Below, piece by piece: positions 1 to 64,000 of a DNA stretch of 64,000 nt. The stretch covers positions 1,618,356-1,682,355 of the forward strand of contig NZ_KE124774.1 in assembly GCF_000188155.2 (NCBI RefSeq). Direction: 5' to 3'. A program made the translations under genes and the position numbers. The stretch's first letter is position 1. The number at the start of each line of letters is the position of its first letter. The notes under the pieces are model-generated. The model searched no databases and was not told where the DNA came from. It worked only from the letters and a program-made list of their open reading frames with translations. This DNA comes from Methylocystis sp. ATCC 49242 (GTDB taxonomy: Bacteria > Pseudomonadota > Alphaproteobacteria > Rhizobiales > Beijerinckiaceae).

Positions 1-122
1 CTGACGCACGACTTTCGAAGCCGCGTGAGCGGGAGGCCGCCGGGCAAATTGAGCGACGTCACCCAGAAGGTCTCGGGGAACTCGTCGGCCGCTTAGCGCC
101 GAGCTTGTCCGAGGTGAAGCTC

Positions 123-356
123 TCAACCGCCGGTGGATTTGAAATTTGGCCCCACCGCGCAGCCCGTCACCGATAGCGCCGCAAGGACGACGAGCGACCT
201 CCTGCTCAGGTCCCGGAATATGCGGCAAACACGCAGCGCTTCAGGCGACTGTTTCTTAACGGATAGCTTCGCCGCCGTAACGCGCTTTTCAATGAATTGA
301 TTGAGTCCTGTATCCTCGCGCTTCGTTACAAAACGACATGGAGCGTCGCATTTCAT
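123..356 (-). pseudogene. N-terminal remnant of an RND-efflux outer-membrane lipoprotein (NodT/OprM family)
   Basis: The leftward frame encodes a hydrophobic stretch and lipobox (LAALSVTGC) followed by AVGPNF. This is the typical mature N-terminus of NodT/OprM-type outer-membrane factors of tripartite efflux pumps. The frame stops four residues later, where the family needs about 450 more. The next frame over, at 1-122, continues with 21 codons before another stop and may be the frameshifted continuation. No strong ribosome binding site or in-frame start lies directly before the signal peptide; the 356 ATG gives an unusually long leader. I read it as a dead fragment. The family assignment rests on the lipobox and PNF motif only. 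Confidence 0.45.
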
Positions 357-737
357 TCAGGAGATCCATAAATCGTCCGGATTTCCGATGCCGTCCCATT
401 GGGAATCCGCAGGGCTCAGGCGCTGGCATTCGTTTTCCGGGTCACGCGCGGCGACCTCCTGCAGAACGTCGCGCATGAGTTTCGTGCCGCCAAGTGAAAA
501 CAATGCTTCGCCGATTCCCCGGAGAGTGAAGAGAAGGGACCCTTCGAAAGGGTCTCTCGCGATCCGCGAAAAGAGCGCTGCGCGCTTCTGCAAAGCCGTT
601 TGCGGCGCGGGCGCAAGCAGAATGAGGTCCGTCGAGCGCGGTCGAGAGAGCCGGTATTCGACAAGCTCCGTCAATACGGCGTCGAGCGCAGTCGCCAGTT
701 CCTGCTCTGTCACGTCAACGGTTTCGCGTTCGGACAT
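357..737 (-). CDS. Hypothetical protein, 126 aa
   Basis: I do not recognise this family. The ATG at 737 is chosen because GGGGAG sits just upstream; a longer in-frame start at 929 has a Cys/Arg-rich low-complexity leader. The protein has an acidic N-terminus (MSERETVDVTEQEL), a central amphipathic helical region and no membrane segment, and looks cytosolic and helical. It stops at 357, abutting the efflux lipoprotein fragment on the same strand, but no functional link is visible. Confidence 0.45.
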   Translation of the reverse strand: MSERETVDVTEQELATALDAVLTELVEYRLSRPRSTDLILLAPAPQTALQKRAALFSRIARDPFEGSLLFTLRGIGEALFSLGGTKLMRDVLQEVAARDPENECQRLSPADSQWDGIGNPDDLWIS

Positions 738-1105
738 CCATCGCTCCCCGGCTTTTTGCTGAAAACCGCAATGCTCGCGCCCGGCGAAAATTTGCCCAAT
801 ATCGCCAGAGCGCGCTTTGATTTCCTCATTTGTAGCGCGATTTATCGCTCCCGCCATAGTCGCCGCCTCATGCGCTGGCGCCGGCCGTCCGCGATCGAAT
901 ATCGCCGTCCTCCACACTTTCGGTTTCAAGGCCGCCGGGATCGCTACTCATTAGCAGCGGCTGAGTTAATCCCGACCCCTGTCACGTTTGGGATATTCTG
1001 CCTATGATGGCTGACCGGGAGCGCTGCGAGTATTGTTCGAGCGGCGAGAACGTCGCTTGATACTGTGTTCGGATCGATGTTCAGCGTTCGCGATGAGGAT
1101 GACGG
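738..1105. other. Intergenic stretch between divergent genes
   Basis: This 368-base stretch separates the leftward hypothetical gene from the rightward primase gene. I see no RNA gene, no repeat and no convincing promoter hexamers. Short open frames here lack ribosome binding sites and recognisable residues. Confidence 0.4.
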
Positions 1106-1903
1106 ATGGTCCATTCAGAAGGATCGGCGCATCGCGTGAAGGTCGCCAGGAGTTACCTGGCGCGCGGATGGTCCGTGTTGCCTTTGCGTCCGCGCGAGAA
1201 GCGACCGCTGGCCGCCTGGCGAAAACTGCAACGCGAACGCCCCACCGAGGACGATCTTGTCGACTGGTTTGAGCGATGGCCGGACGCCAATATTGGAATC
1301 GTCACCGGCGAAGTCTCAAATCTTATTGTGCTCGACGTTGATCCCAAGCATGGCGGCGACATTGCGCTGAAACAGCTGGAGCGTCGCTATCGCCCGCTTC
1401 CCCCGACTGTTGAAGCCGTGACAGGGGGCGGCGGCCGTCACTTTTACTTTACGCATCCCGGCTTTTTGACGCGCAATCGCGCCGGCCTCGCGCAAGGCGT
1501 GGATTTGCGTGGGGACGGCGGATATATCGTCGCTCCACCGTCCGTCCATCCCAGCGGAAGGCCCTATCAATGGGCCAGCGGACATGGCCCCGACGAGATA
1601 GCGCTGGCGCCGCTTCCACGATGGCTGTTGACGACGATTCACGGCGCGCGCGCCGGCAGGTCGCTCAACGACTGGCGCCAACTGGTGCAGGAGGGCGTCG
1701 CGGAGGGACAGCGCAATTCGTCGATCGCGTCGCTCACCGGCCATCTGCTATGGCACAACGTTAACCCCGGCGTCGCTCTCGAACTGTTGCTCGCATGGAA
1801 CAAGGCGCGGTGTCGTCCTCCATTGGACGACGCCGAGGTCGCCAACGTCGTCGCGAGCATTACGCGTTTGCACGAAGTTGAAAACGAGCAAGATCAAGAA
1901 TAG
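1106..1903 (+). CDS. Bifunctional DNA primase/polymerase (Prim-Pol, AEP superfamily), 265 aa
   Basis: Residues about 10-190 match the Prim-Pol domain of archaeo-eukaryotic primases. The catalytic DxD lies in VLDVDPKHGG (Asp77, Asp79), a histidine motif in GGGGRHFYF (about residue 112), and the third conserved block in DLRGDGGYIVAPPSVHPSG (about 133-151). The C-terminal part (GQRN, then AWNKAR and PPLDDAEV) resembles a PriCT-type helical primase domain. Such proteins normally prime plasmid, phage or integrative-element replication, usually fused to or beside a helicase. No helicase, replication initiator or integrase gene is nearby, so this may be an orphan of a lost element. The start codon is uncertain; GTG codons follow within 30 bases. 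Confidence 0.8.
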   Translation: MVHSEGSAHRVKVARSYLARGWSVLPLRPREKRPLAAWRKLQRERPTEDDLVDWFERWPDANIGIVTGEVSNLIVLDVDPKHGGDIALKQLERRYRPLPPTVEAVTGGGGRHFYFTHPGFLTRNRAGLAQGVDLRGDGGYIVAPPSVHPSGRPYQWASGHGPDEIALAPLPRWLLTTIHGARAGRSLNDWRQLVQEGVAEGQRNSSIASLTGHLLWHNVNPGVALELLLAWNKARCRPPLDDAEVANVVASITRLHEVENEQDQE

Positions 1904-2336
1904 ACTCTTTGCGCGAAATTCCTTCGGCCCAGCCATCCCCCGTGTCGATCAATTCGGTCCAAACCGATCTTCACACCGGCATCGACGTCGGTCCAGAAGA
2001 ACCCGGCAGCGGCGGCACGAACGCGGGCCGGCCATTGCGGGTGGGAAGATCAGCTGCAAGGGCCGAACCGGCGCAGAGCGCCATGGTCATGGCCGCACTG
2101 AAAGAATTGTCTTTTGTATCACTCTAAGCTCCTGAAAAAACGCCGTCCGAACAGGCCCACCGTCGATTCGAGTAAGCAACTCAGATCGCATAAAGTTATT
2201 GCGTACGCCAAAAAAGCTAACAATATAAACTATGTTTTCTTCTAAGAAGTTTAGTGCTTTGCCATCTCCTGTTGCGCATTCGTCGTATCAATAGCATTAC
2301 CGGTATCCGAAGCCGTCCAACTGCGCGGTGAAATTC

Positions 2337-2352
2337 TTAATAAATCGTTAAC
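2337..2352. promoter_or_regulatory. CtrA binding box (TTAA-N7-TTAAC) upstream of flgB
   Basis: The sequence TTAATAAATCGTTAAC matches the full CtrA consensus exactly. It lies about 165 bases upstream of the flgB start. CtrA is the alphaproteobacterial response regulator that commonly controls flagellar class II genes. That it acts here is inferred from the site alone. Confidence 0.6.
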
Positions 2353-2431
2353 ATCATGCCGATAGTTCAAATCAGACGCCGGGCTCGACAACGAACGCGC
2401 GTTCGACCCGAGCTACGCACTTCGCTCGAAC

Positions 2432-2454
2432 GGTAACGAATCATTAAGGTTACC
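2432..2454. promoter_or_regulatory. Inverted repeat GGTAAC-N11-GTTACC, candidate operator
   Basis: Perfect 6-base arms with an 11-base spacer, centred about 72 bases upstream of the flgB start. The size and spacing suit a dimeric transcription factor. The regulator is unknown. A separate perfect 14-base palindrome, CGAACGCGCGTTCG, lies at 2392-2405. Confidence 0.35.
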
Positions 2455-2515
2455 ATCCAGTCTGAGACAAGCGCCGCATTCTAGCTTGACCATGTTCAGT
2501 CATGTGAGGCCGAAT

Positions 2516-2896
2516 ATGGAGCCGGTGCATCTATTCAATCTCATCGATCACCAAAGAAGCTGGCTCTCGACGCGACAGTCTCTGGTTGCACAAAACATCG
2601 CGAACTCGGACACGCCGGGCTACCGCGCGCGCGATGTCATGCCCTTCGCACGCGTCATGGAAAGCAGCGCTCTCGAAATGGCGGGCTCGAACCCGTTGCA
2701 CATGCATCCTTCACAATCCGAAGCCTATGCGGCCGCTACAAAGCCCACCGACGGCTGGGAGACGACGCACTCCGGCAACTCCGTTTCACCCGAACTGGAA
2801 ATGATAAAGGCAGGCGAAATTAGAGGCGCGTACACCCTCGACACCAATATCCTGCGCTCCTTTCATAACATGTGGCTTTCAGCGGTGAGATCATGA
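2516..2896 (+). CDS. flgB: Flagellar basal-body proximal rod protein FlgB
   Basis: FlgB forms part of the proximal rod joining the MS ring to the distal rod in the periplasm. The rod-family motif [17 protein letters not shown] is present near residue 30, and the C-terminal amphipathic helix is intact (126 aa, normal length). I chose ATG 2516 (MEPVHLF) because GAGG lies 6 bases upstream and homologues begin there; the upstream TTG 2486 and ATG 2492 are in frame but less likely. It overlaps flgC by 4 bases and opens the operon flgB-flgC-fliE-flgG-flgA-flgI. Confidence 0.93.
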
Positions 2897-3312
2897 CCGA
2901 TCCTCTCGACGCCTCCCTAAAGGTCGCCGGCGCCGGCCTCGCCGCCCAATCCGCGCGTTTACGCATCGTCTCCGAAAACATGGCCAATGCGCAATCGACG
3001 GGGAACACGCCCGGCGCCGATCCTTATGTGCGCAAGACAATTTCGTTCGCCAACGAACTCGATCGCGCTTCCGGCGTCCGGCTCGTGCGCGTCAATCAGA
3101 TCGGCGTCGATCCGACGCCCTTCACGATCGAACACGACCCCGGCAATCCGGCTGCAGACGCGAACGGCGATGTGAAACGACCGAACGTCAATCTTCTCGT
3201 CGAAATGGGCGACATGCGCGAAGCCAATCGCGCCTATGAAGCTGATTTGCAGGTCATGAAGCAAAGCCGCGATCTTATTGCAATGACGGTCGATCTCCTG
3301 AAAGGCGCCTGA
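2893..3312 (+). CDS. flgC: Flagellar basal-body rod protein FlgC
   Basis: 139-residue proximal rod protein. It carries the rod-family N-terminus ([20 protein letters not shown]) and the C-terminal motif [20 protein letters not shown], which forms the paired coiled coil of axial proteins. Start ATG 2893 overlaps the flgB stop (ATGA), indicating translational coupling. It is exported by the flagellar type III system and has no Sec signal. Confidence 0.95.
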
Positions 3313-3638
3313 TGACTCCCCTCGTTCCAATCATATCCGCCGCCGTTGGCGCCGCCGCCGAAACGGCGACCACGGTTCTCGCCCAGGCGCAAAGCGCAAG
3401 GCCCGCGGCCGACGCCGCTGGCTCGTCATTCGGCGAAGTGTTGCAAAAGTTCGCCGCCGATGCGGTCGACTCGCTCAAATCCGGAGAAGCGGCCGCGATC
3501 AGCGGGGTAGAAGGCAAACTCGCCGTGCATAAGGTCGTCGACGCCATAATGTCCGCCGAACGCGATTTGAACACCGTCATCGCGCTGCGCGACAAGGCTG
3601 TGAACGCCTACCAGGAAATCAGCCGAATGGCGATTTGA
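3312..3638 (+). CDS. fliE: Flagellar hook-basal body complex protein FliE
   Basis: 108 aa. FliE is the adaptor between the MS ring/export gate and the rod. The C-terminal half (VVDAIMSAERDLNTVIALRDK, AYQEISRM) matches the family core, and the N-terminus is Ala-rich and variable as usual. The start overlaps the flgC stop by one base (TGATG). Placement between flgC and flgG is the standard alphaproteobacterial order. Confidence 0.93.
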   Translation: MTPLVPIISAAVGAAAETATTVLAQAQSARPAADAAGSSFGEVLQKFAADAVDSLKSGEAAAISGVEGKLAVHKVVDAIMSAERDLNTVIALRDKAVNAYQEISRMAI

Positions 3639-3650
3639 GGAGTAAGAGTC

Positions 3651-4439
3651 ATGAGAGCACTCGCCATTGCGGCGACGGGCATGAGCGCGCAACAACAGAA
3701 TATCGAAGTCATTGCGCACAACATCGCCAACATCAACACTACCGGTTTCAAGCGCTCGCGCGCCGAATTTACCGACCTTCTCTATCAGACCGACCGCTTG
3801 CAGGGCGTCTCCAACCGCGGTCGCGACGCGACAGTTCCTCAAGGCGCGCAATTCGGCCTTGGCGTGCGCGCAGCCGCGGTTCGCAGTCTGCAGCAACAAG
3901 GTCCGCTGACCAATACCGGCAACATGTACGATCTCAGCATGAACGGACGCGGCTGGTTCCAGATCCTAGGATCAGACAACGAAACCCTTTACACGCGCGC
4001 AGGTTCATTCAGCACGAACAACAACGGACAATTGGTCACCGTCGACGGTTACTTGCTCACGCCCACGATAACCATACCCAACAATACGCTAAATGTGAGC
4101 GTCAGTCAGAGCGGAATCGTGTCAGCAATAGTCGCCGGACAGACTCAGCCGCAGCAGATCGGTCAGCTCACCGTCGCGAACTTCGCAAATGAATCTGGGC
4201 TGGAAGCCCTTGGCGGCAATCTTTTCCGCGAGACCTACGCCTCTGGCCAGCCGATCGTCGGCATTCCCGGCGATCCGGGATTTGGCGTGATCAACCAGGG
4301 CTATCTCGAAAGCTCCAACGTCGATCCAGTCAAAGAACTCGTCAGTCTCATTTCCGCGCAGCGCGCTTTCGAACTCAACTCCAAAGTCATCCAGGCAGCC
4401 GACGAAATGGCCGGCACGATTTCGAAGGGCATCAGATGA
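3651..4439 (+). CDS. flgG: Flagellar distal rod protein FlgG
   Basis: 262 aa, the normal length. The N-terminus ([20 protein letters not shown], then [13 protein letters not shown]) and the C-terminus ([20 protein letters not shown] followed by [10 protein letters not shown]) are both diagnostic of FlgG. It forms the distal rod that passes through the P and L rings. GGAGTA lies just before ATG 3651. The gene end overlaps flgA by 4 bases. Confidence 0.96.
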
Positions 4440-4915
4440 TTCGCAATTCGGGCGCGCACGTTCGATCGTTCACCTTCTTTGTCGTCGCAAGCATGACGCT
4501 CACGCTCGTCGCCGCCAGAGCCCAGGAGAGTCAGGTTCCCGTTCCGCGCGTCACGATCTATCCCGGTGATCAAATCACGGATCAGGTCCTCGAGGAAAAG
4601 AACTATCGCCTGCCCAATGGCGCCGACGCGCTCGTCTTTCTCTCGAGGACTGGCCTCGTCGGCAAGGTCGCTCGCCGCACTTTGCTACCCGGCCAACCTA
4701 TTCCCACGATCGCCGTTGATAATCCGCATGTCGTGAAAGTGGGAGCGCAAGTAAGGATCGTCTTTTCAGAAGGCGGCATGCAGATAACGACATACGGCGT
4801 CGCACAACAGTCCGGAGCCGTGGGCGACGTCATCCGAGTTCGCAATCAGGAGAGCGGCCTGTTCATCTCCGGTCGCGTTCAGTCCGACGGCTCGATCCTC
4901 GTCAGCGAGGGATGA
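4436..4915 (+). CDS. flgA: Flagellar P-ring assembly chaperone FlgA
   Basis: 159 aa with a Sec signal peptide (hydrophobic segment about residues 11-28, cleavage near ARAQ). The body matches the SAF/FlgA C-terminal domain: a short beta-clip with [10 protein letters not shown] and [11 protein letters not shown]. FlgA assists polymerisation of FlgI in the periplasm, and flgI is the next gene, overlapping by 4 bases. It is short compared with enteric FlgA, as is usual in Rhizobiales. Confidence 0.92.
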
Positions 4916-6015
4916 TGCGACGCTCACTGGTCATCGCCGCGGTCTTCCTTGTCGTTACGCCGGCTAGCGCGCTGGTCCGGATCAAGGATATCACCTATCC
5001 TCAGGGCCCGCGCGAATATCAGCTCGTCGGTTATGGCGTCGTTGTCGGTTTGCAGGGCACCGGCGACACGATGCGCAATTCGCCCTTTACCGAGCAGGCG
5101 ACGTCCGCCATGCTCGATCGCATGGGCATCAATGTTCGCCCCAATAACACCATGCGCACGCGAAACATAGCTGCGGTCATGGTGACAGCGTCGCTGCCGC
5201 CCTTCATGAACTGGGGGACAACCCTCGACGTCACCGTCTCGTCGATGGGTGATGCGACGTCATTGATGGGCGGAACGCTCGTGCTGACCTCCCTCTCCGG
5301 CGTCGATGGACAGGTTTACGCCATTGCCCAGGGTCCGATAGCGGTCTCCGGTTTCGCCGCGCAGGGACAGAGCGAAACATTAACCCACGGCGTGGCGACC
5401 GTCGGCCGCATTCCCAATGGCGCGACGATCGAGCGCGAACCCCCGAGAGCCACCACGAGCGACGGCGGGCTAATTTTGCAATTGCGCAATCCCGACTACG
5501 CAACATCGGTACATATCGCTGACGCTGTCAATAACTACACGCGCAAGCGCTACCGCATGACGACCGCGCGTGAACGCGACGATCACAGCGTCGCCCTCGC
5601 CCTGCCCCGTGACTGTCACGCAACGCGCTTTCTCGCCGAAATCGGCGAGCTCAAGATTGCGGTGGAAACGCCGGCGCGCGTTGTCATGGACGAACGTACC
5701 GGGACCGTCGTCATCGGCCAGGACGTTCAAATTTTGCCCGTCGCCGTCACGCACGGAGCGCTTACTGTTCGCGTCACTGAGACGCCCGAAGTATCGCAAC
5801 CGGCGCCATTCTCAAACGGCCGTACGGTTGTCACATCGCAAACCAATATCGCGGCCTCCGAGACCGAGGCCAAGGTGGCCATCATCGCAGGTCCGACTCT
5901 GAAACAACTTGTAAAGGGACTGAACCAGGTCGGCCTGAAGCCGACCGGCATCATTTCCATTCTGCAGGCTATCAAGAGCGCGGGCGCATTGCAGGCCGAT
6001 CTCATCATTCAATAA
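4912..6015 (+). CDS. flgI: Flagellar P-ring protein FlgI
   Basis: 367 aa, with an N-terminal signal peptide ending near TPASA. The conserved start of the mature protein (VRIKDITYPQGPREYQLVGY, then GVVVGLQGTGDT) and the C-terminal KQLVKGLNQVGLKPTGIISI are intact. It polymerises around the rod in the peptidoglycan layer. This is the last recognisable gene of the rightward operon. The usual partner flgH (L ring) does not follow; flhB lies convergently 100 bases away. Confidence 0.96.
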   Translation: MMRRSLVIAAVFLVVTPASALVRIKDITYPQGPREYQLVGYGVVVGLQGTGDTMRNSPFTEQATSAMLDRMGINVRPNNTMRTRNIAAVMVTASLPPFMNWGTTLDVTVSSMGDATSLMGGTLVLTSLSGVDGQVYAIAQGPIAVSGFAAQGQSETLTHGVATVGRIPNGATIEREPPRATTSDGGLILQLRNPDYATSVHIADAVNNYTRKRYRMTTARERDDHSVALALPRDCHATRFLAEIGELKIAVETPARVVMDERTGTVVIGQDVQILPVAVTHGALTVRVTETPEVSQPAPFSNGRTVVTSQTNIAASETEAKVAIIAGPTLKQLVKGLNQVGLKPTGIISILQAIKSAGALQADLIIQ

Positions 6016-6114
6016 GCAAATGCACGACATCCGGATAGTTGAGAGCAAAATGCCGACTCATCTTTGGCAAGCCCATTCCAACCCGAACACCCCTATAATC
6101 TTCATCCCCGCAAT

Positions 6115-7185
6115 CTATCGCCGAGCCGCCGCCGAACTGAGGAAGTGAATAAGTTCAGCAACCGGGCGATAGAATTCCGCCGGAATCATTCTGTCAACTT
6201 CGACCATGTCGTACATCGCGCGCGCCAGTTCCTTCTTTTCAAAAACCGGCACATTGTTCCGCTCCGCAATCTCGCGAATTTTCAGAGCGATGAGGTCTTT
6301 TCCCTTCGCCAGAACGAGAGGCGCGCCGCCCTCCTCCCGCACATAGCGCAAGGCGATTGCATAATGGGTTGGATTGGCGACGACAAAAGTCGCGTTTGGC
6401 ACCGAAGCCATCATTCGACGTCGCGAACGATCCATTGCAAGCGATCGCATGCGAGCCTTTACCAAGGGGTCGCCTTCCGCCTGTTTGAACTCCTCTTTCA
6501 ACTCCTGTCGGCTCATGCGAAGATCACGCCGCCATTTGAAGCGGGCCCAAACGAAATCCGCCGCCGCAAGAACCCCGACGGAAATTGCGACGACGCTCGT
6601 AAGGTGAATGATCAGGCGAAGCGTGAGTCCAGGCAGACGACTGGGATCGGTACGCATGGCGTCCACCAGCGCCGCATGGTCGCTCAGTCCGGCAAATATC
6701 ACAGCGCCGCCGACGATGATCATCTTCACAACGGATTTGAGCAACTCCACAACACCGGCTAAGCCAAAAATCCGCTTCCACCCCGCAATTATCGAAATCC
6801 GCGAGAGATCCGGCTGAACCCGATCGAAGACAAATTGCGGCGCGCCTTGCGTGAAAGAGGCGACCAGCCCCGCAATGACAAATCCCAGAAGAATCGGCCC
6901 AAGATATCGGCCAAGCTCAAGATTAACTACACTAACGTAGCGATAAGCATCCGCGCCGGAGCGAAGGGGCAACTCGCCGACATTCGCAATCAACAACCCA
7001 AGGGCTTCGATCAAGCGCGGCGTCAAAGCGTCGACAAGAAAGCTGAAGGCGCCGAGAAGGGCGAATATACCGAACGCTGTGCCGACGTCGCGAGAGGAAG
7101 GGAGCTTTCCCTGCTCGACCGTATCGCGGATTTTTTTCTCGGTAGCTTCTTCCGTTCTGGATTCCGGATCGTCCGACTCCGACAC
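6115..7185 (-). CDS. flhB: Flagellar type III export switch protein FlhB
   Basis: 356 aa inner-membrane component of the flagellar export gate. The N-terminal tail (SRTEEATEKKIRDTVEQGKL) is diagnostic, four hydrophobic segments follow, and the cytoplasmic domain holds the autocleavage site NPTH about residue 268 (VVANPTHYAIAL). Cleavage there switches export from rod/hook to filament substrates. It is the final gene of the leftward fliF operon, 15 bases after fliG. Confidence 0.96.
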   Translation of the reverse strand: MSESDDPESRTEEATEKKIRDTVEQGKLPSSRDVGTAFGIFALLGAFSFLVDALTPRLIEALGLLIANVGELPLRSGADAYRYVSVVNLELGRYLGPILLGFVIAGLVASFTQGAPQFVFDRVQPDLSRISIIAGWKRIFGLAGVVELLKSVVKMIIVGGAVIFAGLSDHAALVDAMRTDPSRLPGLTLRLIIHLTSVVAISVGVLAAADFVWARFKWRRDLRMSRQELKEEFKQAEGDPLVKARMRSLAMDRSRRRMMASVPNATFVVANPTHYAIALRYVREEGGAPLVLAKGKDLIALKIREIAERNNVPVFEKKELARAMYDMVEVDRMIPAEFYRPVAELIHFLSSAAARR

Positions 7186-7200
7186 TCATGTGGCTCCCTT

Positions 7201-8229
7201 CTATTCGGGTTGATCAGGCGCGCTTCCGGACTTTGGAATTTCGATCGCTCCCTGATCGGCGAGCCGAAGCACCGTGTCGGCAATTTGCCGCTGGGCTGCT
7301 GCAATTTCGCGTTTGGGCGGCGACGCGTCGGTTGAAAGCTCCGCTTCGACCATTCGTCGCGTACGCGTCGACAAGCACGGAAGAACCGAATCGCGCACTC
7401 CTGCATCCGCGCCGCGCAACGCGAGAATGACCCTGTCCGTCGGCAATTGATCGAAAACAATCGTGCGAGCACGTTGTCCGAGTTTGACGATGTCTTCGAA
7501 AGAGAAGATCAGCGATTTCAATTGCGCCGCGATCAAGGGTTCACTTTCGCTGATTCCTTCCAGGATTTCGTCGACCTGATCACGCTCCAGCTGATTGATG
7601 ATGCCAGCCACGCGCGCATTCAACTCTGCGGAAGATGGCGCATTTGACGTAGCGAACAGATCCTCCTGCAACGTGGTTTCCACGACTCGCAAAACGGATT
7701 CGACGATGGGTCTCGAGACGAGCATGCGCCGCATCACCTTGGCGCGGATCGGGCCGGGTATTTGAGCAAGCAAGCGCCCCGCGTAAGCAGGGTCAACTTT
7801 CGTAATGACAATCGCAATGACCTGCGGATGCTCATTGACGAGATAATCGGCAAGGGTCTTTTCCGGGAGCGAGCAAACACGACGCCAGAAGAACTGGTTC
7901 GAGCTCCCGCGCACGTCGGACATGATATCGGCGACCTGCTCCTCGGACATCACGCCGGTCAACAGATTTTCTGCCTGAGCCGCGTTACCGACAAGATCCA
8001 CCCCGCCGTGCGAGATTTCGTCGATAAGGGCGCTGTAGATCTCCTCCAGCGCCGTAGCCGGAACGGCGCCGAGGCCTGCCGCGAGTCGCGCAATTTCCCG
8101 CAATTCATCGTGATCGAAATATTTCAGAATACGCTGCGAAGCCTCGCGATCGAGCGCAAGCAACACTGCTGCGACTTTCTCCGCGCCGTCGAGAGACCGG
8201 CTCTGCTCCTGCGCAACAAGAGTCGTCAT
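7201..8229 (-). CDS. fliG: Flagellar motor switch protein FliG
   Basis: 342 aa. FliG sits on the cytoplasmic face of the MS ring and transmits torque from MotA. The N-terminal FliF-binding region (LDGAEKVAAVLLALDREAS), the middle domain with EHPQVIAIVITKVDP, and the C-terminal charged torque helix region (FSFEDIVKLGQRARTIVFDQ) can be followed in order. It lies 19 bases downstream of fliN. The C-terminal tail is slightly extended relative to enteric FliG. Confidence 0.94.
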   Translation of the reverse strand: MTTLVAQEQSRSLDGAEKVAAVLLALDREASQRILKYFDHDELREIARLAAGLGAVPATALEEIYSALIDEISHGGVDLVGNAAQAENLLTGVMSEEQVADIMSDVRGSSNQFFWRRVCSLPEKTLADYLVNEHPQVIAIVITKVDPAYAGRLLAQIPGPIRAKVMRRMLVSRPIVESVLRVVETTLQEDLFATSNAPSSAELNARVAGIINQLERDQVDEILEGISESEPLIAAQLKSLIFSFEDIVKLGQRARTIVFDQLPTDRVILALRGADAGVRDSVLPCLSTRTRRMVEAELSTDASPPKREIAAAQRQIADTVLRLADQGAIEIPKSGSAPDQPE

Positions 8230-8248
8230 GACGCCTTCGGCCGCTATA

Positions 8249-8623
8249 TCAGTTGAGCTGCTCGTTCTGGGGCTCGCAGATCTCTGTCAAGGACACGCCA
8301 AACCGGGCTCCATCCTCCTCGACAACTACAACCTCGCCGCGCGCAATCGTTCTTCCGTTGACGACAATGTCGACGGGATCGCCGACGCGATGGTCGAGCG
8401 GAATAACGGCGCCACGCCCGAGTTTCAAAAGACTCGACACCGGCAAGGTCGCAGATCCAACCACGACCTGTACTACGACCGGAATGCGCAGGATCGAGTC
8501 GATCCGACGCAACTGGCTCTTATCCGTGTCGACTGGCGGCGCGCCTGAACCGAGCATCGCTTCGTCCGGAAGCCGCGCCCCCTCGGACTCGAAACTTTCT
8601 GTTCCCATGTCAATATTGCTCAT
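8249..8623 (-). CDS. fliN: Flagellar motor switch protein FliN
   Basis: 124 aa. The C-terminal 75 residues form the SpoA/FliN C-ring fold (SILRIPVVVQVVVGSATLPV and DHRVGDPVDIVVNGRTIARG). The N-terminal 40 residues are acidic and variable. AGGGAAC stands just upstream of ATG 8623. It forms the base of the C ring with fliM, its immediate upstream neighbour, and binds the export ATPase complex through FliH. Confidence 0.94.
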   Translation of the reverse strand: MSNIDMGTESFESEGARLPDEAMLGSGAPPVDTDKSQLRRIDSILRIPVVVQVVVGSATLPVSSLLKLGRGAVIPLDHRVGDPVDIVVNGRTIARGEVVVVEEDGARFGVSLTEICEPQNEQLN

Positions 8624-8662
8624 ATTCGTTCCCTCAATTTTTGCCTTGCCCGTCTGATCGTC

Positions 8663-9607
8663 TCATACGCCGAGGATATTTTCGATGAAGGATTGCCGCT
8701 CATCGGAAAAATCTTCGAGGCGAACCGTGTAATGGCCATCCTTCTGGCCAAGCGTGCACCAGAAAAGCGTTCGCCCTTCCGACTCGATACGTATCGGGCT
8801 TGTGGGAGCGATCGGAAGCCCCAACACATCTCCTACTTCAAGGTTTGCAATATCTTCAAGCGTAAAGCCGCGCGCTTCGATCTTTACGTTGACCGCTACC
8901 TCGGTCCGAACGATGTTGTCGTAAAGGTTTTCCGACCATCGCTCGTCACGCGCGACACCCTCGGCGCCCGGGAACCGCGACAAGGCTGTGCGGTAGGGAT
9001 CAAGCGCCGCCCGAGGTAAAACTATCGCGACAAGTCCTTCGTGTTCGAGAGACTTCAGCCTGAAGCGACAAGCTATTGCCACCGCGCCTCTTTGTCCTAC
9101 TGCGCCGTAGCCTGCTTCTGAGGCCAGCATGTCCTGCTCGAATTGCACCTCCGCTACGGGCGCGAGCGCAGCAGCCAATCTATTCAGTAATCTGTTCACC
9201 GCAAAGTTGACAAGCCTTGCTTCAACTCGGGAGGCAGCACGATCAGTTTTGTCCGAACGTTCAACAACGCCGGAACCAAGAAGCATTTCAACCGCCATAT
9301 CACGAAATCCACTATCGACGGCGACAGCAAATTTCGCGCTCAGGCCATTCGCGTCATACACCAGGATTGACGAGAGCCCCTCGCAATGTTCCTGAAGATC
9401 TCCGACACGCTTTGCGTCGAGATCTTCGAGGGACAATGCGACCGGAATATTCGTGAACTCTTCCAGAGCACGCGTGAAGTTCGCAGCCGTCTCCTCGAAT
9501 ATCAGGGTCAGCGCCGGCATCCGATCGAGCGAGGCTTCGCCGATCGATATCAGCGGTTCGTCCCCACCTGGCCTCGCGCGGTCGCCCTGTTGCAGATTCA
9601 GCGTCAT
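8663..9607 (-). CDS. fliM: Flagellar motor switch protein FliM
   Basis: 314 aa. It has a CheC-like middle domain and a C-terminal SpoA domain (FTLEDIANLEVGDVLGLPI). The N-terminal CheY-binding peptide of enteric FliM is not obvious, consistent with divergent Rhizobiales FliM. The start overlaps the motA stop by 4 bases. It links FliG to FliN in the C ring. Confidence 0.9.
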   Translation of the reverse strand: MTLNLQQGDRARPGGDEPLISIGEASLDRMPALTLIFEETAANFTRALEEFTNIPVALSLEDLDAKRVGDLQEHCEGLSSILVYDANGLSAKFAVAVDSGFRDMAVEMLLGSGVVERSDKTDRAASRVEARLVNFAVNRLLNRLAAALAPVAEVQFEQDMLASEAGYGAVGQRGAVAIACRFRLKSLEHEGLVAIVLPRAALDPYRTALSRFPGAEGVARDERWSENLYDNIVRTEVAVNVKIEARGFTLEDIANLEVGDVLGLPIAPTSPIRIESEGRTLFWCTLGQKDGHYTVRLEDFSDERQSFIENILGV

Positions 9608-10479
9608 GCCGCCTCCGCGCTCGGACCGCCGCCCGAAAGTGTTTCATTTTCGACTTCGTCGATCGTAGGACGTTCATGCGAAGGGATCGACTTGCGCCCA
9701 TGCTCGATCGCCACCTGCGGAAGCGCGCCATTCATGAAAGCCAGCAAGGTCTGTTTTATGATAAGATATACATGACATTCCTTGCTGCGTGCGACCTTCA
9801 CCTTGTAGGCCAACGGCGTCATGATGCCGTATGAAACGAAAATCCCGGCAAATGTCCCAACCATCGCCGCGCCAATCAGACCCCCGAGCAGTTCCGGGGA
9901 CTGATCGAGCGCGCCCATCGCCTTGATGACGCCGAGCACCGCAGCGACAATTCCGAGCGCGGGGAGACCGTCGCCGATTGCCGTCAGCGCGTGATAGGGC
10001 TTGAGCTTGTCGTGCTTGATCTCCGCCATCTCCTCATCCATCAGACTCTCGATTTCAAACGTCTTCACGTTTCCGATGATGTAAAGACGGCAATAATCGC
10101 AGATGAATGTCGTGATCTCGGTGTTCTTGAGGACATTCGGAAACGCCGTGAACAAGGGGGATTCCGAGGGCTGATCAATATGCACTTCAACTTCGTTGCG
10201 CGCCTTGCTGCGCAATTCCCGCATCAATGCGTGCAATAGCCCGAGAATATCCAGATAATCACGGCGCTTCGGAGTCTTTTCCAGCACAGCCTGCACAACC
10301 GCCTTACCCGTATCCTTAATAACCTTGACGGGATTGGCGACGATAAACGTGCCGAGCGCGGAGCCCATAATGATGACGAATTCCCATGGCTGCCACAAGA
10401 CGATCAGATGGCCGCCGAGAGCCGCGAAGCCGCCAAGCATGCAGCCCATGGTAACGATCAAACCGATAATGAAGCTCAT
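9604..10479 (-). CDS. motA: Flagellar motor stator protein MotA
   Basis: 291 aa inner-membrane stator protein that forms a proton channel with MotB. Four hydrophobic segments are visible (near residues 5-22, 30-48, 170-190, 200-220). The conserved block LPALGIVAAVLGVIKAMGAL precedes the third membrane helix, and the cytoplasmic loop holds charged residues (LMRELRSKAR) that meet FliG. It is separated from the upstream transglycosylase gene by 78 bases, the largest gap in this operon, so an internal promoter is possible. Confidence 0.95.
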   Translation of the reverse strand: MSFIIGLIVTMGCMLGGFAALGGHLIVLWQPWEFVIIMGSALGTFIVANPVKVIKDTGKAVVQAVLEKTPKRRDYLDILGLLHALMRELRSKARNEVEVHIDQPSESPLFTAFPNVLKNTEITTFICDYCRLYIIGNVKTFEIESLMDEEMAEIKHDKLKPYHALTAIGDGLPALGIVAAVLGVIKAMGALDQSPELLGGLIGAAMVGTFAGIFVSYGIMTPLAYKVKVARSKECHVYLIIKQTLLAFMNGALPQVAIEHGRKSIPSHERPTIDEVENETLSGGGPSAEAA

Positions 10480-10557
10480 TTCATGTTGCCCGCAGCGTCA
10501 ACCTGGCAAGCTCTGGATAAGCAATGGGACTTGCCCGAGGCTGAAGCCCGATTAATG

Positions 10558-11151
10558 TCAGCGCCTACAGAAGGCGGACGACTCCGAGGTCCAGGCCCCA
10601 AAGCCGCTTGACACCATGTTTCGGATCACAGCGCAAACATAGGTTCGCTGTGCGGGCGCATTCCCTGGACCGGCGTGATATCGCGCCACCGCCGCTGTCC
10701 AGGATCCCTCGGATGCATGCAGGTCCTTCAGGAAATGGGCGGCATAATCGACGTTTCGGCGCGGATTGAACATCTCCTCGACCGAATGGAATTTTCGGCC
10801 GTGAAAGTGATGGTTGATTTGCATGCATCCGATGTCGATCAGCTTCACCCCTCTTTGCCGAGCCCCGTCGAAGGTCGCGAGCGCCTCAACCAGGCCAGCG
10901 TTGAAAGAAGGGCGGCCCGCGATGTTCATCGCATAAGCATTCAGCGCCCCTCGCTGTCCGGTCTCGGTAAGCGCTACGGCGTAGAGAACCGATACGGGAA
11001 CGCCATTCTCGCGTGACGCGCGGATCATTTCCGCTTCACACACATTTTCGCCAGCGAAGGCTTCGCTAAATGAAAACACCCCGCACACCGCCAGGCGGAT
11101 GATTAGTAGCTCCAATCGCTCTCTTCGTGTCTTCTTGCCCTGGCGTAGCAT
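10558..11151 (-). CDS. Lytic transglycosylase SLT-domain protein (flagellar locus)
   Basis: A signal-peptide protein of 197 aa if started at ATG 11151 (LELLIIRLAVCGVFSFSEAF). The SLT/lysozyme-like fold is shown by VSVLYAVALTETGQRG (catalytic Glu in the TETG turn), IGCMQINHHFHG and AVARYHAGPGN. It should cut peptidoglycan strands, probably to let the rod through. ATG 11175 with an upstream GGGGAG is an alternative start. Either way the 5' end overlaps the motD 3' end by 86-110 bases in another frame, which is unusually long for this operon of 4-base overlaps. Confidence 0.88.
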   Translation of the reverse strand: MLRQGKKTRRERLELLIIRLAVCGVFSFSEAFAGENVCEAEMIRASRENGVPVSVLYAVALTETGQRGALNAYAMNIAGRPSFNAGLVEALATFDGARQRGVKLIDIGCMQINHHFHGRKFHSVEEMFNPRRNVDYAAHFLKDLHASEGSWTAAVARYHAGPGNAPAQRTYVCAVIRNMVSSGFGAWTSESSAFCRR

Positions 11152-12379
11152 GTCGTCGTCTCGATCTGTCACCATCTGCGAAACTGCGCTCCCCGGACTG
11201 AAACCCCTGTGACGGTGGATTCGAGGCGTCCTGACCACGCATTTGCCCGGAGTCTGGCTGCGCCGCCGGAACGATACGAATGTCGAACGCGTCGACGGCG
11301 TAACCGGTCGCGCCGATCGCTGTTGCAATTTTACCTTTGATGTCGTGAAGAATTGAAAGAGTGTCGGACGTCTGCACCTCGATCTCGATTTCAACTCGAG
11401 CCTGCATCATGCGCATCTTGACGGAGATCGAGCCCAGCGAAGCTGGGTCCAATTCGAATTTCAGTATTTTCAACGGGCCGCGATCATCCGTCAGAGCCGA
11501 ATACCCGGGAGCCGCCATGGGCGCCTCGATCGTTGGCGCAGCGATTTCTCCCGCCATGATCATCACAGTCTGCCCGATTGCGATCGGCAGGTGATTTTCC
11601 AACGTGCTGACGTGCATGAGCGCCTGCGTATTTATCGACCCAAGTGAGTCTGGCGTCGACGTTTGCACGAACCCGGCTGAACTTTCGGACTGGCGCGGCG
11701 CTTCGTCTCCCCCCATAGTCAATATTTGATCGCTCGCCGCCGCCGCTTCTTCCCGACTGAGCACAAGTTGTTGTCCGAAAGGCGCCTCTGCCTTTTCGGT
11801 CCTGGAAGCAGAGGCGTACCTCGGTCCGGCCTTCGTGGGCGAGATTTCTGCCTCCAATGCCGATCCGTATTCCCTTCGTACCGTCCCGCCAGGATCGGAA
11901 CTTCTGAGTAGCGGATCAACCGTCGCCGTCATTCCGTCCCGATCGCCGATCGGCCCCGACCATGTGCCGACCGGCGAATGCCCGGGTAACGCGCCCTGCG
12001 TTCCGATCAATTGTTGGAGCATTATTTGCCGAGAGCTTGCGGTTGCATCGGATTCAACCAGCCTCGCATTCTGTTGTTTGGCAGCGCAGATGCTGAATTC
12101 GGCGGCAGCGAAGATCTGCGCCATGCCGATTCCAGTATTGGACATCGACTCCCCGGTTGCAGCAGCATCGCCGACGAGGGAATTATCGGCCTTGGATTTT
12201 ACATTATCGATCGCGTTTCGATTCTTCTCGGTCGAAGAGATCGACTTCATTGCATCGACGAAAGCGCTTGAGGGCTGCTCCTGGTCATTTTCGCCTCGCT
12301 CGAAATGGTCGGTGTCATGACTTCTCGCAAGGCGCGAAGATGAAGGACAGATGAGGATTTCACGCGCCCCAAAATTCAT
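11066..12379 (-). CDS. motD: Hook-length control protein, FliK/MotD type
   Basis: 437 aa. The first 290 residues are low-complexity and Ser/Ala/Glu-rich. The C-terminal region around residues 300-375 matches the FliK C-terminal fold (LKILKFELDPASLGSISVKM, then EVQTSDTLSILHDIKGKI). In Rhizobiales this gene, first called motD, measures hook length and triggers the FlhB switch. It overlaps motC by 4 bases. The extreme C-terminus is encoded in DNA shared with the start of the transglycosylase gene. Confidence 0.82.
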   Translation of the reverse strand: MNFGAREILICPSSSRLARSHDTDHFERGENDQEQPSSAFVDAMKSISSTEKNRNAIDNVKSKADNSLVGDAAATGESMSNTGIGMAQIFAAAEFSICAAKQQNARLVESDATASSRQIMLQQLIGTQGALPGHSPVGTWSGPIGDRDGMTATVDPLLRSSDPGGTVRREYGSALEAEISPTKAGPRYASASRTEKAEAPFGQQLVLSREEAAAASDQILTMGGDEAPRQSESSAGFVQTSTPDSLGSINTQALMHVSTLENHLPIAIGQTVMIMAGEIAAPTIEAPMAAPGYSALTDDRGPLKILKFELDPASLGSISVKMRMMQARVEIEIEVQTSDTLSILHDIKGKIATAIGATGYAVDAFDIRIVPAAQPDSGQMRGQDASNPPSQGFQSGERSFADGDRSRRRHATPGQEDTKRAIGATNHPPGGVRGVFI

Positions 12380-13536
12380 TGCGCTGTCTTCCGTTTCAGC
12401 AATTCGTCGCTCTTCTCCAGCGCCACGCGCGCGCTCGCAATGATCGGCGGTTCGTCATTCGCAGTGACTTCCGGCGCCGCGGCGCTCGCGCCTATTGCAT
12501 GCCGGTCAGTCTCCGCCGGCTTTTCAAGTCGTGCGAGAACACCGCTTGCGATCTTGAGCATTTCAGAATCCTCGCGGGTCAGCGCACTCAGATCAGTATC
12601 CTGCAAGTTGGATGCGCTCGAAGCATCGCCTTTTGACAGCGATTTCACGATATTTCGATATGTTACGATTCGCTTATGCGCTTGTGGGTTATCGGCAGCC
12701 TGCTCAGCCTTGTCGAGTTTGCTCGCGGCTTCGCCCAGACGGCCGTTTAGAATGGCGCGGCGGGAAAGCAACAGATAAATATCGAGGCGCTGATCAGTCG
12801 AAGCCTTTTCGATGGCGCCTTCGAATTTGGCGAGCAGTTCCGCATCCGCGTTTATCGAAGGGCTGAAGACAATCGATCGCAACTCCGTCCAGAAATTCTG
12901 CGCATAGGGCGACGCCGTATATTTTGCAACATACCGATTTACGAGCGCGCTCACCTTGTCGGCGTCCGTTTCCGGATCGACTGCCCTGATTTCACGACGC
13001 AGGGCCGCCTCTTCCACGAGAGACGCGGGCATAAGCAGGCGCGCTAAGTCCAGCAATGCTATAGCCCGGGCGTTGTCGGAGCCGATCACGGAGCCGCCCT
13101 GCACAAGCGCGAGATGTCCACCGAGTATCGGAGGAAAATGGCGTGCGTCGAAATCCATCAATTTGGCGGCGGCTTCGTCCTGCCCTTCCGCGTAACGCAG
13201 AGCCGCTTCCAGCAATGGCGACAACTCGTCGGAAACGAATTTGGCGTCGAATATTTCTCGCAGATTTGTTGGCGCTCCGCCACACAACAGATAGATTGCC
13301 GCGGCGCGGACATTTTTTTCTTCCGTCCATGTCTCTGGCTCGAGGGTCATGATCGTACGCTCGATGAGATCGAACTGGCGCGCGACATTCTCGCGCGCCT
13401 TTTCGTCACCCATCACCATTCGATTCTGCATCCCGTTGAGGTCGCGCACCATGTCTGGGAATTCGACGGCGTGTACGCCGTGACTGAATATCACAACGCC
13501 GGCCGCAACAAACGTGCGCAGTAGGCGCCCTCTCAT
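12376..13536 (-). CDS. motC: Motility protein MotC
   Basis: 386 aa with a signal peptide (VAAGVVIFSHGVHA). It matches the Rhizobiales-specific periplasmic MotC by position and by content: a long helical, TPR-like body (ALRYAEGQDEAAAKLMDFDA, AIALLDLARLLMPASLVEEA). In Sinorhizobium MotC binds the MotB periplasmic domain and is needed for stator function. It overlaps motB and motD by 4 bases each. Confidence 0.88.
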   Translation of the reverse strand: MRGRLLRTFVAAGVVIFSHGVHAVEFPDMVRDLNGMQNRMVMGDEKARENVARQFDLIERTIMTLEPETWTEEKNVRAAAIYLLCGGAPTNLREIFDAKFVSDELSPLLEAALRYAEGQDEAAAKLMDFDARHFPPILGGHLALVQGGSVIGSDNARAIALLDLARLLMPASLVEEAALRREIRAVDPETDADKVSALVNRYVAKYTASPYAQNFWTELRSIVFSPSINADAELLAKFEGAIEKASTDQRLDIYLLLSRRAILNGRLGEAASKLDKAEQAADNPQAHKRIVTYRNIVKSLSKGDASSASNLQDTDLSALTREDSEMLKIASGVLARLEKPAETDRHAIGASAAAPEVTANDEPPIIASARVALEKSDELLKRKTAQ

Positions 13537-14588
13537 TGGCCGTCTCCTCGCAGCAGTATCTCGATGCGACGATTGACGGGCGCGAGCGGATCCTTTGGCG
13601 TCTTCAGGTGACGGTCCGCCATGCCGACGATCTTTCCGACGCGGGCGGGCGGCAGTCCGCCGCGAATGAGCATATAGTTGACAACGGTCGCGCGATCGGA
13701 TGACAGGCGCCAGTTATCGTAGCTCTTGCTTGTATACGAACGACCGTCTGTATGGCCGCGCACCTCGATCTCGCCGGTCTTTTTGGCCAGAACCTTTCCG
13801 ATCTGCCCGATGATGCGGACCAGCTGCGGTTTCGGTTCAATGGAGCCAACTTCGAACATCGAGAAATTCGCGTCGTCCGTCAGCGTAATCAATACCCCCT
13901 CGTCGGCCTGCTTGACTTCCGTCTTCGGCGCGGCGTGCGCGCCACGCGCTTCCTGATTGACGATCTTTTCGAGTTCCGCTTGCAGCGCAGCTGCGCTCGC
14001 TTTCGCTTTTTCGCCCTGTTCAGCCGGCGTGACGCTTGGCGCGTGGCTGTCTTTTTTTGGTGACTCGACCTTGTTTTCCTCTTGAGCGCTTTTCGCCGCG
14101 CCTTGAGGCGGAGATGCGCTCTTCGCCACGCGATCGAAAGGATCGCGGGGCGTCATTGCGCCGACTTTCGGCGACGACTCCGCGCCATCGGCGGTAGTTG
14201 GAGGCGGTTCACGTTTTGCTATTTCGTCCAAGGTTTTTATGGGATCCTTGTGCAGCGCAGAATCCTTGTCCTTGGACTCCGCTTCTTGCGTCGTCTTTAC
14301 ATCGTCCGCTTTCTGAAGGCTCTTGCCTTGTCCTGTCTGCTTGGGATCGCGCATGCCCTTATGTGCGGGATTTGAATCGATCAGTTGAACGGGGTTGAAG
14401 TATTGGACAATAACCGCTTTGGTTTCCTTCGATGTGGAATTGATCAGCCACATCACCAGAAAAAACGCCATCATCGCCGTCATGAAATCGGCAAAGGCAA
14501 GTTTCCAGACGCCGCCGTGATGATCTTCGTCGCCATCGCCGCGCTTTTTCCGGATGATTATCGGCGAGCCGTTATGGCCTTCACTCAT
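13533..14588 (-). CDS. motB: Flagellar motor stator protein MotB
   Basis: 351 aa. A single N-terminal membrane helix holds the proton-accepting Asp34 (LAFADFMTAMMAFFLVMWLI). A long Lys/Glu/Pro-rich linker (about residues 60-215) separates it from an OmpA-like peptidoglycan-binding domain (EVRGHTDGRSY, NWRLSSDRATVVNYML, VGKIVGMADR). The linker is longer than in enteric MotB, as expected where MotC is present. It overlaps both neighbours by 4 bases. Confidence 0.95.
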   Translation of the reverse strand: MSEGHNGSPIIIRKKRGDGDEDHHGGVWKLAFADFMTAMMAFFLVMWLINSTSKETKAVIVQYFNPVQLIDSNPAHKGMRDPKQTGQGKSLQKADDVKTTQEAESKDKDSALHKDPIKTLDEIAKREPPPTTADGAESSPKVGAMTPRDPFDRVAKSASPPQGAAKSAQEENKVESPKKDSHAPSVTPAEQGEKAKASAAALQAELEKIVNQEARGAHAAPKTEVKQADEGVLITLTDDANFSMFEVGSIEPKPQLVRIIGQIGKVLAKKTGEIEVRGHTDGRSYTSKSYDNWRLSSDRATVVNYMLIRGGLPPARVGKIVGMADRHLKTPKDPLAPVNRRIEILLRGDGQ

Positions 14589-15250
14589 CGCTTTTCGCCC
14601 CGCTCTCTCAATAGAAGGTTCATCCAGTCGCTCAGAGAGGTTTCGACGGTCGTCGACGCGAATGTCACACGCGCATCTACTTCATCGCTCTCGTGACAGC
14701 TGATTGCGACGGGCTCGGAGGCGAGGGCGCTTTCTATCTTCTCGAGCAAATCCCTGGGACCGCGAATTTCCATGGCCGACGCGCCGTCATTGGCAAGTCC
14801 CGTGCGCAACGCCGCAATCAGATCTTCCGTCACCCGCCCCGTCACCTCGCGCGCGACGAAAGGCGAAATGATGCGCGCGACATCCGAGCGCAGCTCTTCA
14901 AAGGCGGTGTCCAGCGCCTGCGCCAGCCGAGCGCTCAGCGCCGCGCCCTGCTCAGTCGCCCATCTTTCGCGTTCATCGCGCAGGCGCGCCTCGAATTCAG
15001 CGCGCTGGGCGTCGAGCGCGGCTTCCTGTCTTGCCTGAAATTCGGCGATGATTGCTTCGCGATCTACCTGCGGCTCGGGTTCGGGCTCGGGCTCGGGCGC
15101 TACAGGCTCCGGCGCCTCGAACAAGCTCTCCATCGCGGGGGCGCGATCCTCTTCCTCGTCGAGCGTCATCGCCGTCGGCGGCGCGTCGAAACGCGTCAAA
15201 TAAGCGGCGACGTCGTGGATTATGGCTCCGGGTCTTACGATCGCATCCAT
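14585..15250 (-). CDS. fliH: FliH-like flagellar assembly protein
   Basis: 221 aa. Residues 48-62 are a Pro-Glu repeat, followed by a long charged coiled coil (about 62-115) and a globular C-terminal part (VAREVTGRVTEDLIAALRTG). This is the FliH/HrpE layout: a stator-like peripheral subunit that regulates the export ATPase FliI. The gene lies directly after fliF, overlapping by 16 bases, which supports the call. No fliI is in the window. Confidence 0.72.
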   Translation of the reverse strand: MDAIVRPGAIIHDVAAYLTRFDAPPTAMTLDEEEDRAPAMESLFEAPEPVAPEPEPEPEPQVDREAIIAEFQARQEAALDAQRAEFEARLRDERERWATEQGAALSARLAQALDTAFEELRSDVARIISPFVAREVTGRVTEDLIAALRTGLANDGASAMEIRGPRDLLEKIESALASEPVAISCHESDEVDARVTFASTTVETSLSDWMNLLLRERGEKR

Positions 15251-16932
15251 TGTTTCAAGATCGCTGCTGCTTGTGCTTCGTCATTCTGGATGAGTTCTTC
15301 GAGCTTGCGCCGCGCAATGTCCTGCCGGCGTTCGCTGATATCCTCGAGGAGCGTCGGACCGGACATCGCGATTGCGCCGCCGGGCGTAGCTCCCGCCAGC
15401 CCTGGTATGCCGTCGAAGGTCGGCGCCTCGAAAGTCGGCGATTCGAAGCTCTGGTCACCCATGCCGATCAGCGGCGGAGGTTCGGTGCGCTCCGTGCTCG
15501 ACTCGGCGAGCAAAGCGCGACGCGCCGGAGCCAAGCCGAAGATCACGACGAGGGCGGCAATGCCGAGCGCCGCGATCATGTTCAGAATGGAGCCGAGGTG
15601 GCTGCCGAGCATGGCGACGAAGCCGGGGCTTTCCACCGGAGTCATCTCATGCTCGTTGAACATGAAGTCGACAGCCGTCACCTTCAGCGCGTCGCCCCGC
15701 TCCTTTTTCAGTCCAGCGGCGGACGAGATAAGCTGCTCGATTTCCTTCAGCTGGCGATCGATCGCCTCCTGCTTCGGCGGTTCCTTGTTCGGCTCGGCGA
15801 AGGCGGAGCGATTGATGAGAACCGCGACGGAAAGATGCTCGATATTGTAGCCGCCGCTGACGGTCGTGACCGTCTTCGACGACATCTCGTAGTTTGTCAG
15901 CTCCTCGTTTTTCTTGTTCTCGTCATTGGACTGCTTGCCGTCGGCGTTGTTGACGCCGTTTTGCGGAATGTTGTTCGTGACGGTCGTCGCGGCGGCGCTG
16001 CTGCTGTCCTGAGAACGCGAGCTCTCTTTCACCGTGCGCACGGAACGCTCGACCTTGGAGTCGGGATCATAGATGGTTTCGTTGATCTGCTTGCGGTCCG
16101 TGTTGACTCGCGCGCGGACCGTCACCTGGAAATTCGGCAGACGCAGATAGGGCGTGAGCGTGCGGCGGATATTGTCCTGAATGTCCTTCTGAATGTTCTT
16201 TTCGAGCGTCAGCGTCTTGACGGGCACAGCATCGGTCGCGTCGCCGTCGGATGACGAAAGGATCATGCCGTCGGTATTGAGTACCGTGACCTGATCGACA
16301 TTCATACCAGGCAATGACGAGGCGACGAGATGTCGGATCGCCTGCGCCGCGCTGGTGTCGTCCGGCCCTTCGGTGCGGATGATCACGGAGGCGGAAGGCG
16401 GCTGCTTCGCGCGGCGGAACGAACCCTCGTCCGGCATCACAATATGCACGCGCGCCGCCTTTACGCCGCGGATCAGCTGAATTGTGCGCGCGAGTTCGCC
16501 TTCCAGCGCGCGCACGCGCGTCACCTCCTGCATGAAGGAGGTCAGTCCCAGCGCGCCCACCTTGTCGAAGAGCTCATAGCCGGCGTTGGCGCTTTGCGGG
16601 AGCCCACGCTCGGCGAGCAGCATGCGCGCCTGAGCAGTCTGGCCGTAGGGTACCGAGACGGCGTTGCCTTCGGTATTTATGTCGAAGGGAATGCCGGTCG
16701 ATTTCAGCACCGAGCCGATGCGGCTGACATCTTCGCGGTCCAGCCCTGCATAAAGGACTTCAAACGTCGGGCGCGAAAGATAATAGGCTGAAATCGATAC
16801 GATCGCGACGACGAGCGCGAATGTGAGTCCGAGCGCCGCGAGCTTCCTCGTTCCCAGCGCCTTGAGATTATCCAGAAGTAGCGTGATGCGGTCCATGGCG
16901 AAGGCTTGATTCCTTTCTGCCTCGTTCAACAT
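15235..16932 (-). CDS. fliF: Flagellar MS-ring protein FliF
   Basis: 565 aa. It has an N-terminal membrane helix (LAALGLTFALVVAIVSISAY), a YscJ/FliF ring-building domain (FEVLYAGLDREDVSRIGSVL), a second membrane segment near the C-terminus (MIAALGIAALVVIFGLAPAR) and a FliG-binding tail. ATG 16932 is preferred because GAGGAG stands immediately upstream; ATG 16896 (MDRITLLL) is a second possibility. It opens the 11-gene leftward operon. Confidence 0.95.
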   Translation of the reverse strand: MLNEAERNQAFAMDRITLLLDNLKALGTRKLAALGLTFALVVAIVSISAYYLSRPTFEVLYAGLDREDVSRIGSVLKSTGIPFDINTEGNAVSVPYGQTAQARMLLAERGLPQSANAGYELFDKVGALGLTSFMQEVTRVRALEGELARTIQLIRGVKAARVHIVMPDEGSFRRAKQPPSASVIIRTEGPDDTSAAQAIRHLVASSLPGMNVDQVTVLNTDGMILSSSDGDATDAVPVKTLTLEKNIQKDIQDNIRRTLTPYLRLPNFQVTVRARVNTDRKQINETIYDPDSKVERSVRTVKESSRSQDSSSAAATTVTNNIPQNGVNNADGKQSNDENKKNEELTNYEMSSKTVTTVSGGYNIEHLSVAVLINRSAFAEPNKEPPKQEAIDRQLKEIEQLISSAAGLKKERGDALKVTAVDFMFNEHEMTPVESPGFVAMLGSHLGSILNMIAALGIAALVVIFGLAPARRALLAESSTERTEPPPLIGMGDQSFESPTFEAPTFDGIPGLAGATPGGAIAMSGPTLLEDISERRQDIARRKLEELIQNDEAQAAAILKQWMRS

Positions 16933-16998
16933 CACACTCCTCGCGCGGCCTTGCGCGAGAGTTGCCCCGGCCCGCAAATTCGCCGCGTAAATCCTTTC

Positions 16999-17023
16999 TT
17001 AACAATGGTTAACGCGCGTTAAC
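16999..17023. promoter_or_regulatory. Three phased TTAAC repeats upstream of fliF
   Basis: TTAAC begins at 16999, 17009 and 17019, exactly 10 bases apart. The last two form a perfect 16-base palindrome, GTTAACGCGCGTTAAC (17008-17023). They resemble CtrA half-sites, but the spacing is 10 rather than the usual 11 bases start to start. They lie 67-91 bases upstream of the fliF start. Confidence 0.4.
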
Positions 17024-17042
17024 TATTTGCTTCTCAGAACAA

Positions 17043-17074
17043 CCGGGGCCGAGCTGATAAAGGCCCGGCCCCGG
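17043..17074 (-). terminator. Rho-independent terminator of the flagellin gene
   Basis: On the minus strand CCGGGGCCGGGC and GCTCGGCCCCGG pair around a TTTATCA-containing loop with one mismatch. TTGTTCT follows. It lies 18 bases after the flagellin stop and separates flagellin transcription from fliF. Confidence 0.7.
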
Positions 17075-17091
17075 AAGTCACGCGACGAGAC

Positions 17092-17979
17092 TTACTGGAA
17101 CAGCTTCAGGATCATCTGCGCATTCTGGTTGGCGATCGACAGCGACTGCACGCCGAGCTGCTGCTGGGTCTGCAGCGCCTGCAGGCGCGTCGAAGCCTCA
17201 TTCATGTCGGCGTCCACAAGCGAGGACACGCCGGTCGTCAGCGCATCCTTCATCGTGTCGATGAATTCGTTCTGCTGCGACACGCGCGCAACCGTCGCGC
17301 CGATTTCAGCCGCATAGGTCGTCAGATCGGCGATCGCCTTGTCGGCGTTGGACAGTGTGTCCGCGATCGTCGCCGCGGCTAGATCAGCTGCGGTGAGGCC
17401 GGTGAAGTCGGTCGCCGCGGTCGAGCCGGTCGCCTGAGCCGCCTCCAGAATGCCGGTGCCGCCGGTATTGATGAGGTCAGTGACGGTGAGGTCGATCGTG
17501 CCGACCACCGACGCCGCCGTGCCGCCGCCGTTATTGTAGGAGGCGATGAAGCTCACCGGGCTCGTGAGCGAACCGTCCGTGACGTTGAGACCCGTGAAGG
17601 TCGCGGAAGACACGACGCTCGAGAGCTGGCTGCCGAGCTGCTGAAGGCTCGTCAGGATCTTGGCCTGATCAGCGCCGGGCTGCTGCGCCTGTGCGACAGC
17701 GTTCTTGATGTCGTTCATGACCGAGATCGCGCTTTTCACGGCGGCGGTCGCGACATTGAGGACAGACTTGGCGCCGGAGAGCGAGTCGCTGATCGTCGAG
17801 AGCACGCCCTTGTCAGACTTCATCGACTCGGCGATCGCCCAGGTCGAGGCGTTCTCGGCGGCGCTCGAAATCTTGAGGCCGGTCGAGATCTCTTTCTGGG
17901 TCGTGTTGAGAGCCGACTGCGTGTTGCGCAGCGACTGCAGGGCGGTAATGGCGGAGGGGTTAACAAGAATGCTAGCCAT
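17092..17979 (-). CDS. fliC: Flagellin (filament subunit), short form
   Basis: 295 aa. The conserved N-terminal D0/D1 region (NPSAITALQSLRNTQSALNT, QKEISTGLKISSAAENASTW) and C-terminal D1/D0 region (NEASTRLQALQTQQQLGVQS, ending ANQNAQMILKLFQ) are intact. The variable centre is short and Thr/Gly/Ala-rich. ATG 17979 (MASILVN) has AAGGGA upstream; ATG 18018 would add 13 residues and is unlikely. It is monocistronic, with its own terminator and a CtrA box about 210 bases upstream. Confidence 0.94.
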   Translation of the reverse strand: MASILVNPSAITALQSLRNTQSALNTTQKEISTGLKISSAAENASTWAIAESMKSDKGVLSTISDSLSGAKSVLNVATAAVKSAISVMNDIKNAVAQAQQPGADQAKILTSLQQLGSQLSSVVSSATFTGLNVTDGSLTSPVSFIASYNNGGGTAASVVGTIDLTVTDLINTGGTGILEAAQATGSTAATDFTGLTAADLAAATIADTLSNADKAIADLTTYAAEIGATVARVSQQNEFIDTMKDALTTGVSSLVDADMNEASTRLQALQTQQQLGVQSLSIANQNAQMILKLFQ

Positions 17980-18356
17980 GGTCGTCGATCCCTTGTTGGA
18001 TTGATTTCGAAGGGACATACCGGAGTTACACCGGCTCGACGGAATTTGGCGTCATGCCACGGGCTTTCTGGCCCGATCCGAAGTAATGATCGACAGTCGT
18101 TCGTGAAATTCAGTTTCAAACGACGTTGCCGACATCGCGACAATACAGCAACTCGCGGCGACGGGTAGTAAAAAGCCCCAACGCGCTTAATACCGGCTTA
18201 ACGCGATTTCATACACGGCGCCGGATTGTTCCGAGGCCGCTTCTGCACTCGAATTACAGTCGATGAAAGCTCGCATCGCGAGGCGGCCGCGCCCGAGAGG
18301 CGGGGGTCGTCAATTACCCTACTGACGTCGATCCGGCGAAAATGGCTTCCGGCCGT
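17980..18356. other. Flagellin upstream region
   Basis: Noncoding DNA between the flagellin start and the left end of the IS21 element. It holds the CtrA box at 18187-18202. I find no good sigma-54 or sigma-70 hexamer pair and no gene. Confidence 0.5.
18187..18202. promoter_or_regulatory. CtrA binding box (TTAA-N7-TTAAC) upstream of flagellin
   Basis: TTAATACCGGCTTAAC is an exact match to the CtrA full site, 208 bases upstream of the flagellin start codon. It is the second exact match in the window, and both stand upstream of flagellar genes. Confidence 0.5.
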
Positions 18357-18418
18357 ATGAACAGCGGCGGCGAAGTGTACCACTGAACCGGCTTTGGGGG
18401 CTGCTGTGACGGCGGCGC

Positions 18419-18433
18419 AAAAGTGTACCGGTC
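18419..18433. repeat. Left terminal inverted repeat of the IS21 element
   Basis: 15-base sequence matching the inverse of 20962-20976 exactly. A second, diverged copy lies 47 bases further out. Confidence 0.75.
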
Positions 18434-18482
18434 CTGATAGGCCGAACTCGATGTCATCGACTGGCATGGAGAGGCCGAAAGG

Positions 18483-20021
18483 ATGTTCACAGTGGAACTC
18501 TATGCCCGGGTGAGACGCGCGGTGATGGCGGAAGGGCTGAGCCGGCGGGAAGCGGCCAGGCGCTTCGGCGTGCACCGCAATACGATCACGAAGATGCTTC
18601 AATATTCGGTTCCGCCGGGGTATCGGCGTCGGGAGCGGCCGATCTCGAAGAAGCTGGGGCCGTATATGGCCTGGATCGACAAGGTCCTGGCGGATGATCG
18701 GCTTGTTCACGCCAAGCAGCGTCATACGGCACAGCGGATATTCGAACGGCTGCGGGACGAAGAAGGGTTTTCCGGCGGTTACACGATCGTCCGGGAATAT
18801 GTCGCGCAGGCGCAGTTGCGGTCGCGCGAGATGTTTATTCCACTCAGCCATCGACCGGGGAATGCGCAGGCGGATTTTGGCGAGGCGGACGCCTATATCG
18901 CCGGCAGGAAGGTCCGCTTTCATTATTTTTGCATGGACCTGCCGCATTCGGACGGCTGCTTCGTCAAGGCCTATCCGGCGGAGACGGCGGAAGCCTTCTG
19001 CGACGGCCATGTCGCGGCCTTCGCCTTCTTTGGCGGCGTCCCCCAGTCCATTCTTTACGACAATACGCGTCTCGCGGTCGCCAGGATCGTGAAGGGTGGA
19101 GAGCGTCTGCGTTCGCAAATGTTTGCGGAACTCCAGAGCCATTACCTTTTTGCTGATCGCTTTGGCCGGCCCGGCAAGGGGAATGACAAGGGCAAGGTCG
19201 AGGGGCTTGTCGGCTATGTCCGGCGCAACTTCATGACGCCACTGCCCGTGGCGGAGAGTTTCGAGGCGCTGAACGCGAGGTTCCTGGACGCCTGCACGAA
19301 ACGACGGCGGGCGATCCTGCGCGGCCAGTCGACGCCGATCGGCGAACGCATGCAGGCGGATATGGCGGCATTCCTGCCGGCGCCGCCGGCTCCCTATGAC
19401 GCCTGTCACAAGGTCGCGACGCGCGTGTCGTCGATGGCGCTGGTGCGCTACCGCAACAACGATTACTCGGTCCCGATGCGCTTCGGCCATCGGGAGGTGC
19501 TGGCCAAGGGCTATGTCGATCGGGTCGAGATTGTCTGCGGCGGGGAGACCATCGCCGTGCATGCGCGCAGCTACGGCAAGGCCGAGTTCATCTACAACCC
19601 GCTGCATTATCTCGCTTTACTCGAACACAAGAGCCGCGCGCTCGATCAGGCCGCGCCACTCGACGACTGGCGGCTTGCCGACTGCGTGCATCGTCTGCGG
19701 CGGCTGATGGAGGCGCGCATGGGGAATAGCGGGCGCCGCGAGTTCATCCAGGTGCTGCGGCTGATGGAGGACTTTCATCAGCATCAGGTCGAACAGGCGG
19801 TCGCGGAGGCGCTGCGTCTTGGCGCGATCAGCTTTGACGCAGTGAAGATGCTGCTGCTGGCCAGGCTGGAGAACCGGCCCGCGCGGCTCGATCTGACATT
19901 CTACCCCTACCTGCCGGCGGCTACGGTCGGCGCGACGGATCCGCGCGCCTATCTCGGGCTCGTCGCCGGCGCGAGCGTCATCGCGGGCGTCATGGAGACG
20001 ACCGCGGGAGGTCCGGCATGA
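18483..20021 (+). CDS. istA: IS21 family transposase IstA
   Basis: 512 aa DDE transposase. An N-terminal helix-turn-helix (GLSRREAARRFGVHRNTITK) is followed by an rve integrase core. Likely catalytic acidic residues lie in NAQADFGEAD, ILYDNTRLAV and GKVEGLVGYV. A C-terminal domain rich in basic residues follows (LVRYRNNDYSVPM). Length and frame are intact, so the element may be active. It overlaps istB by 4 bases. Confidence 0.95.
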   Translation: MFTVELYARVRRAVMAEGLSRREAARRFGVHRNTITKMLQYSVPPGYRRRERPISKKLGPYMAWIDKVLADDRLVHAKQRHTAQRIFERLRDEEGFSGGYTIVREYVAQAQLRSREMFIPLSHRPGNAQADFGEADAYIAGRKVRFHYFCMDLPHSDGCFVKAYPAETAEAFCDGHVAAFAFFGGVPQSILYDNTRLAVARIVKGGERLRSQMFAELQSHYLFADRFGRPGKGNDKGKVEGLVGYVRRNFMTPLPVAESFEALNARFLDACTKRRRAILRGQSTPIGERMQADMAAFLPAPPAPYDACHKVATRVSSMALVRYRNNDYSVPMRFGHREVLAKGYVDRVEIVCGGETIAVHARSYGKAEFIYNPLHYLALLEHKSRALDQAAPLDDWRLADCVHRLRRLMEARMGNSGRREFIQVLRLMEDFHQHQVEQAVAEALRLGAISFDAVKMLLLARLENRPARLDLTFYPYLPAATVGATDPRAYLGLVAGASVIAGVMETTAGGPA

Positions 20022-20860
20022 CCATCTCGCATGAGCCAGGTTCGCAGACGATCGTCGCGCCGCAGGTGCTGCTGGGTAATCATCTCAAGGCGCTGAAGCT
20101 TCCCACCTTCGCGCGCGAATATGAGAAGGTGGCGCTGGAGTCGGCGCAGGACCGCGCCGATTACCCGCGCTATCTGCTACGCCTGTGCGAACTGGAGCGC
20201 ATTGATCGCGAGCGGCGCAATGTCGAGCGCCGCATCCGGCTGGCGCGCTTTACGCAGGTCAAAAGCCTCGACACATTTGACTTTACCGCCCAGCCTTCAC
20301 TCAACAAGCCGCTCGTGCTGGAGCTGGCGCGGTGCGAATGGATCGAGAAGCGACAGAACTGCATCGCCCTTGGGCCAAGCGGAACGGGGAAGACCCACGT
20401 CGCGCTCGCCCTGGGGCTCGCCGCCTGCCAGAAGGGGTTCAGCGTCGCGTTCACGACCGCCGCGGCTCTTGTGCACGAACTGATGGAGGCGCGCGACGAG
20501 CGCCGCCTGCGCGCGCTGCAAAAGCATCTCAACACCGTCAAACTGCTGATCGTCGACGAGCTGGGCTATGCGCCGTTCACGGCGGTCGGCTCAGAGCTGC
20601 TCTTCGAGGTCTTCAGCCAGCGCTATGAACGCGGTGCGACGCTGGTGACCAGCAATCTGCCCTTTGATGAATGGACGTCGGTGTTTGGCTCCGAGCGTCT
20701 CACCGGCGCATTGCTCGACCGGCTCACCCATCATGTCCACATTCTGGAAATGAACGGCGGGAGCTATCGCCTCTCGACCGCAAAGAAAGCGCAACGGCGA
20801 AACCGCGATCTCCCCGACGCGCCCGCAATCGACAAAGGAGGCGCCGACACGACGAACTGA
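20018..20860 (+). CDS. istB: IS21 family transposition helper ATPase IstB
   Basis: 280 aa AAA+ ATPase related to DnaC. The Walker A motif is GPSGTGKTHVALALG and Walker B is LLIVDELGYAPF, with the sensor region VTSNLPFDEWTSVFGSERLT. It assists IstA in target capture. The coding sequence is uninterrupted. Confidence 0.95.
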   Translation: MTISHEPGSQTIVAPQVLLGNHLKALKLPTFAREYEKVALESAQDRADYPRYLLRLCELERIDRERRNVERRIRLARFTQVKSLDTFDFTAQPSLNKPLVLELARCEWIEKRQNCIALGPSGTGKTHVALALGLAACQKGFSVAFTTAAALVHELMEARDERRLRALQKHLNTVKLLIVDELGYAPFTAVGSELLFEVFSQRYERGATLVTSNLPFDEWTSVFGSERLTGALLDRLTHHVHILEMNGGSYRLSTAKKAQRRNRDLPDAPAIDKGGADTTN

Positions 20861-20931
20861 TCGCCGTCGCGCGCGTTGAACCGCGCTGCGCTACGCTCCG
20901 CGCGCCTCAAAGCGCGCGTCAACTAAACTAC

Positions 20932-20953
20932 AAGGGCCGTGCGGCCCTTTTCT
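20932..20953 (+). terminator. Rho-independent terminator after istB
   Basis: AAGGGCCG and CGGCCCTT form a perfect 8-bp stem with a two-base loop, followed by TTTCTC. It lies 71 bases after the istB stop, inside the right end of the element. Confidence 0.65.
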
Positions 20954-20961
20954 CGAAACCA

Positions 20962-20976
20962 GACCGGTACACTTTT
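20962..20976. repeat. Right terminal inverted repeat of the IS21 element
   Basis: GACCGGTACACTTTT, the exact inverse of 18419-18433. Confidence 0.75.
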
Positions 20977-21032
20977 ACCCCGCCTTCATGCACATTTTGT
21001 TCCCGCCATTGACAGGCCGAATTGGCGGGAAA

Positions 21033-21542
21033 TCAGGCGGCCGCTCCGCAGCACTTTTTGTATTTCTTGCCGGAGCCGCAGGGACAGGGGTCGTTGCGCC
21101 CGGGCTGGGCGCCCTTGACGATCGGCGCGTTCTTGCGATTTGCCTCTTCGAGAAAATACCAGCGGCCATCTTCCTTGCGGAAGAGCGAACGCTCCCGATG
21201 CGCGTGACGCTGTCCGTCGTTGACGAAATGCGCGACGAATTCGACGTAGCCCGTCTCATCCTCGGCCCCGCCCTGTTCGGTCGAGAGTATTTCGAGACCG
21301 AGCCATTGCGACGAACGGGACCAATGGGTGATCGCCTTGCGATCGAAGTCATCGCGCGTGCCCGGCGCCAGGGTCTCGACCAGATGGTCGATCTTGCCGA
21401 GCGCGAACGCCGTATAACGCGAACGCATCAGGGCTTCCGCGGTCGGCGCGGGCTTGCCTTCCTCGATATAGGGCGCGCAACATTCCGAGTAGGATTTCGG
21501 ATTCTCGTCCTTGGCGCGGCAGGGGCAGATCGCGTCGGTCAT
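21033..21542 (-). CDS. YchJ family SEC-C zinc-motif protein
   Basis: 169 aa. A short Cys cluster lies at each end: [17 protein letters not shown] at residues about 6-22, and the SEC-C motif [17 protein letters not shown] at the C-terminus. The middle is the NTF2-like UPF0225 fold ([20 protein letters not shown]). Function is unknown; SEC-C motifs bind zinc. The start codon gives a typical N-terminus. The gene lies between the IS21 element and the fds operon and shows no operon link beyond shared strand. Confidence 0.9.
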
Positions 21543-21735
21543 TGGTCGCTCATTCTGATCGGGAATCGTGAGGGGGCGGCGGCGGCATACGGCCTAAAGG
21601 AGGATGCGTCGCGCGTCCATCGCTTCTCGCGCGCAAAAGATTCAAATGCCCGCGCGGAGCGGGTCCGATCGCACTCATTCGGCCCGTGTGGTACGCTGGA
21701 CAATCACGAGGCGGAAACGCCCCCCGATACGTCGC

Positions 21736-22005
21736 TCAGCCGTCCTCTCCGCCATGACCGCAGCGCAAATCCGAGCCCGCCGTTCCCGATGGGTGAGACA
21801 GGCGCTTGACCGCCTCGAGAGCGACGGGATCGAGCCCCGCGCCGCCGTGATTGACATGGTCGATAATCGCCGCGCGCATGCGCGGATCCCAGAACTTCGT
21901 CAGATGGTCCGCCATGCTGGCGGCCGTGTCGTGCGTCTGTGCGCCGAAGAACTGACCAATCTGGTTGGCCATCTTAACAAGTTTGTCGACCGAATTATGC
22001 GACAT
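21736..22005 (-). CDS. fdsD: Formate dehydrogenase delta subunit FdsD, second (distal) copy
   Basis: 89 aa. It begins MSHNSVDKLVKMANQIGQFF exactly like the proximal copy and keeps the family core (DPRMRAAIIDHV, GGAGLDPVALEAVKRL). The last 20 residues (SHPSGTAGSDLRCGHGGEDG) are unlike the other copy and unlike usual FdsD. FdsD helps maturation or stability of the Mo-containing FdsA. Start ATG 22005 overlaps the stop of the proximal copy by 11 bases, the same overlap that the proximal copy has with fdhD. It arose by tandem duplication with a 244-base offset. Confidence 0.85.
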   Translation of the reverse strand: MSHNSVDKLVKMANQIGQFFGAQTHDTAASMADHLTKFWDPRMRAAIIDHVNHGGAGLDPVALEAVKRLSHPSGTAGSDLRCGHGGEDG

Positions 22006-22249
22006 GAGCTGAGACCTGTTCGAGAATATGTCCTGAATGGGCGAGGCGCTTGACCGCATCGATCGCAATCGGATCGAGCCCTGCGCCGCCGTGATCGACA
22101 TGCTCGATAATCGCTGCGCGCATGCGCGGATCCCAAAACTTCACCAGATGGTCCGCCATGCCGGCGGCCGTGTCTTGAGCCTGCGCGCCGAAGAACTGAC
22201 CGATCTGATTGGCCATTTTAACAAGTTTGTCGACCGAATTATGCGACAT
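21995..22249 (-). CDS. fdsD: Formate dehydrogenase delta subunit FdsD, first copy, with an FdhD-derived tail
   Basis: 84 aa. The first 70 residues are canonical FdsD (MSHNSVDKLVKMANQIGQFF, DPRMRAAIIEHV, GGAGLDPIAIDAVKRLA). The last residues, HSGHILEQVSAHVA, are nearly the same as the C-terminus of FdhD, HPGRILEQAAAHVA. This copy therefore runs into a duplicated 3' end of fdhD and uses that gene's stop context. It overlaps fdhD by 11 bases. Confidence 0.88.
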   Translation of the reverse strand: MSHNSVDKLVKMANQIGQFFGAQAQDTAAGMADHLVKFWDPRMRAAIIEHVDHGGAGLDPIAIDAVKRLAHSGHILEQVSAHVA

Positions 22250-23066
22250 GAGCTGCAGCCTGTTCGAGAATGCGTCCTGGATGGGTGAAGATTTCGAAGT
22301 CACGGCCGCGCATGACGGCGACGAGCGTGATACCGCATTTTTCGGCGTTGCGAACGGCTAGCGCGGTCGGCGCCGAGACGGCGGCGATGATCGGCGCGCC
22401 CATTCGGGCGGCCTTCTGAACGAGCTCCACGGAAACGCGGCTCGTCATCAGCACCACGCCCTGCGACGCTGCGATCGCCTGCCGGGCGAGGGCGCCGGCG
22501 AGTTTGTCGAGCGCATTGTGGCGGCCGACATCCTCACGCACGATCAGCGCGCCCGTGGCCGGGTTCCAGAAAGCTGCGGCGTGAACGGCGCGCGTCTCCT
22601 GATTGATCTTCTGCGCGGCAGGCAAACGTTCCATGGCCTCGATCAGCGCCTCCGCGTGGATCGTGAGCGCGTTGTCGATGACCGGAAGGCTTCGTGTGGC
22701 GGCCTCCAGGCTTTCGATGCCGCAAAGGCCGCAGCCGGTGGGACCGGCCATCGAGCGGCGGCGCTCCGAATAGGCTTCCTGACGCCCGCCCTTGAGCCAG
22801 GCGCGGAGCTCCACGCCCGCTTCGGACGCAAGGATTTCTACCTCGCCCGCCTCTTCCGCGGTGTCGACCAGCCCTTCTGTCAAAGCGAAGCCGACCGCGA
22901 AATCTTCGAGGTCGGCCGGCGTCGCCATCATCACCGCATGAGTCGAGCCGCCATAAGTGAAGGCGATCGGGGTTTCCTCAGGGATGACCCGCACCCCCCG
23001 CGCCGTCACATCGTGACGGCGCGCGAGGCATTCCACCCTCAGCGTCGGCGACGGCGTTTCGGTCAT
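22239..23066 (-). CDS. fdhD: Formate dehydrogenase accessory sulfurtransferase FdhD
   Basis: 275 aa. FdhD carries sulfur to the Mo cofactor of formate dehydrogenase. The redox/sulfur relay motif GCGLCGIE is present about residue 112. The central conserved block HAAAFWNPATGALIVREDVG, then RHNALDKLAG, and VVLMTSRVSVELVQKAARMG is intact. It overlaps fdsA by 4 bases and fdsD by 11 bases, the usual position between FDH subunit genes. Confidence 0.95.
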   Translation of the reverse strand: MTETPSPTLRVECLARRHDVTARGVRVIPEETPIAFTYGGSTHAVMMATPADLEDFAVGFALTEGLVDTAEEAGEVEILASEAGVELRAWLKGGRQEAYSERRRSMAGPTGCGLCGIESLEAATRSLPVIDNALTIHAEALIEAMERLPAAQKINQETRAVHAAAFWNPATGALIVREDVGRHNALDKLAGALARQAIAASQGVVLMTSRVSVELVQKAARMGAPIIAAVSAPTALAVRNAEKCGITLVAVMRGRDFEIFTHPGRILEQAAAHVA

Positions 23067-25942
23067 TCAGCCGCGTCGATTGCGGTCGCGATGCGCCGGC
23101 TCTGCTCCGACAGCTCGCGATACTTCTCCTGCCACTCGGTGGGGCCGTTGGAAGGCGAAATCTGAACGGCGGTCACCTTGTATTCGGGGCAGTTGGTGGC
23201 CCAGTCCGAATTGTCGGTGGTGACGACATTGGCCTGGGTCATCGGATGGTGGAAGGTCGTGTAAACGACGCCCGGCGCCACGCGATCGGTGATCTTGGCG
23301 CGCAGCGTGGTTTCACCGGCCCGGCTCTGCACGCGCACCCAATCGCCGTCGCAAACGCCACGGTCCTCCGCGTCATGCGGATGGATCTCCAGAATGTCTT
23401 CCGGATGCCACTGGCTGTTCTCGGTGCGGCGCGTTTGCGCGCCCACGTTGTACTGCGACAGGATTCGGCCCGTGGTGAGCAGCAGCGGGAAGCGCGGACC
23501 CACCTTCTCGTCCGTCGGGACATATTCGGTGATGACGAACTTGCCCTTGCCGCGCGCGAAGCCGTTGATGTGCATGATCGGCATGCCTTCCGGCGCCGCG
23601 TCGTTGCACGGCCACTGCACGGAGCCCTCGCGATCGAGCATCTCGTAAGAGACGTTGCGGAAGGACGGCGTGAGGCGCGCGATCTCGTCCATGATCTCGG
23701 ACGGGTTCGCATAGTTCCAGTTCATGCCGAGCTTATTGGCAAGGAGCTGGGTAACCTCCCAGTCGCCATAGCCGTTCTTCGGGCTCATCACCTTGCGAAT
23801 GCGCTGGATGCGGCGCTCCGCATTGGTGAAGGTGCCGTCCTTTTCGAGGAAGGTCGCGCCCGGCAGGAAGACATGCGCGTAATTCGCCGTCTCCACAAGG
23901 AACAGGTCCTGCACGATCACGCATTCCATGTTGGCAAGAGCCGCCGAGACATGGCGCGTGTCGGGGTCGGACTGCAGAATGTCCTCGCCCTGCACGTAAA
24001 GGCCCTTGAACACGCCCTCGATCGCCGCGTCGAACATGTTGGGAATGCGCAGGCCCGGCTCATTGTCGAGCTTGACGCCCCAGTCCGCCTCGAAGACCGC
24101 GCGGGCCTTTTCGCCGGAAATGTGCTGGTAGCCCGGCAGCTCGTGCGGGAACGAGCCCATGTCGCAGGAGCCCTGGACATTGTTCTGACCACGCAGCGGG
24201 TTCACGCCGACGCCGCGGCGGCCAAGATTGCCGGTCGCCATGGCGAGATTGGCGATGCCCATGACGGTCGTCGAGCCCTGCGAATGCTCCGTCACGCCGA
24301 GGCCATAGTAAATGGCCGCATTGCCACCCGTGGCGTAGAGCCGCGCCGCGCCGCGGATGTCGGCGGCCGAAACGCCGAGAGTGGCTTCGAGCGCCTCCGG
24401 GCTGTTGCGGTCCTGGGCGACGAAGTCAGCCCACGCCTGGAACTCGTCCCAGTCGCAGCGCTCGCGCACGAAGGCTTCATTGACGAGGCCTTCCTTGACG
24501 ATCACATGCGCCAGAGCCGTCACCATGGCGACATTCGTGCCGGGCTTCAGCGGCAGGTGGTAGTCCGCCTCGATATGGGGCGACCGCACGAGATCGATGC
24601 GGCGCGGATCGATGACGATCAGTCTGGCGCCTTCGCGCAGGCGCTTCTTCATGCGCGAACCGAACACCGGATGGGCGTCGGTCGGATTCGCGCCGATGAC
24701 GAGGATGACGTCCGCCTCGTCGACCGAGTCGAAGTCCTGCGTGCCGGCGGAGGTTCCGAACGCCTGGTTGAGGCCATAGCCCGTCGGCGAGTGGCAGACG
24801 CGGGCGCAGGTGTCGACGTTGTTGTTGCCGAAGCCGGCGCGGACGAGCTTCTGAACGAGATAGGTCTCCTCGTTCGAGCAACGCGACGAGGTAATGGCTC
24901 CGACCGAATTGCGGCCGTATTTCTGCTGGACGGCCTTCAGGCGATCAGCAGCGAACGTCAGAGCCTCGTCCCAGGAAACGACGCGCCACGGCTCGTCGAT
25001 CGACTCGCGGATCATCGGGTTCAGGATGCGATCGCCATGATGGGCGTAGCCATAGGCGAAGCGGCCCTTGATGCAGCTGTGGCCGTGATTGGCCTTGCCG
25101 TCCTTCCAGGGCACCATGCGAACGATTTCCTCGCCGCGCATCTCGGCCTTGAAGGTGCAGCCGACGCCGCAATAGGCGCAGGTGGTGACTTCCGAGTGCT
25201 CCGGCTGGCCGATGGCGATGACGGATTTCTCGGTGAGCGTCGCGGTCGGACAGGCCTGGACACAGGCGCCGCAGGACACGCATTCCGACTCCATGAACGC
25301 TTCGTCCATGCCGGGGGACACGCGGCTGTCGAAACCGCGTCCGGAGATCGTCAGCGCGAAAGTGCCCTGCACTTCCTCGCAGGCGCGCACGCAGCGGTTA
25401 CAGACGATGCACTTCGACGGGTCATAGGTGAAATATGGGTTCGACTCGTCCTTCGGCTTCCAGTCGAAGTTCACCTCGCCGTTGTTGCGGGCGAAAACGT
25501 GGTTGGCGCCGTCATAGCCATAGCGCACGTCGCGCAGGCCGACAGCGCCCGCCATGTCCTGCAGCTCGCAGTCGCCGTTGGCGGCGCAGGTGAGGCAGTC
25601 GAGCGGATGGTCCGAAATATAGAGCTCCATCACGCCGCGACGGATGGCGGCGAGACGCGGCGTCTGCGTCTTGACGGAGATGCCCGGCGCGACCGGCGTC
25701 GTGCAGGAGGCCGGCGTGCCGTTGCGGCCCTCGACCTCGATGACGCAAAGGCGGCAGGAGCCGAAAGCCTTGATGCTGTCGGTGGCGCAGAGCTTCGGGA
25801 TCTCGGTCCCGATCTCCATCGCCGCGCGCATGATCGACGTCCCTTCGGGAACGGTGACGCTCTTACCGTCAATGGTCAGCGTGACCATCTTTTCGGATTT
25901 GGACTCGGGCGTTCCGTAATCGGTTTCCTTGATAAGCGTCAT
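23063..25942 (-). CDS. fdsA: NAD-dependent formate dehydrogenase alpha subunit (Mo/W-bis-MGD, Fe-S)
   Basis: 959 aa. It oxidises formate to CO2. In order: an N-terminal [2Fe-2S] domain (Cys52, 63, 66, 80); the His/Cys cluster motif in HPLDCLTCAANGDCEL; two ferredoxin [4Fe-4S] motifs (CIVCNRCVRAC, CVSCGACVQAC); the molybdopterin domain with CAYCGVGC; the metal-ligand Cys in CARVCHSPT (about residue 380); and a C-terminal dinucleotide-binding domain (TTGRILSQYNVGAQTRRT). ATG 25942 has GAGG 9 bases upstream. It is cytosolic and works with FdsB and FdsG. Confidence 0.97.
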   Translation of the reverse strand: MTLIKETDYGTPESKSEKMVTLTIDGKSVTVPEGTSIMRAAMEIGTEIPKLCATDSIKAFGSCRLCVIEVEGRNGTPASCTTPVAPGISVKTQTPRLAAIRRGVMELYISDHPLDCLTCAANGDCELQDMAGAVGLRDVRYGYDGANHVFARNNGEVNFDWKPKDESNPYFTYDPSKCIVCNRCVRACEEVQGTFALTISGRGFDSRVSPGMDEAFMESECVSCGACVQACPTATLTEKSVIAIGQPEHSEVTTCAYCGVGCTFKAEMRGEEIVRMVPWKDGKANHGHSCIKGRFAYGYAHHGDRILNPMIRESIDEPWRVVSWDEALTFAADRLKAVQQKYGRNSVGAITSSRCSNEETYLVQKLVRAGFGNNNVDTCARVCHSPTGYGLNQAFGTSAGTQDFDSVDEADVILVIGANPTDAHPVFGSRMKKRLREGARLIVIDPRRIDLVRSPHIEADYHLPLKPGTNVAMVTALAHVIVKEGLVNEAFVRERCDWDEFQAWADFVAQDRNSPEALEATLGVSAADIRGAARLYATGGNAAIYYGLGVTEHSQGSTTVMGIANLAMATGNLGRRGVGVNPLRGQNNVQGSCDMGSFPHELPGYQHISGEKARAVFEADWGVKLDNEPGLRIPNMFDAAIEGVFKGLYVQGEDILQSDPDTRHVSAALANMECVIVQDLFLVETANYAHVFLPGATFLEKDGTFTNAERRIQRIRKVMSPKNGYGDWEVTQLLANKLGMNWNYANPSEIMDEIARLTPSFRNVSYEMLDREGSVQWPCNDAAPEGMPIMHINGFARGKGKFVITEYVPTDEKVGPRFPLLLTTGRILSQYNVGAQTRRTENSQWHPEDILEIHPHDAEDRGVCDGDWVRVQSRAGETTLRAKITDRVAPGVVYTTFHHPMTQANVVTTDNSDWATNCPEYKVTAVQISPSNGPTEWQEKYRELSEQSRRIATAIDAAE

Positions 25943-25953
25943 GGTCGGATACC

Positions 25954-27507
25954 TCACTCGGCAGCGGCTTCAAGGGCCGGCTTGTGGAAGTCCTCAGGGA
26001 AGTGACGAAGCGCGCTTTCAACCGGATAAGGAGCAAAGCCGCCCAGCGCGCAGAGCGAGCCAAACTTCATCGTGTGGCACAGGTCTTTCAACAATTCGAT
26101 ATTCGCTTCGACATTCTCGCCCTTGCGAATCTTGTCGATCGTCTCGACGCCGCGGGTCGAGCCGATGCGGCAGGGCGTGCACTTGCCGCAGCTTTCGATG
26201 GCGCAGAACTCCATGCCGAAGCGCGCCATCCACGCCATGTCGACCGTGTCGTCGAAGATCACGAGGCCGCCGTGGCCGATGAGGCTGTCCTTGGCCGCAA
26301 AAGCTTCATAGTCGAACGGCAGATCGAACAGCGAAACGGGCACATAGGCGCCGAGCGGGCCGCCGACCTGCACCGCGCGGACCGGACGGCCCGAGCGCGT
26401 GCCGCCGGCGATGTCGTTGACGATCTCGCCCAGGGGGATGCCGAAATCGGTCTCGAACAGGCCGCCATACTTCACATTGCCGGCGATCTGCAGCGGCATG
26501 GTGCCACGCGAACGGCCGACGCCGAGATCGGCGTAATGCTGCGCCCCCTTCTCGAGAATCATCGGCGTGGTCGCCATCGACAGGACGTTGTTTACAACCG
26601 TAGGCTTGCCGAAAAGACCCTCATGCGCCGGCAGCGGCGGCTTGGCGCGGACGATGCCGCGCTTGCCCTCGAGGCTCTCGAGCAGCGAGGTCTCCTCGCC
26701 GCAGACATAGGCGCCCGCGCCGATGCGCAGTTCGATGTCGAACTTGAAGCCGGAGCCGCGGACATTGTCGCCCAGCCAGCCGGCCTTGCGGGCGACGTCG
26801 ATCGCCGCCTGGAAGACCTTCGCTGCCACCGGATATTCCGAGCGCAGATAGACGTAGCCCTTGGTTCCGTTGATGGCGTAGCCGCAGATGATCATGCCTT
26901 CGATCAGCGACAATGGATCGCCTTCCATGATCATGCGATCGGCGAAAGTGCCCGAGTCGCCCTCGTCGGCGTTGACCACGACATAGCGCTGGTCCGCCGG
27001 CGCGTCCGCCACCGTCTTCCATTTGATGCCGGTCGGGAAGCCGGCGCCGCCGCGGCCCCGCAGGCCGGACTTGGCGACTTCCTCTATCGTCGCCGCCGGC
27101 CCGATCTGGAAGGCGCGCGCGAGACCCGCGCCGCCGCCATGAGCCTCATATTCCGCGATCGACAACGGGTCGATGACGCCGCAGCGCGCGAAGGTGATGC
27201 GGTTCTGGCGCTTCATCCAGGGATGGTCGTCGACCTTGCCGATGTTCAGCGCATGGGCGCCGCCAGTCAGAAAGCCGGCGTCGAACAGCGAGCCGACGTC
27301 CTTGAGCGAAACCGGCCCGTAGCCGATGCGGCCCGCAGCCGTCTGGACCTCCACCAGGGGTTCGAGCCAGAGCATGCCGCGCGAGCCGTTCCTGACGATC
27401 TCGACGGACTCGCCGCGCGCGGCGGCTTCTTTTGCGATGGCGGCGGCGAGGCGATCGGCGCCCATCGCCACGGCGGCCATATCCAGCGGAATGTAGATCT
27501 TCGTCAT
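25954..27507 (-). CDS. fdsB: NAD-dependent formate dehydrogenase beta subunit (FMN, NAD, Fe-S; NuoF-like)
   Basis: 517 aa. The N-terminal part is thioredoxin-like (NuoE-like). The NuoF core follows, with the FMN/NAD glycine-rich motif GLRGRGGAGFPTGIKW, NADEGDSGTFADR and GAYVCGEETSLLESLEGKRG. The [4Fe-4S] site is ESCGKCTPCRIGSTRG plus a distal Cys. It passes electrons from FdsA to NAD+. It follows fdsG with a 1-base overlap and precedes fdsA by 11 bases. Confidence 0.97.
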   Translation of the reverse strand: MTKIYIPLDMAAVAMGADRLAAAIAKEAAARGESVEIVRNGSRGMLWLEPLVEVQTAAGRIGYGPVSLKDVGSLFDAGFLTGGAHALNIGKVDDHPWMKRQNRITFARCGVIDPLSIAEYEAHGGGAGLARAFQIGPAATIEEVAKSGLRGRGGAGFPTGIKWKTVADAPADQRYVVVNADEGDSGTFADRMIMEGDPLSLIEGMIICGYAINGTKGYVYLRSEYPVAAKVFQAAIDVARKAGWLGDNVRGSGFKFDIELRIGAGAYVCGEETSLLESLEGKRGIVRAKPPLPAHEGLFGKPTVVNNVLSMATTPMILEKGAQHYADLGVGRSRGTMPLQIAGNVKYGGLFETDFGIPLGEIVNDIAGGTRSGRPVRAVQVGGPLGAYVPVSLFDLPFDYEAFAAKDSLIGHGGLVIFDDTVDMAWMARFGMEFCAIESCGKCTPCRIGSTRGVETIDKIRKGENVEANIELLKDLCHTMKFGSLCALGGFAPYPVESALRHFPEDFHKPALEAAAE

Positions 27508-27980
27508 CAGCCCTTGGCCTCCGCGACGATTTCATCGAGCTTCGCAGCGTCGACGCATCCGATCGGCTCACCGTCAAATAGCGCCGACGGGCTATGGGCG
27601 CACAGACCCAGGCAATAAACCGGCTCGACGGTCAGCGAGCCATCAGGCGTCGTCTGCCCCCATTCGAGCTTCAGCTTGGCCAGGAAATCCTTCGCCTGCT
27701 TCTCCGCGCCCATGGATTGGCACGATTCGGCGCGGCAGATCTTGAGCGTGTGACGCCCATGCGGCTCCCGATGGAAGTCGTGATAGAAGGTCACGACGCC
27801 ATGCATTTCCGCGCGGGTGATGTTCAACGCCTCGGCCATTTCCCGGACGGCGGCCTCCGGCACGTGGCCGAATTCCGCCATTAACGCATGCAAAATGGGC
27901 AGGGCGGGCCCTTCGAGACCCATATGGGCCGCGATGATCTCCCGCGCCCGCTCGTCGCTATACGGAGCAGCGCCAGCCAT
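27507..27980 (-). CDS. fdsG: NAD-dependent formate dehydrogenase gamma subunit (NuoE-like, [2Fe-2S])
   Basis: 157 aa. The thioredoxin-like [2Fe-2S] fold is shown by CRAESCQ and CLGLCAHSP (four Cys ligands), preceded by the helical region LPILHALMAEFGHVPEAAVR. ATG 27980 (MAGAAPYS) is chosen because GGAAGGGAAG stands directly upstream; a longer frame to 28136 would overlap the regulator gene. It is the first gene of the fds operon. Confidence 0.95.
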   Translation of the reverse strand: MAGAAPYSDERAREIIAAHMGLEGPALPILHALMAEFGHVPEAAVREMAEALNITRAEMHGVVTFYHDFHREPHGRHTLKICRAESCQSMGAEKQAKDFLAKLKLEWGQTTPDGSLTVEPVYCLGLCAHSPSALFDGEPIGCVDAAKLDEIVAEAKG

Positions 27981-28092
27981 TTCTTCCCTTCCCGTTCCGG
28001 GCGTTTCGCTTTCGCGACCGCCGTTCTTTAGATTGTTTCCACGGACAGTGCCGGAATTTGCCGCTGCGATCAATACCGGACATTCGTTGCTC

Positions 28093-28109
28093 GATAGGGG
28101 TTGCCTATC
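28093..28109. promoter_or_regulatory. LysR-type operator (AT-N11-AT dyad) upstream of fdsG
   Basis: GATAGG and CCTATC face each other across 5 bases and contain the canonical T-N11-A LysR box (T28095, A28107). The site is 113 bases upstream of the fdsG start and overlaps the stop codon of the LysR gene. It is the only such dyad I see in this spacer. Confidence 0.5.
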
Positions 28110-29007
28110 AACTGTCCAAAACGCCGCTTTCGGCAAGGGTTTTGGCCTCCGCGACCAACGCCGCGACCAATGGAATCACGGGGTCGCGCTGCGGGGCGAC
28201 AAGGCCGATTTCGTACACGGCTTCGGGCTCGACGATGGGGATCGAACGCAACGGCGCGGTCACGCCCAGCGTCTTGGCGAGCTTTTCCGGCAGCACTGTC
28301 GCCCAGCGGCCGGACTTTACGTGGTCGAAAAGCAGAATCACCGAATCCGACTCGAGAATCGGCGCAGCCTCTTCGCCCGCGCTCTGGATCAGGCGATCAA
28401 TGATGCGCCGGTTCTGCATATCGGGCGTCAGCAGGCACAAGTCGATGCGGCCGACCTCGGCCCAGGTGACGCGCTCCCGGTCGCCCAGCGGATTGTCGGC
28501 GAAGGTCAGCAGGCGGTAGCGCTCCTGACACATGGGCACGGTGCGCACGCGGCCGAGCGGTTCGTTGTCGAGATAGGTGATTCCGGCGTCGATCTCGAGA
28601 TTGTCGAGCATGGCCAGCACTTCCGCCGACGAGGCCGAAAACACGGTGAAGCTGACCCCCGGATGCTTTTCCCGATAGGGTGTCGTCAGGGTCGACACGA
28701 TGCCGAGCGCCGTCGGAATGACGGCGATCTTGAGCTGGCCGGTGAGGCCCTCCTTCATGCTGCGCACGTCCTGCCGCATGGCCCGGGCGTCGCCGACGAT
28801 TCGCTTGGCCCACTCCAGAACCCGCTCGCCTTCCGCCGTGAGGCCGTGGAAGCGCGAAGAGCGGTTGACGAGCAGCACGCCGAGAGAATCCTCGAGCTGT
28901 TTGATGCCCGCCGACAGCGTCGGCTGGGTGACGCCGCAAAGCTCCGCCGCGCGAGAGAAGCTCTTCTCGGCGGAGACGGAAATAAGAAATTCGAGTTTTT
29001 CGATCAC
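28108..29007 (-). CDS. LysR-family transcriptional regulator of the fds operon
   Basis: 299 aa from GTG 29007. The N-terminal winged helix-turn-helix (KSFSRAAELCGVTQPTLSAG) and a periplasmic-binding-like effector domain (GQLKIAVIPTALGIVSTL onwards) are intact. The match to FdsR-type regulators is by position and by the start region IEKLEFLISVSAEKSF. GTG 29007 fits homologue starts; ATG 29073 would add 22 Ala-rich residues. It lies upstream of fdsG on the same strand, 127 bases away, rather than divergent. It probably responds to formate or a C1 state; the effector is not visible in sequence. Confidence 0.88.
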   Translation of the reverse strand: MIEKLEFLISVSAEKSFSRAAELCGVTQPTLSAGIKQLEDSLGVLLVNRSSRFHGLTAEGERVLEWAKRIVGDARAMRQDVRSMKEGLTGQLKIAVIPTALGIVSTLTTPYREKHPGVSFTVFSASSAEVLAMLDNLEIDAGITYLDNEPLGRVRTVPMCQERYRLLTFADNPLGDRERVTWAEVGRIDLCLLTPDMQNRRIIDRLIQSAGEEAAPILESDSVILLFDHVKSGRWATVLPEKLAKTLGVTAPLRSIPIVEPEAVYEIGLVAPQRDPVIPLVAALVAEAKTLAESGVLDS

Positions 29008-29343
29008 TGTCAGCGTTCCGATGCCCGCGCGCGCCGCGGCCGCCGCGCAAAGTCTTTTGGGCCCGAGACACACTGCAAGGTCACGCCCGAGGGTCGGCGG
29101 CGCGCCCGCGCTTCATGACGATACGCTGCGCGCCTCCAATAACACATTTGCGCGGAAATTGCGTGCAAATTTGCAGCAAAACGACAGAGTCGGCCCACTT
29201 ATGGTAACGCTCGCAACAGGGCCGTTGTCATATAGAATGTGAGGCGCGGTCACAATTTACACATATTTAACCCATCTTCCGTGGGTCAATATGCTCCCGC
29301 GGCCGATGGGATAGACTGGCCAGACCCCGAGAGATATTTGCCA
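29008..29343. other. Divergent promoter region between the LysR gene and the D,D-carboxypeptidase gene
   Basis: No gene is supported here. It includes a near-CtrA site, TTTACACATATTTAAC (29256-29271, one mismatch to TTAA-N7-TTAAC), 73 bases upstream of the carboxypeptidase start. An AT-rich stretch around 29128-29182 may hold the LysR promoter. Confidence 0.4.
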
Positions 29344-30936
29344 ATGACGAAAATGAAGAGACTTCGTCGTTTCGGCGCGCTTGCGATATTCCTTGCAGCG
29401 GTCGTCACGGCCGGACGCGCCGGCGCCACCCCGTCGCTGGTCATCGACGTCGCCTCCGGACAGGTCCTGGAGCAGGATCAGGCCACCGCCTCGTGGTATC
29501 CGGCTTCGCTCACCAAGCTGATGACGGCCTATGTCGCGCTCGACGCCGTGCGCGCGGGCCGCATCTCGATGGACACGCCATTAATGATGTCGCCGCGCGC
29601 CTGCCGCATGGCGCCGTCGAAGATGGGCTTCCGGGCGGGTTCGGAAGTCACCCTGCACAATGCGCTCATCATGCTGATGGTGAAGTCGGCCAACGACATC
29701 GCCGTCGCCATCGCCGAAGGCGTGTCCGGATCGGTCGAGGCCTTCGCGGACGAGATGAACCGCGCTTCCGCCAATCTGGGCATGACCCAGTCGCAATGGG
29801 TCAACCCCAACGGACTTCCCGACTCGCGGCAGGTCACCTCCGCCCGCGACCTCGCGATCCTGGGCCGCGCGCTTTACCTGCAATTTCCCGAATACGCCTA
29901 TCTTTTCAACATCGGGGCCATGCAGATCGGCGGCAGAGTCCATCCGACCCACAACGGCCTGCTCGGCCGCTATCCCGGCGCCGACGGCATGAAGACGGGT
30001 TTCACCTGCCCCGCCGGATTCAATCTCGTGGCTTCCGCCACCCATGGCGGCCAGCGCCTCATCGCCGTCGTGCTGGGCGCCCCTTCCGCCGCCGCGCGCA
30101 CCGCGAAAGCCGCGGCGCTGCTCGACCGCGCCTTCCAGACCGGTTCGCCCATCGGCACGCTCGCCTCCCTTCCGAGCGTCGGCCCGACGGCCGCGCCCGA
30201 CATGCGCGACAAGGTCTGCCGCAATCGCGGCGCGGCCACCGCCGAATTCATGGCGGAGGTCGAGGACATGTCGATTCCCGTCGGCTCCGCGCCGACAGGC
30301 ATTCCGCTTCTCGACTCCATGGGCGCCGGCACGCAGCGCATCAGTGTGAGGGAAATCGCCCACTTGCCTCGCCCGCAGTTCACGCCGGTGCAGGTTTACG
30401 CCGGTCGGGCTCCGGGTTACGCCGGCCCGGTGGCGCGCGCCCGCGCGCCGGGGGCGCCGATCGGCGAGCAGCCCGATCTCGCCGCCTATGCGAACGACAG
30501 CCAGACGCCGGCCAATGGCGAGGCCTCGCCGATCAGCCGCGCCGCGCCTGACGCTACGTCGATGCGGCGTGGCAAGCATGGCAAGCGCCAGTCCGCGCGC
30601 GCCGTCGACGCGCCGGCCGAGAGGATCATCCAGGATCCCGCGAACGACAATGCGGCCGCTGAGGGCGTAGCCGAAAAGAGCAAGGCCAAGGGGTCGACCA
30701 AGGCCTCGACCGCGAAGACTCCAGCCAGGTCGAGCACGAAGACGGCCGCAAAGCCGGCTGCAGGCAAGCCTGCGGCGGACAAGAACGCCGCCGGTAATCC
30801 GGCCGCCCCGAAGGACAACGCCGCCAAACCGAAGACCGCCGGGAAGGCTGACGCGAAGCCCGCGGCCGCTAAGCCTTCGGCCGCAAAGACGGCCGCCACC
30901 AAGCCGAAACCGGCCGCGCAGGAAAAGACGCAGTGA
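29344..30936 (+). CDS. D-alanyl-D-alanine carboxypeptidase (class C PBP-like, S11) with a Lys/Ala-rich tail
   Basis: 530 aa with a signal peptide (LAIFLAAVVTAGRAGA). Active-site motifs are SLTK (about residue 60), SAN in VKSANDIAV, and KTG in DGMKTGFTCPAG. It trims the terminal D-Ala of peptidoglycan stems in the periplasm. The catalytic domain ends near residue 270. The last 150 residues are almost only Ala, Lys, Pro and Thr, like histone H1, and could bind peptidoglycan or other anionic polymers; that is inference. ATG 29344 is preferred over 29239. The stop overlaps the cobW-like start. Confidence 0.92.
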   Translation: MTKMKRLRRFGALAIFLAAVVTAGRAGATPSLVIDVASGQVLEQDQATASWYPASLTKLMTAYVALDAVRAGRISMDTPLMMSPRACRMAPSKMGFRAGSEVTLHNALIMLMVKSANDIAVAIAEGVSGSVEAFADEMNRASANLGMTQSQWVNPNGLPDSRQVTSARDLAILGRALYLQFPEYAYLFNIGAMQIGGRVHPTHNGLLGRYPGADGMKTGFTCPAGFNLVASATHGGQRLIAVVLGAPSAAARTAKAAALLDRAFQTGSPIGTLASLPSVGPTAAPDMRDKVCRNRGAATAEFMAEVEDMSIPVGSAPTGIPLLDSMGAGTQRISVREIAHLPRPQFTPVQVYAGRAPGYAGPVARARAPGAPIGEQPDLAAYANDSQTPANGEASPISRAAPDATSMRRGKHGKRQSARAVDAPAERIIQDPANDNAAAEGVAEKSKAKGSTKASTAKTPARSSTKTAAKPAAGKPAADKNAAGNPAAPKDNAAKPKTAGKADAKPAAAKPSAAKTAATKPKPAAQEKTQ

Positions 30937-32135
30937 GCGACGACCCGTCAGTTTTGGCGCGGCGGCCGCCGCCGCCTGTTCCCCTGACACTCCTAACCGG
31001 CTTTCTCGGCGCCGGAAAGACGACGCTTCTCAACCGGCTCCTCGCCTCGCCGGCCCTCGCCGACACGCTGGTTCTCATCAACGAGTTCGGCGAGATCGGC
31101 CTCGATCATCTCTTCATCGAGAAAGTCGAGGGCGACATGGTGCTGATGAGTTCGGGCTGCGTCTGCTGCACGATCCGCGGCGATCTGGTGAACACGCTGG
31201 AAGATCTGCTGCGCCGCCTCGACAACGGCCGCATCAAGCCCTTCCGCCGCGTGGTTCTGGAGACGACGGGCCTCGCCGATCCCGCGCCGATCCTGCACTC
31301 GATCATGTATCACCCCTATCTGATGCTGCGATACCGGCTCGACGGCGTCGTGACCGTCGTCGACGCCGTGAACGGCGAGGGGACGCTGGACGCGCATGAG
31401 GAGGCGGTGAAACAGGCCGCCGTCGCGGATCGTCTGGTCATCACCAAGACCGACCTTCCCGATGGCCGCGCGCGTTTCGAAAGTCTCGCCACGCGTCTGA
31501 AAGCGCTCAATCCCGGCGCAAGGCTGCTTATAGCCGCCGACGGGGAGGCGACGCCCGAGGCCCTGCTCGACTGCGGCCTCTATGATCCCGCGACCAAGAC
31601 GCCGCGCGTGAAAGAGTGGCTGAACGCCGAGGCTGTGCAGGAAGCGCATGACCACAGGCACGATCACGGACATGATCACGATCACGGTCATCATCACGGC
31701 CATGACCACGGACGCCATCATCACGAGCGCCGCCAGATCGACGTCAACCGCCACGACGATCACATCCGCGCCTTCTGCCTCTCGGGCGACACGCCGCTGA
31801 CGCCTGCCTCCTTTGACGTCTTCATCGATCTGCTGCGCCACACCCACGGGCCCAGGCTGCTGCGCGTCAAGGGGATCGTCGGTCTTTCGGACGATCCCTC
31901 GCGTCCGGTGGTGATCCATGGCGTGCAGCATGTCTTCCATCCGCCGCACCGGCTCGACGCCTGGCCGGACGAGGATCGCCGCACCCGGATCGTCTTCATC
32001 GTCAAGGATCTCGACGAGGGCTTCGTTCACGGCCTCTATGGCGCGCTGATCAACCGTCCGGCGATGGACCGGCCCGACGCCGAAGCGCTGACCAACAACC
32101 CGCTGGCGCCCGCGCCGGGCGGCCTTCTGGGATGA
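30933..32135 (+). CDS. CobW/COG0523 family GTP-binding metallochaperone
   Basis: 400 aa. Walker A is GFLGAGKTTLLNRLL, the family CxCC metal-binding motif is SGCVCCTIRGD, and the guanine-specificity loop is ITKTDL. A His/Asp-rich run follows at about residues 237-275 (HDHGHDHDHGHHHGHDHG), then the CobW C-terminal domain. Such proteins deliver metals, often zinc or cobalt, to client enzymes using GTP. The start is GTG 30933, overlapping the previous gene by 4 bases. No cobalamin or zinc-uptake genes are nearby, so the metal is unresolved. Confidence 0.93.
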   Translation: MSDDPSVLARRPPPPVPLTLLTGFLGAGKTTLLNRLLASPALADTLVLINEFGEIGLDHLFIEKVEGDMVLMSSGCVCCTIRGDLVNTLEDLLRRLDNGRIKPFRRVVLETTGLADPAPILHSIMYHPYLMLRYRLDGVVTVVDAVNGEGTLDAHEEAVKQAAVADRLVITKTDLPDGRARFESLATRLKALNPGARLLIAADGEATPEALLDCGLYDPATKTPRVKEWLNAEAVQEAHDHRHDHGHDHDHGHHHGHDHGRHHHERRQIDVNRHDDHIRAFCLSGDTPLTPASFDVFIDLLRHTHGPRLLRVKGIVGLSDDPSRPVVIHGVQHVFHPPHRLDAWPDEDRRTRIVFIVKDLDEGFVHGLYGALINRPAMDRPDAEALTNNPLAPAPGGLLG

Positions 32136-32896
32136 CTCCGGCGCTCGGCGGCCTTCCCGATCTGGCCCGCCGCGCGGGCGCCGCGCTGCTCGATCTCGTC
32201 TATCCGCCGTCCTGCCTCGTCTGTCGCAAGGCGGTGGCGCAGAATGGGGCGCTCTGCGCAGCCTGCTGGAGCGACATCGCCTTCATCGAGCGGCCGTTCT
32301 GCGAGCGGCTCGGTACGCCCTTCGAGCGCGATCTCGATCAGCCGGGCCTGATCTCGCCAGAGGCCGCCGCCAATCCGCCGGTTTTCCATCGCGCCCGGGC
32401 GGTTGCGCGCTATGACAGCGACAAGGCCCGCTCGCTCGCGCATCGGCTGAAATATTACGACAGGCTGGAGCTGGCCGGCCCCATGGGCCGCTGGATGGCG
32501 CGCGCGGGCGCCGACATTCTCTCCGACGCCGACGTTCTCGCGCCGATCCCGCTCCATCGGCTGCGGCTGATAGCTCGCCGTTTCAACCAGTCGGCGGCGC
32601 TGGCCAATGTCGTCTCGCGCGAATGCGGCGCGCCCGTCGAGACCATGGCGCTGATGCGGGTCAAGCCGACAGCCCCGCAGGTGGGCCTCTCCCGCGCCCA
32701 GCGCGCCGCCAATCTTTCCGGCGCCTTTCGCGTGGACCCCGAGCGCGCCGCCCTGCTGAAAGGCCAGAATGTCGTGCTCGTCGACGACGTCCTGACGACC
32801 GGCGCGACCGCCAACGCCGCCGCGCGCGCCCTGCTGAAGGCCGGCGCGGCGCGGGTTGATCTGCTGGTCTTCGCGCGGGCCGTGACAACGGGCTAA
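32132..32896 (+). CDS. ComF family phosphoribosyltransferase-like protein
   Basis: 254 aa. An N-terminal zinc-ribbon-like cluster (PPSCLVCRK, LCAACW) precedes a type I phosphoribosyltransferase fold whose PRPP loop is VVLVDDVLTTGATANAA. ComF is needed for DNA uptake in competent bacteria, but many homologues occur in species not known to be competent. It overlaps cobW by 4 bases. Confidence 0.9.
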   Translation: MTPALGGLPDLARRAGAALLDLVYPPSCLVCRKAVAQNGALCAACWSDIAFIERPFCERLGTPFERDLDQPGLISPEAAANPPVFHRARAVARYDSDKARSLAHRLKYYDRLELAGPMGRWMARAGADILSDADVLAPIPLHRLRLIARRFNQSAALANVVSRECGAPVETMALMRVKPTAPQVGLSRAQRAANLSGAFRVDPERAALLKGQNVVLVDDVLTTGATANAAARALLKAGAARVDLLVFARAVTTG

Positions 32897-32939
32897 GTCC
32901 AAGCGTATAAGCAGCCGCAACCGAAAGCTCAGAATCGCA

Positions 32940-33209
32940 ATGGCCCGCATCGAAATCTACACCACGCCGACCTGCCCCTATTGCATCGCCGCCAAGAAGC
33001 TGCTGACGCAAAAGGGCGCAGCCTTCGAGGAAATCTCCGTCGCCGGCGACCCCGAGGGGCGCCAGCGCATGAGCGTGCGCGCGGGGGGGCGCACGACGGT
33101 GCCTCAAATCTTCATAGACGACAGGCACATCGGCGGCTGCGACGATCTATACGCGCTCGACAGTCGGGGCGAGCTCGATCCTCTGCTGGCGGCCGGAGTC
33201 GCGTCGTGA
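32940..33209 (+). CDS. grxC: Glutaredoxin 3
   Basis: 89 aa dithiol glutaredoxin. The active site is TPTCPYCIAAK, and the glutathione-binding motifs TTVPQIF and GGCDDLYALD are intact. It reduces disulfides with glutathione in the cytosol. The downstream DUF1178 gene overlaps its stop, so the two are coupled. Confidence 0.95.
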   Translation: MARIEIYTTPTCPYCIAAKKLLTQKGAAFEEISVAGDPEGRQRMSVRAGGRTTVPQIFIDDRHIGGCDDLYALDSRGELDPLLAAGVAS

Positions 33210-33604
33210 TTCATTATTCGCTCATCTGCGACGACGGCCACAACTTCGACAGCTGGTTTCGCGACAGCGCCTCCTTCGAGTCGCAGGCCGGGAGCGGGCT
33301 CGTCTCCTGCCCCTTCTGCAACTCCACGAAGGTCACGCGCGGCGTGATGGCGCCACATATCGCCCGCGGCCGCGAGGCCGAGGCGGAGAGGATGCGCGCG
33401 CTGATCAGCGAATTGCGCGAGAAAGTCATCGCCGGAACGGAAGACGTCGGCGACCGCTTCTCCGACGAGGCGCGCAAGATGGAGGACGGCGAGGTCGAGC
33501 GCCGCGCCATCCGCGGCCGCGCGACCTACGAGGAAGCGAAGGCGTTGCTCGAAGAGGGCATCGAAATTCTGCCGATCCCCGGTCTGCCGACCGAAGGCAA
33601 CTGA
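33206..33604 (+). CDS. DUF1178 family protein
   Basis: 132 aa from GTG 33206, which overlaps the grxC stop (GTGA). The N-terminal pattern YSLICDDGHNFDSWF and the CPFC motif (VSCPFCNSTKVTRGVM) are characteristic of this alphaproteobacterial and betaproteobacterial family and suggest a zinc-ribbon site. The rest is charged and helical. No biochemical role is known. It often lies beside grxC, as here. Confidence 0.9.
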   Translation: MIHYSLICDDGHNFDSWFRDSASFESQAGSGLVSCPFCNSTKVTRGVMAPHIARGREAEAERMRALISELREKVIAGTEDVGDRFSDEARKMEDGEVERRAIRGRATYEEAKALLEEGIEILPIPGLPTEGN

Positions 33605-33657
33605 TCGGGGCGGCGCGCGTCATTTCCTGTCGCCGCATTCGCGCAAGATAACAGGCG

Positions 33658-34251
33658 TCACTCTTTCGGCAGTTCGAAGCTTTCGCAGCGAATCGAACCC
33701 AGCCGGTTGCGCGCGCGCTCCTGATCGGACGCGCGCTTCGCGAAGGAGCGCGCCAGCACGAAGCCGCGCTTCGTCGGCGCGGTGAGACGCACCTCCTGCG
33801 GCGGCGCGTCCTCGTCGTCATTGGCCTCCAAAGCCTCGATCTGCCGCGCGTCGCCGATCACGATGTCGATCTTGCCCTTGATCGCGGAGCGGTCGGTGAT
33901 CGCGTGATAGATGCGCCCGGCGCCAGCGTGGAAAGACAACGCGAGAAAATCCTCGCCATCCGCCGGCGCGCTGACCCGAATTGGGCCTTTGGCGAGATCA
34001 TAGACGCAGACGCCTTCGGCAAACGCGGGATCCTCGAAAGGCAGAACCTCCGAGCCCGGCGCCATGGGCGGCAGGAGCACGAGCCCGTTGCGCGCTTCGC
34101 CGGCGTTGGCTGCCTCGGCGAGACGCGCAAAGGCGTCACGCGGCGCGACCGTCGGCATCAGCAGCACGGAAACGATATGCACGATTCCCGCGATGAGCAG
34201 CGTCGCGATCGCCCAGGGAATGAGATCGAGATAGCGATCAGGAATGTTCAT
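33658..34251 (-). CDS. DUF1254-like membrane-anchored protein
   Basis: 197 aa with one N-terminal membrane helix (IPWAIATLLIAGIVHIVSVL) and a soluble domain exposed to the periplasm (ARNGLVLLPPMAPGSEVLPF, GRIYHAITDRSA). It matches the short DUF1254 proteins that accompany DUF1214 in Rhizobiales. It overlaps the DUF1214 gene by 4 bases. ATG 34251 is chosen; the open frame upstream of it is antisense-like, Arg-rich and noncoding. Confidence 0.75.
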   Translation of the reverse strand: MNIPDRYLDLIPWAIATLLIAGIVHIVSVLLMPTVAPRDAFARLAEAANAGEARNGLVLLPPMAPGSEVLPFEDPAFAEGVCVYDLAKGPIRVSAPADGEDFLALSFHAGAGRIYHAITDRSAIKGKIDIVIGDARQIEALEANDDEDAPPQEVRLTAPTKRGFVLARSFAKRASDQERARNRLGSIRCESFELPKE

Positions 34252-34838
34252 GCGCAACGCAGTTTCGTGATTTTGGGAAAAGATGCGGGATCGGGCCGCG
34301 CGTCGACGTCGAGCGACGTGTCGTAGAGGCGCAGCATGATGACGAAATTGCGCGTCTCGCCCGGCGACAGCCAGTTTCCCGGCTGCGCCGCGCGCGAAAC
34401 AGCGATGTCGAAAGCGCCGCCCTCTCGACGCAGCACATCGACGGAGGAGAAGACATAACGCCCGGTCGGATTGGCGAGAAGCGCGCCGCCGGGACTCGCG
34501 AGCCCGATGGTCCAGAATCGGGCGGCCGGCAGCGGATCGACGATCTGATAATCGCAGGCGCCGTCGAGCGGGGCGCCGCTCGAATCCGTCTGGGCGACGA
34601 AGGCGAGGCCCTGGTCGCGTCCCAGCGGCGCCTCGCCGGACCTTGCGACCACGGCGCGCGCGTAGGGATCGATCTCCGAGCCGCCGACCGCCGGCCAGGC
34701 GGTCCACGGCCCGGCGCGCAGCGGGTTGAAGCCGTAGCCCGAATTCAGCGACAGTATCGTGGCGAGCAGCCCGAGGAGAAGCCCGGCGATCATCGCCGAG
34801 GCCGCGCGCAGATATTTGGCGTAGGGTCTCGTCGCCAC
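34248..34838 (-). CDS. DUF1214 domain protein
   Basis: 196 aa with an N-terminal signal anchor (AASAMIAGLLLGLLATILSL). The family features are YGFNPLRAGPWTAWPAVGG near the start and the beta-rich C-terminus (NFVIMLRLYDTSLDVDARPD). Function is unknown. It sits 12 bases after the class A PBP gene and before the DUF1254-like gene, so the three probably form an envelope operon. Confidence 0.82.
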   Translation of the reverse strand: MATRPYAKYLRAASAMIAGLLLGLLATILSLNSGYGFNPLRAGPWTAWPAVGGSEIDPYARAVVARSGEAPLGRDQGLAFVAQTDSSGAPLDGACDYQIVDPLPAARFWTIGLASPGGALLANPTGRYVFSSVDVLRREGGAFDIAVSRAAQPGNWLSPGETRNFVIMLRLYDTSLDVDARPDPASFPKITKLRCA

Positions 34839-34850
34839 CTTGTCCCGCCC

Positions 34851-37085
34851 TTACTGGATTACGCCGCCGACGGCGCGGAAGCCATGCGAACTGTTTCGCG
34901 GCTCGTCCTGCGACGCGAGCGCCGCGGGGCCTTCCAGCGCGCTCTGCTTGCCGCCGCCGATCGTCCTGATCTTCAGCTGAATGGATTCGAGCGCCTGAAC
35001 AGCCCCTTTCGACAGGGTCGCGGGGCGCTGCGGCGCGCCGAGCTCCAGCGGCTTAACGCCATTTGCCGCGACGGCGTCCGCGGCCTTGGGATCGGGCTTC
35101 AGGCCGACGATGGGCTTCAGCGGAACGCCCTGATGCGCATAGGCCATGACGTCGTGCCAGGTGCCGGCGGGCAGCGTGCCGCCGGTCATGTTGTTCATCG
35201 GATCATTGTCGTCGTTGCCATACCAAACGCAGCCGCCCATCGTGCCGGAGTAGCCGCAGAACCATGCGTCCTTGTAGCCGTTGGTGGTGCCGGTCTTGCC
35301 GATGACGTCGATTCCCTCGCCGAGCTGGGCGCGCTTGCCGGTGCCTTCCTCGACGACTTTTTTCATCATGCCGGCAAGCTCGACGACTTTCTCATAGGGA
35401 ACCGCCTGCGGCTGCGGCGGCGCGTCGCGATCGTGACGATAGAGCAGTTCGCCCTGACGATTGCGGATTTCGACGGCGGCGTAGGGCGTCGTCTTTTTGC
35501 CGCCGTTGACGAAGGCGGCGTAGGCGGCGGAATGCTCGAGCAAAATCACGTCGCTCTGCCCCACGGGCAGCGACGGCGTGTCCTCGAGCGGCGTGGTGAT
35601 GCCAAGTCGCCGGCAGGTGTCGATGATTTTGGCGCGGCCAACGCGCGAGTCGCCATTGCCGATAGCCTGCGACAGCTGAATCGCAACAGTGTTGAGCGAC
35701 TTCGCCAGCGCCATGGCGAGCGGCATGGAGCCGGCATAACCGCCGCTGTAATTGTGGACACAATAATTGCCGATGCAGGTCGGGCGGTCGGTGACGATGG
35801 TCGTCGGCTTGTATTTGCCGGTCATCAGCGCCGTCAGATAGACGTAAGGCTTGAAGGACGAACCCGGCTGGCGGGAGCCGTCCGTCGCGCGGTTGAACTG
35901 GCTCGCGCCATAGTCGCGCCCGCCGACGATAGCCCGCACCGCGCCGTCGGGCTCCATCACCACCATCGCGGCCTGCTTGACGCGATAGGAGCGGCCCTGC
36001 TCGCGCAGATTTTTCTCGATCACTTCCTCCGCGCGTTTCTGCACATTGGAGTCCAGCGCCGTGCGCACCGCCAGCACGCGATTGTCGCCGAGCTTGCCGG
36101 CGGCCGCGAGCTTGCGGATTTCGCCGAAGGCGTAGTCGAGATACCAGTCGGGCGCCGTCTCGCGCTTTCGGTCGATCGGCGTCGCCGGGCTGCGCTGCGC
36201 CGCGATGATCTGGCTCGGAGTCATAAAGCCGGCGTCGACGAGATTGTTCAGCACGTCATTGGCGCGGGAGCGGGCCGCCGGGAGATTGTTGTGGGGCGCG
36301 TATTTCGTCGGCGCCTTGAAGAGACCCGCGAGCATCGCCGCCTCCGCGAGCGTCACGTCCTTGACCGACTTGCCGAAATAAAACTCCGCCGCCGCCTGAA
36401 TGCCGAAGGCGCCGCCGCCCATGTAGACACGGTCGAGATAGAGCTGCAATATTTCGCGCTTGGTGAGGTGGTGCTCCAGCCACAGCGCGAGGAATGCCTC
36501 GTTGATCTTGCGAGTGATGGTGCGCTCGTTGGAGAGAAAGAGATTCTTGGCGAGCTGCTGGGTGATGGAGGAGCCGCCCTGCACGACGCCCGAGGAACGC
36601 GCGTTGACAGTCAGCGCGCGCGCCGTCCCGATGACGTCGATGCCGAAATGTTCATAGAAGCGGCGATCCTCGGTGGCGAGCACGGCCTTGATGAGATAGT
36701 CGGGATATTGCTCCAGCGGCACGGAATCGTCATGCTTGATGCCGCGCTGTCCGACTTCCGCGCCGTAACGATCCAGAAAAGTGACGGCGAGATCGGTCTG
36801 CTTCAACCAATCGTTCTCGTTCGTCATCTGAAACGCCGAGCCGGCCAGCGCCAGCAGGACGACGCCGCCGGCAAGGCCGAGCGTCAGCGCCTCGCAGGAG
36901 AGTTCGACCGCAACGCGCGAGAAGCCGGAGACGTGAAAACGCTCCATGAAGGCGGAGAAATCCTCGTAAAGCTCGCGCGAACGGCGGCCGCTGTCGAACA
37001 TGCTGGAGTCGATCAGGGCGTCGATTCTCAGCAGGATTCGCTTGATCCGCTTCACAATGGGCGAGGACGAAAAACGCTCGAACAC
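34851..37085 (-). CDS. Class A penicillin-binding protein (PBP1-type transglycosylase/transpeptidase)
   Basis: 744 aa from GTG 37085, which has GGGGAG upstream; a TTG at 37127 is possible but has no good ribosome site. One membrane helix (LGLAGGVVLLALAGSAFQMT) is followed by the GT51 transglycosylase domain (catalytic Glu in AVLATEDRRFYEHFGID; GGSSITQQLAKNLF) and the transpeptidase domain with SxxK in PGSSFKPY, SLNT, and KTGTTNGYKDAW. It polymerises and crosslinks peptidoglycan. Confidence 0.95.
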   Translation of the reverse strand: MFERFSSSPIVKRIKRILLRIDALIDSSMFDSGRRSRELYEDFSAFMERFHVSGFSRVAVELSCEALTLGLAGGVVLLALAGSAFQMTNENDWLKQTDLAVTFLDRYGAEVGQRGIKHDDSVPLEQYPDYLIKAVLATEDRRFYEHFGIDVIGTARALTVNARSSGVVQGGSSITQQLAKNLFLSNERTITRKINEAFLALWLEHHLTKREILQLYLDRVYMGGGAFGIQAAAEFYFGKSVKDVTLAEAAMLAGLFKAPTKYAPHNNLPAARSRANDVLNNLVDAGFMTPSQIIAAQRSPATPIDRKRETAPDWYLDYAFGEIRKLAAAGKLGDNRVLAVRTALDSNVQKRAEEVIEKNLREQGRSYRVKQAAMVVMEPDGAVRAIVGGRDYGASQFNRATDGSRQPGSSFKPYVYLTALMTGKYKPTTIVTDRPTCIGNYCVHNYSGGYAGSMPLAMALAKSLNTVAIQLSQAIGNGDSRVGRAKIIDTCRRLGITTPLEDTPSLPVGQSDVILLEHSAAYAAFVNGGKKTTPYAAVEIRNRQGELLYRHDRDAPPQPQAVPYEKVVELAGMMKKVVEEGTGKRAQLGEGIDVIGKTGTTNGYKDAWFCGYSGTMGGCVWYGNDDNDPMNNMTGGTLPAGTWHDVMAYAHQGVPLKPIVGLKPDPKAADAVAANGVKPLELGAPQRPATLSKGAVQALESIQLKIRTIGGGKQSALEGPAALASQDEPRNSSHGFRAVGGVIQ

Positions 37086-37225
37086 GGCTGCCAGAACTCC
37101 CCGCGGCGGAAGAACCGCCGGCCACAATTAACTTTACCACTTTTTAAACCATCTTGACGACGGCTTGACGGACGCTCATTGCGGATATGGTTTCCGCCTG
37201 GCGGCGGAAGCGTCGAAAGGGAACA

Positions 37226-37717
37226 ATGGCGGGCGAAAAAGGCAAAAAAGGCGCACAAACGCCCTTCTGGGAAAAACCTCTCTCCGACCTCACCCGCGCG
37301 CAATGGGAAAAGCTCTGCGACGGCTGCGGGCGGTGCTGTCTGGTCAAGCTCGAGGATGACGACACCGGCGCGATCTATCACACGAGCGTTGCGTGCAAGC
37401 TCCTGGACCACGAAAGCTGCCAGTGCGGGGATTATCCGAACCGGCGCGACCATGTGCCCGACTGCGTGCGGCTGACGCTGGCGAAGCTGCAGAAAATCAA
37501 CTGGCTGCCACCGACCTGCGCCTATGTGTTGCGAAACGAGGGCAAGCCCCTGCCGCCCTGGCACCCGCTGATCTCCGGCGATCCCGACAGCGTGCATCGC
37601 GCAGATGTTTCCGTACGCGGAAAGGTCGAGGCGGGGGAGGATGAGATCGACACCGACGATCTGCCGGATTTCATCCGCCTGTGGCCCAAGCGCTGGCCGA
37701 AGAAGGCGCGATATTGA
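37226..37717 (+). CDS. YcgN family cysteine-cluster protein (UPF0260)
   Basis: 163 aa. The conserved cluster LCDGCGRCC near residue 33, a further Cys pair ([19 protein letters not shown]) and PDCVRL define the family, which probably binds an Fe-S cluster or zinc. ATG 37226 has AAAGGGA upstream. Function unknown. It is divergent from the PBP operon. Confidence 0.9.
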
Positions 37718-37755
37718 GGGGCGCGGAATTTTTTCAGTATCTTGGAATTTATTCC

Positions 37756-37784
37756 TTGACACCTGAACGCTGCTCGGGTAGATA
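37756..37784 (+). promoter_or_regulatory. Candidate sigma-70 promoter facing the GTA cluster
   Basis: TTGACA is followed after exactly 17 bases by TAGATA. The -35 is perfect and the -10 is weak. It lies about 220 bases upstream of the small-terminase start and is the best promoter-like pair in this spacer. Confidence 0.35.
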
Positions 37785-37878
37785 AAGCTCATGCTCCACA
37801 ATTGCGCTCGAGCGGCGGCGGAACCAAACGGGACGCCGCCCGGCGCGGAGTGAAACAAGTTACCGCAAGCATCCGTCC

Positions 37879-37962
37879 GTCATTGCGATGAGCGCAATAG
37901 ACGAAGCCATTCCGGCGCCGCCTCAGGGCGCCCGGAGCGCTTCGTTGCGCTCGCAATGGCGA
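37879..37962. repeat. REP-like extragenic palindrome
   Basis: GTCATTGCGA at the left and TCGCAATGGCGA at the right are the ends of a long imperfect inverted repeat, with GAAGC...GCTTC-type inner arms (GACGAAGCC and GCGCTTCGTTGCGC). This resembles the dispersed palindromes common in Rhizobiales intergenic DNA. It contains an ATG at 37888 that is in frame with the small-terminase gene but is unlikely to be its start. Confidence 0.5.
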
Positions 37963-38004
37963 AGGCTGCGCTGCGGCGCGTCAATCGGATCCTGGCGAGT
38001 GCGC

Positions 38005-38541
38005 ATGAAAACGAGAGCCGCCCCGCCCTCGCGCGAGAAAATCGCGCAGGCGAAACTTCTCTACGACGCTGGCGTCACGCCCATCGCTGAAATTCTCGAC
38101 CTCCTCGGCATGAGCGTCGGTCAGTTCCGCCGCTTCCGGGAATCGAACGGCTGGCCGATGCGCCCCTCCGCCTGCGCGCCGAAATCGAAACCGCCGTCCG
38201 GAGCCGCTCCGCCCCCGAAGAAAGACGCCAGCGGACTGATCGCGCGGCTCGAAGAGGCGGTCGAGCGCGAATTCGCTCGCGCCGAGGCGGCGCTGGAAAA
38301 ACACGCGCCGAAGACCACCGAGGCGAGCGCCCGAACGCTCGCGATACTCGTGAAGACGCTCGCCGAACTTAAGCGCATTCGGCGCGAATCCGACGAACAG
38401 AGAGACGGCGCCAGGGACGACGATGACGAAGCCGCCTCCGCCCATGACGAACCGCCCCGCGAACTGGCCGAACTGCGCACGGAGCTTGCTCGACGGATTG
38501 AGCGACTGCGCGGCGAACGGCCTTCTGAACGAGGCGATTGA
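38005..38541 (+). CDS. GTA small terminase-like protein (RcGTA g1 position)
   Basis: 178 aa from ATG 38005. A helix-turn-helix-like N-terminus (KIAQAKLLYDAGVTPIAEIL, GMSVGQFRRFRE) is followed by a Pro/Lys linker and a charged coiled-coil C-terminus. In GTAs the small terminase binds packaged DNA. Its place before the large terminase gives the call; sequence alone would only say HTH protein. It overlaps the next gene by 119 bases. Confidence 0.7.
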   Translation: MKTRAAPPSREKIAQAKLLYDAGVTPIAEILDLLGMSVGQFRRFRESNGWPMRPSACAPKSKPPSGAAPPPKKDASGLIARLEEAVEREFARAEAALEKHAPKTTEASARTLAILVKTLAELKRIRRESDEQRDGARDDDDEAASAHDEPPRELAELRTELARRIERLRGERPSERGD

Positions 38542-39817
38542 CGGCCTCTCCGCCCGGGAACTCGCGCGCCTGCTGAACGATTGGGAGATCGTCGCGCGAA
38601 AGGACCAATGGCCGCCCGACCTCACTGAAGCCGGCCTGCCATGGCGCGTCTGGCTCATCCTCGGCGGACGCGGCGCAGGCAAGACCCGCGCCGGCGCGGA
38701 ATGGGTGAAGGGCCTGGCGCTCGGGCGCCCGCATTTTTGCACGCGGCCGGTGTCACGCATCGCACTCATCGGCGAGACCGCCGCCGACGTTCGCGAGGTC
38801 ATGATCGAAGGCGTGTCCGGCCTGCTTGCGATTCACGGAAAGCGGGATCGGCCGCGATGGGAAAGTTCGCGCCGCCGTCTCGTCTGGGACTCCGGCGTCG
38901 TCGCGCAGGCGTTTTCGGCGGAAGATCCGGAAAGCCTGCGCGGACCCCAATTTCACGCCGCCTGGTGCGACGAACTCGCTAAGTGGCGCTACGCCAGGGA
39001 GACATGGGACATGCTGCAATTCGGCCTGCGCCTCGGCGACTGGCCGCGACAGCTCGTGACGACGACGCCGCGGCCGACGCCATTGCTGAAAGACCTCATC
39101 GCACACCCGGCGACCGTTTTGACGCGCGCGCTGACGCGCGAGAACGCCGCCAATCTTGCGCCGTCATTTCTAGAAAGCGTCGTGGCGCAATACGCCGGCA
39201 CGCGGCTGGGACGGCAGGAGCTCGACGGCGAGATCGTCGAGGAACGCAAGGACGCGCTGTGGACGCGCGACCTGATCGAAGCCTCGCGCGTTGCCGATGC
39301 GCCAAGGCTTGCGCGCATCGTCGTCGCGGTCGATCCGCCGGCGAGTTTCGGCAAGCGCGCCGACAATTGCGGAATCATCGCCGCCGGCGCCGACGCGGGA
39401 GGCGCGATCTTCGTGCTCGCGGACTCGACGATCTCCGCGGCGCGTCCGGCGCAATGGGCCCGCGCGGCGATCGCGCTTTATCACAAGCTTTCCGCGGACG
39501 TCCTCGTCGCCGAAGTCAATCAGGGCGGCGAGATGGTGCGCGCGGTGCTGAATGAAGCCGATCCCGCCGCGCCCGTGACAATGGTGCGCGCGACGCGCGG
39601 CAAATATCTGCGCGCGGCGCCGGTTGCGCAACTTTACGAACAGGGTCGCGTGAAACATGTCGGAGCGTTTCCCGCGCTCGAGGACGAAATGTGCGATTTC
39701 GGCTTCGACGGATTGTCCTGCGGACGCTCGCCCGACAGGCTCGACGCGCTGGTGTGGGCAATCACCGCCCTGGCGCTGACGCCGAAAGCGCCCGAGCCGC
39801 GCATGCGGCGAGTGTGA
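38423..39817 (+). CDS. GTA large terminase (packaging ATPase/nuclease, RcGTA g2)
   Basis: 464 aa. The Walker A is LILGGRGAGKTRAGAEW and Walker B is HAAWCDELAKW. The C-terminal RNase H-like nuclease shows VVAVDPPASFG, VLVAEVNQGGEM and SPDRLDALVWA. It pumps host DNA into heads. The N-terminus overlaps the small terminase gene by 119 bases; a later start is possible, because residues 1-40 are poorly conserved in type. Confidence 0.93.
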   Translation: MTKPPPPMTNRPANWPNCARSLLDGLSDCAANGLLNEAIDGLSARELARLLNDWEIVARKDQWPPDLTEAGLPWRVWLILGGRGAGKTRAGAEWVKGLALGRPHFCTRPVSRIALIGETAADVREVMIEGVSGLLAIHGKRDRPRWESSRRRLVWDSGVVAQAFSAEDPESLRGPQFHAAWCDELAKWRYARETWDMLQFGLRLGDWPRQLVTTTPRPTPLLKDLIAHPATVLTRALTRENAANLAPSFLESVVAQYAGTRLGRQELDGEIVEERKDALWTRDLIEASRVADAPRLARIVVAVDPPASFGKRADNCGIIAAGADAGGAIFVLADSTISAARPAQWARAAIALYHKLSADVLVAEVNQGGEMVRAVLNEADPAAPVTMVRATRGKYLRAAPVAQLYEQGRVKHVGAFPALEDEMCDFGFDGLSCGRSPDRLDALVWAITALALTPKAPEPRMRRV

Positions 39818-39843
39818 AACCAAGCCATGAAAAGGGATTCGAA

Positions 39844-41052
39844 ATGCCGTCGCTCCTCTCGCGCCTTCTCGGCGCGCGCGCTCCCGCGCGTGAAACCAAA
39901 TATTCGCGCGCGGCGAAACTTCTCGCCATGCACACGATCGGCCAGCCGCACTGGACGACGCGCAATTCTTCCAGCCTGACGCGCGAAGGCTATGAGCGCA
40001 ACGCCGTATGCCATCGTTGCGTGCGCATGATTGCGGAGAGCGCCGCCTCGGTGCCCTGGCTCATGTATCACGGCCGCGACGAACTGATCGACCATCCGCT
40101 GCTCGATCTCATCGAGCGGCCCAATCCGCTCGACACCGGCGTTTCCTTCCTCGAAGCGGTCTGCGCCAATCTTCTGCTTTACGGGAACGCCTATGTCGAG
40201 TCCGTCCTGCTCGACGGGCAATTGCGCGAACTCTACGCGCTTCGTCCGGACCGCATGACCGTCGAGCCCGGCAAGAACGGCTGGCCTGCAGCCTAAATCT
40301 ATCGCGCCATGGGCGACGAAGCGCGCTACGAAATGCGGGGCGAGGGAATCGAGCCGATCCTGCACATAAAACTGTTCAATCCGCTCGACGATTATTACGG
40401 ATTCGCGCCCCTCGCCGCCGCCCAGATCGCGCTCGACACCCATAACGCCGCGAGCTTCTGGAACAAGGCGCTGCTCGACAATTCGGCGCGACCTTCCGGC
40501 GCCCTTGTCTACGCCGGGCCGGACGGCGCGCATCTGACGGACGAGCAGTTCACGCGGCTGAAGGAGGAGCTCGAAGAGAATTTCTCCGGCGCCGTCAATG
40601 CGGGCCGCCCTCTCCTTCTCGAAGGCGGCCTCGACTGGAAAGCCCTGTCGCTTTCGCCAAAAGACATGGACTTCACGGAAACCAAGGCGGGCGCCGCACG
40701 AGAGATCGCTCTCGCCTTCGGCGTGCCGCCGCTGCTCATGGGGCTGCCCGGCGACAATACGTTCAGCAATTATCAGGAAGCCAATCGCGCCTTCTGGCGA
40801 CAGACCGTGCTGCCGTTGGTCGTCCGCATCCAGAAGAGCTTTCAGGCCTGGCTGCAGCCGGGGTTTGAAACCTTCCGCTTCGACTATAACGCAGACCGGC
40901 TGGAAGCCTTCGCAACCGAGCGCGCAAGCGAATGGGAGCGCGTCGGCAAGGCGAACTTCCTTACGCTCGACGAGCAGCGCGAGGCGGTCGGCTATGGTCG
41001 CAGGCCAACGCCGGACGCAACGCGGGCTGGCGCAAAATGCGAGGCGGAATGA
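39844..41052 (+). pseudogene. GTA portal protein (RcGTA g3), interrupted by an in-frame TAA
   Basis: The frame spans 403 codons, the normal portal length, but codon 151 (40294-40296) is TAA. The first part (MPSLLSRLLG to GKNGWPAA) and the second (IYRAMGDEARYEM to the end) are in the same frame and both match HK97-type portals: RNSSSLTREGYERNAVCHRC, then LFNPLDDYYGFAPL and LLMGLPGDNTFSNYQEANRA. The lost residue is probably Tyr (TAT/TAC to TAA). RBS AAGGG precedes ATG 39844. A re-start at ATG 40309 would give only the C-terminal part. Alternatives are a sequencing error or readthrough. Confidence 0.9.
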
Positions 41053-41234
41053 GCGACATTCTCGGCGCCGTGCTCGAACGCGGCGACCTTGCGCATCTTG
41101 CGCTGTTTCTCTGGGCCTGCGTCGCCACCGCGCAGGCCAATATGGCGATGCGCGAGCTTAGCGAGGCGACGAGACGCATCGACGCCTTCGTGCGCGAACT
41201 CTCGAGATTCAACCGAAGATATGGGAGCGATTAA
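41049..41234 (+). CDS. Small GTA-cluster protein, 61 aa, one membrane-like segment
   Basis: It overlaps the portal stop by ATGA. A hydrophobic helix (LAHLALFLWACVATAQANMA) is followed by an amphipathic helix (TRRIDAFVRELSRFNRRYG). No known family. Position between portal and protease, with tight coupling on both sides, argues that it is real. Confidence 0.6.
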   Translation: MSDILGAVLERGDLAHLALFLWACVATAQANMAMRELSEATRRIDAFVRELSRFNRRYGSD

Positions 41235-41410
41235 TGACGCATGTGACATGGCGGTTTCCATTCAAGAAGCGCGGACGCCGGCGCGCGTCGCGTTATCGCG
41301 AAGACCCATCCGCCGTATTCAAGACCTTCGTCCAGGTTCTGACGCAGATGCACGCCCAGACACGCGCGTCAGACCAGCTTCATCTCGGCGCACATGCGGA
41401 GAAAGGCTGA
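41234..41410 (+). CDS. Small basic GTA-cluster protein, 58 aa
   Basis: ATG 41234 overlaps the previous stop (TAATG), and its TGA overlaps the protease start (TGATG). The N-terminus is basic (RFPFKKRGRRRASRYR), followed by a helical stretch (VFKTFVQVLTQMHAQT). No known family. Perfect coupling at both ends is the main evidence. Confidence 0.5.
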   Translation: MTHVTWRFPFKKRGRRRASRYREDPSAVFKTFVQVLTQMHAQTRASDQLHLGAHAEKG

Positions 41411-42033
41411 TGCCGGCGGCCATGACCGATATTCGCTTCGGCGCGGCGAGAGAAATGAAGCGCGCTCGAGCGCCGCTCGCGCGAACGGGCGCGGGCGGCG
41501 CAATTGAAGGTTACGCCAGTCTTTTCGGCGTCGTCGACAATGGCGGCGACATGGTGATGGCCGGCGCCTTTGCGCGTTCGCTGCTCAAACGCGGCGCCGC
41601 TGGCGTTAAGATGCTCTGGCAGCACCAGGCGAGCGAACCGATCGGCGTGTGGACGTCGATCTTAGAGGACGCGCGCGGACTGAAAGTCGCGGGTCGCCTC
41701 GATCTCTCTGTGGCTCGCGCCCGCGAGGCGCTGTCGCTGCTGCGCGGCGGCGCCGTCGACGGGCTATCGATCGGTTTTCGCACCCTGCGCGCAACGACCG
41801 ACAAAAGCAGTGGCGTGCGCCGCTTGCACGAAATCGATTTGTGGGAGATCTCGATCGTCACTTTTCCAATGCTGACAGCGGCGAGAGTTGACGCAGTCAA
41901 GCGCGGGGCGCTTGTTCCCGAGCCCCGCACAATCGATAGAACGTCCTGCAAAGTCGCAAGGCTGAAATCGCAGCAGGCCGCCTTGGCCTTCGAACGCCAG
42001 TTACGCAGACTCGACGGCCAGCGGCCGCTCTGA
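41410..42033 (+). CDS. GTA prohead protease (HK97 family, RcGTA g4)
   Basis: 207 aa of the S78/HK97 protease family. The His of the active site is in MLWQHQASEPIGVW, and the Ser motif region is DGLSIGFRTL. It cleaves the capsid N-terminal delta domain during head maturation. The major capsid gene is next, 140 bases downstream. Confidence 0.92.
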   Translation: MPAAMTDIRFGAAREMKRARAPLARTGAGGAIEGYASLFGVVDNGGDMVMAGAFARSLLKRGAAGVKMLWQHQASEPIGVWTSILEDARGLKVAGRLDLSVARAREALSLLRGGAVDGLSIGFRTLRATTDKSSGVRRLHEIDLWEISIVTFPMLTAARVDAVKRGALVPEPRTIDRTSCKVARLKSQQAALAFERQLRRLDGQRPL

Positions 42034-42173
42034 CTTCCCGACATATCCGCGTCGTCGCCGTCGGCCGTGGATAGGAACAAAAGACGGCTCACATACGCGC
42101 AACGCATTACTCGGCGGCGCCTGCCGCGCGAGAGCGGTCGCGCGCGCCTGTTTTGCATCAAGAGGTGGTCTCA

Positions 42174-43400
42174 ATGTCATCGATCGAAATAAAGTCTGCC
42201 GGCGACGATATCGTCGCCGATCTCAATCGCGCCTTCAGCGCCTTCAAGGAAGCCAATGACGAGCGTCTGGCGCAGATCGAGACCCGCATGGGCGCCGATG
42301 TCGTCACAGAGGAAAAGCTCGCGCGCATCGACCAGACGCTCGATGAAACGAAGAGCCGTCTCGATCGTCTCGCGCTCGACATGTCGCGCCCGCGCATTGG
42401 CGGGGCAGTTGTAGAGGACCGCAACGGACGCGAACACAAATCCGCATTCAATCACTACATGCGCTCCGGCGAGGCGACGGGTCTGAAGGCGCTCGAGGCC
42501 AAGGCGATGTCGCGCTCCTCGGGTCCCGACGGCGGTTATCTCGTGCCGATCCCCGCTGAACGCGAGATCCTGCGCCGTCTCGCGAAGCTCTCGCCGATCC
42601 GCGCGATCGCCAGCGTGCGCGAAATCTCGAGCGCATCATTGCGCCGGGCGTTTTCCACGACCGGCCCCGCCGCCGGGTGGGTGACGGAAACCGATCCGCG
42701 ACCCCAAACCAATAACCAGCAGATCGCAGACATGACCTTCCCGGCGATGGAGCTTTACGCCATGCCTGCCGCAACGCAGGCGCTGCTCGACGACGCTGTC
42801 GTGGACATCGAGCAATGGATCGCCGACGAAGTCCAGGTCGCCTTCGCGGAGCAGGAAGGAGCCGCCTTCGTCAGCGGCGACGGCGTCAACAAGCCGAAAG
42901 GCTTCCTCGCCTATACGACCGTCGCCGACGCAAGCTGGACCTGGGGCAATGTCGGCTATGTCGTGACGGGCGTTTCCGGCGCCTTCGCCGCGACGAATCC
43001 GTCGGACGCGCTGTTCAACCTCGTCTACGCCTTGCGCGCCGGCTATCGACAGAACGGCAAATTCGTCATGGGCCGTCGGGCCCAATCCCTCGTGCGGCAG
43101 TTCAAGACGACGACGGGCGACTACATCTGGACGCCCCCGGCGACGGCCGACGGATCGGCCTCGCTGATGAACTTTCCCGTCGTCGAGGCCGAGGACATGC
43201 CGGATCCCGCCGCCAACAGCCTCTCGATCGCCTTCGGCGATTTCGAGCGCGGCTATGTTGTAGTGGATCGCGTCGGCATTCGCGTCTTGCGCGATCCCTA
43301 CTCCGCGAAGCCCTATGTGCTTTTCTACACGACGAAGCGCGTCGGCGGCGGCGTGCAGAATTTCGAGGCGATCAAGCTGCTGAAATTTGGCGTGTCCTGA
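42174..43400 (+). CDS. GTA major capsid protein (HK97 fold, RcGTA g5)
   Basis: 408 aa. An N-terminal delta-like coiled coil (about residues 1-75: AFSAFKEANDERLAQIETRM, EEKLARIDQTLDETKSRLDR) precedes the HK97 core (SGPDGGYLVPIPAEREILRR, NGKFVMGRRAQSLVRQFKTT, then YVLFYTTKRVGGGVQNFEAI). ATG 42174 has AGAGG upstream. The gene is intact, with no frameshift or stop, unlike the portal. Confidence 0.95.
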   Translation: MSSIEIKSAGDDIVADLNRAFSAFKEANDERLAQIETRMGADVVTEEKLARIDQTLDETKSRLDRLALDMSRPRIGGAVVEDRNGREHKSAFNHYMRSGEATGLKALEAKAMSRSSGPDGGYLVPIPAEREILRRLAKLSPIRAIASVREISSASLRRAFSTTGPAAGWVTETDPRPQTNNQQIADMTFPAMELYAMPAATQALLDDAVVDIEQWIADEVQVAFAEQEGAAFVSGDGVNKPKGFLAYTTVADASWTWGNVGYVVTGVSGAFAATNPSDALFNLVYALRAGYRQNGKFVMGRRAQSLVRQFKTTTGDYIWTPPATADGSASLMNFPVVEAEDMPDPAANSLSIAFGDFERGYVVVDRVGIRVLRDPYSAKPYVLFYTTKRVGGGVQNFEAIKLLKFGVS

Positions 43401-43470
43401 ACCTCCGCGCTTCACGCGTCCGCGGCGCAAGTCGCCGCGGACTTTCCCTCCCCCGACATCAGGAGCAGGC

Positions 43471-44046
43471 ATGCGACCCATGCTCATTGGCGCGCCAGCA
43501 GTCGAGCCCGTCTCGCTTGCGGAAGCGAAATCGTGGCTGCGAGAAGATTCGAGCGACGAAGACCAGTTGATCCAGGCGCTGGTCGTTGCGGCGCGCATGA
43601 CTCTCGAGGCCTATACGCGCCGGTTTTTTGTCACACAAAACTGGCGTCTGATCCTTGACGCCTGGCCATCCTCGCTACGCGCAACGTCGACCGTCGCCCT
43701 GCCCTTTGCGCCGTTCCAGACCGTGACCGCCATCCGCGTATACGATGTCAATGACGCCTCGCTACTCGTCGGTTCGACGACCTATCGCGCGCCTTCCGCG
43801 ACAGACGCCGGACGCATCGTCTTCAAATCCGCGCCGCCCGCGCCGGGGCGCGCGAACGATGGCGTCGAAATCGATCTGACCGTCGGCTACGGCTCGCTCG
43901 CGGCGCAAACGCCCGAACCATTGCGGCGCGCCATCCTGACGCTTGTCGCCTATTGGAGGGAAAATCGCGGCGACGACAACGGAAGCGCCCTGCCTAAATC
44001 AGTCATACAGCTCGCGAGCCCCTTCCGACGCGAGCGGCTGGCATGA
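43471..44046 (+). CDS. GTA head-tail connector adaptor (gp6-like, RcGTA g6)
   Basis: 191 aa. The gp6 family start (PVSLAEAKSWLREDSSDEDQ, then LIQALVVAARMTLEAYTRR) is clear. It forms the ring below the portal. AGGAGCAGGC precedes ATG 43471. It overlaps the next gene by 4 bases. Confidence 0.88.
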   Translation: MRPMLIGAPAVEPVSLAEAKSWLREDSSDEDQLIQALVVAARMTLEAYTRRFFVTQNWRLILDAWPSSLRATSTVALPFAPFQTVTAIRVYDVNDASLLVGSTTYRAPSATDAGRIVFKSAPPAPGRANDGVEIDLTVGYGSLAAQTPEPLRRAILTLVAYWRENRGDDNGSALPKSVIQLASPFRRERLA

Positions 44047-44372
44047 GTCGGCGACCTTCCATCGGCGACCTGCGTCAGCGCGTGACGATCGAGTCCGTCA
44101 TCGACACATTCGACGACGTCGGCGGATTTGCGCGCAGCTTTACGCCGCTTGCGCAAGTCTGGGCGCGGATCGAAGCGACCGGCGCGCGCGACCAGTTCGT
44201 GGAGCAGCGGGCGGAGCAATCAACGACACATGTCGTGACGATCCGATGGCGCGACGACGTGAAGAGCCAGATGCGCTTCGCTTTTCGCGGGCGAAAACTG
44301 CTCATCCGGAGCGTTCTCGATCACGACGAACGGCGCCGCTTCCTTGCCTGCGAATGCGAGGAGATTTCGTAA
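44043..44372 (+). CDS. GTA head closure protein (phage head-tail joining, RcGTA g7)
   Basis: 109 aa. The family pattern GDLRQRVTIESVIDTFDDVG followed by WARIEATGARD is that of SPP1 gp16/HK97-type head-tail joining proteins. It closes the filled head and joins the tail. ATGA overlap with the adaptor gene. Confidence 0.88.
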   Translation: MSRRPSIGDLRQRVTIESVIDTFDDVGGFARSFTPLAQVWARIEATGARDQFVEQRAEQSTTHVVTIRWRDDVKSQMRFAFRGRKLLIRSVLDHDERRRFLACECEEIS

Positions 44373-44382
44373 GGAGGAGAGC

Positions 44383-44793
44383 ATGAGCACATCGCCGGTC
44401 ATCGCGCTTCGAAAGGCGATCCGCGCGCATCTTCTCGCTGATGCGGCGCTCGTCGCGGCGCTCGGCGGCGGCAAGATCTTCGACGAGACGCCGCGCAACG
44501 CTGAACCGCCCTATGCGCTTTTTGGCGAAACGCAGATGCGCGATTGGTCGGCCGACCTTTCGCGCGGCGCCGAGCAATTTCTTACCTTTGCCGTCGTTTC
44601 GACCCAGCGCGGGTTGAGCGAGGCGCTCGGGATCGCGCAACAGATCGTGGATCTGATCGACGAAGCGCCACTGACGCTTCAGGGCCACATGTTGATTGAT
44701 CTGAGCTTCGTTTCCCTGGAGACGAAACGGGATCAGAGCGGTCGCTTCGCCCGCGTCAATTTACGCTTCCGCGCAACGACCGAATATCTCTAA
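44383..44793 (+). CDS. GTA tail terminator (DUF3168, RcGTA g8)
   Basis: 136 aa. ALRKAIRAHLLADAALVAAL and PYALFGETQMRDWSADLSRG are typical of DUF3168 tail-completion proteins. A strong RBS (AAGGAGGAG) precedes ATG 44383. Confidence 0.88.
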   Translation: MSTSPVIALRKAIRAHLLADAALVAALGGGKIFDETPRNAEPPYALFGETQMRDWSADLSRGAEQFLTFAVVSTQRGLSEALGIAQQIVDLIDEAPLTLQGHMLIDLSFVSLETKRDQSGRFARVNLRFRATTEYL

Positions 44794-44813
44794 CATTCAA
44801 GGAAACTACGAAG

Positions 44814-45224
44814 ATGTCCGCCCAAAAAGGCAAGGATCTGTTGTTGAAGATCGGCGACGGCGCCGGCGGCTTCGTAACCGTGGCCGGACTGCGCACACGA
44901 CGCATCGCGCTTAACGCCGATACGGTCTACGTCACCGACGCAGAGTCGAACGGCCGCTGGCGCGAATTGCTCGGCGGCGCCGGCGTCAGACGCGCCAGCG
45001 TTTCCGGAACCGGCGTATTCAAGGACCAGGCGTCGGACGCGATGCTCCGTCAGGCGTTTTTCGACGGGTCGTTGCGCGACTGGGAAATTGTCGTCCCCGG
45101 CTTCGGCGTGCTCAGCGGACCATTTCAGATTTCCAATCTCGACTATCGCGGCGAACATGCTGCGGAAGTAACTTTCGACATCTCGCTCGACTCCGCGGGC
45201 GCGATTACCTTCACGGCAATCTGA
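44814..45224 (+). CDS. GTA major tail tube protein (TP901-1 type, RcGTA g9)
   Basis: 136 aa. KGKDLLLKIGDGAGGFVTVA, the segment RRASVSGTGVFKDQASD and FQISNLDYRGEHAAEVTFDI match the TP901-1 tail tube family. It polymerises into the tail tube. Intact and in the expected place. Confidence 0.92.
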   Translation: MSAQKGKDLLLKIGDGAGGFVTVAGLRTRRIALNADTVYVTDAESNGRWRELLGGAGVRRASVSGTGVFKDQASDAMLRQAFFDGSLRDWEIVVPGFGVLSGPFQISNLDYRGEHAAEVTFDISLDSAGAITFTAI

Positions 45225-45232
45225 GGCGAGTC

Positions 45233-45589
45233 ATGGCGAATTCGAAGCGCGGCGAGATCGAGGCGCTGCTCGACGGGAAAACCTACACACTTTGTCTTAC
45301 GCTCGGCGCATTGGCGGAGCTCGAAAGCGGACTGGGCGCAAATGACCTCGTCGCGCTGGCGGAACGCTTCGAGGCGCGTCGACTCTCCGCCCGCGACATT
45401 CTCCGCATCATCGGCTGCGGGCTGCGCGGCGCCGGACATGCGCTGAGCGACGACGACGTTGCGCAGATGAAGGTTTCGGGGGGACTTGCGGGTTATGTGC
45501 AGATTGCGGCGAACCTCCTCGCCGCGACATTCGGCGACGAGCCGGAGCCGCACGCGCCGCAAAACCCTCCGACGCCGCAGGACGCCTGA
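45233..45589 (+). CDS. GTA gp10-family tail assembly chaperone
   Basis: 118 aa. The GTA-gp10 pattern LCLTLGALAELESGLGANDL, then RDILRIIGCGLRGAGHALSD, is clear. It probably chaperones the tape measure together with the next small gene. The stop TGA lies at 45587-45589. Confidence 0.88.
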   Translation: MANSKRGEIEALLDGKTYTLCLTLGALAELESGLGANDLVALAERFEARRLSARDILRIIGCGLRGAGHALSDDDVAQMKVSGGLAGYVQIAANLLAATFGDEPEPHAPQNPPTPQDA

Positions 45590-45833
45590 CGGCGAAGCGA
45601 ACGAAGACGGCGCGCGATCCCTCTCCCCGCGCGCCTTTTCCGTTCTCGCGCGCCATGGCCTTTGGCCTGGGCGTCCTGCGGCTTCGCCCCCCCCCCGCGA
45701 CTTCTGGTCGATGACGCCGCGCGAACTGCATCGCGCGATGGAAGGCGTCTACGGACGTGGTGGCGGGGCGCCGTCACGCGCGACCCTCGATGAATTGATG
45801 CGCGAATTTCCAGACGCGAGGCCTCCAAAGTGA
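45586..45833 (+). pseudogene. GTA small tail assembly chaperone (TAC family), out of frame at a C10 tract
   Basis: Two frames each hold half of the expected protein. The first gives FPFSRAMAFGLGVLRL and stops at a TGA 24 bases after the tract. The second gives PPRDFWSMTPRELHRAMEGV to the stop at 45833. They meet at ten cytosines (45687-45696); eight or eleven would restore the frame. No ATG, GTG or TTG opens the first frame near the gp10 stop: the coupled codon is CTG 45586 in the position of the usual ATGA. ATG 45655 would remove 23 residues. It may be a real lesion, a slippage site, or a sequencing error in the homopolymer. Confidence 0.75.
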
Positions 45834-46417
45834 CTGAAGCAGATAATTTTCCCGACGTCTTCAATCAGCCTGGAGCAAACAACCCGCTCGCCGCCCAGGA
45901 TCTCAAGGCGATGAAAGCGTTGCTCGACCAGATCAATGTTTCCGCGGGCAACGTCACTCGAACCCTCTCCAACGGCTTTGGCGCAGCGTCCACGAGCGGC
46001 AAGAGTTTTAACGAGACTCTCGCGGCAATCGCGCAATCGCTGGCGAGAGTCGCTATGCGCGAAGGCGCCAGGGCCTTGGCCCAGGGCCTCGTAAGCGGGC
46101 TGAGCGGCCTCTTTTCAAACGCCTTCAGCGGGAGCGGCGCCGTCACGCCCTTCGCGGAAGGCGGCGTCGTCGCAAGTCCTGCCTATTTCGCCAATGGCGG
46201 AACAGTCGGGTTGATGGGAGAACGCGGAGCCGAGGCGATCATGCCGCTTGCACGCGGCGCCGACGGACGGCTCGGCGTGGTCGCACAGACTGGCCGCGCG
46301 CCGGTAGCCGTGACGGTGAACATCGCCGCACAGGATATCGAAAGCTTCCGCCGTTCGGAGGCGCAGATCACCGGCGCGCTCGCGCGCGCTGTGGCGCGAG
46401 GCCAACGCAATCTTTGA
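45830..46417 (+). CDS. GTA tape-measure-like protein (RcGTA g11), short
   Basis: 195 aa from GTG 45830 (GTGA overlap). The centre is Ala/Gly-rich (ARALAQGLVSGLSGLFSNAF), followed by FAEGGVVASPAYFANGGTVG and MGERGAEAIMPLARG, the C-terminal signature of phage tape-measure proteins. The small size matches the short GTA tail. Confidence 0.9.
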   Translation: MTEADNFPDVFNQPGANNPLAAQDLKAMKALLDQINVSAGNVTRTLSNGFGAASTSGKSFNETLAAIAQSLARVAMREGARALAQGLVSGLSGLFSNAFSGSGAVTPFAEGGVVASPAYFANGGTVGLMGERGAEAIMPLARGADGRLGVVAQTGRAPVAVTVNIAAQDIESFRRSEAQITGALARAVARGQRNL

Positions 46418-46438
46418 CCATTCTCGAAGGGATAGCGC

Positions 46439-47077
46439 ATGAGCGATTTTCACGAGGTCCGCTTTCCGCTCGATGTTTCCCTGCATGGCAGTGGAGGACC
46501 GGAGAGACGCACTGAAATAGTGACGCTGGGCTCCAACCGGGAGGCCCGAAACGCGCGCTGGGCGCATTCGCGGCGACGCTACGAAGCGGGCTATGGCGTA
46601 AAGAGCCTCACACAGCTCGCGCAAGTCATCGAGTTTTTCGAGGAGCGGCGCGGAAGACTCTATGGCTTCCGCTGGCGCGATCGAGTCGATCACGCGTCCT
46701 GCACGCCAGGCGCAACGATTTCGCCCACAGATCAGGTCATCGGCGCGGGGGATGGAACGCGCGCAACTTTCCAGCTCGTGAAGAACTATGGCGGCGCCTT
46801 TTCCGCCTATACGCGAGCCATCGCAAAGCCGGTCGCCGGGAGTGTGCGCGTCGCAGTCGATGGCGTGGAGAAGACCGCGTTGCAAATGTCGGTCGATACC
46901 ACGACGGGGCTCGTGACATTTGCGCCGGGACAGATTCCTGCAGCAGGCGCCGTCGTGACTGCGGGATTTCATTTCGACGTGCCGGTTCGTTTCGACACCG
47001 ACTTTCTCGAAATCGACATGCAGGCATTCGAGGCCGGAGTCATTCCGAAAATCCCGGTCATCGAAATTGCGTTGTGA
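46439..47077 (+). CDS. GTA distal tail protein (DUF2460, RcGTA g12)
   Basis: 212 aa. The family signature FHEVRFPLDVSLHGSGGPER and ARWAHSRRRYEAGYGVK is at the N-terminus, and FDTDFLEIDMQAFEAGVIPK at the C-terminus. It forms the hexameric ring at the tube tip. Intact. Confidence 0.92.
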   Translation: MSDFHEVRFPLDVSLHGSGGPERRTEIVTLGSNREARNARWAHSRRRYEAGYGVKSLTQLAQVIEFFEERRGRLYGFRWRDRVDHASCTPGATISPTDQVIGAGDGTRATFQLVKNYGGAFSAYTRAIAKPVAGSVRVAVDGVEKTALQMSVDTTTGLVTFAPGQIPAAGAVVTAGFHFDVPVRFDTDFLEIDMQAFEAGVIPKIPVIEIAL

Positions 47078-47086
47078 GGAACCACG

Positions 47087-47977
47087 ATGCTGAATCTTTC
47101 TCCTTCCATGCTGGCGAAACTGGAATCTCGCGCGACAAGCTTTTGCAATTGCTGGCGGCTCGCGCGACGGGGCGGCGTTGTAATGGGCTTCACGGATCAC
47201 GACCGGGATCTTTCCTTCAACGGCGTGACATTTAGCGCCGGCGCCGGGCTATCCGCGTCGCAACTCGAAAGCGGCCTCGGCCTCGCGCCAGGAACAGCGG
47301 AGGCGAGCGGCGCGCTGACCGACGACAGTTTGCGTGAGGCCGATCTTCTCAACGGGCTTTACGACGGCGCCTCGGTAGAGACATGGCTTGTCGACTGGAG
47401 GAATGTCTCGGACCGTTTGTTGCTCGACGTGTCGACGATCGGAGAAGTGCGGCGCGGGGAATTCGTATTCCATGCGGAGTTGCGCTCTGCCGCCCATATC
47501 TTCGAGCAGCAACAGGGCCGCGCTTTTCAGCGCGGGTGCTCCGCGGAGCTCGGCGATGCGCGTTGCGGCGTCAATCTCGCAACGGCGGGTTTGCATACGA
47601 CGGGAACGGTCGTCTCATTCGCTGGCGGCGTGATGACGCTCGACCTCGCGGCCTCCTTTGTCAGCGGCTTCTTCACTGGCGGCGTTCTGGAATTCACGAA
47701 CGGCGACAACGCCGGCGTGCGTCTCACAGTGAAATCACACTTGCAGGAAGCATCGCGCGCGAGCATTGCGCTCTGGACTCCTCCTGGGGCTATGGTCATC
47801 GCAGGCGACGCGGTTTCGGTGACCGCAGGATGCGACAAGTCTCCATCGACCTGCCAGACGAGGTTCAACAACATCGTCAACTATCGCGGCTTCCCGCATA
47901 TGCCGGGCAATGATCGCGTTATCGCCTATCCCAGCGCGCTGGCGCCGGCGATGGACGGAGGGAGCTTTTTTCGATGA
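47087..47977 (+). CDS. GTA hub protein (DUF2163, RcGTA g13)
   Basis: 296 aa. The sequence runs CWRLARRGGVVMGFTDHDRD and then the conserved C-terminal Cys motif CDKSPSTCQTRFNNIVNYRG. That motif may hold a metal or Fe-S site, as proposed for the RcGTA hub. It overlaps the peptidase gene by 4 bases. Confidence 0.93.
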   Translation: MLNLSPSMLAKLESRATSFCNCWRLARRGGVVMGFTDHDRDLSFNGVTFSAGAGLSASQLESGLGLAPGTAEASGALTDDSLREADLLNGLYDGASVETWLVDWRNVSDRLLLDVSTIGEVRRGEFVFHAELRSAAHIFEQQQGRAFQRGCSAELGDARCGVNLATAGLHTTGTVVSFAGGVMTLDLAASFVSGFFTGGVLEFTNGDNAGVRLTVKSHLQEASRASIALWTPPGAMVIAGDAVSVTAGCDKSPSTCQTRFNNIVNYRGFPHMPGNDRVIAYPSALAPAMDGGSFFR

Positions 47978-48411
47978 GCCTCGAACGCGAAGCAATCGTC
48001 GCTGCGGCGCGTCGCTGGATCGGGACGCCATACACGCATCAGGCGTCGCTCCTTCACGTCGGCTGCGACTGCCTCGGGCTCGTTCGCGGCGTGTGGCGTG
48101 AAGTGATCGGCGACGAGCCCGAACGCGCGCCGCCATACACGCCGGACTGGGCGGAGACGCTCGGCGTCGAGACGCTTCTCGAAGCAGCTCATCGACATTT
48201 CGTGGCCGTGCCGCCCAATGCGTATTGCGCCGGCGATGTTCTCGTCTTTCGCTTTCGGGATCATCTGCCGGCAAAGCATCTCGGCATTGCGACCTCCGCG
48301 ACGCATATGGTGCATGCGCACAGCGGCGCCGGTGTTTCGGAGACGCCGGTCGGAATGCATTGGCGCAAACGCATAACCGCCGCATTCGCTTTTCCCGGCG
48401 TCTCCGGCTGA
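47974..48411 (+). CDS. GTA NlpC/P60 cell-wall peptidase (RcGTA g14)
   Basis: 145 aa. The catalytic Cys is in HVGCDCLGLVRGVW and the His in LPAKHLGIATSATHM. It should cut peptide stems as the GTA tail crosses the recipient wall. Intact catalytic residues. Confidence 0.93.
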   Translation: MSLEREAIVAAARRWIGTPYTHQASLLHVGCDCLGLVRGVWREVIGDEPERAPPYTPDWAETLGVETLLEAAHRHFVAVPPNAYCAGDVLVFRFRDHLPAKHLGIATSATHMVHAHSGAGVSETPVGMHWRKRITAAFAFPGVSG

Positions 48412-48439
48412 CGCACCATCTCACCTTTTCGAGGTATTC

Positions 48440-51400
48440 ATGGCGACGCTCGTTCTACAGACGATCGGCTCCGTGGTCGGCGGCGCCGTGGCCGGGCCGA
48501 TCGGTTCGACAATCGGACGACTCGTTGGAGCCGCCGGCGGCGCCTTCATCGATCAGGCGCTGCAGCCGCAATCTTCGCCACGCTATTCCATCGGCCCGCG
48601 GCTGAAATCCATGGATGGCGTTACATCCATGGAAGGCGGGGGCGTTCCGCGCGTCTACGGCCGCGCGCGCATCGGGGGACAGATGATCTGGGCGACCCGC
48701 TTTCTCGAGCGCGTGTCCGTCGCTCCCGGAAACAGTCAGAAAAGCGGCAAGGGAACCGGCGGCGGCGACGCGCCGACCTTCAATTTCACCTATTCCTATT
48801 CGGCGAATTTCGCCATCGCCCTCTGCGAAGGGCCGATCGCTTTCGTGCGCCGCATCTGGGCCGATGGCTCGGAACTCGACATGACGACGCTGCCGATCCG
48901 CATTTATACGGGAACAGAGAATCAGGGGCCGGATCCGCTGATCGTCGCCAAGGAAGGCGGCGGCAATGCGCCGGCCTATCGCGGCCTCGCCTATATTGTC
49001 TTTGACGATCTCCCCCTCGCCGCTTTCGGCAATCGCATTCCGCAATTCACATTCGAGGTGGTGAAGCCTGTCGCGGGGCTCGGCGAAATGATCCGCGGCG
49101 TGGATCTCATTCCGGGCGCGACCGAGGCCGGCTATCTGCCGACGCTGAAGCTGAATTTCTATTCGCCTGGAGCGACGGCGGCGGAAAATCGTCATCAGTT
49201 GACGGCGGCTACCGACTGGACGGCGTCGATCGACGCATTGCAGGCGCTCTGTCCCAACCTCGAAAGCGTGGCTCTCGTCGTCGCGTGGTTTGGCGACGAT
49301 CTGCGCGCGGAGCATTGCACGATCACGCCGCGCGTCGATGCGCCGTTCAAGACCATCGGCCAGTTCAATTACATCATCGGCCCCTATTGGCCGCCGGACT
49401 GGTCCGTCGCCGGTCAGACGCGAACGACAGCGCAAATCGTTTCCCAGATCGACGGCCGCGCGGCTTACGGCGGCACGCCGAGCGACGCCTCGGTCGTCGC
49501 CGCCATTTCCGATCTGAAGGCGCGCGGGCTTTCGGTCGTTTTCTATCCATTCCTGATGATGGATGTGCCGCCGGGCAACACCTTGGCCAATCCTTACACG
49601 GGCGGGGATGGGCAGCCGGTGTTTCCCTGGCGCGGACGCATCACCTGCGATCCCGCGCCGGGTCGGCCCGCTTCGCCGGACGCAACGGCGGCTGCGGCTT
49701 CGCAGATCAACGCCTTCGTCGCGCGTTACCGGACTTTCATCCTGCACTACGCCAATCTCTGCCAGTCCGCCGGGGGAGTCGACGCCTTTCTCATCGGCTC
49801 CGAAATGATCGGCCTCACGCGCGTGCGCTCTGCGCCCGGACAATATCCATTCGTCACGGCGCTCACGGCGTTGGCGGCGGACGTGAAGGAGATCGTCGGC
49901 GGCGCGACGAAGGTCTCCTATTCCGCCGACTGGACGGAATATGGCGCGCATGTTCCGACGGCGGGGGAATTGCGCTTTCCGCTCGATCCCTTCTGGGCGT
50001 CGAGCGCTGTCGATTTTATCGGCGTCGACGTTTATTGGCCGCTCTCCGACTGGCGTGACGGCGACGCGCATCTCGACGCGCAGGAAACGGCGAGCGTCCA
50101 TGATCTCGCTTATCTGACGTCACGGGTCGCGTCAGGCGAAGGCTACGACTGGTATTACGCGGACGCCAGCGCGCGCGCCGCGCAAGTCCGCACGCCGATC
50201 ACGGATGGCCTCGGCAAGCCTTGGGTGCATCGGCAGAAGGACTTTCTCTCCTTCTGGTCGCAACAGCATTACGAGCGAGTCGGCGACGCGGAGCTCGCGG
50301 CGCCCACGGCCTGGGTTCCGCAGTCCAAACCGATCTGGATCATGGAGACGGGATGTCCCGCGGTCGATCGCGGAGCCAATGCGCCGAATGTCTTTCCCGA
50401 CGCGCGCTCGAGCGAGGGAGGACTCCCCTATTTCTCGCGCGACGGTCGCGATGATCTGATGCAGGCGCGCTTTCTCGAAGCGATGATCGCACATTTCGAT
50501 CCGACTCGTCCCGGCGGCGCGACAGCGAATCCCGCGTCGGCTGTTTACGGCGGTCCGATGGTCGATCCTTCCCGCATTCATGTCTGGTGCTGGGATGCGC
50601 GGCCTTTCCCTGCGTTCCCCTCTCAGAGCGCCGTGTGGAGCGATGCGGCGAACTGGGAGACCGGACATTGGCTCAACGGCCGACTGGAGGGCGTTCCGCT
50701 CGATCGTCTGGCAGTGGAGTTGGCGAAGGCCGTCGAGGCGCCGGGCCTCGTGGTCGATCGGCCCAATATCGGCGGCTTTCTCGACGGCTATGTTGTGGAG
50801 CGGCCAATGTCGCCGCGCGAAGCAATCGATCCGCTTTGCGCGCTTTATGGTTTCGACGCGGTCGTCGGAGGCGGCAAGCTGGATTTCGTCGAGCGCAGGG
50901 GACCGGCGACGTCGATTGACGACGATGATCTCGTCGCCGGCAGGGACGCTACGCTCGTCACGCTGACGCGCGCGCAGGAAAGCGAACTGCCGCATGAGAT
51001 CGCGCTTTCCTATTCGGACTCGGAAAACGACTTCCAGATGGCCCGCGTGCTGTCGCGCCGACTTGAAGGCCTCTCCGCGCGCCAGAGCGAAGCGCAGGCG
51101 GCGGTGATGACGCATCGCGCCAACGCGCAAATGCTCGCCAATGTCTGGCTGCAGGATTTGTGGATCGGGCGTGAGACGGCGGAATTCGCGCTGCGGCCGG
51201 GACTCGTTGCGCTCCGGCCGAGCGATCTCGTGCGTCTCGGCGCCGCGGGCGGCGGGCGGTTGTTCCAGATCCAGCGGATCACGGACGGCGCTGCGCGGCA
51301 GGTGAGCGCGCGCGCCATTGATCCCTCCGTCTATGACGTCCCCGCGCCGCGAATTTCACGCAACGCGACCGCTTCGCCAAAAATTCTGGGGCCGCCGCGC

Positions 51401-52315
51401 GTCGTTGTGCTCGATCTCGCGATCGAACGCGACCAGCCCGCGCTGTCATATGTCGCTGCTTTCGCCGATCCCTGGCCGGGATCGCTGGCAATCGTGAAAT
51501 TGACGGGCGGCGACGCCGAAACTGTCGGCGTGATCGGCAAGCGCGGGACGATCGGCGACACGCTCGACACGTTGCGCGCCGGACCTGTGGCGCGCTTCGA
51601 CAATGGATCGAGCGTGACGGTGAGATTGAGCGGGGGCGAACTCGCTTCGGTCGACGATCTCGCCGCGCTCGCGGGAAAAAGCGCCATGGCGATACAGGGC
51701 GGCGACGGCGCGTGGGAGATCTTTTCCTTCGCGCACGCCGAACTTGTCGCGGCCCGCACCTTTCGACTCTCGCGGCTCATTCGCGGGCTGGGAGGCGAGG
51801 AACATCTGGCGGCGCGCGATGCGCCGGCGGGGTCGACTGTCGTGCTACTCGACGATGCGCTGGTTCCGCTGGCGCGCAAGGTTTCCGAAATCGGCGCTCC
51901 GATTACCTATGCGATCGGTCCCGCCGACCGGAACTACGCCGACCCGCTCTATGTGCGCGCCGCCGTCACGGCGACCAACAAGTCGCTGCGGCCCTATGCG
52001 CCGACGCAGGCGCGCGCTCTGCGGACTGGGAATGGAATCGTGATCAGCTTCATCAGGCGATCGCGCGTCGACTCCGACGCATGGGAGACGCTCGACGTCC
52101 CGCTGGGCGAAGCAAGCGAAGCCTATGAGGCGGAGATCCCGCTTCCGGTCGGGACACGCAGGCTCGTCGCGACGACGCCGTCGATCCTCTATCCCGCCGC
52201 GCAGGAGATCGCCGATTTCGGCGCAGAGCAAAGCGTAATCAGCCTCTCGATTTATCAAATCAGCGCCACGGTCGGACGCGGCTTTCCGCTCACCGTGACG
52301 CTCGACGTTCAATAG
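48440..52315 (+). CDS. GTA baseplate multidomain (megatron) protein with TIM-barrel domain (RcGTA g15)
   Basis: 1291 aa. The Gly-rich N-terminus (VVGGAVAGPIGSTIGRLVGA) leads to the GTA TIM-barrel, glycoside-hydrolase-like domain (about residues 420-745: SYSADWTEYGAHVPTAGELR, PIWIMETGCPAVDRGAN). Tail-tip domains follow (SPREAIDPLCALYGFDAVVG) and a C-terminal part with DGAWEIFSFAHAELVAART. It forms the tail tip and contacts the recipient surface. The frame is unbroken over 3.9 kb. Confidence 0.95.
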   Translation: MATLVLQTIGSVVGGAVAGPIGSTIGRLVGAAGGAFIDQALQPQSSPRYSIGPRLKSMDGVTSMEGGGVPRVYGRARIGGQMIWATRFLERVSVAPGNSQKSGKGTGGGDAPTFNFTYSYSANFAIALCEGPIAFVRRIWADGSELDMTTLPIRIYTGTENQGPDPLIVAKEGGGNAPAYRGLAYIVFDDLPLAAFGNRIPQFTFEVVKPVAGLGEMIRGVDLIPGATEAGYLPTLKLNFYSPGATAAENRHQLTAATDWTASIDALQALCPNLESVALVVAWFGDDLRAEHCTITPRVDAPFKTIGQFNYIIGPYWPPDWSVAGQTRTTAQIVSQIDGRAAYGGTPSDASVVAAISDLKARGLSVVFYPFLMMDVPPGNTLANPYTGGDGQPVFPWRGRITCDPAPGRPASPDATAAAASQINAFVARYRTFILHYANLCQSAGGVDAFLIGSEMIGLTRVRSAPGQYPFVTALTALAADVKEIVGGATKVSYSADWTEYGAHVPTAGELRFPLDPFWASSAVDFIGVDVYWPLSDWRDGDAHLDAQETASVHDLAYLTSRVASGEGYDWYYADASARAAQVRTPITDGLGKPWVHRQKDFLSFWSQQHYERVGDAELAAPTAWVPQSKPIWIMETGCPAVDRGANAPNVFPDARSSEGGLPYFSRDGRDDLMQARFLEAMIAHFDPTRPGGATANPASAVYGGPMVDPSRIHVWCWDARPFPAFPSQSAVWSDAANWETGHWLNGRLEGVPLDRLAVELAKAVEAPGLVVDRPNIGGFLDGYVVERPMSPREAIDPLCALYGFDAVVGGGKLDFVERRGPATSIDDDDLVAGRDATLVTLTRAQESELPHEIALSYSDSENDFQMARVLSRRLEGLSARQSEAQAAVMTHRANAQMLANVWLQDLWIGRETAEFALRPGLVALRPSDLVRLGAAGGGRLFQIQRITDGAARQVSARAIDPSVYDVPAPRISRNATASPKILGPPRVVVLDLAIERDQPALSYVAAFADPWPGSLAIVKLTGGDAETVGVIGKRGTIGDTLDTLRAGPVARFDNGSSVTVRLSGGELASVDDLAALAGKSAMAIQGGDGAWEIFSFAHAELVAARTFRLSRLIRGLGGEEHLAARDAPAGSTVVLLDDALVPLARKVSEIGAPITYAIGPADRNYADPLYVRAAVTATNKSLRPYAPTQARALRTGNGIVISFIRRSRVDSDAWETLDVPLGEASEAYEAEIPLPVGTRRLVATTPSILYPAAQEIADFGAEQSVISLSIYQISATVGRGFPLTVTLDVQ

Positions 52316-52323
52316 GGAAACCG

Positions 52324-53907
52324 ATGACGCTCACAAAACATCTAGCGCTGCCGCTCATCGATGCGGCGCAAGCGCAGAAACACGTCACGCACAATGAAGC
52401 GCTCGCTTTGCTCGATGCGCTCGCGCATCTTGCCGTCAGCGCGCGCGATGCGACAACGCCGCCGGCGACGCCGGCGGAAGGCGATCGCCTTCTCGTCGGC
52501 TCGGCCGCAACCGGCGCCTTCGCCGGCAAGGACTTTCAGGTCGCAACCTTTCTCGCGGGCGGCTGGACCTTTCTTTCGCCGCAGGCCGGTTGGCGCGTCT
52601 ATGTCGCGGACGAATCCCGCCTGCTCGTCTTTGACGGCGCCGGCTGGATCGACGTCGGATCGACGTTCGACGAATTCCAAAATCTCGCGCGCCTCGGCGT
52701 GGGAACGCTCGCCAACGCGGCAAATCCGCTTTCCGCGAAACTCAACGCCGCGCTCTTCACCGCGAAGCCGGTCGCAGAAAGCGGCTCGGGCGATCTGCGC
52801 GTCACGCTCAACAAGGAGGGCGCGGCGAATACGGTCTCGCAGCTCTATCAGTCCGGCTACTCCGGACGCGCCGAGACGGGGCTCACAGGCGACGACGATT
52901 TTCGCGTGAAAGTTTCTCCCGACGGTTCGACCTGGAAAGATGGAATCGTCGTCGACAGGACAACCGGCGCAGTGTCGTTTCCCAACGGCGGCCCGACGAA
53001 AATCGTCGCCTTTACCTCCAGCGGCGTCTACACGCCGACGCCCGGCCTGCGCTTTGCGGACGTGATCCTCTTCGGCGGCGGAGGCGGCGGCGGATCGGGG
53101 GCGCGTCAGGCGGCCGGAGCGGCGGCTTCGGGCGGCGGAGGTGGCGGAGGCGGCGGCGTCAACCGCGGGCGCTTCACGGCGGCGCAGATCGGCGCCGGCA
53201 AGGTCATCGCCATCGGCGCCGGGGGCGCGCCGGGCTCCGCCCAGACGACAAACTCTACAGCCGGCAACGCAGGCGCCGCCGGGGGCGCCACGGCCTTCGG
53301 AACGCTGATCAGGGCTGGAGGAGGCGGCGGCGGCGCCGGGGGCGGACTCGCTGTCGCGTCGGGCGGCGGCGGCGGCGGCGCGGATATCAACGGCGGCGGC
53401 GGTTCGGGGCCGACCGCGGGCGCGGGCGCTTACGGCCTCGCCAATGGCGGCGCGGGCGCGCAGGGCGGAAGCTCGCTCGGCGGAGACGTGGGCTCCGGCG
53501 GCGGAGGCGGCCCCGCAGCGGGGGCGGCGGGAGCGGCGGGAGGAACGGTTCGCAAGGCGTCGGCGGGAGGCGGCGCGGGCGGCGGCCTTACGGCCGCGAA
53601 CGCTGTTAGCCCGGGCGGCGTGGGCGGACTCCTCTACGTCAACAACACGGCCCAGCAGGGCGCCGCCGGCGCGGCCGGCGTCAGTGGAGGCGCCGGGCCG
53701 TCCTTCGCTGCCGGCGTCGGACCCGTCGACCAGCCGGGCGGCGGCGGCGGCGGCGGCGGCTCGTCGCTCACGGCGGCGGGCAATGGCGGCGCGGGAGGCT
53801 TTCCCGGCGGCGGCGGAGGCGGCGGGGGCGCACACCAGAATGGCGGCTCGGGCGGAGCCGGCGGCGCCGGCGGCGCGGGTTACGCCATCATCATCGAATA
53901 TTTCTGA
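52324..53907 (+). CDS. DUF2793 tail-fibre protein with a glycine-rich C-terminal domain
   Basis: 527 aa. Residues 1-110 are DUF2793 (TKHLALPLIDAAQAQKHVTH, GWTFLSPQAGWRVYVADESR). Residues about 110-245 are beta-rich linker. From about residue 250 the chain is dominated by glycine runs and GGxG repeats to the end, which closes with AGYAIIIEYF. Glycine-rich repeats of this sort form polyglycine-II sheets in phage receptor-binding tips (for example S16 gp38). A receptor-binding role here is inference. It follows the megatron gene by 8 bases. Confidence 0.85.
   Translation: MTLTKHLALPLIDAAQAQKHVTHNEALALLDALAHLAVSARDATTPPATPAEGDRLLVGSAATGAFAGKDFQVATFLAGGWTFLSPQAGWRVYVADESRLLVFDGAGWIDVGSTFDEFQNLARLGVGTLANAANPLSAKLNAALFTAKPVAESGSGDLRVTLNKEGAANTVSQLYQSGYSGRAETGLTGDDDFRVKVSPDGSTWKDGIVVDRTTGAVSFPNGGPTKIVAFTSSGVYTPTPGLRFADVILFGGGGGGGSGARQAAGAAASGGGGGGGGGVNRGRFTAAQIGAGKVIAIGAGGAPGSAQTTNSTAGNAGAAGGATAFGTLIRAGGGGGGAGGGLAVASGGGGGGADINGGGGSGPTAGAGAYGLANGGAGAQGGSSLGGDVGSGGGGGPAAGAAGAAGGTVRKASAGGGAGGGLTAANAVSPGGVGGLLYVNNTAQQGAAGAAGVSGGAGPSFAAGVGPVDQPGGGGGGGGSSLTAAGNGGAGGFPGGGGGGGGAHQNGGSGGAGGAGGAGYAIIIEYF
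53076..53880 (+). repeat. GGC/GGA-rich coding tract encoding polyglycine segments
   Basis: About 800 bases of GGC-rich DNA coding for seven or more glycine runs in the DUF2793 fibre. The repeats are at the protein level and irregular in DNA; they could slip during replication and vary fibre length between strains. Confidence 0.6.
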
Positions 53908-53919
53908 TCGGAGGTCGCC

Positions 53920-54357
53920 ATGCGATTTGCCCTCATTCGCGACGGCGTCGTGGAAAACGTCGTCGAGGCCGAAGAGAACTTCCCGAGCGGACATTCCCCG
54001 ACCGACGGCGGCGTGATTGCGTTGCCGGCGCAAAACGCCGGGCCGGGGTGGATTTACGACGGCGAGACGTTTTCGCCGCCAGACGTTGTCGCTTCTGCGC
54101 CGGAATCGGTGACAATGTTTCAGGCGCGCGAAATCCTGCGGCGCACGCCGGCAAAGAACGGTGGAACGCTGCTCGACGCCGTCAACGCCTACATCGACTC
54201 GCAGCGCGCTGAACAGCCGACGCTGGCCCTCGCCTGGGAATATGCGACGCATGTGGAGCGCAATGGCGTTTTCGTCAAAGCGCTCGCCGGCGTCTTCGAT
54301 TTGAGCGAGGCGGCGCTCGACGAACTCTTCCGCGTCGCCGCGACAATCGACGCCTGA
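53920..54357 (+). CDS. Fibre-associated hypothetical protein, 145 aa
   Basis: The N-terminus MRFALIRDGVVENVVEAEEN resembles phage tail-fibre assembly proteins. The rest is mixed and ends in a helical region (DLSEAALDELFRVAATIDA). It follows the fibre gene by 12 bases with GGAGG upstream, so a role in fibre folding is plausible but unproven. Confidence 0.6.
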   Translation: MRFALIRDGVVENVVEAEENFPSGHSPTDGGVIALPAQNAGPGWIYDGETFSPPDVVASAPESVTMFQAREILRRTPAKNGGTLLDAVNAYIDSQRAEQPTLALAWEYATHVERNGVFVKALAGVFDLSEAALDELFRVAATIDA

Positions 54358-54435
54358 GCCCTCTCTTCACGCCCAACGCAAATCTCGTGCGCCAGCGCGC
54401 GCGATTACGTCCGCTTGCCTGAAAGGAAACCCGCA

Positions 54436-54942
54436 ATGAACTGGCCACATGAACGCGTCGTCTCCGAATTGATCGAGTTTTACGGCGATCCCGTGCTGCA
54501 CAGCTCGATCAATCCCAAATGGGAGCGCGACAACATCGTCGATCTCGTTCCCCCCTACGCCATGCGCTACTCCTGGGGGCCGCCGGTGAGGGCGCTGCGC
54601 TTCCACAGGAAATGCCGGGACGCTTTCGGCGAGGCGCTGCTCTCCATCAAAAAACTTTACGGAACGCAAAAGGACATCGAGGCGCACCGTATGCATCTGA
54701 CGGGCGGCTCGCTGATGGTGCGACTGAAGCGCGGATCGAGCCATTCATGGTCGATCCACAGCTGGGGGGCCGCGCTCGACATCGATCCGCAACACAATCC
54801 TTTCCCTGCGAAATGGCGCCCCGGCTTCATTCCGATCGAAGCGGCGCAAGCCTTCCAGAAATGCGGGCTGATCTGGCGCGGCGCGAACGGCGACAACGAC
54901 CCGATGCATTTCCAGGCGGCCGAGCACAGCTATCGCCACTGA
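54436..54942 (+). CDS. M15-type D-Ala-D-Ala endopeptidase (endolysin-like)
   Basis: 168 aa from ATG 54436, GAAAGGA upstream. Zinc-site motifs are HSWGAALDIDPQHNPF and NDNDPMHFQ-like (GDNDPMHFQ), matching VanY/endolysin M15 peptidases. It has no signal peptide, as phage endolysins often lack one. With the holin-like protein 290 bases downstream it may form a lysis pair for GTA release. Confidence 0.85.
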   Translation: MNWPHERVVSELIEFYGDPVLHSSINPKWERDNIVDLVPPYAMRYSWGPPVRALRFHRKCRDAFGEALLSIKKLYGTQKDIEAHRMHLTGGSLMVRLKRGSSHSWSIHSWGAALDIDPQHNPFPAKWRPGFIPIEAAQAFQKCGLIWRGANGDNDPMHFQAAEHSYRH

Positions 54943-54981
54943 GGCGACGACCTTCCGGCGACAACGACAAGGAGAAAATCA

Positions 54982-55203
54982 ATGTCCGCCCTCGATAATC
55001 TGACGGCAGCTTTCAATGATGTGAGATCCGCCGTTGCGCTCGGCGTCGAAAGAATTCGCCAGCTTGCGCAGGATCTCGCCATCGCGCGCGCGAGCGCAGC
55101 CGACGCCGCCGTGATCGACCAGATCGCCGCCGAACTCCATGCGACCGCCGACCAGCTGCGCATCGCGCTGGCGACGGTCGATCACGCGCAGCCTCACGCC
55201 TGA
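54982..55203 (+). CDS. Small coiled-coil protein, 73 aa
   Basis: Preceded by AAGGAGAAAATCA, a strong RBS. The whole chain is helical and Ala-rich (FNDVRSAVALGVERIRQLAQ, AADAAVIDQIAAELHATADQ). No family recognised. It lies between the endopeptidase and holin-like genes on the same strand. Confidence 0.6.
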   Translation: MSALDNLTAAFNDVRSAVALGVERIRQLAQDLAIARASAADAAVIDQIAAELHATADQLRIALATVDHAQPHA

Positions 55204-55234
55204 CCCGCGACCCTCACACGAAACGGAGAATGCA

Positions 55235-55414
55235 ATGATCGGTTATCGCACCTATATCGCCGCCGCGCTGGTCGCCATTTTCGGGGCGCTCGCCTCGACC
55301 GACTGGATTTCCTTCATGGATGACCCCAAGGCCGGCGCCGTCGCTCTCGGCTCTGCGGTTCTGATGGCCGTAATGCGCAGTTTCACCACAACCCCGCCCG
55401 GCTGGAGACTGTGA
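55235..55414 (+). CDS. Holin-like small membrane protein, 59 aa
   Basis: Two short hydrophobic segments (IAAALVAIFGALASTDWISF and GAVALGSAVLMAVMRSF) separated by an acidic turn, ending FTTTPPGWRL. Many short phage holins and GTA-linked membrane proteins have this plan. RBS ACGGAG precedes ATG 55235. The holin call is by topology and context. Confidence 0.55.
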   Translation: MIGYRTYIAAALVAIFGALASTDWISFMDDPKAGAVALGSAVLMAVMRSFTTTPPGWRL

Positions 55415-55545
55415 CGCTTCTGCTGATGAGCAGCCAAGGTTGCGGGAATTGCGCGCTACGCCGAAGGTCGCCATGATGCTCTGCGATGAATGCAGCCTAT
55501 TCACGCGCCCGAGGGCGTCGGGGCGGGCGCAGGCCAACACTCTCA

Positions 55546-55574
55546 TTCACCGCGCGTTCATTGCGCGCGGTGAA
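55546..55574. promoter_or_regulatory. 11-bp inverted repeat upstream of the PepSY/two-component operon
   Basis: TTCACCGCGCG and CGCGCGGTGAA are perfect arms around TTCATTG, ending 11 bases before ATG 55586. It could be an operator, or an RNA hairpin masking the start. There is no T tract, so it is not a standard terminator. Confidence 0.4.
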
Positions 55575-55585
55575 GTATCGGGTCA

Positions 55586-55948
55586 ATGATGAAGGAAACG
55601 CCGGCCGCCTTGACAAGGTTCCGTTACGCCTGCTTTGCAACCGTGAGCGCGGCTGCGCTTGCCTGCGCGCGCGCAGAAGAGGCCGCGGAGCGCGCGCCCG
55701 ATCGGCCGCAGTGCTTCTCCACCACCCAGACCCGCGAGAAGATCGAGAAGCACAAGCTGACCGACCCGTTCACCTGCATGCGCGCCGAAGCTGCAAAGCT
55801 GAACGGCGAGCCGATCGGCGCGAGGTTGTGTCGTCTCGCGGAAATCTTCATCTACGAGATCAGCGTTCTGCAGCCGGACGGCCGCGTCGTGAAAATTCAT
55901 GTCGACGCGACGACCGGCCAGCCGCATTCTGGCCGCAAGGAAAACTGA
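55586..55948 (+). CDS. Secreted PepSY-like protein
   Basis: 120 aa with a signal peptide (FATVSAAALACARA). The C-terminal half (RLCRLAEIFIYEISVLQPDG, VVKIHVDATTGQPHS) follows the PepSY pattern. Such small periplasmic proteins often sit beside a two-component system and modulate the sensor. ATG 55586 or 55589 are both possible. Confidence 0.75.
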   Translation: MMKETPAALTRFRYACFATVSAAALACARAEEAAERAPDRPQCFSTTQTREKIEKHKLTDPFTCMRAEAAKLNGEPIGARLCRLAEIFIYEISVLQPDGRVVKIHVDATTGQPHSGRKEN

Positions 55949-55981
55949 CTCCGTAGGGCTGCTCTATCGGGAGGGGAAAAG

Positions 55982-56665
55982 TTGCGACTGCTCGTCGTAG
56001 AGGACGACAAGGATTTGAATCGCCAGATCGTGCAGGCGCTGGAACAATCCGGCTACGCCGTCGACCGCGCCTTCGACGGCGAGGAAGGGCAGTATCTGGG
56101 CGACAACGAGCCCTATGACGCAGTGGTGCTGGACATCGGCCTACCCAAGAAGGATGGCATCACTGTGCTGGAAGAATGGCGCGCAGCCGGCCGCGACATG
56201 CCTGTCCTCATTTTGACCGCGCGCGACCGCTGGAGCGAGAAGGTGCAGGGTTTCGACGCCGGCGCGGACGACTATGTCGCCAAGCCCTTCCACATGGAGG
56301 AAGTTCTGGCGCGAATACGCGCCCTGCTGCGCCGCAGAACCGGCCATGCGACGAATGAACTCGTTTGCGGCGCGGTGCGGCTCGACACCAAGTCCGGCCG
56401 CGTCGTCGTCGACGGCGCGCCGGTGAAGCTCACCTCGCATGAATATCGGCTGCTCGCCTATCTGATGCATCACAGCGGCCGCGTCGTGTCGCGCGGCGAG
56501 ATCATCGAGCATCTTTACGACCAGGATTTCGACCGCGATTCGAACACGGTGGAAGTCTTCGTCGGCCGTCTGCGCAAGAAGCTCGGGGTCGATCTCATCC
56601 AGACCGTGCGCGGCCTCGGCTATATGGCCGCGCCGCCGACGGAGGTCGCCGGCGGGAAACGGTAA
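55982..56665 (+). CDS. OmpR/PhoB family response regulator
   Basis: 227 aa from TTG 55982, with GGGAGGGG upstream. The receiver domain has the acidic pair VVEDDKD, the phosphoacceptor Asp51 (VVLDIGLPKKDG) and Lys in YVAKPFHMEE. The winged-helix effector ends with EVFVGRLRKKLGVDLIQTVR. It resembles FeuP/PhoP regulators. It pairs with the kinase 6 bases downstream. Confidence 0.94.
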   Translation: MRLLVVEDDKDLNRQIVQALEQSGYAVDRAFDGEEGQYLGDNEPYDAVVLDIGLPKKDGITVLEEWRAAGRDMPVLILTARDRWSEKVQGFDAGADDYVAKPFHMEEVLARIRALLRRRTGHATNELVCGAVRLDTKSGRVVVDGAPVKLTSHEYRLLAYLMHHSGRVVSRGEIIEHLYDQDFDRDSNTVEVFVGRLRKKLGVDLIQTVRGLGYMAAPPTEVAGGKR

Positions 56666-56671
56666 AAGCGC

Positions 56672-58054
56672 ATGCGCCTCCCGGGACTCTCGGCAAATTC
56701 GATCGCCACCCGCCTGTTTCTGACGGCGGCTGCGCTGAGTTCCGCCGTGCTGCTCCTCGCAAGCATTTTCTTCACGGCCTATTACCGTAAGGAGGCGGAG
56801 GAGGTCTTCGAGCGGCGGCTCGACGTCTATCTGCGCGCCATCGTCGCCGACGTCTCGCAATCGGGCGAGGAGGGCCGCACCGGGCCGGGACAGCTTGGCG
56901 ACCCTCAATTCGAACTTCCCGGATCGGGCTGGTATTGGCAGATCACGCGCATGGACGATGAGACGCGCGACATCAAGGCGTCGCGCTCCCTTTTCGCCGG
57001 ACGCTTGCCGAAGCTCTCCGAACTCGGCGTCCCGGCGGAAGTCGGCGGCTTTCGTCGCGGCTTCGCTCAGGGCCCGGACGGACATCGGTTGCGCATTGTC
57101 GAGCGCGTGATCGACGTCGGCGACACAGGCATCTATCTCGTGCAGGTTGCGGGCAGCGCCGATGAAATGGAAGAGCAGATTACGCGTTTTCGGTTCGAGC
57201 TGATGGTCGCTTTTGCCGCACTCGCGATAGCGCTGGCGATCGTGGCCGCGTTTCAGGTGCGTTTCGGCCTTCGGCCATTGCGAATGTTGAGACACGAACT
57301 CGTCGCCATCCGTCGCGGCGAACGTGAACGCATCTCGGGCGACTATCCAAGCGAAGTGGCTCCTCTCGCGGGTGAGCTGAACCTGCTCATCAGCGCCAAT
57401 CGTGACATTCTGGAGCGCGCCCGCACGCAGGTCGGCAACCTCGCCCATGCGCTGAAAACGCCGCTCAGCGTCATGGTCAATGAAGCGGACGCCGTCCCCT
57501 CCCCTCTCGCGGACAAGGTAAGCGAGCAGGCTCGGATCATGCGCGACCAGATTTCATTCTATCTCGACCGCGCAAGGGCGGCGGCGCGCGGCGGGGCGCT
57601 CGGCGCGGCGACGCAGGTCGAGCCATGCGTCGAGGCGCTCCTGCGCACCTTCACGAAAATCTACAGCGACAAAGGTGTGAGATTCTCCGGCGGGTCGGGA
57701 AAGGATCTGCGCTTTCTCGGCGAGCGGCAGGATCTGGAGGAGATGATCGGCAATCTCCTCGACAATGCCGGAAAATGGGCGAAATCCGAGGTCAATATCG
57801 CAGTCGATAGCGAACAGGACCCGGCCGGACGGACGATTCTTCGCGTCACGATCGACGATGATGGCCCCGGCCTCGCGCCGGAGCTTCGCGCGCAGGCGAC
57901 GGAGCGCGGTCGCCGACTCGATGAAACCAAGCCGGGGTCTGGGCTTGGCCTCTCCATCGTCGTCGATCTCGCGGCGGCCTACGGCGGATCGCTGGCGCTC
58001 GAGGACAGTCCTGGCGGGGGACTGCGCGCGCAGTTGCGCCTGCCGGGGTTTTGA
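56672..58054 (+). CDS. Membrane sensor histidine kinase
   Basis: 460 aa. Two membrane helices (about residues 16-36 and 170-190) flank a periplasmic sensor domain. HAMP-like and DHp regions follow with the phospho-His in NLAHALKTPLSVM (about residue 255), then the ATPase boxes N (GNLLDNAGKWAKS), G1 (DDDGPGL) and G2 (KPGSGLGLSIV). It resembles PhoQ/FeuQ kinases. The signal sensed is not visible. Confidence 0.93.
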   Translation: MRLPGLSANSIATRLFLTAAALSSAVLLLASIFFTAYYRKEAEEVFERRLDVYLRAIVADVSQSGEEGRTGPGQLGDPQFELPGSGWYWQITRMDDETRDIKASRSLFAGRLPKLSELGVPAEVGGFRRGFAQGPDGHRLRIVERVIDVGDTGIYLVQVAGSADEMEEQITRFRFELMVAFAALAIALAIVAAFQVRFGLRPLRMLRHELVAIRRGERERISGDYPSEVAPLAGELNLLISANRDILERARTQVGNLAHALKTPLSVMVNEADAVPSPLADKVSEQARIMRDQISFYLDRARAAARGGALGAATQVEPCVEALLRTFTKIYSDKGVRFSGGSGKDLRFLGERQDLEEMIGNLLDNAGKWAKSEVNIAVDSEQDPAGRTILRVTIDDDGPGLAPELRAQATERGRRLDETKPGSGLGLSIVVDLAAAYGGSLALEDSPGGGLRAQLRLPGF

Positions 58055-58120
58055 CAGCCACGCTTCGATCCTGCATGAGGGGAGAATTGCGGCCGGAATC
58101 AACAAGCGGAGATACCGACG

Positions 58121-58510
58121 ATGCGCGCGAAAGCCGCCATGGCGATTGGCCTCCTGTGCGCGACGCTTGGCGTTGGCGCCTGCAGTTCCACAACCGAGCC
58201 TTCTGCAGCGGCGGCGGTCCCCGTCGTCTCCGCTCCGCCGCCGCCGGCGCCGGGCGTGGTTGGCGTATCGATCGGCCAGTCGCTCGACGAGAAGGACCGC
58301 GCCGCAGCCATCGCCGCGCAGCAGGAGGCGGTGGCCTCCGGCGCGCGCAAGAGCTGGCGCGGCGAACATGGCGCCTATGGCTTCATTTTGCCGGGGCCGG
58401 AAAGCGGTTCCTGCCGCGACTATACCCACAAGATCTTCATCAACGGCCGCCCTCAGGAAGCAAAGGGTCAAGCGTGCCGCCAGAGTGGAGAATGGCGCGT
58501 AACGAGCTGA
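58121..58510 (+). CDS. Outer-membrane lipoprotein, 17 kDa surface-antigen-like
   Basis: 129 aa. The lipobox is LGVGACSS (Cys about 21), followed by a Pro/Ala linker. The C-terminal part (SCRDYTHKIFINGRPQEAKG, QACRQSGEWRV) matches the 17 kDa surface-antigen domain. Likely an envelope protein of unknown role. Confidence 0.82.
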   Translation: MRAKAAMAIGLLCATLGVGACSSTTEPSAAAAVPVVSAPPPPAPGVVGVSIGQSLDEKDRAAAIAAQQEAVASGARKSWRGEHGAYGFILPGPESGSCRDYTHKIFINGRPQEAKGQACRQSGEWRVTS

Positions 58511-58541
58511 GCTGACCCTTTTGGAAGGCGAGCCTCGCCTG

Positions 58542-59174
58542 ATGAAGCTCCTTCTCGCTATCCTTGTCACGACGCTGATCGTGATCGCGGCTTTCTTCAT
58601 TCTGTTTTCGCCGGGGGAAGAATCCCGCAGGATCGTCGAAGCGGAAATGGCGGGGGCCAGATTCGTCTATGCGCGAGCCTATGCGCGCGATGAAACGACC
58701 GGCGCCGGCGGATTGGCGGATCGCCTCGCCTTTGTCGCATCTTTCCCGGCGTTTACGCCGCTGACGGCGAAACAGCGCGCCGCCGGCGCGCCGGCCGTGA
58801 TGCTCACCGTGACGCCGAAGGACGACAGTCTCGATCCCGCGGAGCGGCCCGGAAAGCTTTACGCCCGCTTCCTCACCGCCGATGCGCTGGCGGGTCCTGG
58901 CGGCCTGGTGAAGCGCCATTTCGAGCAGGGCTCGCCCTACGATTTCGAGGAGCTGTATATTGCGCCGCCGGACGGACGCATCTTTTTCGCGCGCTGTCCC
59001 AAGGCGCATTCAGGCGCTGCGTCGGAAGCCTGCCTGTCCGTGTTTCGCGACGGCGCCTTCGATGTCGAATTGCGCTTTCCGCCCGTCTTCCTCGAAAATT
59101 GGGACGCGCTTTACGACGGCGCGCGCGGGCTCCTGACGCGAATGACGAAAGCGGCCGCGCGCAAGAAGCGCTAA
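58542..59174 (+). CDS. Membrane-anchored hypothetical protein, 210 aa
   Basis: An N-terminal hydrophobic anchor (LLLAILVTTLIVIAAFFILF) is followed by a soluble extracytoplasmic domain (SPYDFEELYIAPPDGRIFFA, two Cys in RCPKAHSGAASEAC). No family recognised. ATG 58542 is preferred over TTG 58521. Confidence 0.65.
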   Translation: MKLLLAILVTTLIVIAAFFILFSPGEESRRIVEAEMAGARFVYARAYARDETTGAGGLADRLAFVASFPAFTPLTAKQRAAGAPAVMLTVTPKDDSLDPAERPGKLYARFLTADALAGPGGLVKRHFEQGSPYDFEELYIAPPDGRIFFARCPKAHSGAASEACLSVFRDGAFDVELRFPPVFLENWDALYDGARGLLTRMTKAAARKKR

Positions 59175-59181
59175 CGGCGTC

Positions 59182-59589
59182 TCACTCTTCCTCGAGATCG
59201 AAATCGAGAATGGCGATCTGCAGCGTGAAGCTGGACAATTTCGCGTCATCGGCCGAGATGACGCCGAGAAATTCACCGTCCGTATTCAGTTCGACCGAAT
59301 CTGTTTTGCGGCCGCGGGCGACGATGGACAGGCGGTCGTTTTCAAAGAGCTTGCGCAGATAGGACTGCAGCACTTCGCGGCCCACGGGGATTTTCATCTC
59401 GAAAGCGAAGGAGCGATCACCGTCCTCGTCGTCGACGGAAATCGACGCGATCTTGCGCTCGCCCAGATGCACCGCAGCATTGTCCGGATTCTTCGGGTCC
59501 GCAGTGACGCGAACATCATCGTTGCCGAAGGATCGGCGCAGGAACGCTTGCAGTTTTCGCAATTCGCTCTTGTCCAACCCCGCCTCCAA
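59182..59589 (-). CDS. DUF3126 protein with two tandem domains
   Basis: 135 aa, about twice the usual length. The first copy runs SELRKLQAFLRRSFGNDDVR to VDDEDGDRSFAFEMKI; the second runs GREVLQSYLRKLFENDRLSI to TLQIAILDFDLEEE. Both follow the family layout of an N-terminal helix, then a beta meander. Function is unknown. The duplication is visible by eye. Confidence 0.8.
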   Translation of the reverse strand: MEAGLDKSELRKLQAFLRRSFGNDDVRVTADPKNPDNAAVHLGERKIASISVDDEDGDRSFAFEMKIPVGREVLQSYLRKLFENDRLSIVARGRKTDSVELNTDGEFLGVISADDAKLSSFTLQIAILDFDLEEE

Positions 59590-59666
59590 ACCTTCAGTTA
59601 TTACAGACCTGTGACACGAACGGACGCGTCGGGCAAGTGCGTTGCCGGCCTGTCCGCGATCTACCC

Positions 59667-59701
59667 AAACAAAATCGCCCGGCGAAGATTCGCCGGGCGA
59701 T
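59667..59701 (-). terminator. Rho-independent terminator of the PsiF-like gene
   Basis: ATCGCCCGGCGAA and TTCGCCGGGCGAT form a 13-base inverted repeat, followed on the minus strand by TTTGTTT. It lies 22 bases after the stop of the PsiF-like gene. Confidence 0.85.
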
Positions 59702-59723
59702 ATTCGTGGCCTCTAGCGAGCGA

Positions 59724-60269
59724 TTATTCGCCGGCTTCTTTAAGGCGCTTGTTGCAGCTGCTCCAGAATTTCGGCCATGTCAGCTTTTTGTCGGCCTTCA
59801 GCAGTTCCTTCTTTTGCGCCTTCCATTCGGCGGCGCATTTCTTCTGACGGCTCTGCGTGGCGGCCTTCGTGTCTTTCGCGGCAGGCTTCGCTTCAGCAGC
59901 CGGGGCGGCCTCGGGTTTGGCTTCGGCCGGAGCGGCCTCGGCGGCCGGCGGCGGCGTCAGCGGAGCAGGAGCCTCGGCGGCCGGGGCCGGCGCGGGGGCG
60001 GCGGCTTCGGCGGGCTTCGCCTCGGCCGGCTTCGCTTCGGCAGCGGGAGCGGCTTCCTTGGCCTGCTCGGACAGCTTCGTGCGGCATTCCTTCAGGAAGT
60101 CCTGCCAGCTTCTGCCGGCGAGTTCGTTCGCCGCCTTCGCCGCCTGATATTGAGATCCGCATTCCTTGAGCACATTGGCCTGCGCAAAAGCCTCACCGGA
60201 AACGGCGACGCCAAGGCCCGCGGCGACAATGCCGACCGCAGCGCGAGAAACAGCGTGACGGATCACCAT
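59724..60269 (-). CDS. PsiF-like secreted protein with an Ala/Glu/Pro-rich middle
   Basis: 181 aa from ATG 60269, which has GGGGAG upstream. Signal peptide VGIVAAGLGVAVSGEAFA. The N-terminal Cys segment (VLKECGSQYQAAKAANELAG) and the C-terminal segment (QKKCAAEWKAQKKELLKADK, then LTWPKFWSSCNKRL) are PsiF-like and hold paired Cys. The centre is Ala/Glu/Pro low complexity (about residues 65-125). Confidence 0.75.
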   Translation of the reverse strand: MVIRHAVSRAAVGIVAAGLGVAVSGEAFAQANVLKECGSQYQAAKAANELAGRSWQDFLKECRTKLSEQAKEAAPAAEAKPAEAKPAEAAAPAPAPAAEAPAPLTPPPAAEAAPAEAKPEAAPAAEAKPAAKDTKAATQSRQKKCAAEWKAQKKELLKADKKLTWPKFWSSCNKRLKEAGE

Positions 60270-60444
60270 ATAAATTCTCCCCTGATAAAGCCGCCTGGAG
60301 ATTCGCGAGCGACTTGAGACGGCGCACTGAAGCACACGGCGCGCCAGCTGTCTGCGGCGATGTGTCGGCGGCGGCTTGACGATAGTCCCAACATAGTTGT
60401 GAACGCAATCTGAACGCGCAATAAAGGTGGGAAAACGTGGCGTC

Positions 60445-61116
60445 ATGCCGCATCATTCAGGGAGAAACCCGCCTTTGCCGAACGCGCGCGCGCAGCCCGC
60501 AAGCTGGGGGGACGCCGTATTGTCGCATGCGGATGGACTCGCGCGCTGCCCATGGGTGGGCGTCGATCCGCTTTATGTCGCCTATCACGACGAAGAATGG
60601 GGGCGTCCGGAGCGCGACAGCCGGGCGCTCTTTGAAAAGCTGGTTCTGGATGGATTTCAGGCCGGGCTCTCGTGGATCACTATCCTGCGCAAGCGCGAGG
60701 CGTTCCGCGCCGCTTTCGAGGGGTTCGATCCCGCCGCAGTCGCCCGTTTCGATGACAAACGCGTGCATGATCTGATGCTGAATGACGGGATTGTGCGCAA
60801 CCGAGCCAAGATTGAAGGCGCCGTGCTCTCGGCGCGGGCCTGGCTCGCGATTGAAGCCGCTCAGGGCTTTTCCTCATATATCTGGGACTTCGTAGACGGA
60901 TCGCCGATCGTCAATTATCCTAAACGAATCAGCGATGTGCCGACACAAACCCCGCTCTCGCAGCGCCTCTCGAAAGACCTGAAGGCGCGAGGCTTCAAAT
61001 TCTGCGGACCGACGATTGTCTACGCATTCATGCAGGCCGTTGGCATGGTGAATGACCATCTCGTCGATTGCCATGTTCGCGCCGAAAGCCCCCGCGCCCG
61101 GAAGAGGCGCGCCTGA
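60445..61116 (+). CDS. tag: DNA-3-methyladenine glycosylase I
   Basis: 223 aa. It removes 3-methyladenine from DNA in the cytosol. Conserved residues: CPWVGVDPLYVAYHDEEWG, LFEKLVLDGFQAGLSWITIL, and the C-terminal zinc-site region FKFCGPTIVYAFMQAVGMVN, DHLVDCH. ATG 60445 has AAAGGTGGG upstream. The N-terminal 35 residues are longer than usual, so a later start is possible. Confidence 0.95.
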   Translation: MPHHSGRNPPLPNARAQPASWGDAVLSHADGLARCPWVGVDPLYVAYHDEEWGRPERDSRALFEKLVLDGFQAGLSWITILRKREAFRAAFEGFDPAAVARFDDKRVHDLMLNDGIVRNRAKIEGAVLSARAWLAIEAAQGFSSYIWDFVDGSPIVNYPKRISDVPTQTPLSQRLSKDLKARGFKFCGPTIVYAFMQAVGMVNDHLVDCHVRAESPRARKRRA

Positions 61117-61119
61117 GCC

Positions 61120-61749
61120 ATGCGCGATCCCGCATCCAGAAAGCGGCCCGCCGGCAAGGACGCCGCGCCGCGCGCCTGGCAGAGAATGCTCTCGGGCCGT
61201 CGGCTGGACCTTCTCGATCCATCCCCGCTCGATGTAGAGATCGAGGACATCGCCCATGGGCTTTCCCGCGTCGCGCGCTGGAACGGCCAGACCCTCGGCA
61301 CGCATATTTTCTCCGTGGCCCAGCACAGCCTGCTCGTGGAAAAAATCGCCGGCGAGCTGGACCCTGCGATCGGCCGGGCCGAGCGGCTCTTCATGTTGCT
61401 GCATGACGCGCCCGAATATGTGATCGGCGATATGATTTCCCCCTTCAAGGCGGTGATCGGCGACGCTTACAAATCGGTCGAGAATCGCATTCTCGGCGCG
61501 ATTCTGCTGCGCTTTTCCCTACCCGCGACGCCATCGCCGGCGGCGCTGAAACTTTCCAAGCAGGCCGACCGCGCCGCCGCTTTTTTCGAGGCCGTCAATC
61601 TTGCCGGCTTTACACGCGGCGAAGCCGAGCGCATCTTCGGCCGCCCGGCGATCTCGCCGCAGGCTTTTACGGACGACATCGCGCCCGCCGCCATCGAGGC
61701 GACGCAAGCGCGTTTTCTTGCTCGCTTTCACGCGATCGACCAGGGGTGA
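61120..61749 (+). CDS. HD-domain phosphohydrolase (YfbR-like)
   Basis: 209 aa. The HD motif is LFMLLHDAPEYVIGDM, with an earlier His in HIFSVAQHSLLV. YfbR enzymes are 5'-deoxynucleotidases, but substrate cannot be read here. It follows tag by 3 bases, hence the likely same transcript. Confidence 0.88.
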   Translation: MRDPASRKRPAGKDAAPRAWQRMLSGRRLDLLDPSPLDVEIEDIAHGLSRVARWNGQTLGTHIFSVAQHSLLVEKIAGELDPAIGRAERLFMLLHDAPEYVIGDMISPFKAVIGDAYKSVENRILGAILLRFSLPATPSPAALKLSKQADRAAAFFEAVNLAGFTRGEAERIFGRPAISPQAFTDDIAPAAIEATQARFLARFHAIDQG

Positions 61750-61771
61750 GAAGAAGGCCGTGAGGGTTTCG

Positions 61772-62290
61772 ATGACGAACGGGCGCCTCTACGTCTGTTC
61801 CATGACCAAAGTGGTGGACACCGTGCGCGCGAGCGGCGCCCGCTCGCTCGTCACGATCCTCACCGCCGGAGCGTCGCTGGTGCGGCCCTGCGAGATCGCA
61901 CGTGAGCGCCATCTGCGCATCGCGGTCTCCGATATCGACACGCCGCGCGACGGGCATGTTCTCGCGGGCGAGGAGCACATCGACCGGCTGCTCGCCTTCA
62001 TGGAGGAATGGGACCGCGCCGCGCCGCTGGTCATTCATTGTTATGCGGGCGTCAGTCGCTCGCCGGCCGCGGCCTATATCGCGGCCTGCGCCCTTGCCCC
62101 GCATCGATGCGAATTCGACCTTGCGCGCGAACTTCGTGACGCCTCGCCGACCGCGACGCCGAACCGGCGGCTCGTGGCGCTCGCCGACCGGCGGATGGGG
62201 CGGGAAGGACGAATGGTCGCGGCCATTTCCGCGATCGGCCGCGGCGCAGACTGCTATGAGGGAGCGCCCTTCGCGCTCGAACTCGCCTGA
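61772..62290 (+). CDS. Cys-based protein tyrosine/dual-specificity phosphatase-like protein
   Basis: 172 aa. The P-loop is HCYAGVSRSPAAAYIAACAL (HCxxGxxRS about residue 88), and the general-acid Asp may be in SDIDTPRD. GAGGG precedes ATG 61772; GTG 61760 is an alternative. Found widely in Rhizobiales as a tyrosine-phosphatase-like protein of unknown substrate. Confidence 0.85.
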   Translation: MTNGRLYVCSMTKVVDTVRASGARSLVTILTAGASLVRPCEIARERHLRIAVSDIDTPRDGHVLAGEEHIDRLLAFMEEWDRAAPLVIHCYAGVSRSPAAAYIAACALAPHRCEFDLARELRDASPTATPNRRLVALADRRMGREGRMVAAISAIGRGADCYEGAPFALELA

Positions 62291-62301
62291 GCGAGGCGAT
62301 C

Positions 62302-63288
62302 GTGACGCCGGCGGCGCGCATTCTGTCGCCGCCGGTCGAAATCGGGCTGACGGCCGCGATCGTCGCGGTGCGTGACGACGAGCCCCTCATCCTGACCACC
62401 CGAACCGAAGGCGCCGACGCCGTGGCCTCCCTTCCCTCGGGCCCGTTCGATCCGATTCGTCATCGCACCTTCGAGATCGGACTGCGCGAATGGGTGGCGG
62501 AGCAGACCGGCGCGCCGCTGGGCTATGTCGAGCAGCTCTACACCTTCGGCGACCGGGGACGGCACGCCCGCGCCGGCGACCGCGACCCGCATGTCGTGTC
62601 GGTCGGCTATCTCGCCCTCACCCGCATCGGCGACGAGACGCAGCGGCCCGCAGAGGGCGCCTGGCGCAGCTGGCACGATTTCTTCCCATGGGAGGACTGG
62701 CGAAAGGGCCGACCAGAGATCATCGAGACGACGATAGCGCCGGGCTTGCGCGGCTGGGTCGAGGAGGCGCCGAATGCGGTCTCCTCCGCAGGACTATCGC
62801 GCCGGCAGCGGGTCGACCTCCTTTTTGGCGCGCAGGGACGCGGTTTCAACGAGGAGAACGTGCTGGAGCGGTACGAGCTTCTCTATGAAGCCGGCCTTCT
62901 GGAAGAGGCCTTGCGCGACGGCCGCGAGGCGGCTGCGAGGCGCGGAAAGCTCGCTCCTCTCGGGGTCCCGATGCGCCACGACCACCGCCGCATACTCGCA
63001 ACCGCCATGGGCCGTTTGCGCGCCAAAATGAAGTATCGGCCGGTGATCTTCGAACTGATGCCGCCCGCGTTCACATTGACTGAACTGCAACGAACAGTTG
63101 AAGCGATCGCCGGCCGCCATCTTCACAAGCAAAACTTCCGTAGACTGGTGGAAACCTCGGCGATCGTCGAGCCCACCGGAGAGATGCTGCTGAAAACCGG
63201 CGGCCGGCCAGCCGCCCTATTCCATTTTCGCCGCAATGTTCTGCAAGAACGTCCTTCACCGGGACTACGCGTCGGGATAAGGAGCTGA
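62302..63288 (+). CDS. NrtR-like Nudix/winged-helix regulator
   Basis: 328 aa from GTG 62302. An N-terminal Nudix-like domain (VEIGLTAAIVAVRDDEPLIL) has a degenerate Nudix box (REWVAEQTG in place of REVxEExG, and no upstream Glu), so catalysis is doubtful. The C-terminal winged helix (PPAFTLTELQRTVEAIAGRH, NFRRLVETSAIVEPTGE) is that of NrtR regulators of NAD metabolism. No NAD genes are adjacent; the effector is unknown. A palindrome lies just downstream at 63307. Confidence 0.85.
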   Translation: MTPAARILSPPVEIGLTAAIVAVRDDEPLILTTRTEGADAVASLPSGPFDPIRHRTFEIGLREWVAEQTGAPLGYVEQLYTFGDRGRHARAGDRDPHVVSVGYLALTRIGDETQRPAEGAWRSWHDFFPWEDWRKGRPEIIETTIAPGLRGWVEEAPNAVSSAGLSRRQRVDLLFGAQGRGFNEENVLERYELLYEAGLLEEALRDGREAAARRGKLAPLGVPMRHDHRRILATAMGRLRAKMKYRPVIFELMPPAFTLTELQRTVEAIAGRHLHKQNFRRLVETSAIVEPTGEMLLKTGGRPAALFHFRRNVLQERPSPGLRVGIRS

Positions 63289-63306
63289 TTTTGCTCTTTA
63301 AGATAT

Positions 63307-63329
63307 TGTTCACCCTGAGATGGTGAACA
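63307..63329. promoter_or_regulatory. Palindrome TGTTCACC-N7-GGTGAACA, candidate operator
   Basis: Perfect 8-base arms with a 7-base spacer, 18 bases after the NrtR-like gene and about 38 bases before the next start codon. The size suits a dimeric regulator. There is no T tract, so a terminator is unlikely. Confidence 0.5.
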
Positions 63330-63367
63330 TCGCCTGAAGCTTTGGTCCGTAAGCGTAGAGGTGAGTC

Positions 63368-64000
63368 TTGGGCTATCTGTCGCCGCCGCCGTCGCCGGCG
63401 CCCGTGGTCGTCTACAAGGACGTCGGGGGGCTCGTTACCGATTACGAAGCCCAAACGGAACAGTATCGTCGTGAGAACCGCGAAGTCCGGCTGCATGAAT
63501 GTCGCTCGGCCTGCACGCTGGCGCTGAGCCTGCCAAACGTCTGCGTCTATCCCGACGCCAAGATCAAGTTTCATCAAGCCTACAACGCGATCACCAAGGA
63601 GGTCGACCTCGGCGTCTCGTCGAAGCTCTTCGCCTCCTATCCTTCGGCGGTGCAGGCGCGACTGGGCTATCTGACCCGAGAATATCGCATCCTTTCGGGG
63701 ACCGAACTGATCGCGCTCGGGATGCGCAACTGCAACGGCGACAATCCGGTGCTCATCGCAAACCGCAAGCCGAAGGCTGAGCCCGCGATGGCGATCGCGA
63801 ATGCGCGCCCGAACGCGAATCCGAATCCCTGGGGCGACATCGCTCACAAGGTGCAGACCGCCGTCGCAAGCGCCCTGTCCTCCGGCGCCGGAGAGACGCC
63901 GCGCGGCTCGGTTCGGGTCGCGGTCGCCGACCGCCAGCGCCTTCCGGAGACATCGCGTCTCTCGACGGACGCCACCGCCCGCTTCGAGGGCTCGCCGAGC
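63368..64000 (+). CDS. Partial CDS: ClpP-like (COG3904-type) protein, runs off the window
   Basis: 211 codons are visible without a stop from TTG 63368, which has AGAGG upstream. HECRSACTLALSLPNVCVYP and KIKFHQAYNA resemble the serine and oxyanion region of ClpP/crotonase-like secreted proteins of Rhizobiales, with the nucleophile in SACT. No signal peptide is seen, so the true start may be earlier or the family atypical. The 3' end is missing. Confidence 0.65.
   Translation, partial: MGYLSPPPSPAPVVVYKDVGGLVTDYEAQTEQYRRENREVRLHECRSACTLALSLPNVCVYPDAKIKFHQAYNAITKEVDLGVSSKLFASYPSAVQARLGYLTREYRILSGTELIALGMRNCNGDNPVLIANRKPKAEPAMAIANARPNANPNPWGDIAHKVQTAVASALSSGAGETPRGSVRVAVADRQRLPETSRLSTDATARFEGSPS

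Follow-up and report, generated by a model that had tools for sequence, protein, structure and literature searches.

Tandem duplication of fdsD with the 3' end of fdhD in the formate dehydrogenase operon of a Methylocystis methanotroph

The fds operon and its two fdsD genes

The window, which is the whole 64,000-nucleotide stretch of Methylocystis sp. ATCC 49242 DNA that was analysed, carries the fdsGBACDD operon of this methanotroph. The genes are all co-oriented on the minus strand, in the order fdsG, fdsB, fdsA, fdhD and both copies of fdsD:

27507..28136, minus strand: fdsG, 2Fe-2S subunit (PF01257; the listed open reading frame, with the true start probably further in)
25954..27507, minus strand: fdsB, NAD/FMN subunit (PF01512, PF10589)
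23063..25957, minus strand: fdsA, molybdenum formate dehydrogenase alpha subunit (profile match and matches to solved chains)
22239..23066, minus strand: fdhD (fdsC), formate dehydrogenase maturation factor (PF02634, 258 bits)
21995..22249, minus strand: proximal fdsD, 84 amino acids, FdsD core with an FdhD-derived tail, LAHSGHILEQVSAHVA (PF11390, 86.4 bits; alignment)
21736..22005, minus strand: distal fdsD, 89 amino acids, FdsD core with the native Gly/Asp-rich tail ending GGEDG (PF11390, 86.8 bits)

The FdsA of the window matches solved chains 9wxb_B and 6tg9_A with 1621 and 1598 bits, respectively. In both FdsD sequences the PF11390 match spans positions 1-61 of the 61 in the profile, with scores that can be set against a curated cut-off of 27 bits. 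Downstream of the fds operon, at a distance of about 0.9 kb (18483-20860 of the window, plus strand), are two adjoining open reading frames of 512 and 280 amino acids; together these look like a putative istA/istB pair of the IS21 type.

The same G-B-A-C(fdhD)-D order, a close FdsA and a PF11390 FdsD are found in the fdsGBACD operons described for the soluble NAD-dependent molybdenum formate dehydrogenases of Rhodobacter capsulatus and Cupriavidus necator (PMC7171172, PMC12571268). As described there, these operons have one fdsD, whereas the window has two in series, the first with an FdhD-derived tail. Methylosinus trichosporium OB3b likewise has fdsG, B and A with fdsC and D, in two locus-tag series, and in contrast to the window a single fdsD and no doublet is listed for it in PMC3615186. 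The doublet is a real finding, but what it represents is an altered form of an operon already known and no novel system, and it leaves the picture of the enzyme mechanism unchanged.

The repeat unit and the nested start of fdsD

The two fdsD genes are parts of a head-to-tail repeat, the features of which are as follows:

22044..22287, minus strand: repeat unit 1, made up of the final 49 bases of fdhD and of proximal fdsD up to its base 206, with 11 bases common to the two genes (repeat search, 89% to unit 2; offset-244 scan)
21800..22043, minus strand: repeat unit 2, the copied fdhD end, which is the tail of proximal fdsD, and the first 206 bases of distal fdsD (repeat search; offset-244 scan)
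22239..22287, minus strand: source segment within fdhD, with the tail codons, the conserved GAACAGG and the nested fdsD start (sequence comparison)
21995..22043, minus strand: copied fdhD 3' end, which codes for the hybrid tail and contains the start region of distal fdsD (identical to the fdhD of the window at 29 of the 36 bases that directly precede the CAT codon)
22239..22249, minus strand: 11-nt overlap of the fdhD stop and the proximal fdsD start (sequence ATGTCGCATAA)
21995..22005, minus strand: 11-nt overlap of the proximal fdsD stop and the distal fdsD start (sequence ATGTCGCATAA)

An earlier note on this DNA had described two FdsD frames in series with starts 244 bases apart, each with an identical 11-base overlap with the gene before it, and this is borne out by the ATG codons at 22249 and 22005 and by the identical overlaps above. 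It was also right that the two proteins share their start sequence, although the identity extends over 23 residues rather than the 20 that were claimed; 9 of the 69 core residues differ. The proximal tail, HSGHILEQVSAHVA, does resemble the FdhD end, HPGRILEQAAAHVA.

The two 244-bp units are identical at 216 of 244 bases and differ at 28. The next-best ungapped stretch on the same strand of the window reaches 98/244, with a mean of 64, and chance similarity of the units is thereby ruled out. At offset 244 no more than background matching is left immediately beyond 22287 or below about 22043, giving the repeat sharp edges. A lack of similarity past the FdsD core had been named in the earlier note as a result that would overturn the claim of a unit that began in fdhD and ran through most of fdsD; the aligned units match on into fdhD, so similarity confined to the FdsD core is ruled out as well and the claim survived. 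A 244-bp tandem duplication thus took in fdsD and the last 49 bases of fdhD. Since unit 1 opens 49 bases before the fdhD end, unit 2 places a copy of that end behind the proximal FdsD core, which is the origin of the hybrid tail.

Recombination at a long microhomology was considered as a source of the joint. A string common to fdhD and the distal tail, TCACCCATC, was noted by eye, but its reading frame is a different one and the hybrid sequence is not joined at that point; inspection by eye found no clear microhomology at the duplication joint.

The fdsD ATG lies inside fdhD in all 36 Methylocystis genomes compared; the two genes share 11 nt in 34 of them and 14 nt in the other two (G024 and G033). 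Outside the genus, eight selected genomes of the same family were compared, and the overlap is 11 nt in seven and 14 nt in one. This range shows that the overlap is older than the duplication and not a product of it. Of the 38 fdsD starts in the genus, 37 have an AGG within positions -13 to -9 relative to the ATG; of the 8 starts in other genera, only 2 do. The GAACAGG ahead of the fdsD start has bases that are almost constant across Methylocystis and that are not kept in the other genera compared; this constancy suggests a translation signal beneath the FdhD codons.

The start codon of fdsD, together with the conserved stretch before it, sits within the fdhD 3' end. This layout is plain from the sequence, and it probably dictated that the duplicated unit begin in fdhD: only a copy that brought the fdhD end with it would have a start of its own. 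Because the copy carries this end, each fdsD overlaps the preceding stop by the same 11 bases, and the distal fdsD of the second doublet described below likewise overlaps its proximal fdsD by 11 nt. Tandem duplications in operons with overlapping genes are a general class, which the present case resembles in that the copied unit has its translation start within the 3' end of the upstream gene. It differs from overlapping-gene duplications in general in that the position of the unit boundary leaves the first copy with a C-terminus derived from another protein, and does so in two Methylocystis lineages. The case illustrates cleanly, in these two lineages of the genus, how a nested translation start would fix where a duplication can begin and which tail the copy gets.

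At both fdsD starts the 11-nt overlap of stop and start is as expected of a translationally coupled pair. Distal fdsD is probably translated by termination-reinitiation from proximal fdsD, and the first fdsD of the operon probably likewise from fdhD. Overlapping pairs are described as coupled via termination-reinitiation, for which short overlaps are needed, those of 4 nt and 1 nt being the commonest in coupled pairs (PMC10666635); the abstract of that paper makes no mention of an 11-nt overlap.

Occurrence of doublets and the number of origins

That two delta genes in one operon would be unusual, as the earlier note had supposed, is confirmed within the genus. FdsD is present in 36 of 39 Methylocystis genomes, every candidate having been scored, and a tandem doublet in two of the 36, the window genome and G007; the search of relatives for a doubled fdsD that the note had proposed therefore did return a second case. 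In the family sample FdsD was found in at least 272 of 397 genomes and two or more matches in at least 20 of the 272, with tandem pairs only in the same two genomes; in the other multi-match genomes the copies are separated by 280 kb or more or lie on separate contigs. The phylum sample comprised 398 genomes, at least 88 of them with FdsD, and at least three of these gave several matches: the window genome, G581, where the copies are 1.3 Mb apart, and G624. The two matches in the last of these (G624:C1:2626710-2626890) adjoin each other but differ in frame, which looks like a single broken gene. In the family and phylum samples scoring covered up to 15 first-look candidates in each genome, so that a weak copy could be missed, and the three samples overlap. 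Of 80 named FdhD loci examined, some from genomes that are also in these samples, 75 have a nearby FdsD and none of these has a doubled fdsD near fdhD. A literature search by title and abstract opening returned no paper on a doubled fdsD.

An extra FdsD match that is not in tandem is carried by 12 other Methylocystis genomes. A second formate dehydrogenase alpha gene, apparently in two frames split near L004 8435, is located at L004:7692-10835 (G000:C6 about 2562691-2565834), and the third FdsD that follows it is 42% identical to the proximal copy (76.6 bits). The extra FdsD of the three loci read (L085, L088 and L089) are 75-87% identical to this third FdsD. M. trichosporium OB3b is reported to carry an additional alpha subunit gene that is not expressed (PMC3615186).

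The G007 doublet has the same gene order as the window, fdsG-B-A-fdhD-fdsD-fdsD. The gene that comes next downstream in the window (21033-21542) had no tblastn match in the 16-kb G007 stretch. The proximal tail of G007 ends KQVQPHGA. In the FdhD tree of 43 rows, from which G019 was left out as partial, the window genome is placed weakly beside a single-copy clade of 17 genomes (89/27) and G007 groups with the single-copy G024 and G033 (99/98). In the FdsD DNA tree of 38 rows the two copies of each genome pair together, in different clades, with moderate support (90/78 and 93/86); in the FdsD protein tree neither within-genome pair was recovered and neither was rejected (p 0.483 and 0.314). Use of Ks as a date for the G007 doublet was dropped due to saturation, the value being 1.08 for the pair and as low as 0.74 between the G007 copies and other genomes.

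The window and G007 doublets are most likely two independent duplications, and this is the explanation favoured here. A single old duplication in the Methylocystis ancestor, kept in these two genomes, lost elsewhere and with its copies homogenised by gene conversion, would explain why the repeat spacing differs by just one codon (244 bases in the window, 247 in G007), why the hybrid tails are equal in length and why both distal FdsD end in GGEDG. Pairing of the two distal copies was not rejected at 0.05 by the AU test (p 0.060 for DNA, 0.213 for protein), and in the genomes that had lost the doublet, recombination between the direct repeats would be expected to restore one intact fdsD. Such a history is nevertheless unlikely. 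Pairing of the two proximal copies was rejected (p 0.0005 for DNA, 0.0148 for protein), a single clade of all four copies gave p 0.0435 for DNA, and the position of G007 beside the single-copy G024 and G033 in the FdhD and FdsD trees alike, with the window genome elsewhere, would call for several losses as well as conversion. In addition, the hybrid tail of G007 is nearer to its own fdhD (18/36 bases, a level reached by 0.5% of locus positions) than to the hybrid tail of the window (13/36); against the genus consensus it matches 13/36 bases, a level that 13% of positions reach and that is not significant. An assembly or sequencing artefact is extremely improbable. The species is represented by one genome, but its assembly of 6 contigs is 100% complete and 0% contaminated, a like arrangement occurs in another assembly, and the differences between the copies are mostly at third codon positions in the core. 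The 22 differences over the 207-base core are distributed 6, 1 and 15 at codon positions 1, 2 and 3, which is not as expected from a simple duplication in assembly.

Selection, tails and role of the FdsD copies

FdhD ends ILEQVSAHVA in 23 of the 36 Methylocystis genomes (one of the 36 taken from a partial gene), and this is the commonest ending. The FdhD of the window ends ILEQAAAHVA, unique among the 36, while the hybrid FdsD tail retains ILEQVSAHVA. Over the 36 bases before the shared CAT codon the hybrid tail matches the genus consensus at 28, one fewer than it matches the fdhD of the window. The distal FdsD ends GTAGSDLRCGHGGEDG, like the GAAASELRPGEGGSDG-type ending of most of the 17-genome sister clade, in which 3 of the 17 have shorter FdsD tails; the distal copy therefore holds the native tail. 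Residue changes from FdhD are found in the 5' half of the hybrid tail only (T to A, P to S and R to H), and these alter the T, P and R of THPGRI, none of which varies among six Methylocystis FdhD that were aligned. No residue has changed in the 3' half, where the distal gene has its start region. This suggests that the hybrid tail is kept by its role as a start region and not by FdhD function.

Between the window copies Ks is 0.319 and Ka is 0.065, a Ka/Ks of 0.2; the lowest Ks of the window copies against 13 of the other 36 rows is 0.82. The deficit of nonsynonymous changes between copies is significant for the window pair (Fisher p 0.0005, from rounded counts) and for the G007 pair (p 2.5e-6). 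Purifying selection on the window pair is clear, and constraint on the proximal copy alone is no more than suggested: when changes were polarised by an outgroup of 29 other genomes, the proximal branch received 4 synonymous and 4 nonsynonymous ones, too few to establish it, and the distal branch 6 and 4, with 4 unassigned to a branch. An alignment of 72 FdsD sequences has 9 invariant and 10 nearly invariant columns, and each window copy retains the conserved residue at all of them, including F19-F20. The FdsA of the window retains NSDWATNCPEY, the Trp of which aligns with the Trp counted as residue 917 of 9wxb_B. The residues of the Phe-Phe pair are thus present in both copies and that of the cap-loop Trp in FdsA, the contact between them being a prediction.

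The R. capsulatus FdsD is described as a four-helix protein of 71 amino acids, of which residues 2-70 were modelled; it is seated on the FdsA cap, where Phe16/Phe17 stack with FdsA Trp917, and promotes bis-MGD insertion (PMC7171172). FdhD (FdsC) and FdsD are both described as acting in FdsA maturation (PMC7171172, PMC12571268). Two solved FdsD chains have matches to the distal copy, over residues 5-69 of the latter, so that the swapped tail lies outside the part with known structure. Both products keep the core that binds the FdsA cap in R. capsulatus, with the exchange of tails confined to the region beyond it. It is likely that the role of the doublet is to supply extra FdsD, with more FdsD per transcript available for bis-MGD insertion and FdsA stability and with the copies largely redundant. 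In M. trichosporium OB3b, expression values of 368 and 312 are given for fdsD and 210 and 199 for fdsC (PMC3615186); expression of fdsD above fdsC is a hint that FdsD supply may matter. The doublet offers a natural test of whether this supply limits the assembly of molybdenum formate dehydrogenase, an enzyme type of biotechnological interest.

A duplication in the window of fdsD with the fdhD end, its breakpoint set by the nested start and its product a largely redundant extra FdsD, with a separate event in G007, is given a probability of about 0.65. The proximal copy might instead be a tolerated relic heading for loss, its frame kept open mainly because the distal start lies in its 3' end. 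Doublets are rare, and in G007 the proximal copy has a branch length of 0.49, which is long, and is without the nearly invariant P41; in the window, though, the conserved residues and the low Ka/Ks between the copies speak against decay, as does a proximal branch that is not clearly faster changing than the distal one, and a relic is rather unlikely. A split of roles is quite doubtful. One copy could be a resident FdsA subunit and the other an assembly factor, with the FdhD-like tail aiding the proximal copy at the FdhD docking site. Retention of both copies in two genomes with a Ka/Ks near 0.2 between them, the wholly different tails and the shared service of FdhD and FdsD in FdsA maturation would fit such a split, but the loss of T, P and R from THPGRI indicates that FdhD-type constraint was not kept, the half of the hybrid tail that was retained is the start region of the next gene, and the hybrid tail of G007 is barely recognisable. 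That the hybrid doublet arose twice through selection, giving two FdsD isoforms, one of them FdhD-tailed, that act at different steps of molybdenum cofactor loading into FdsA, is improbable. Redundant extra FdsD is the role preferred here for the doublet.

A Gly/Asp C-terminal motif is absent from the FdsD of some Methylocystis clades. The FdsD of several genera end in a short motif of this kind (GSDAG, GASDAG and GGSDG) past the structured core.
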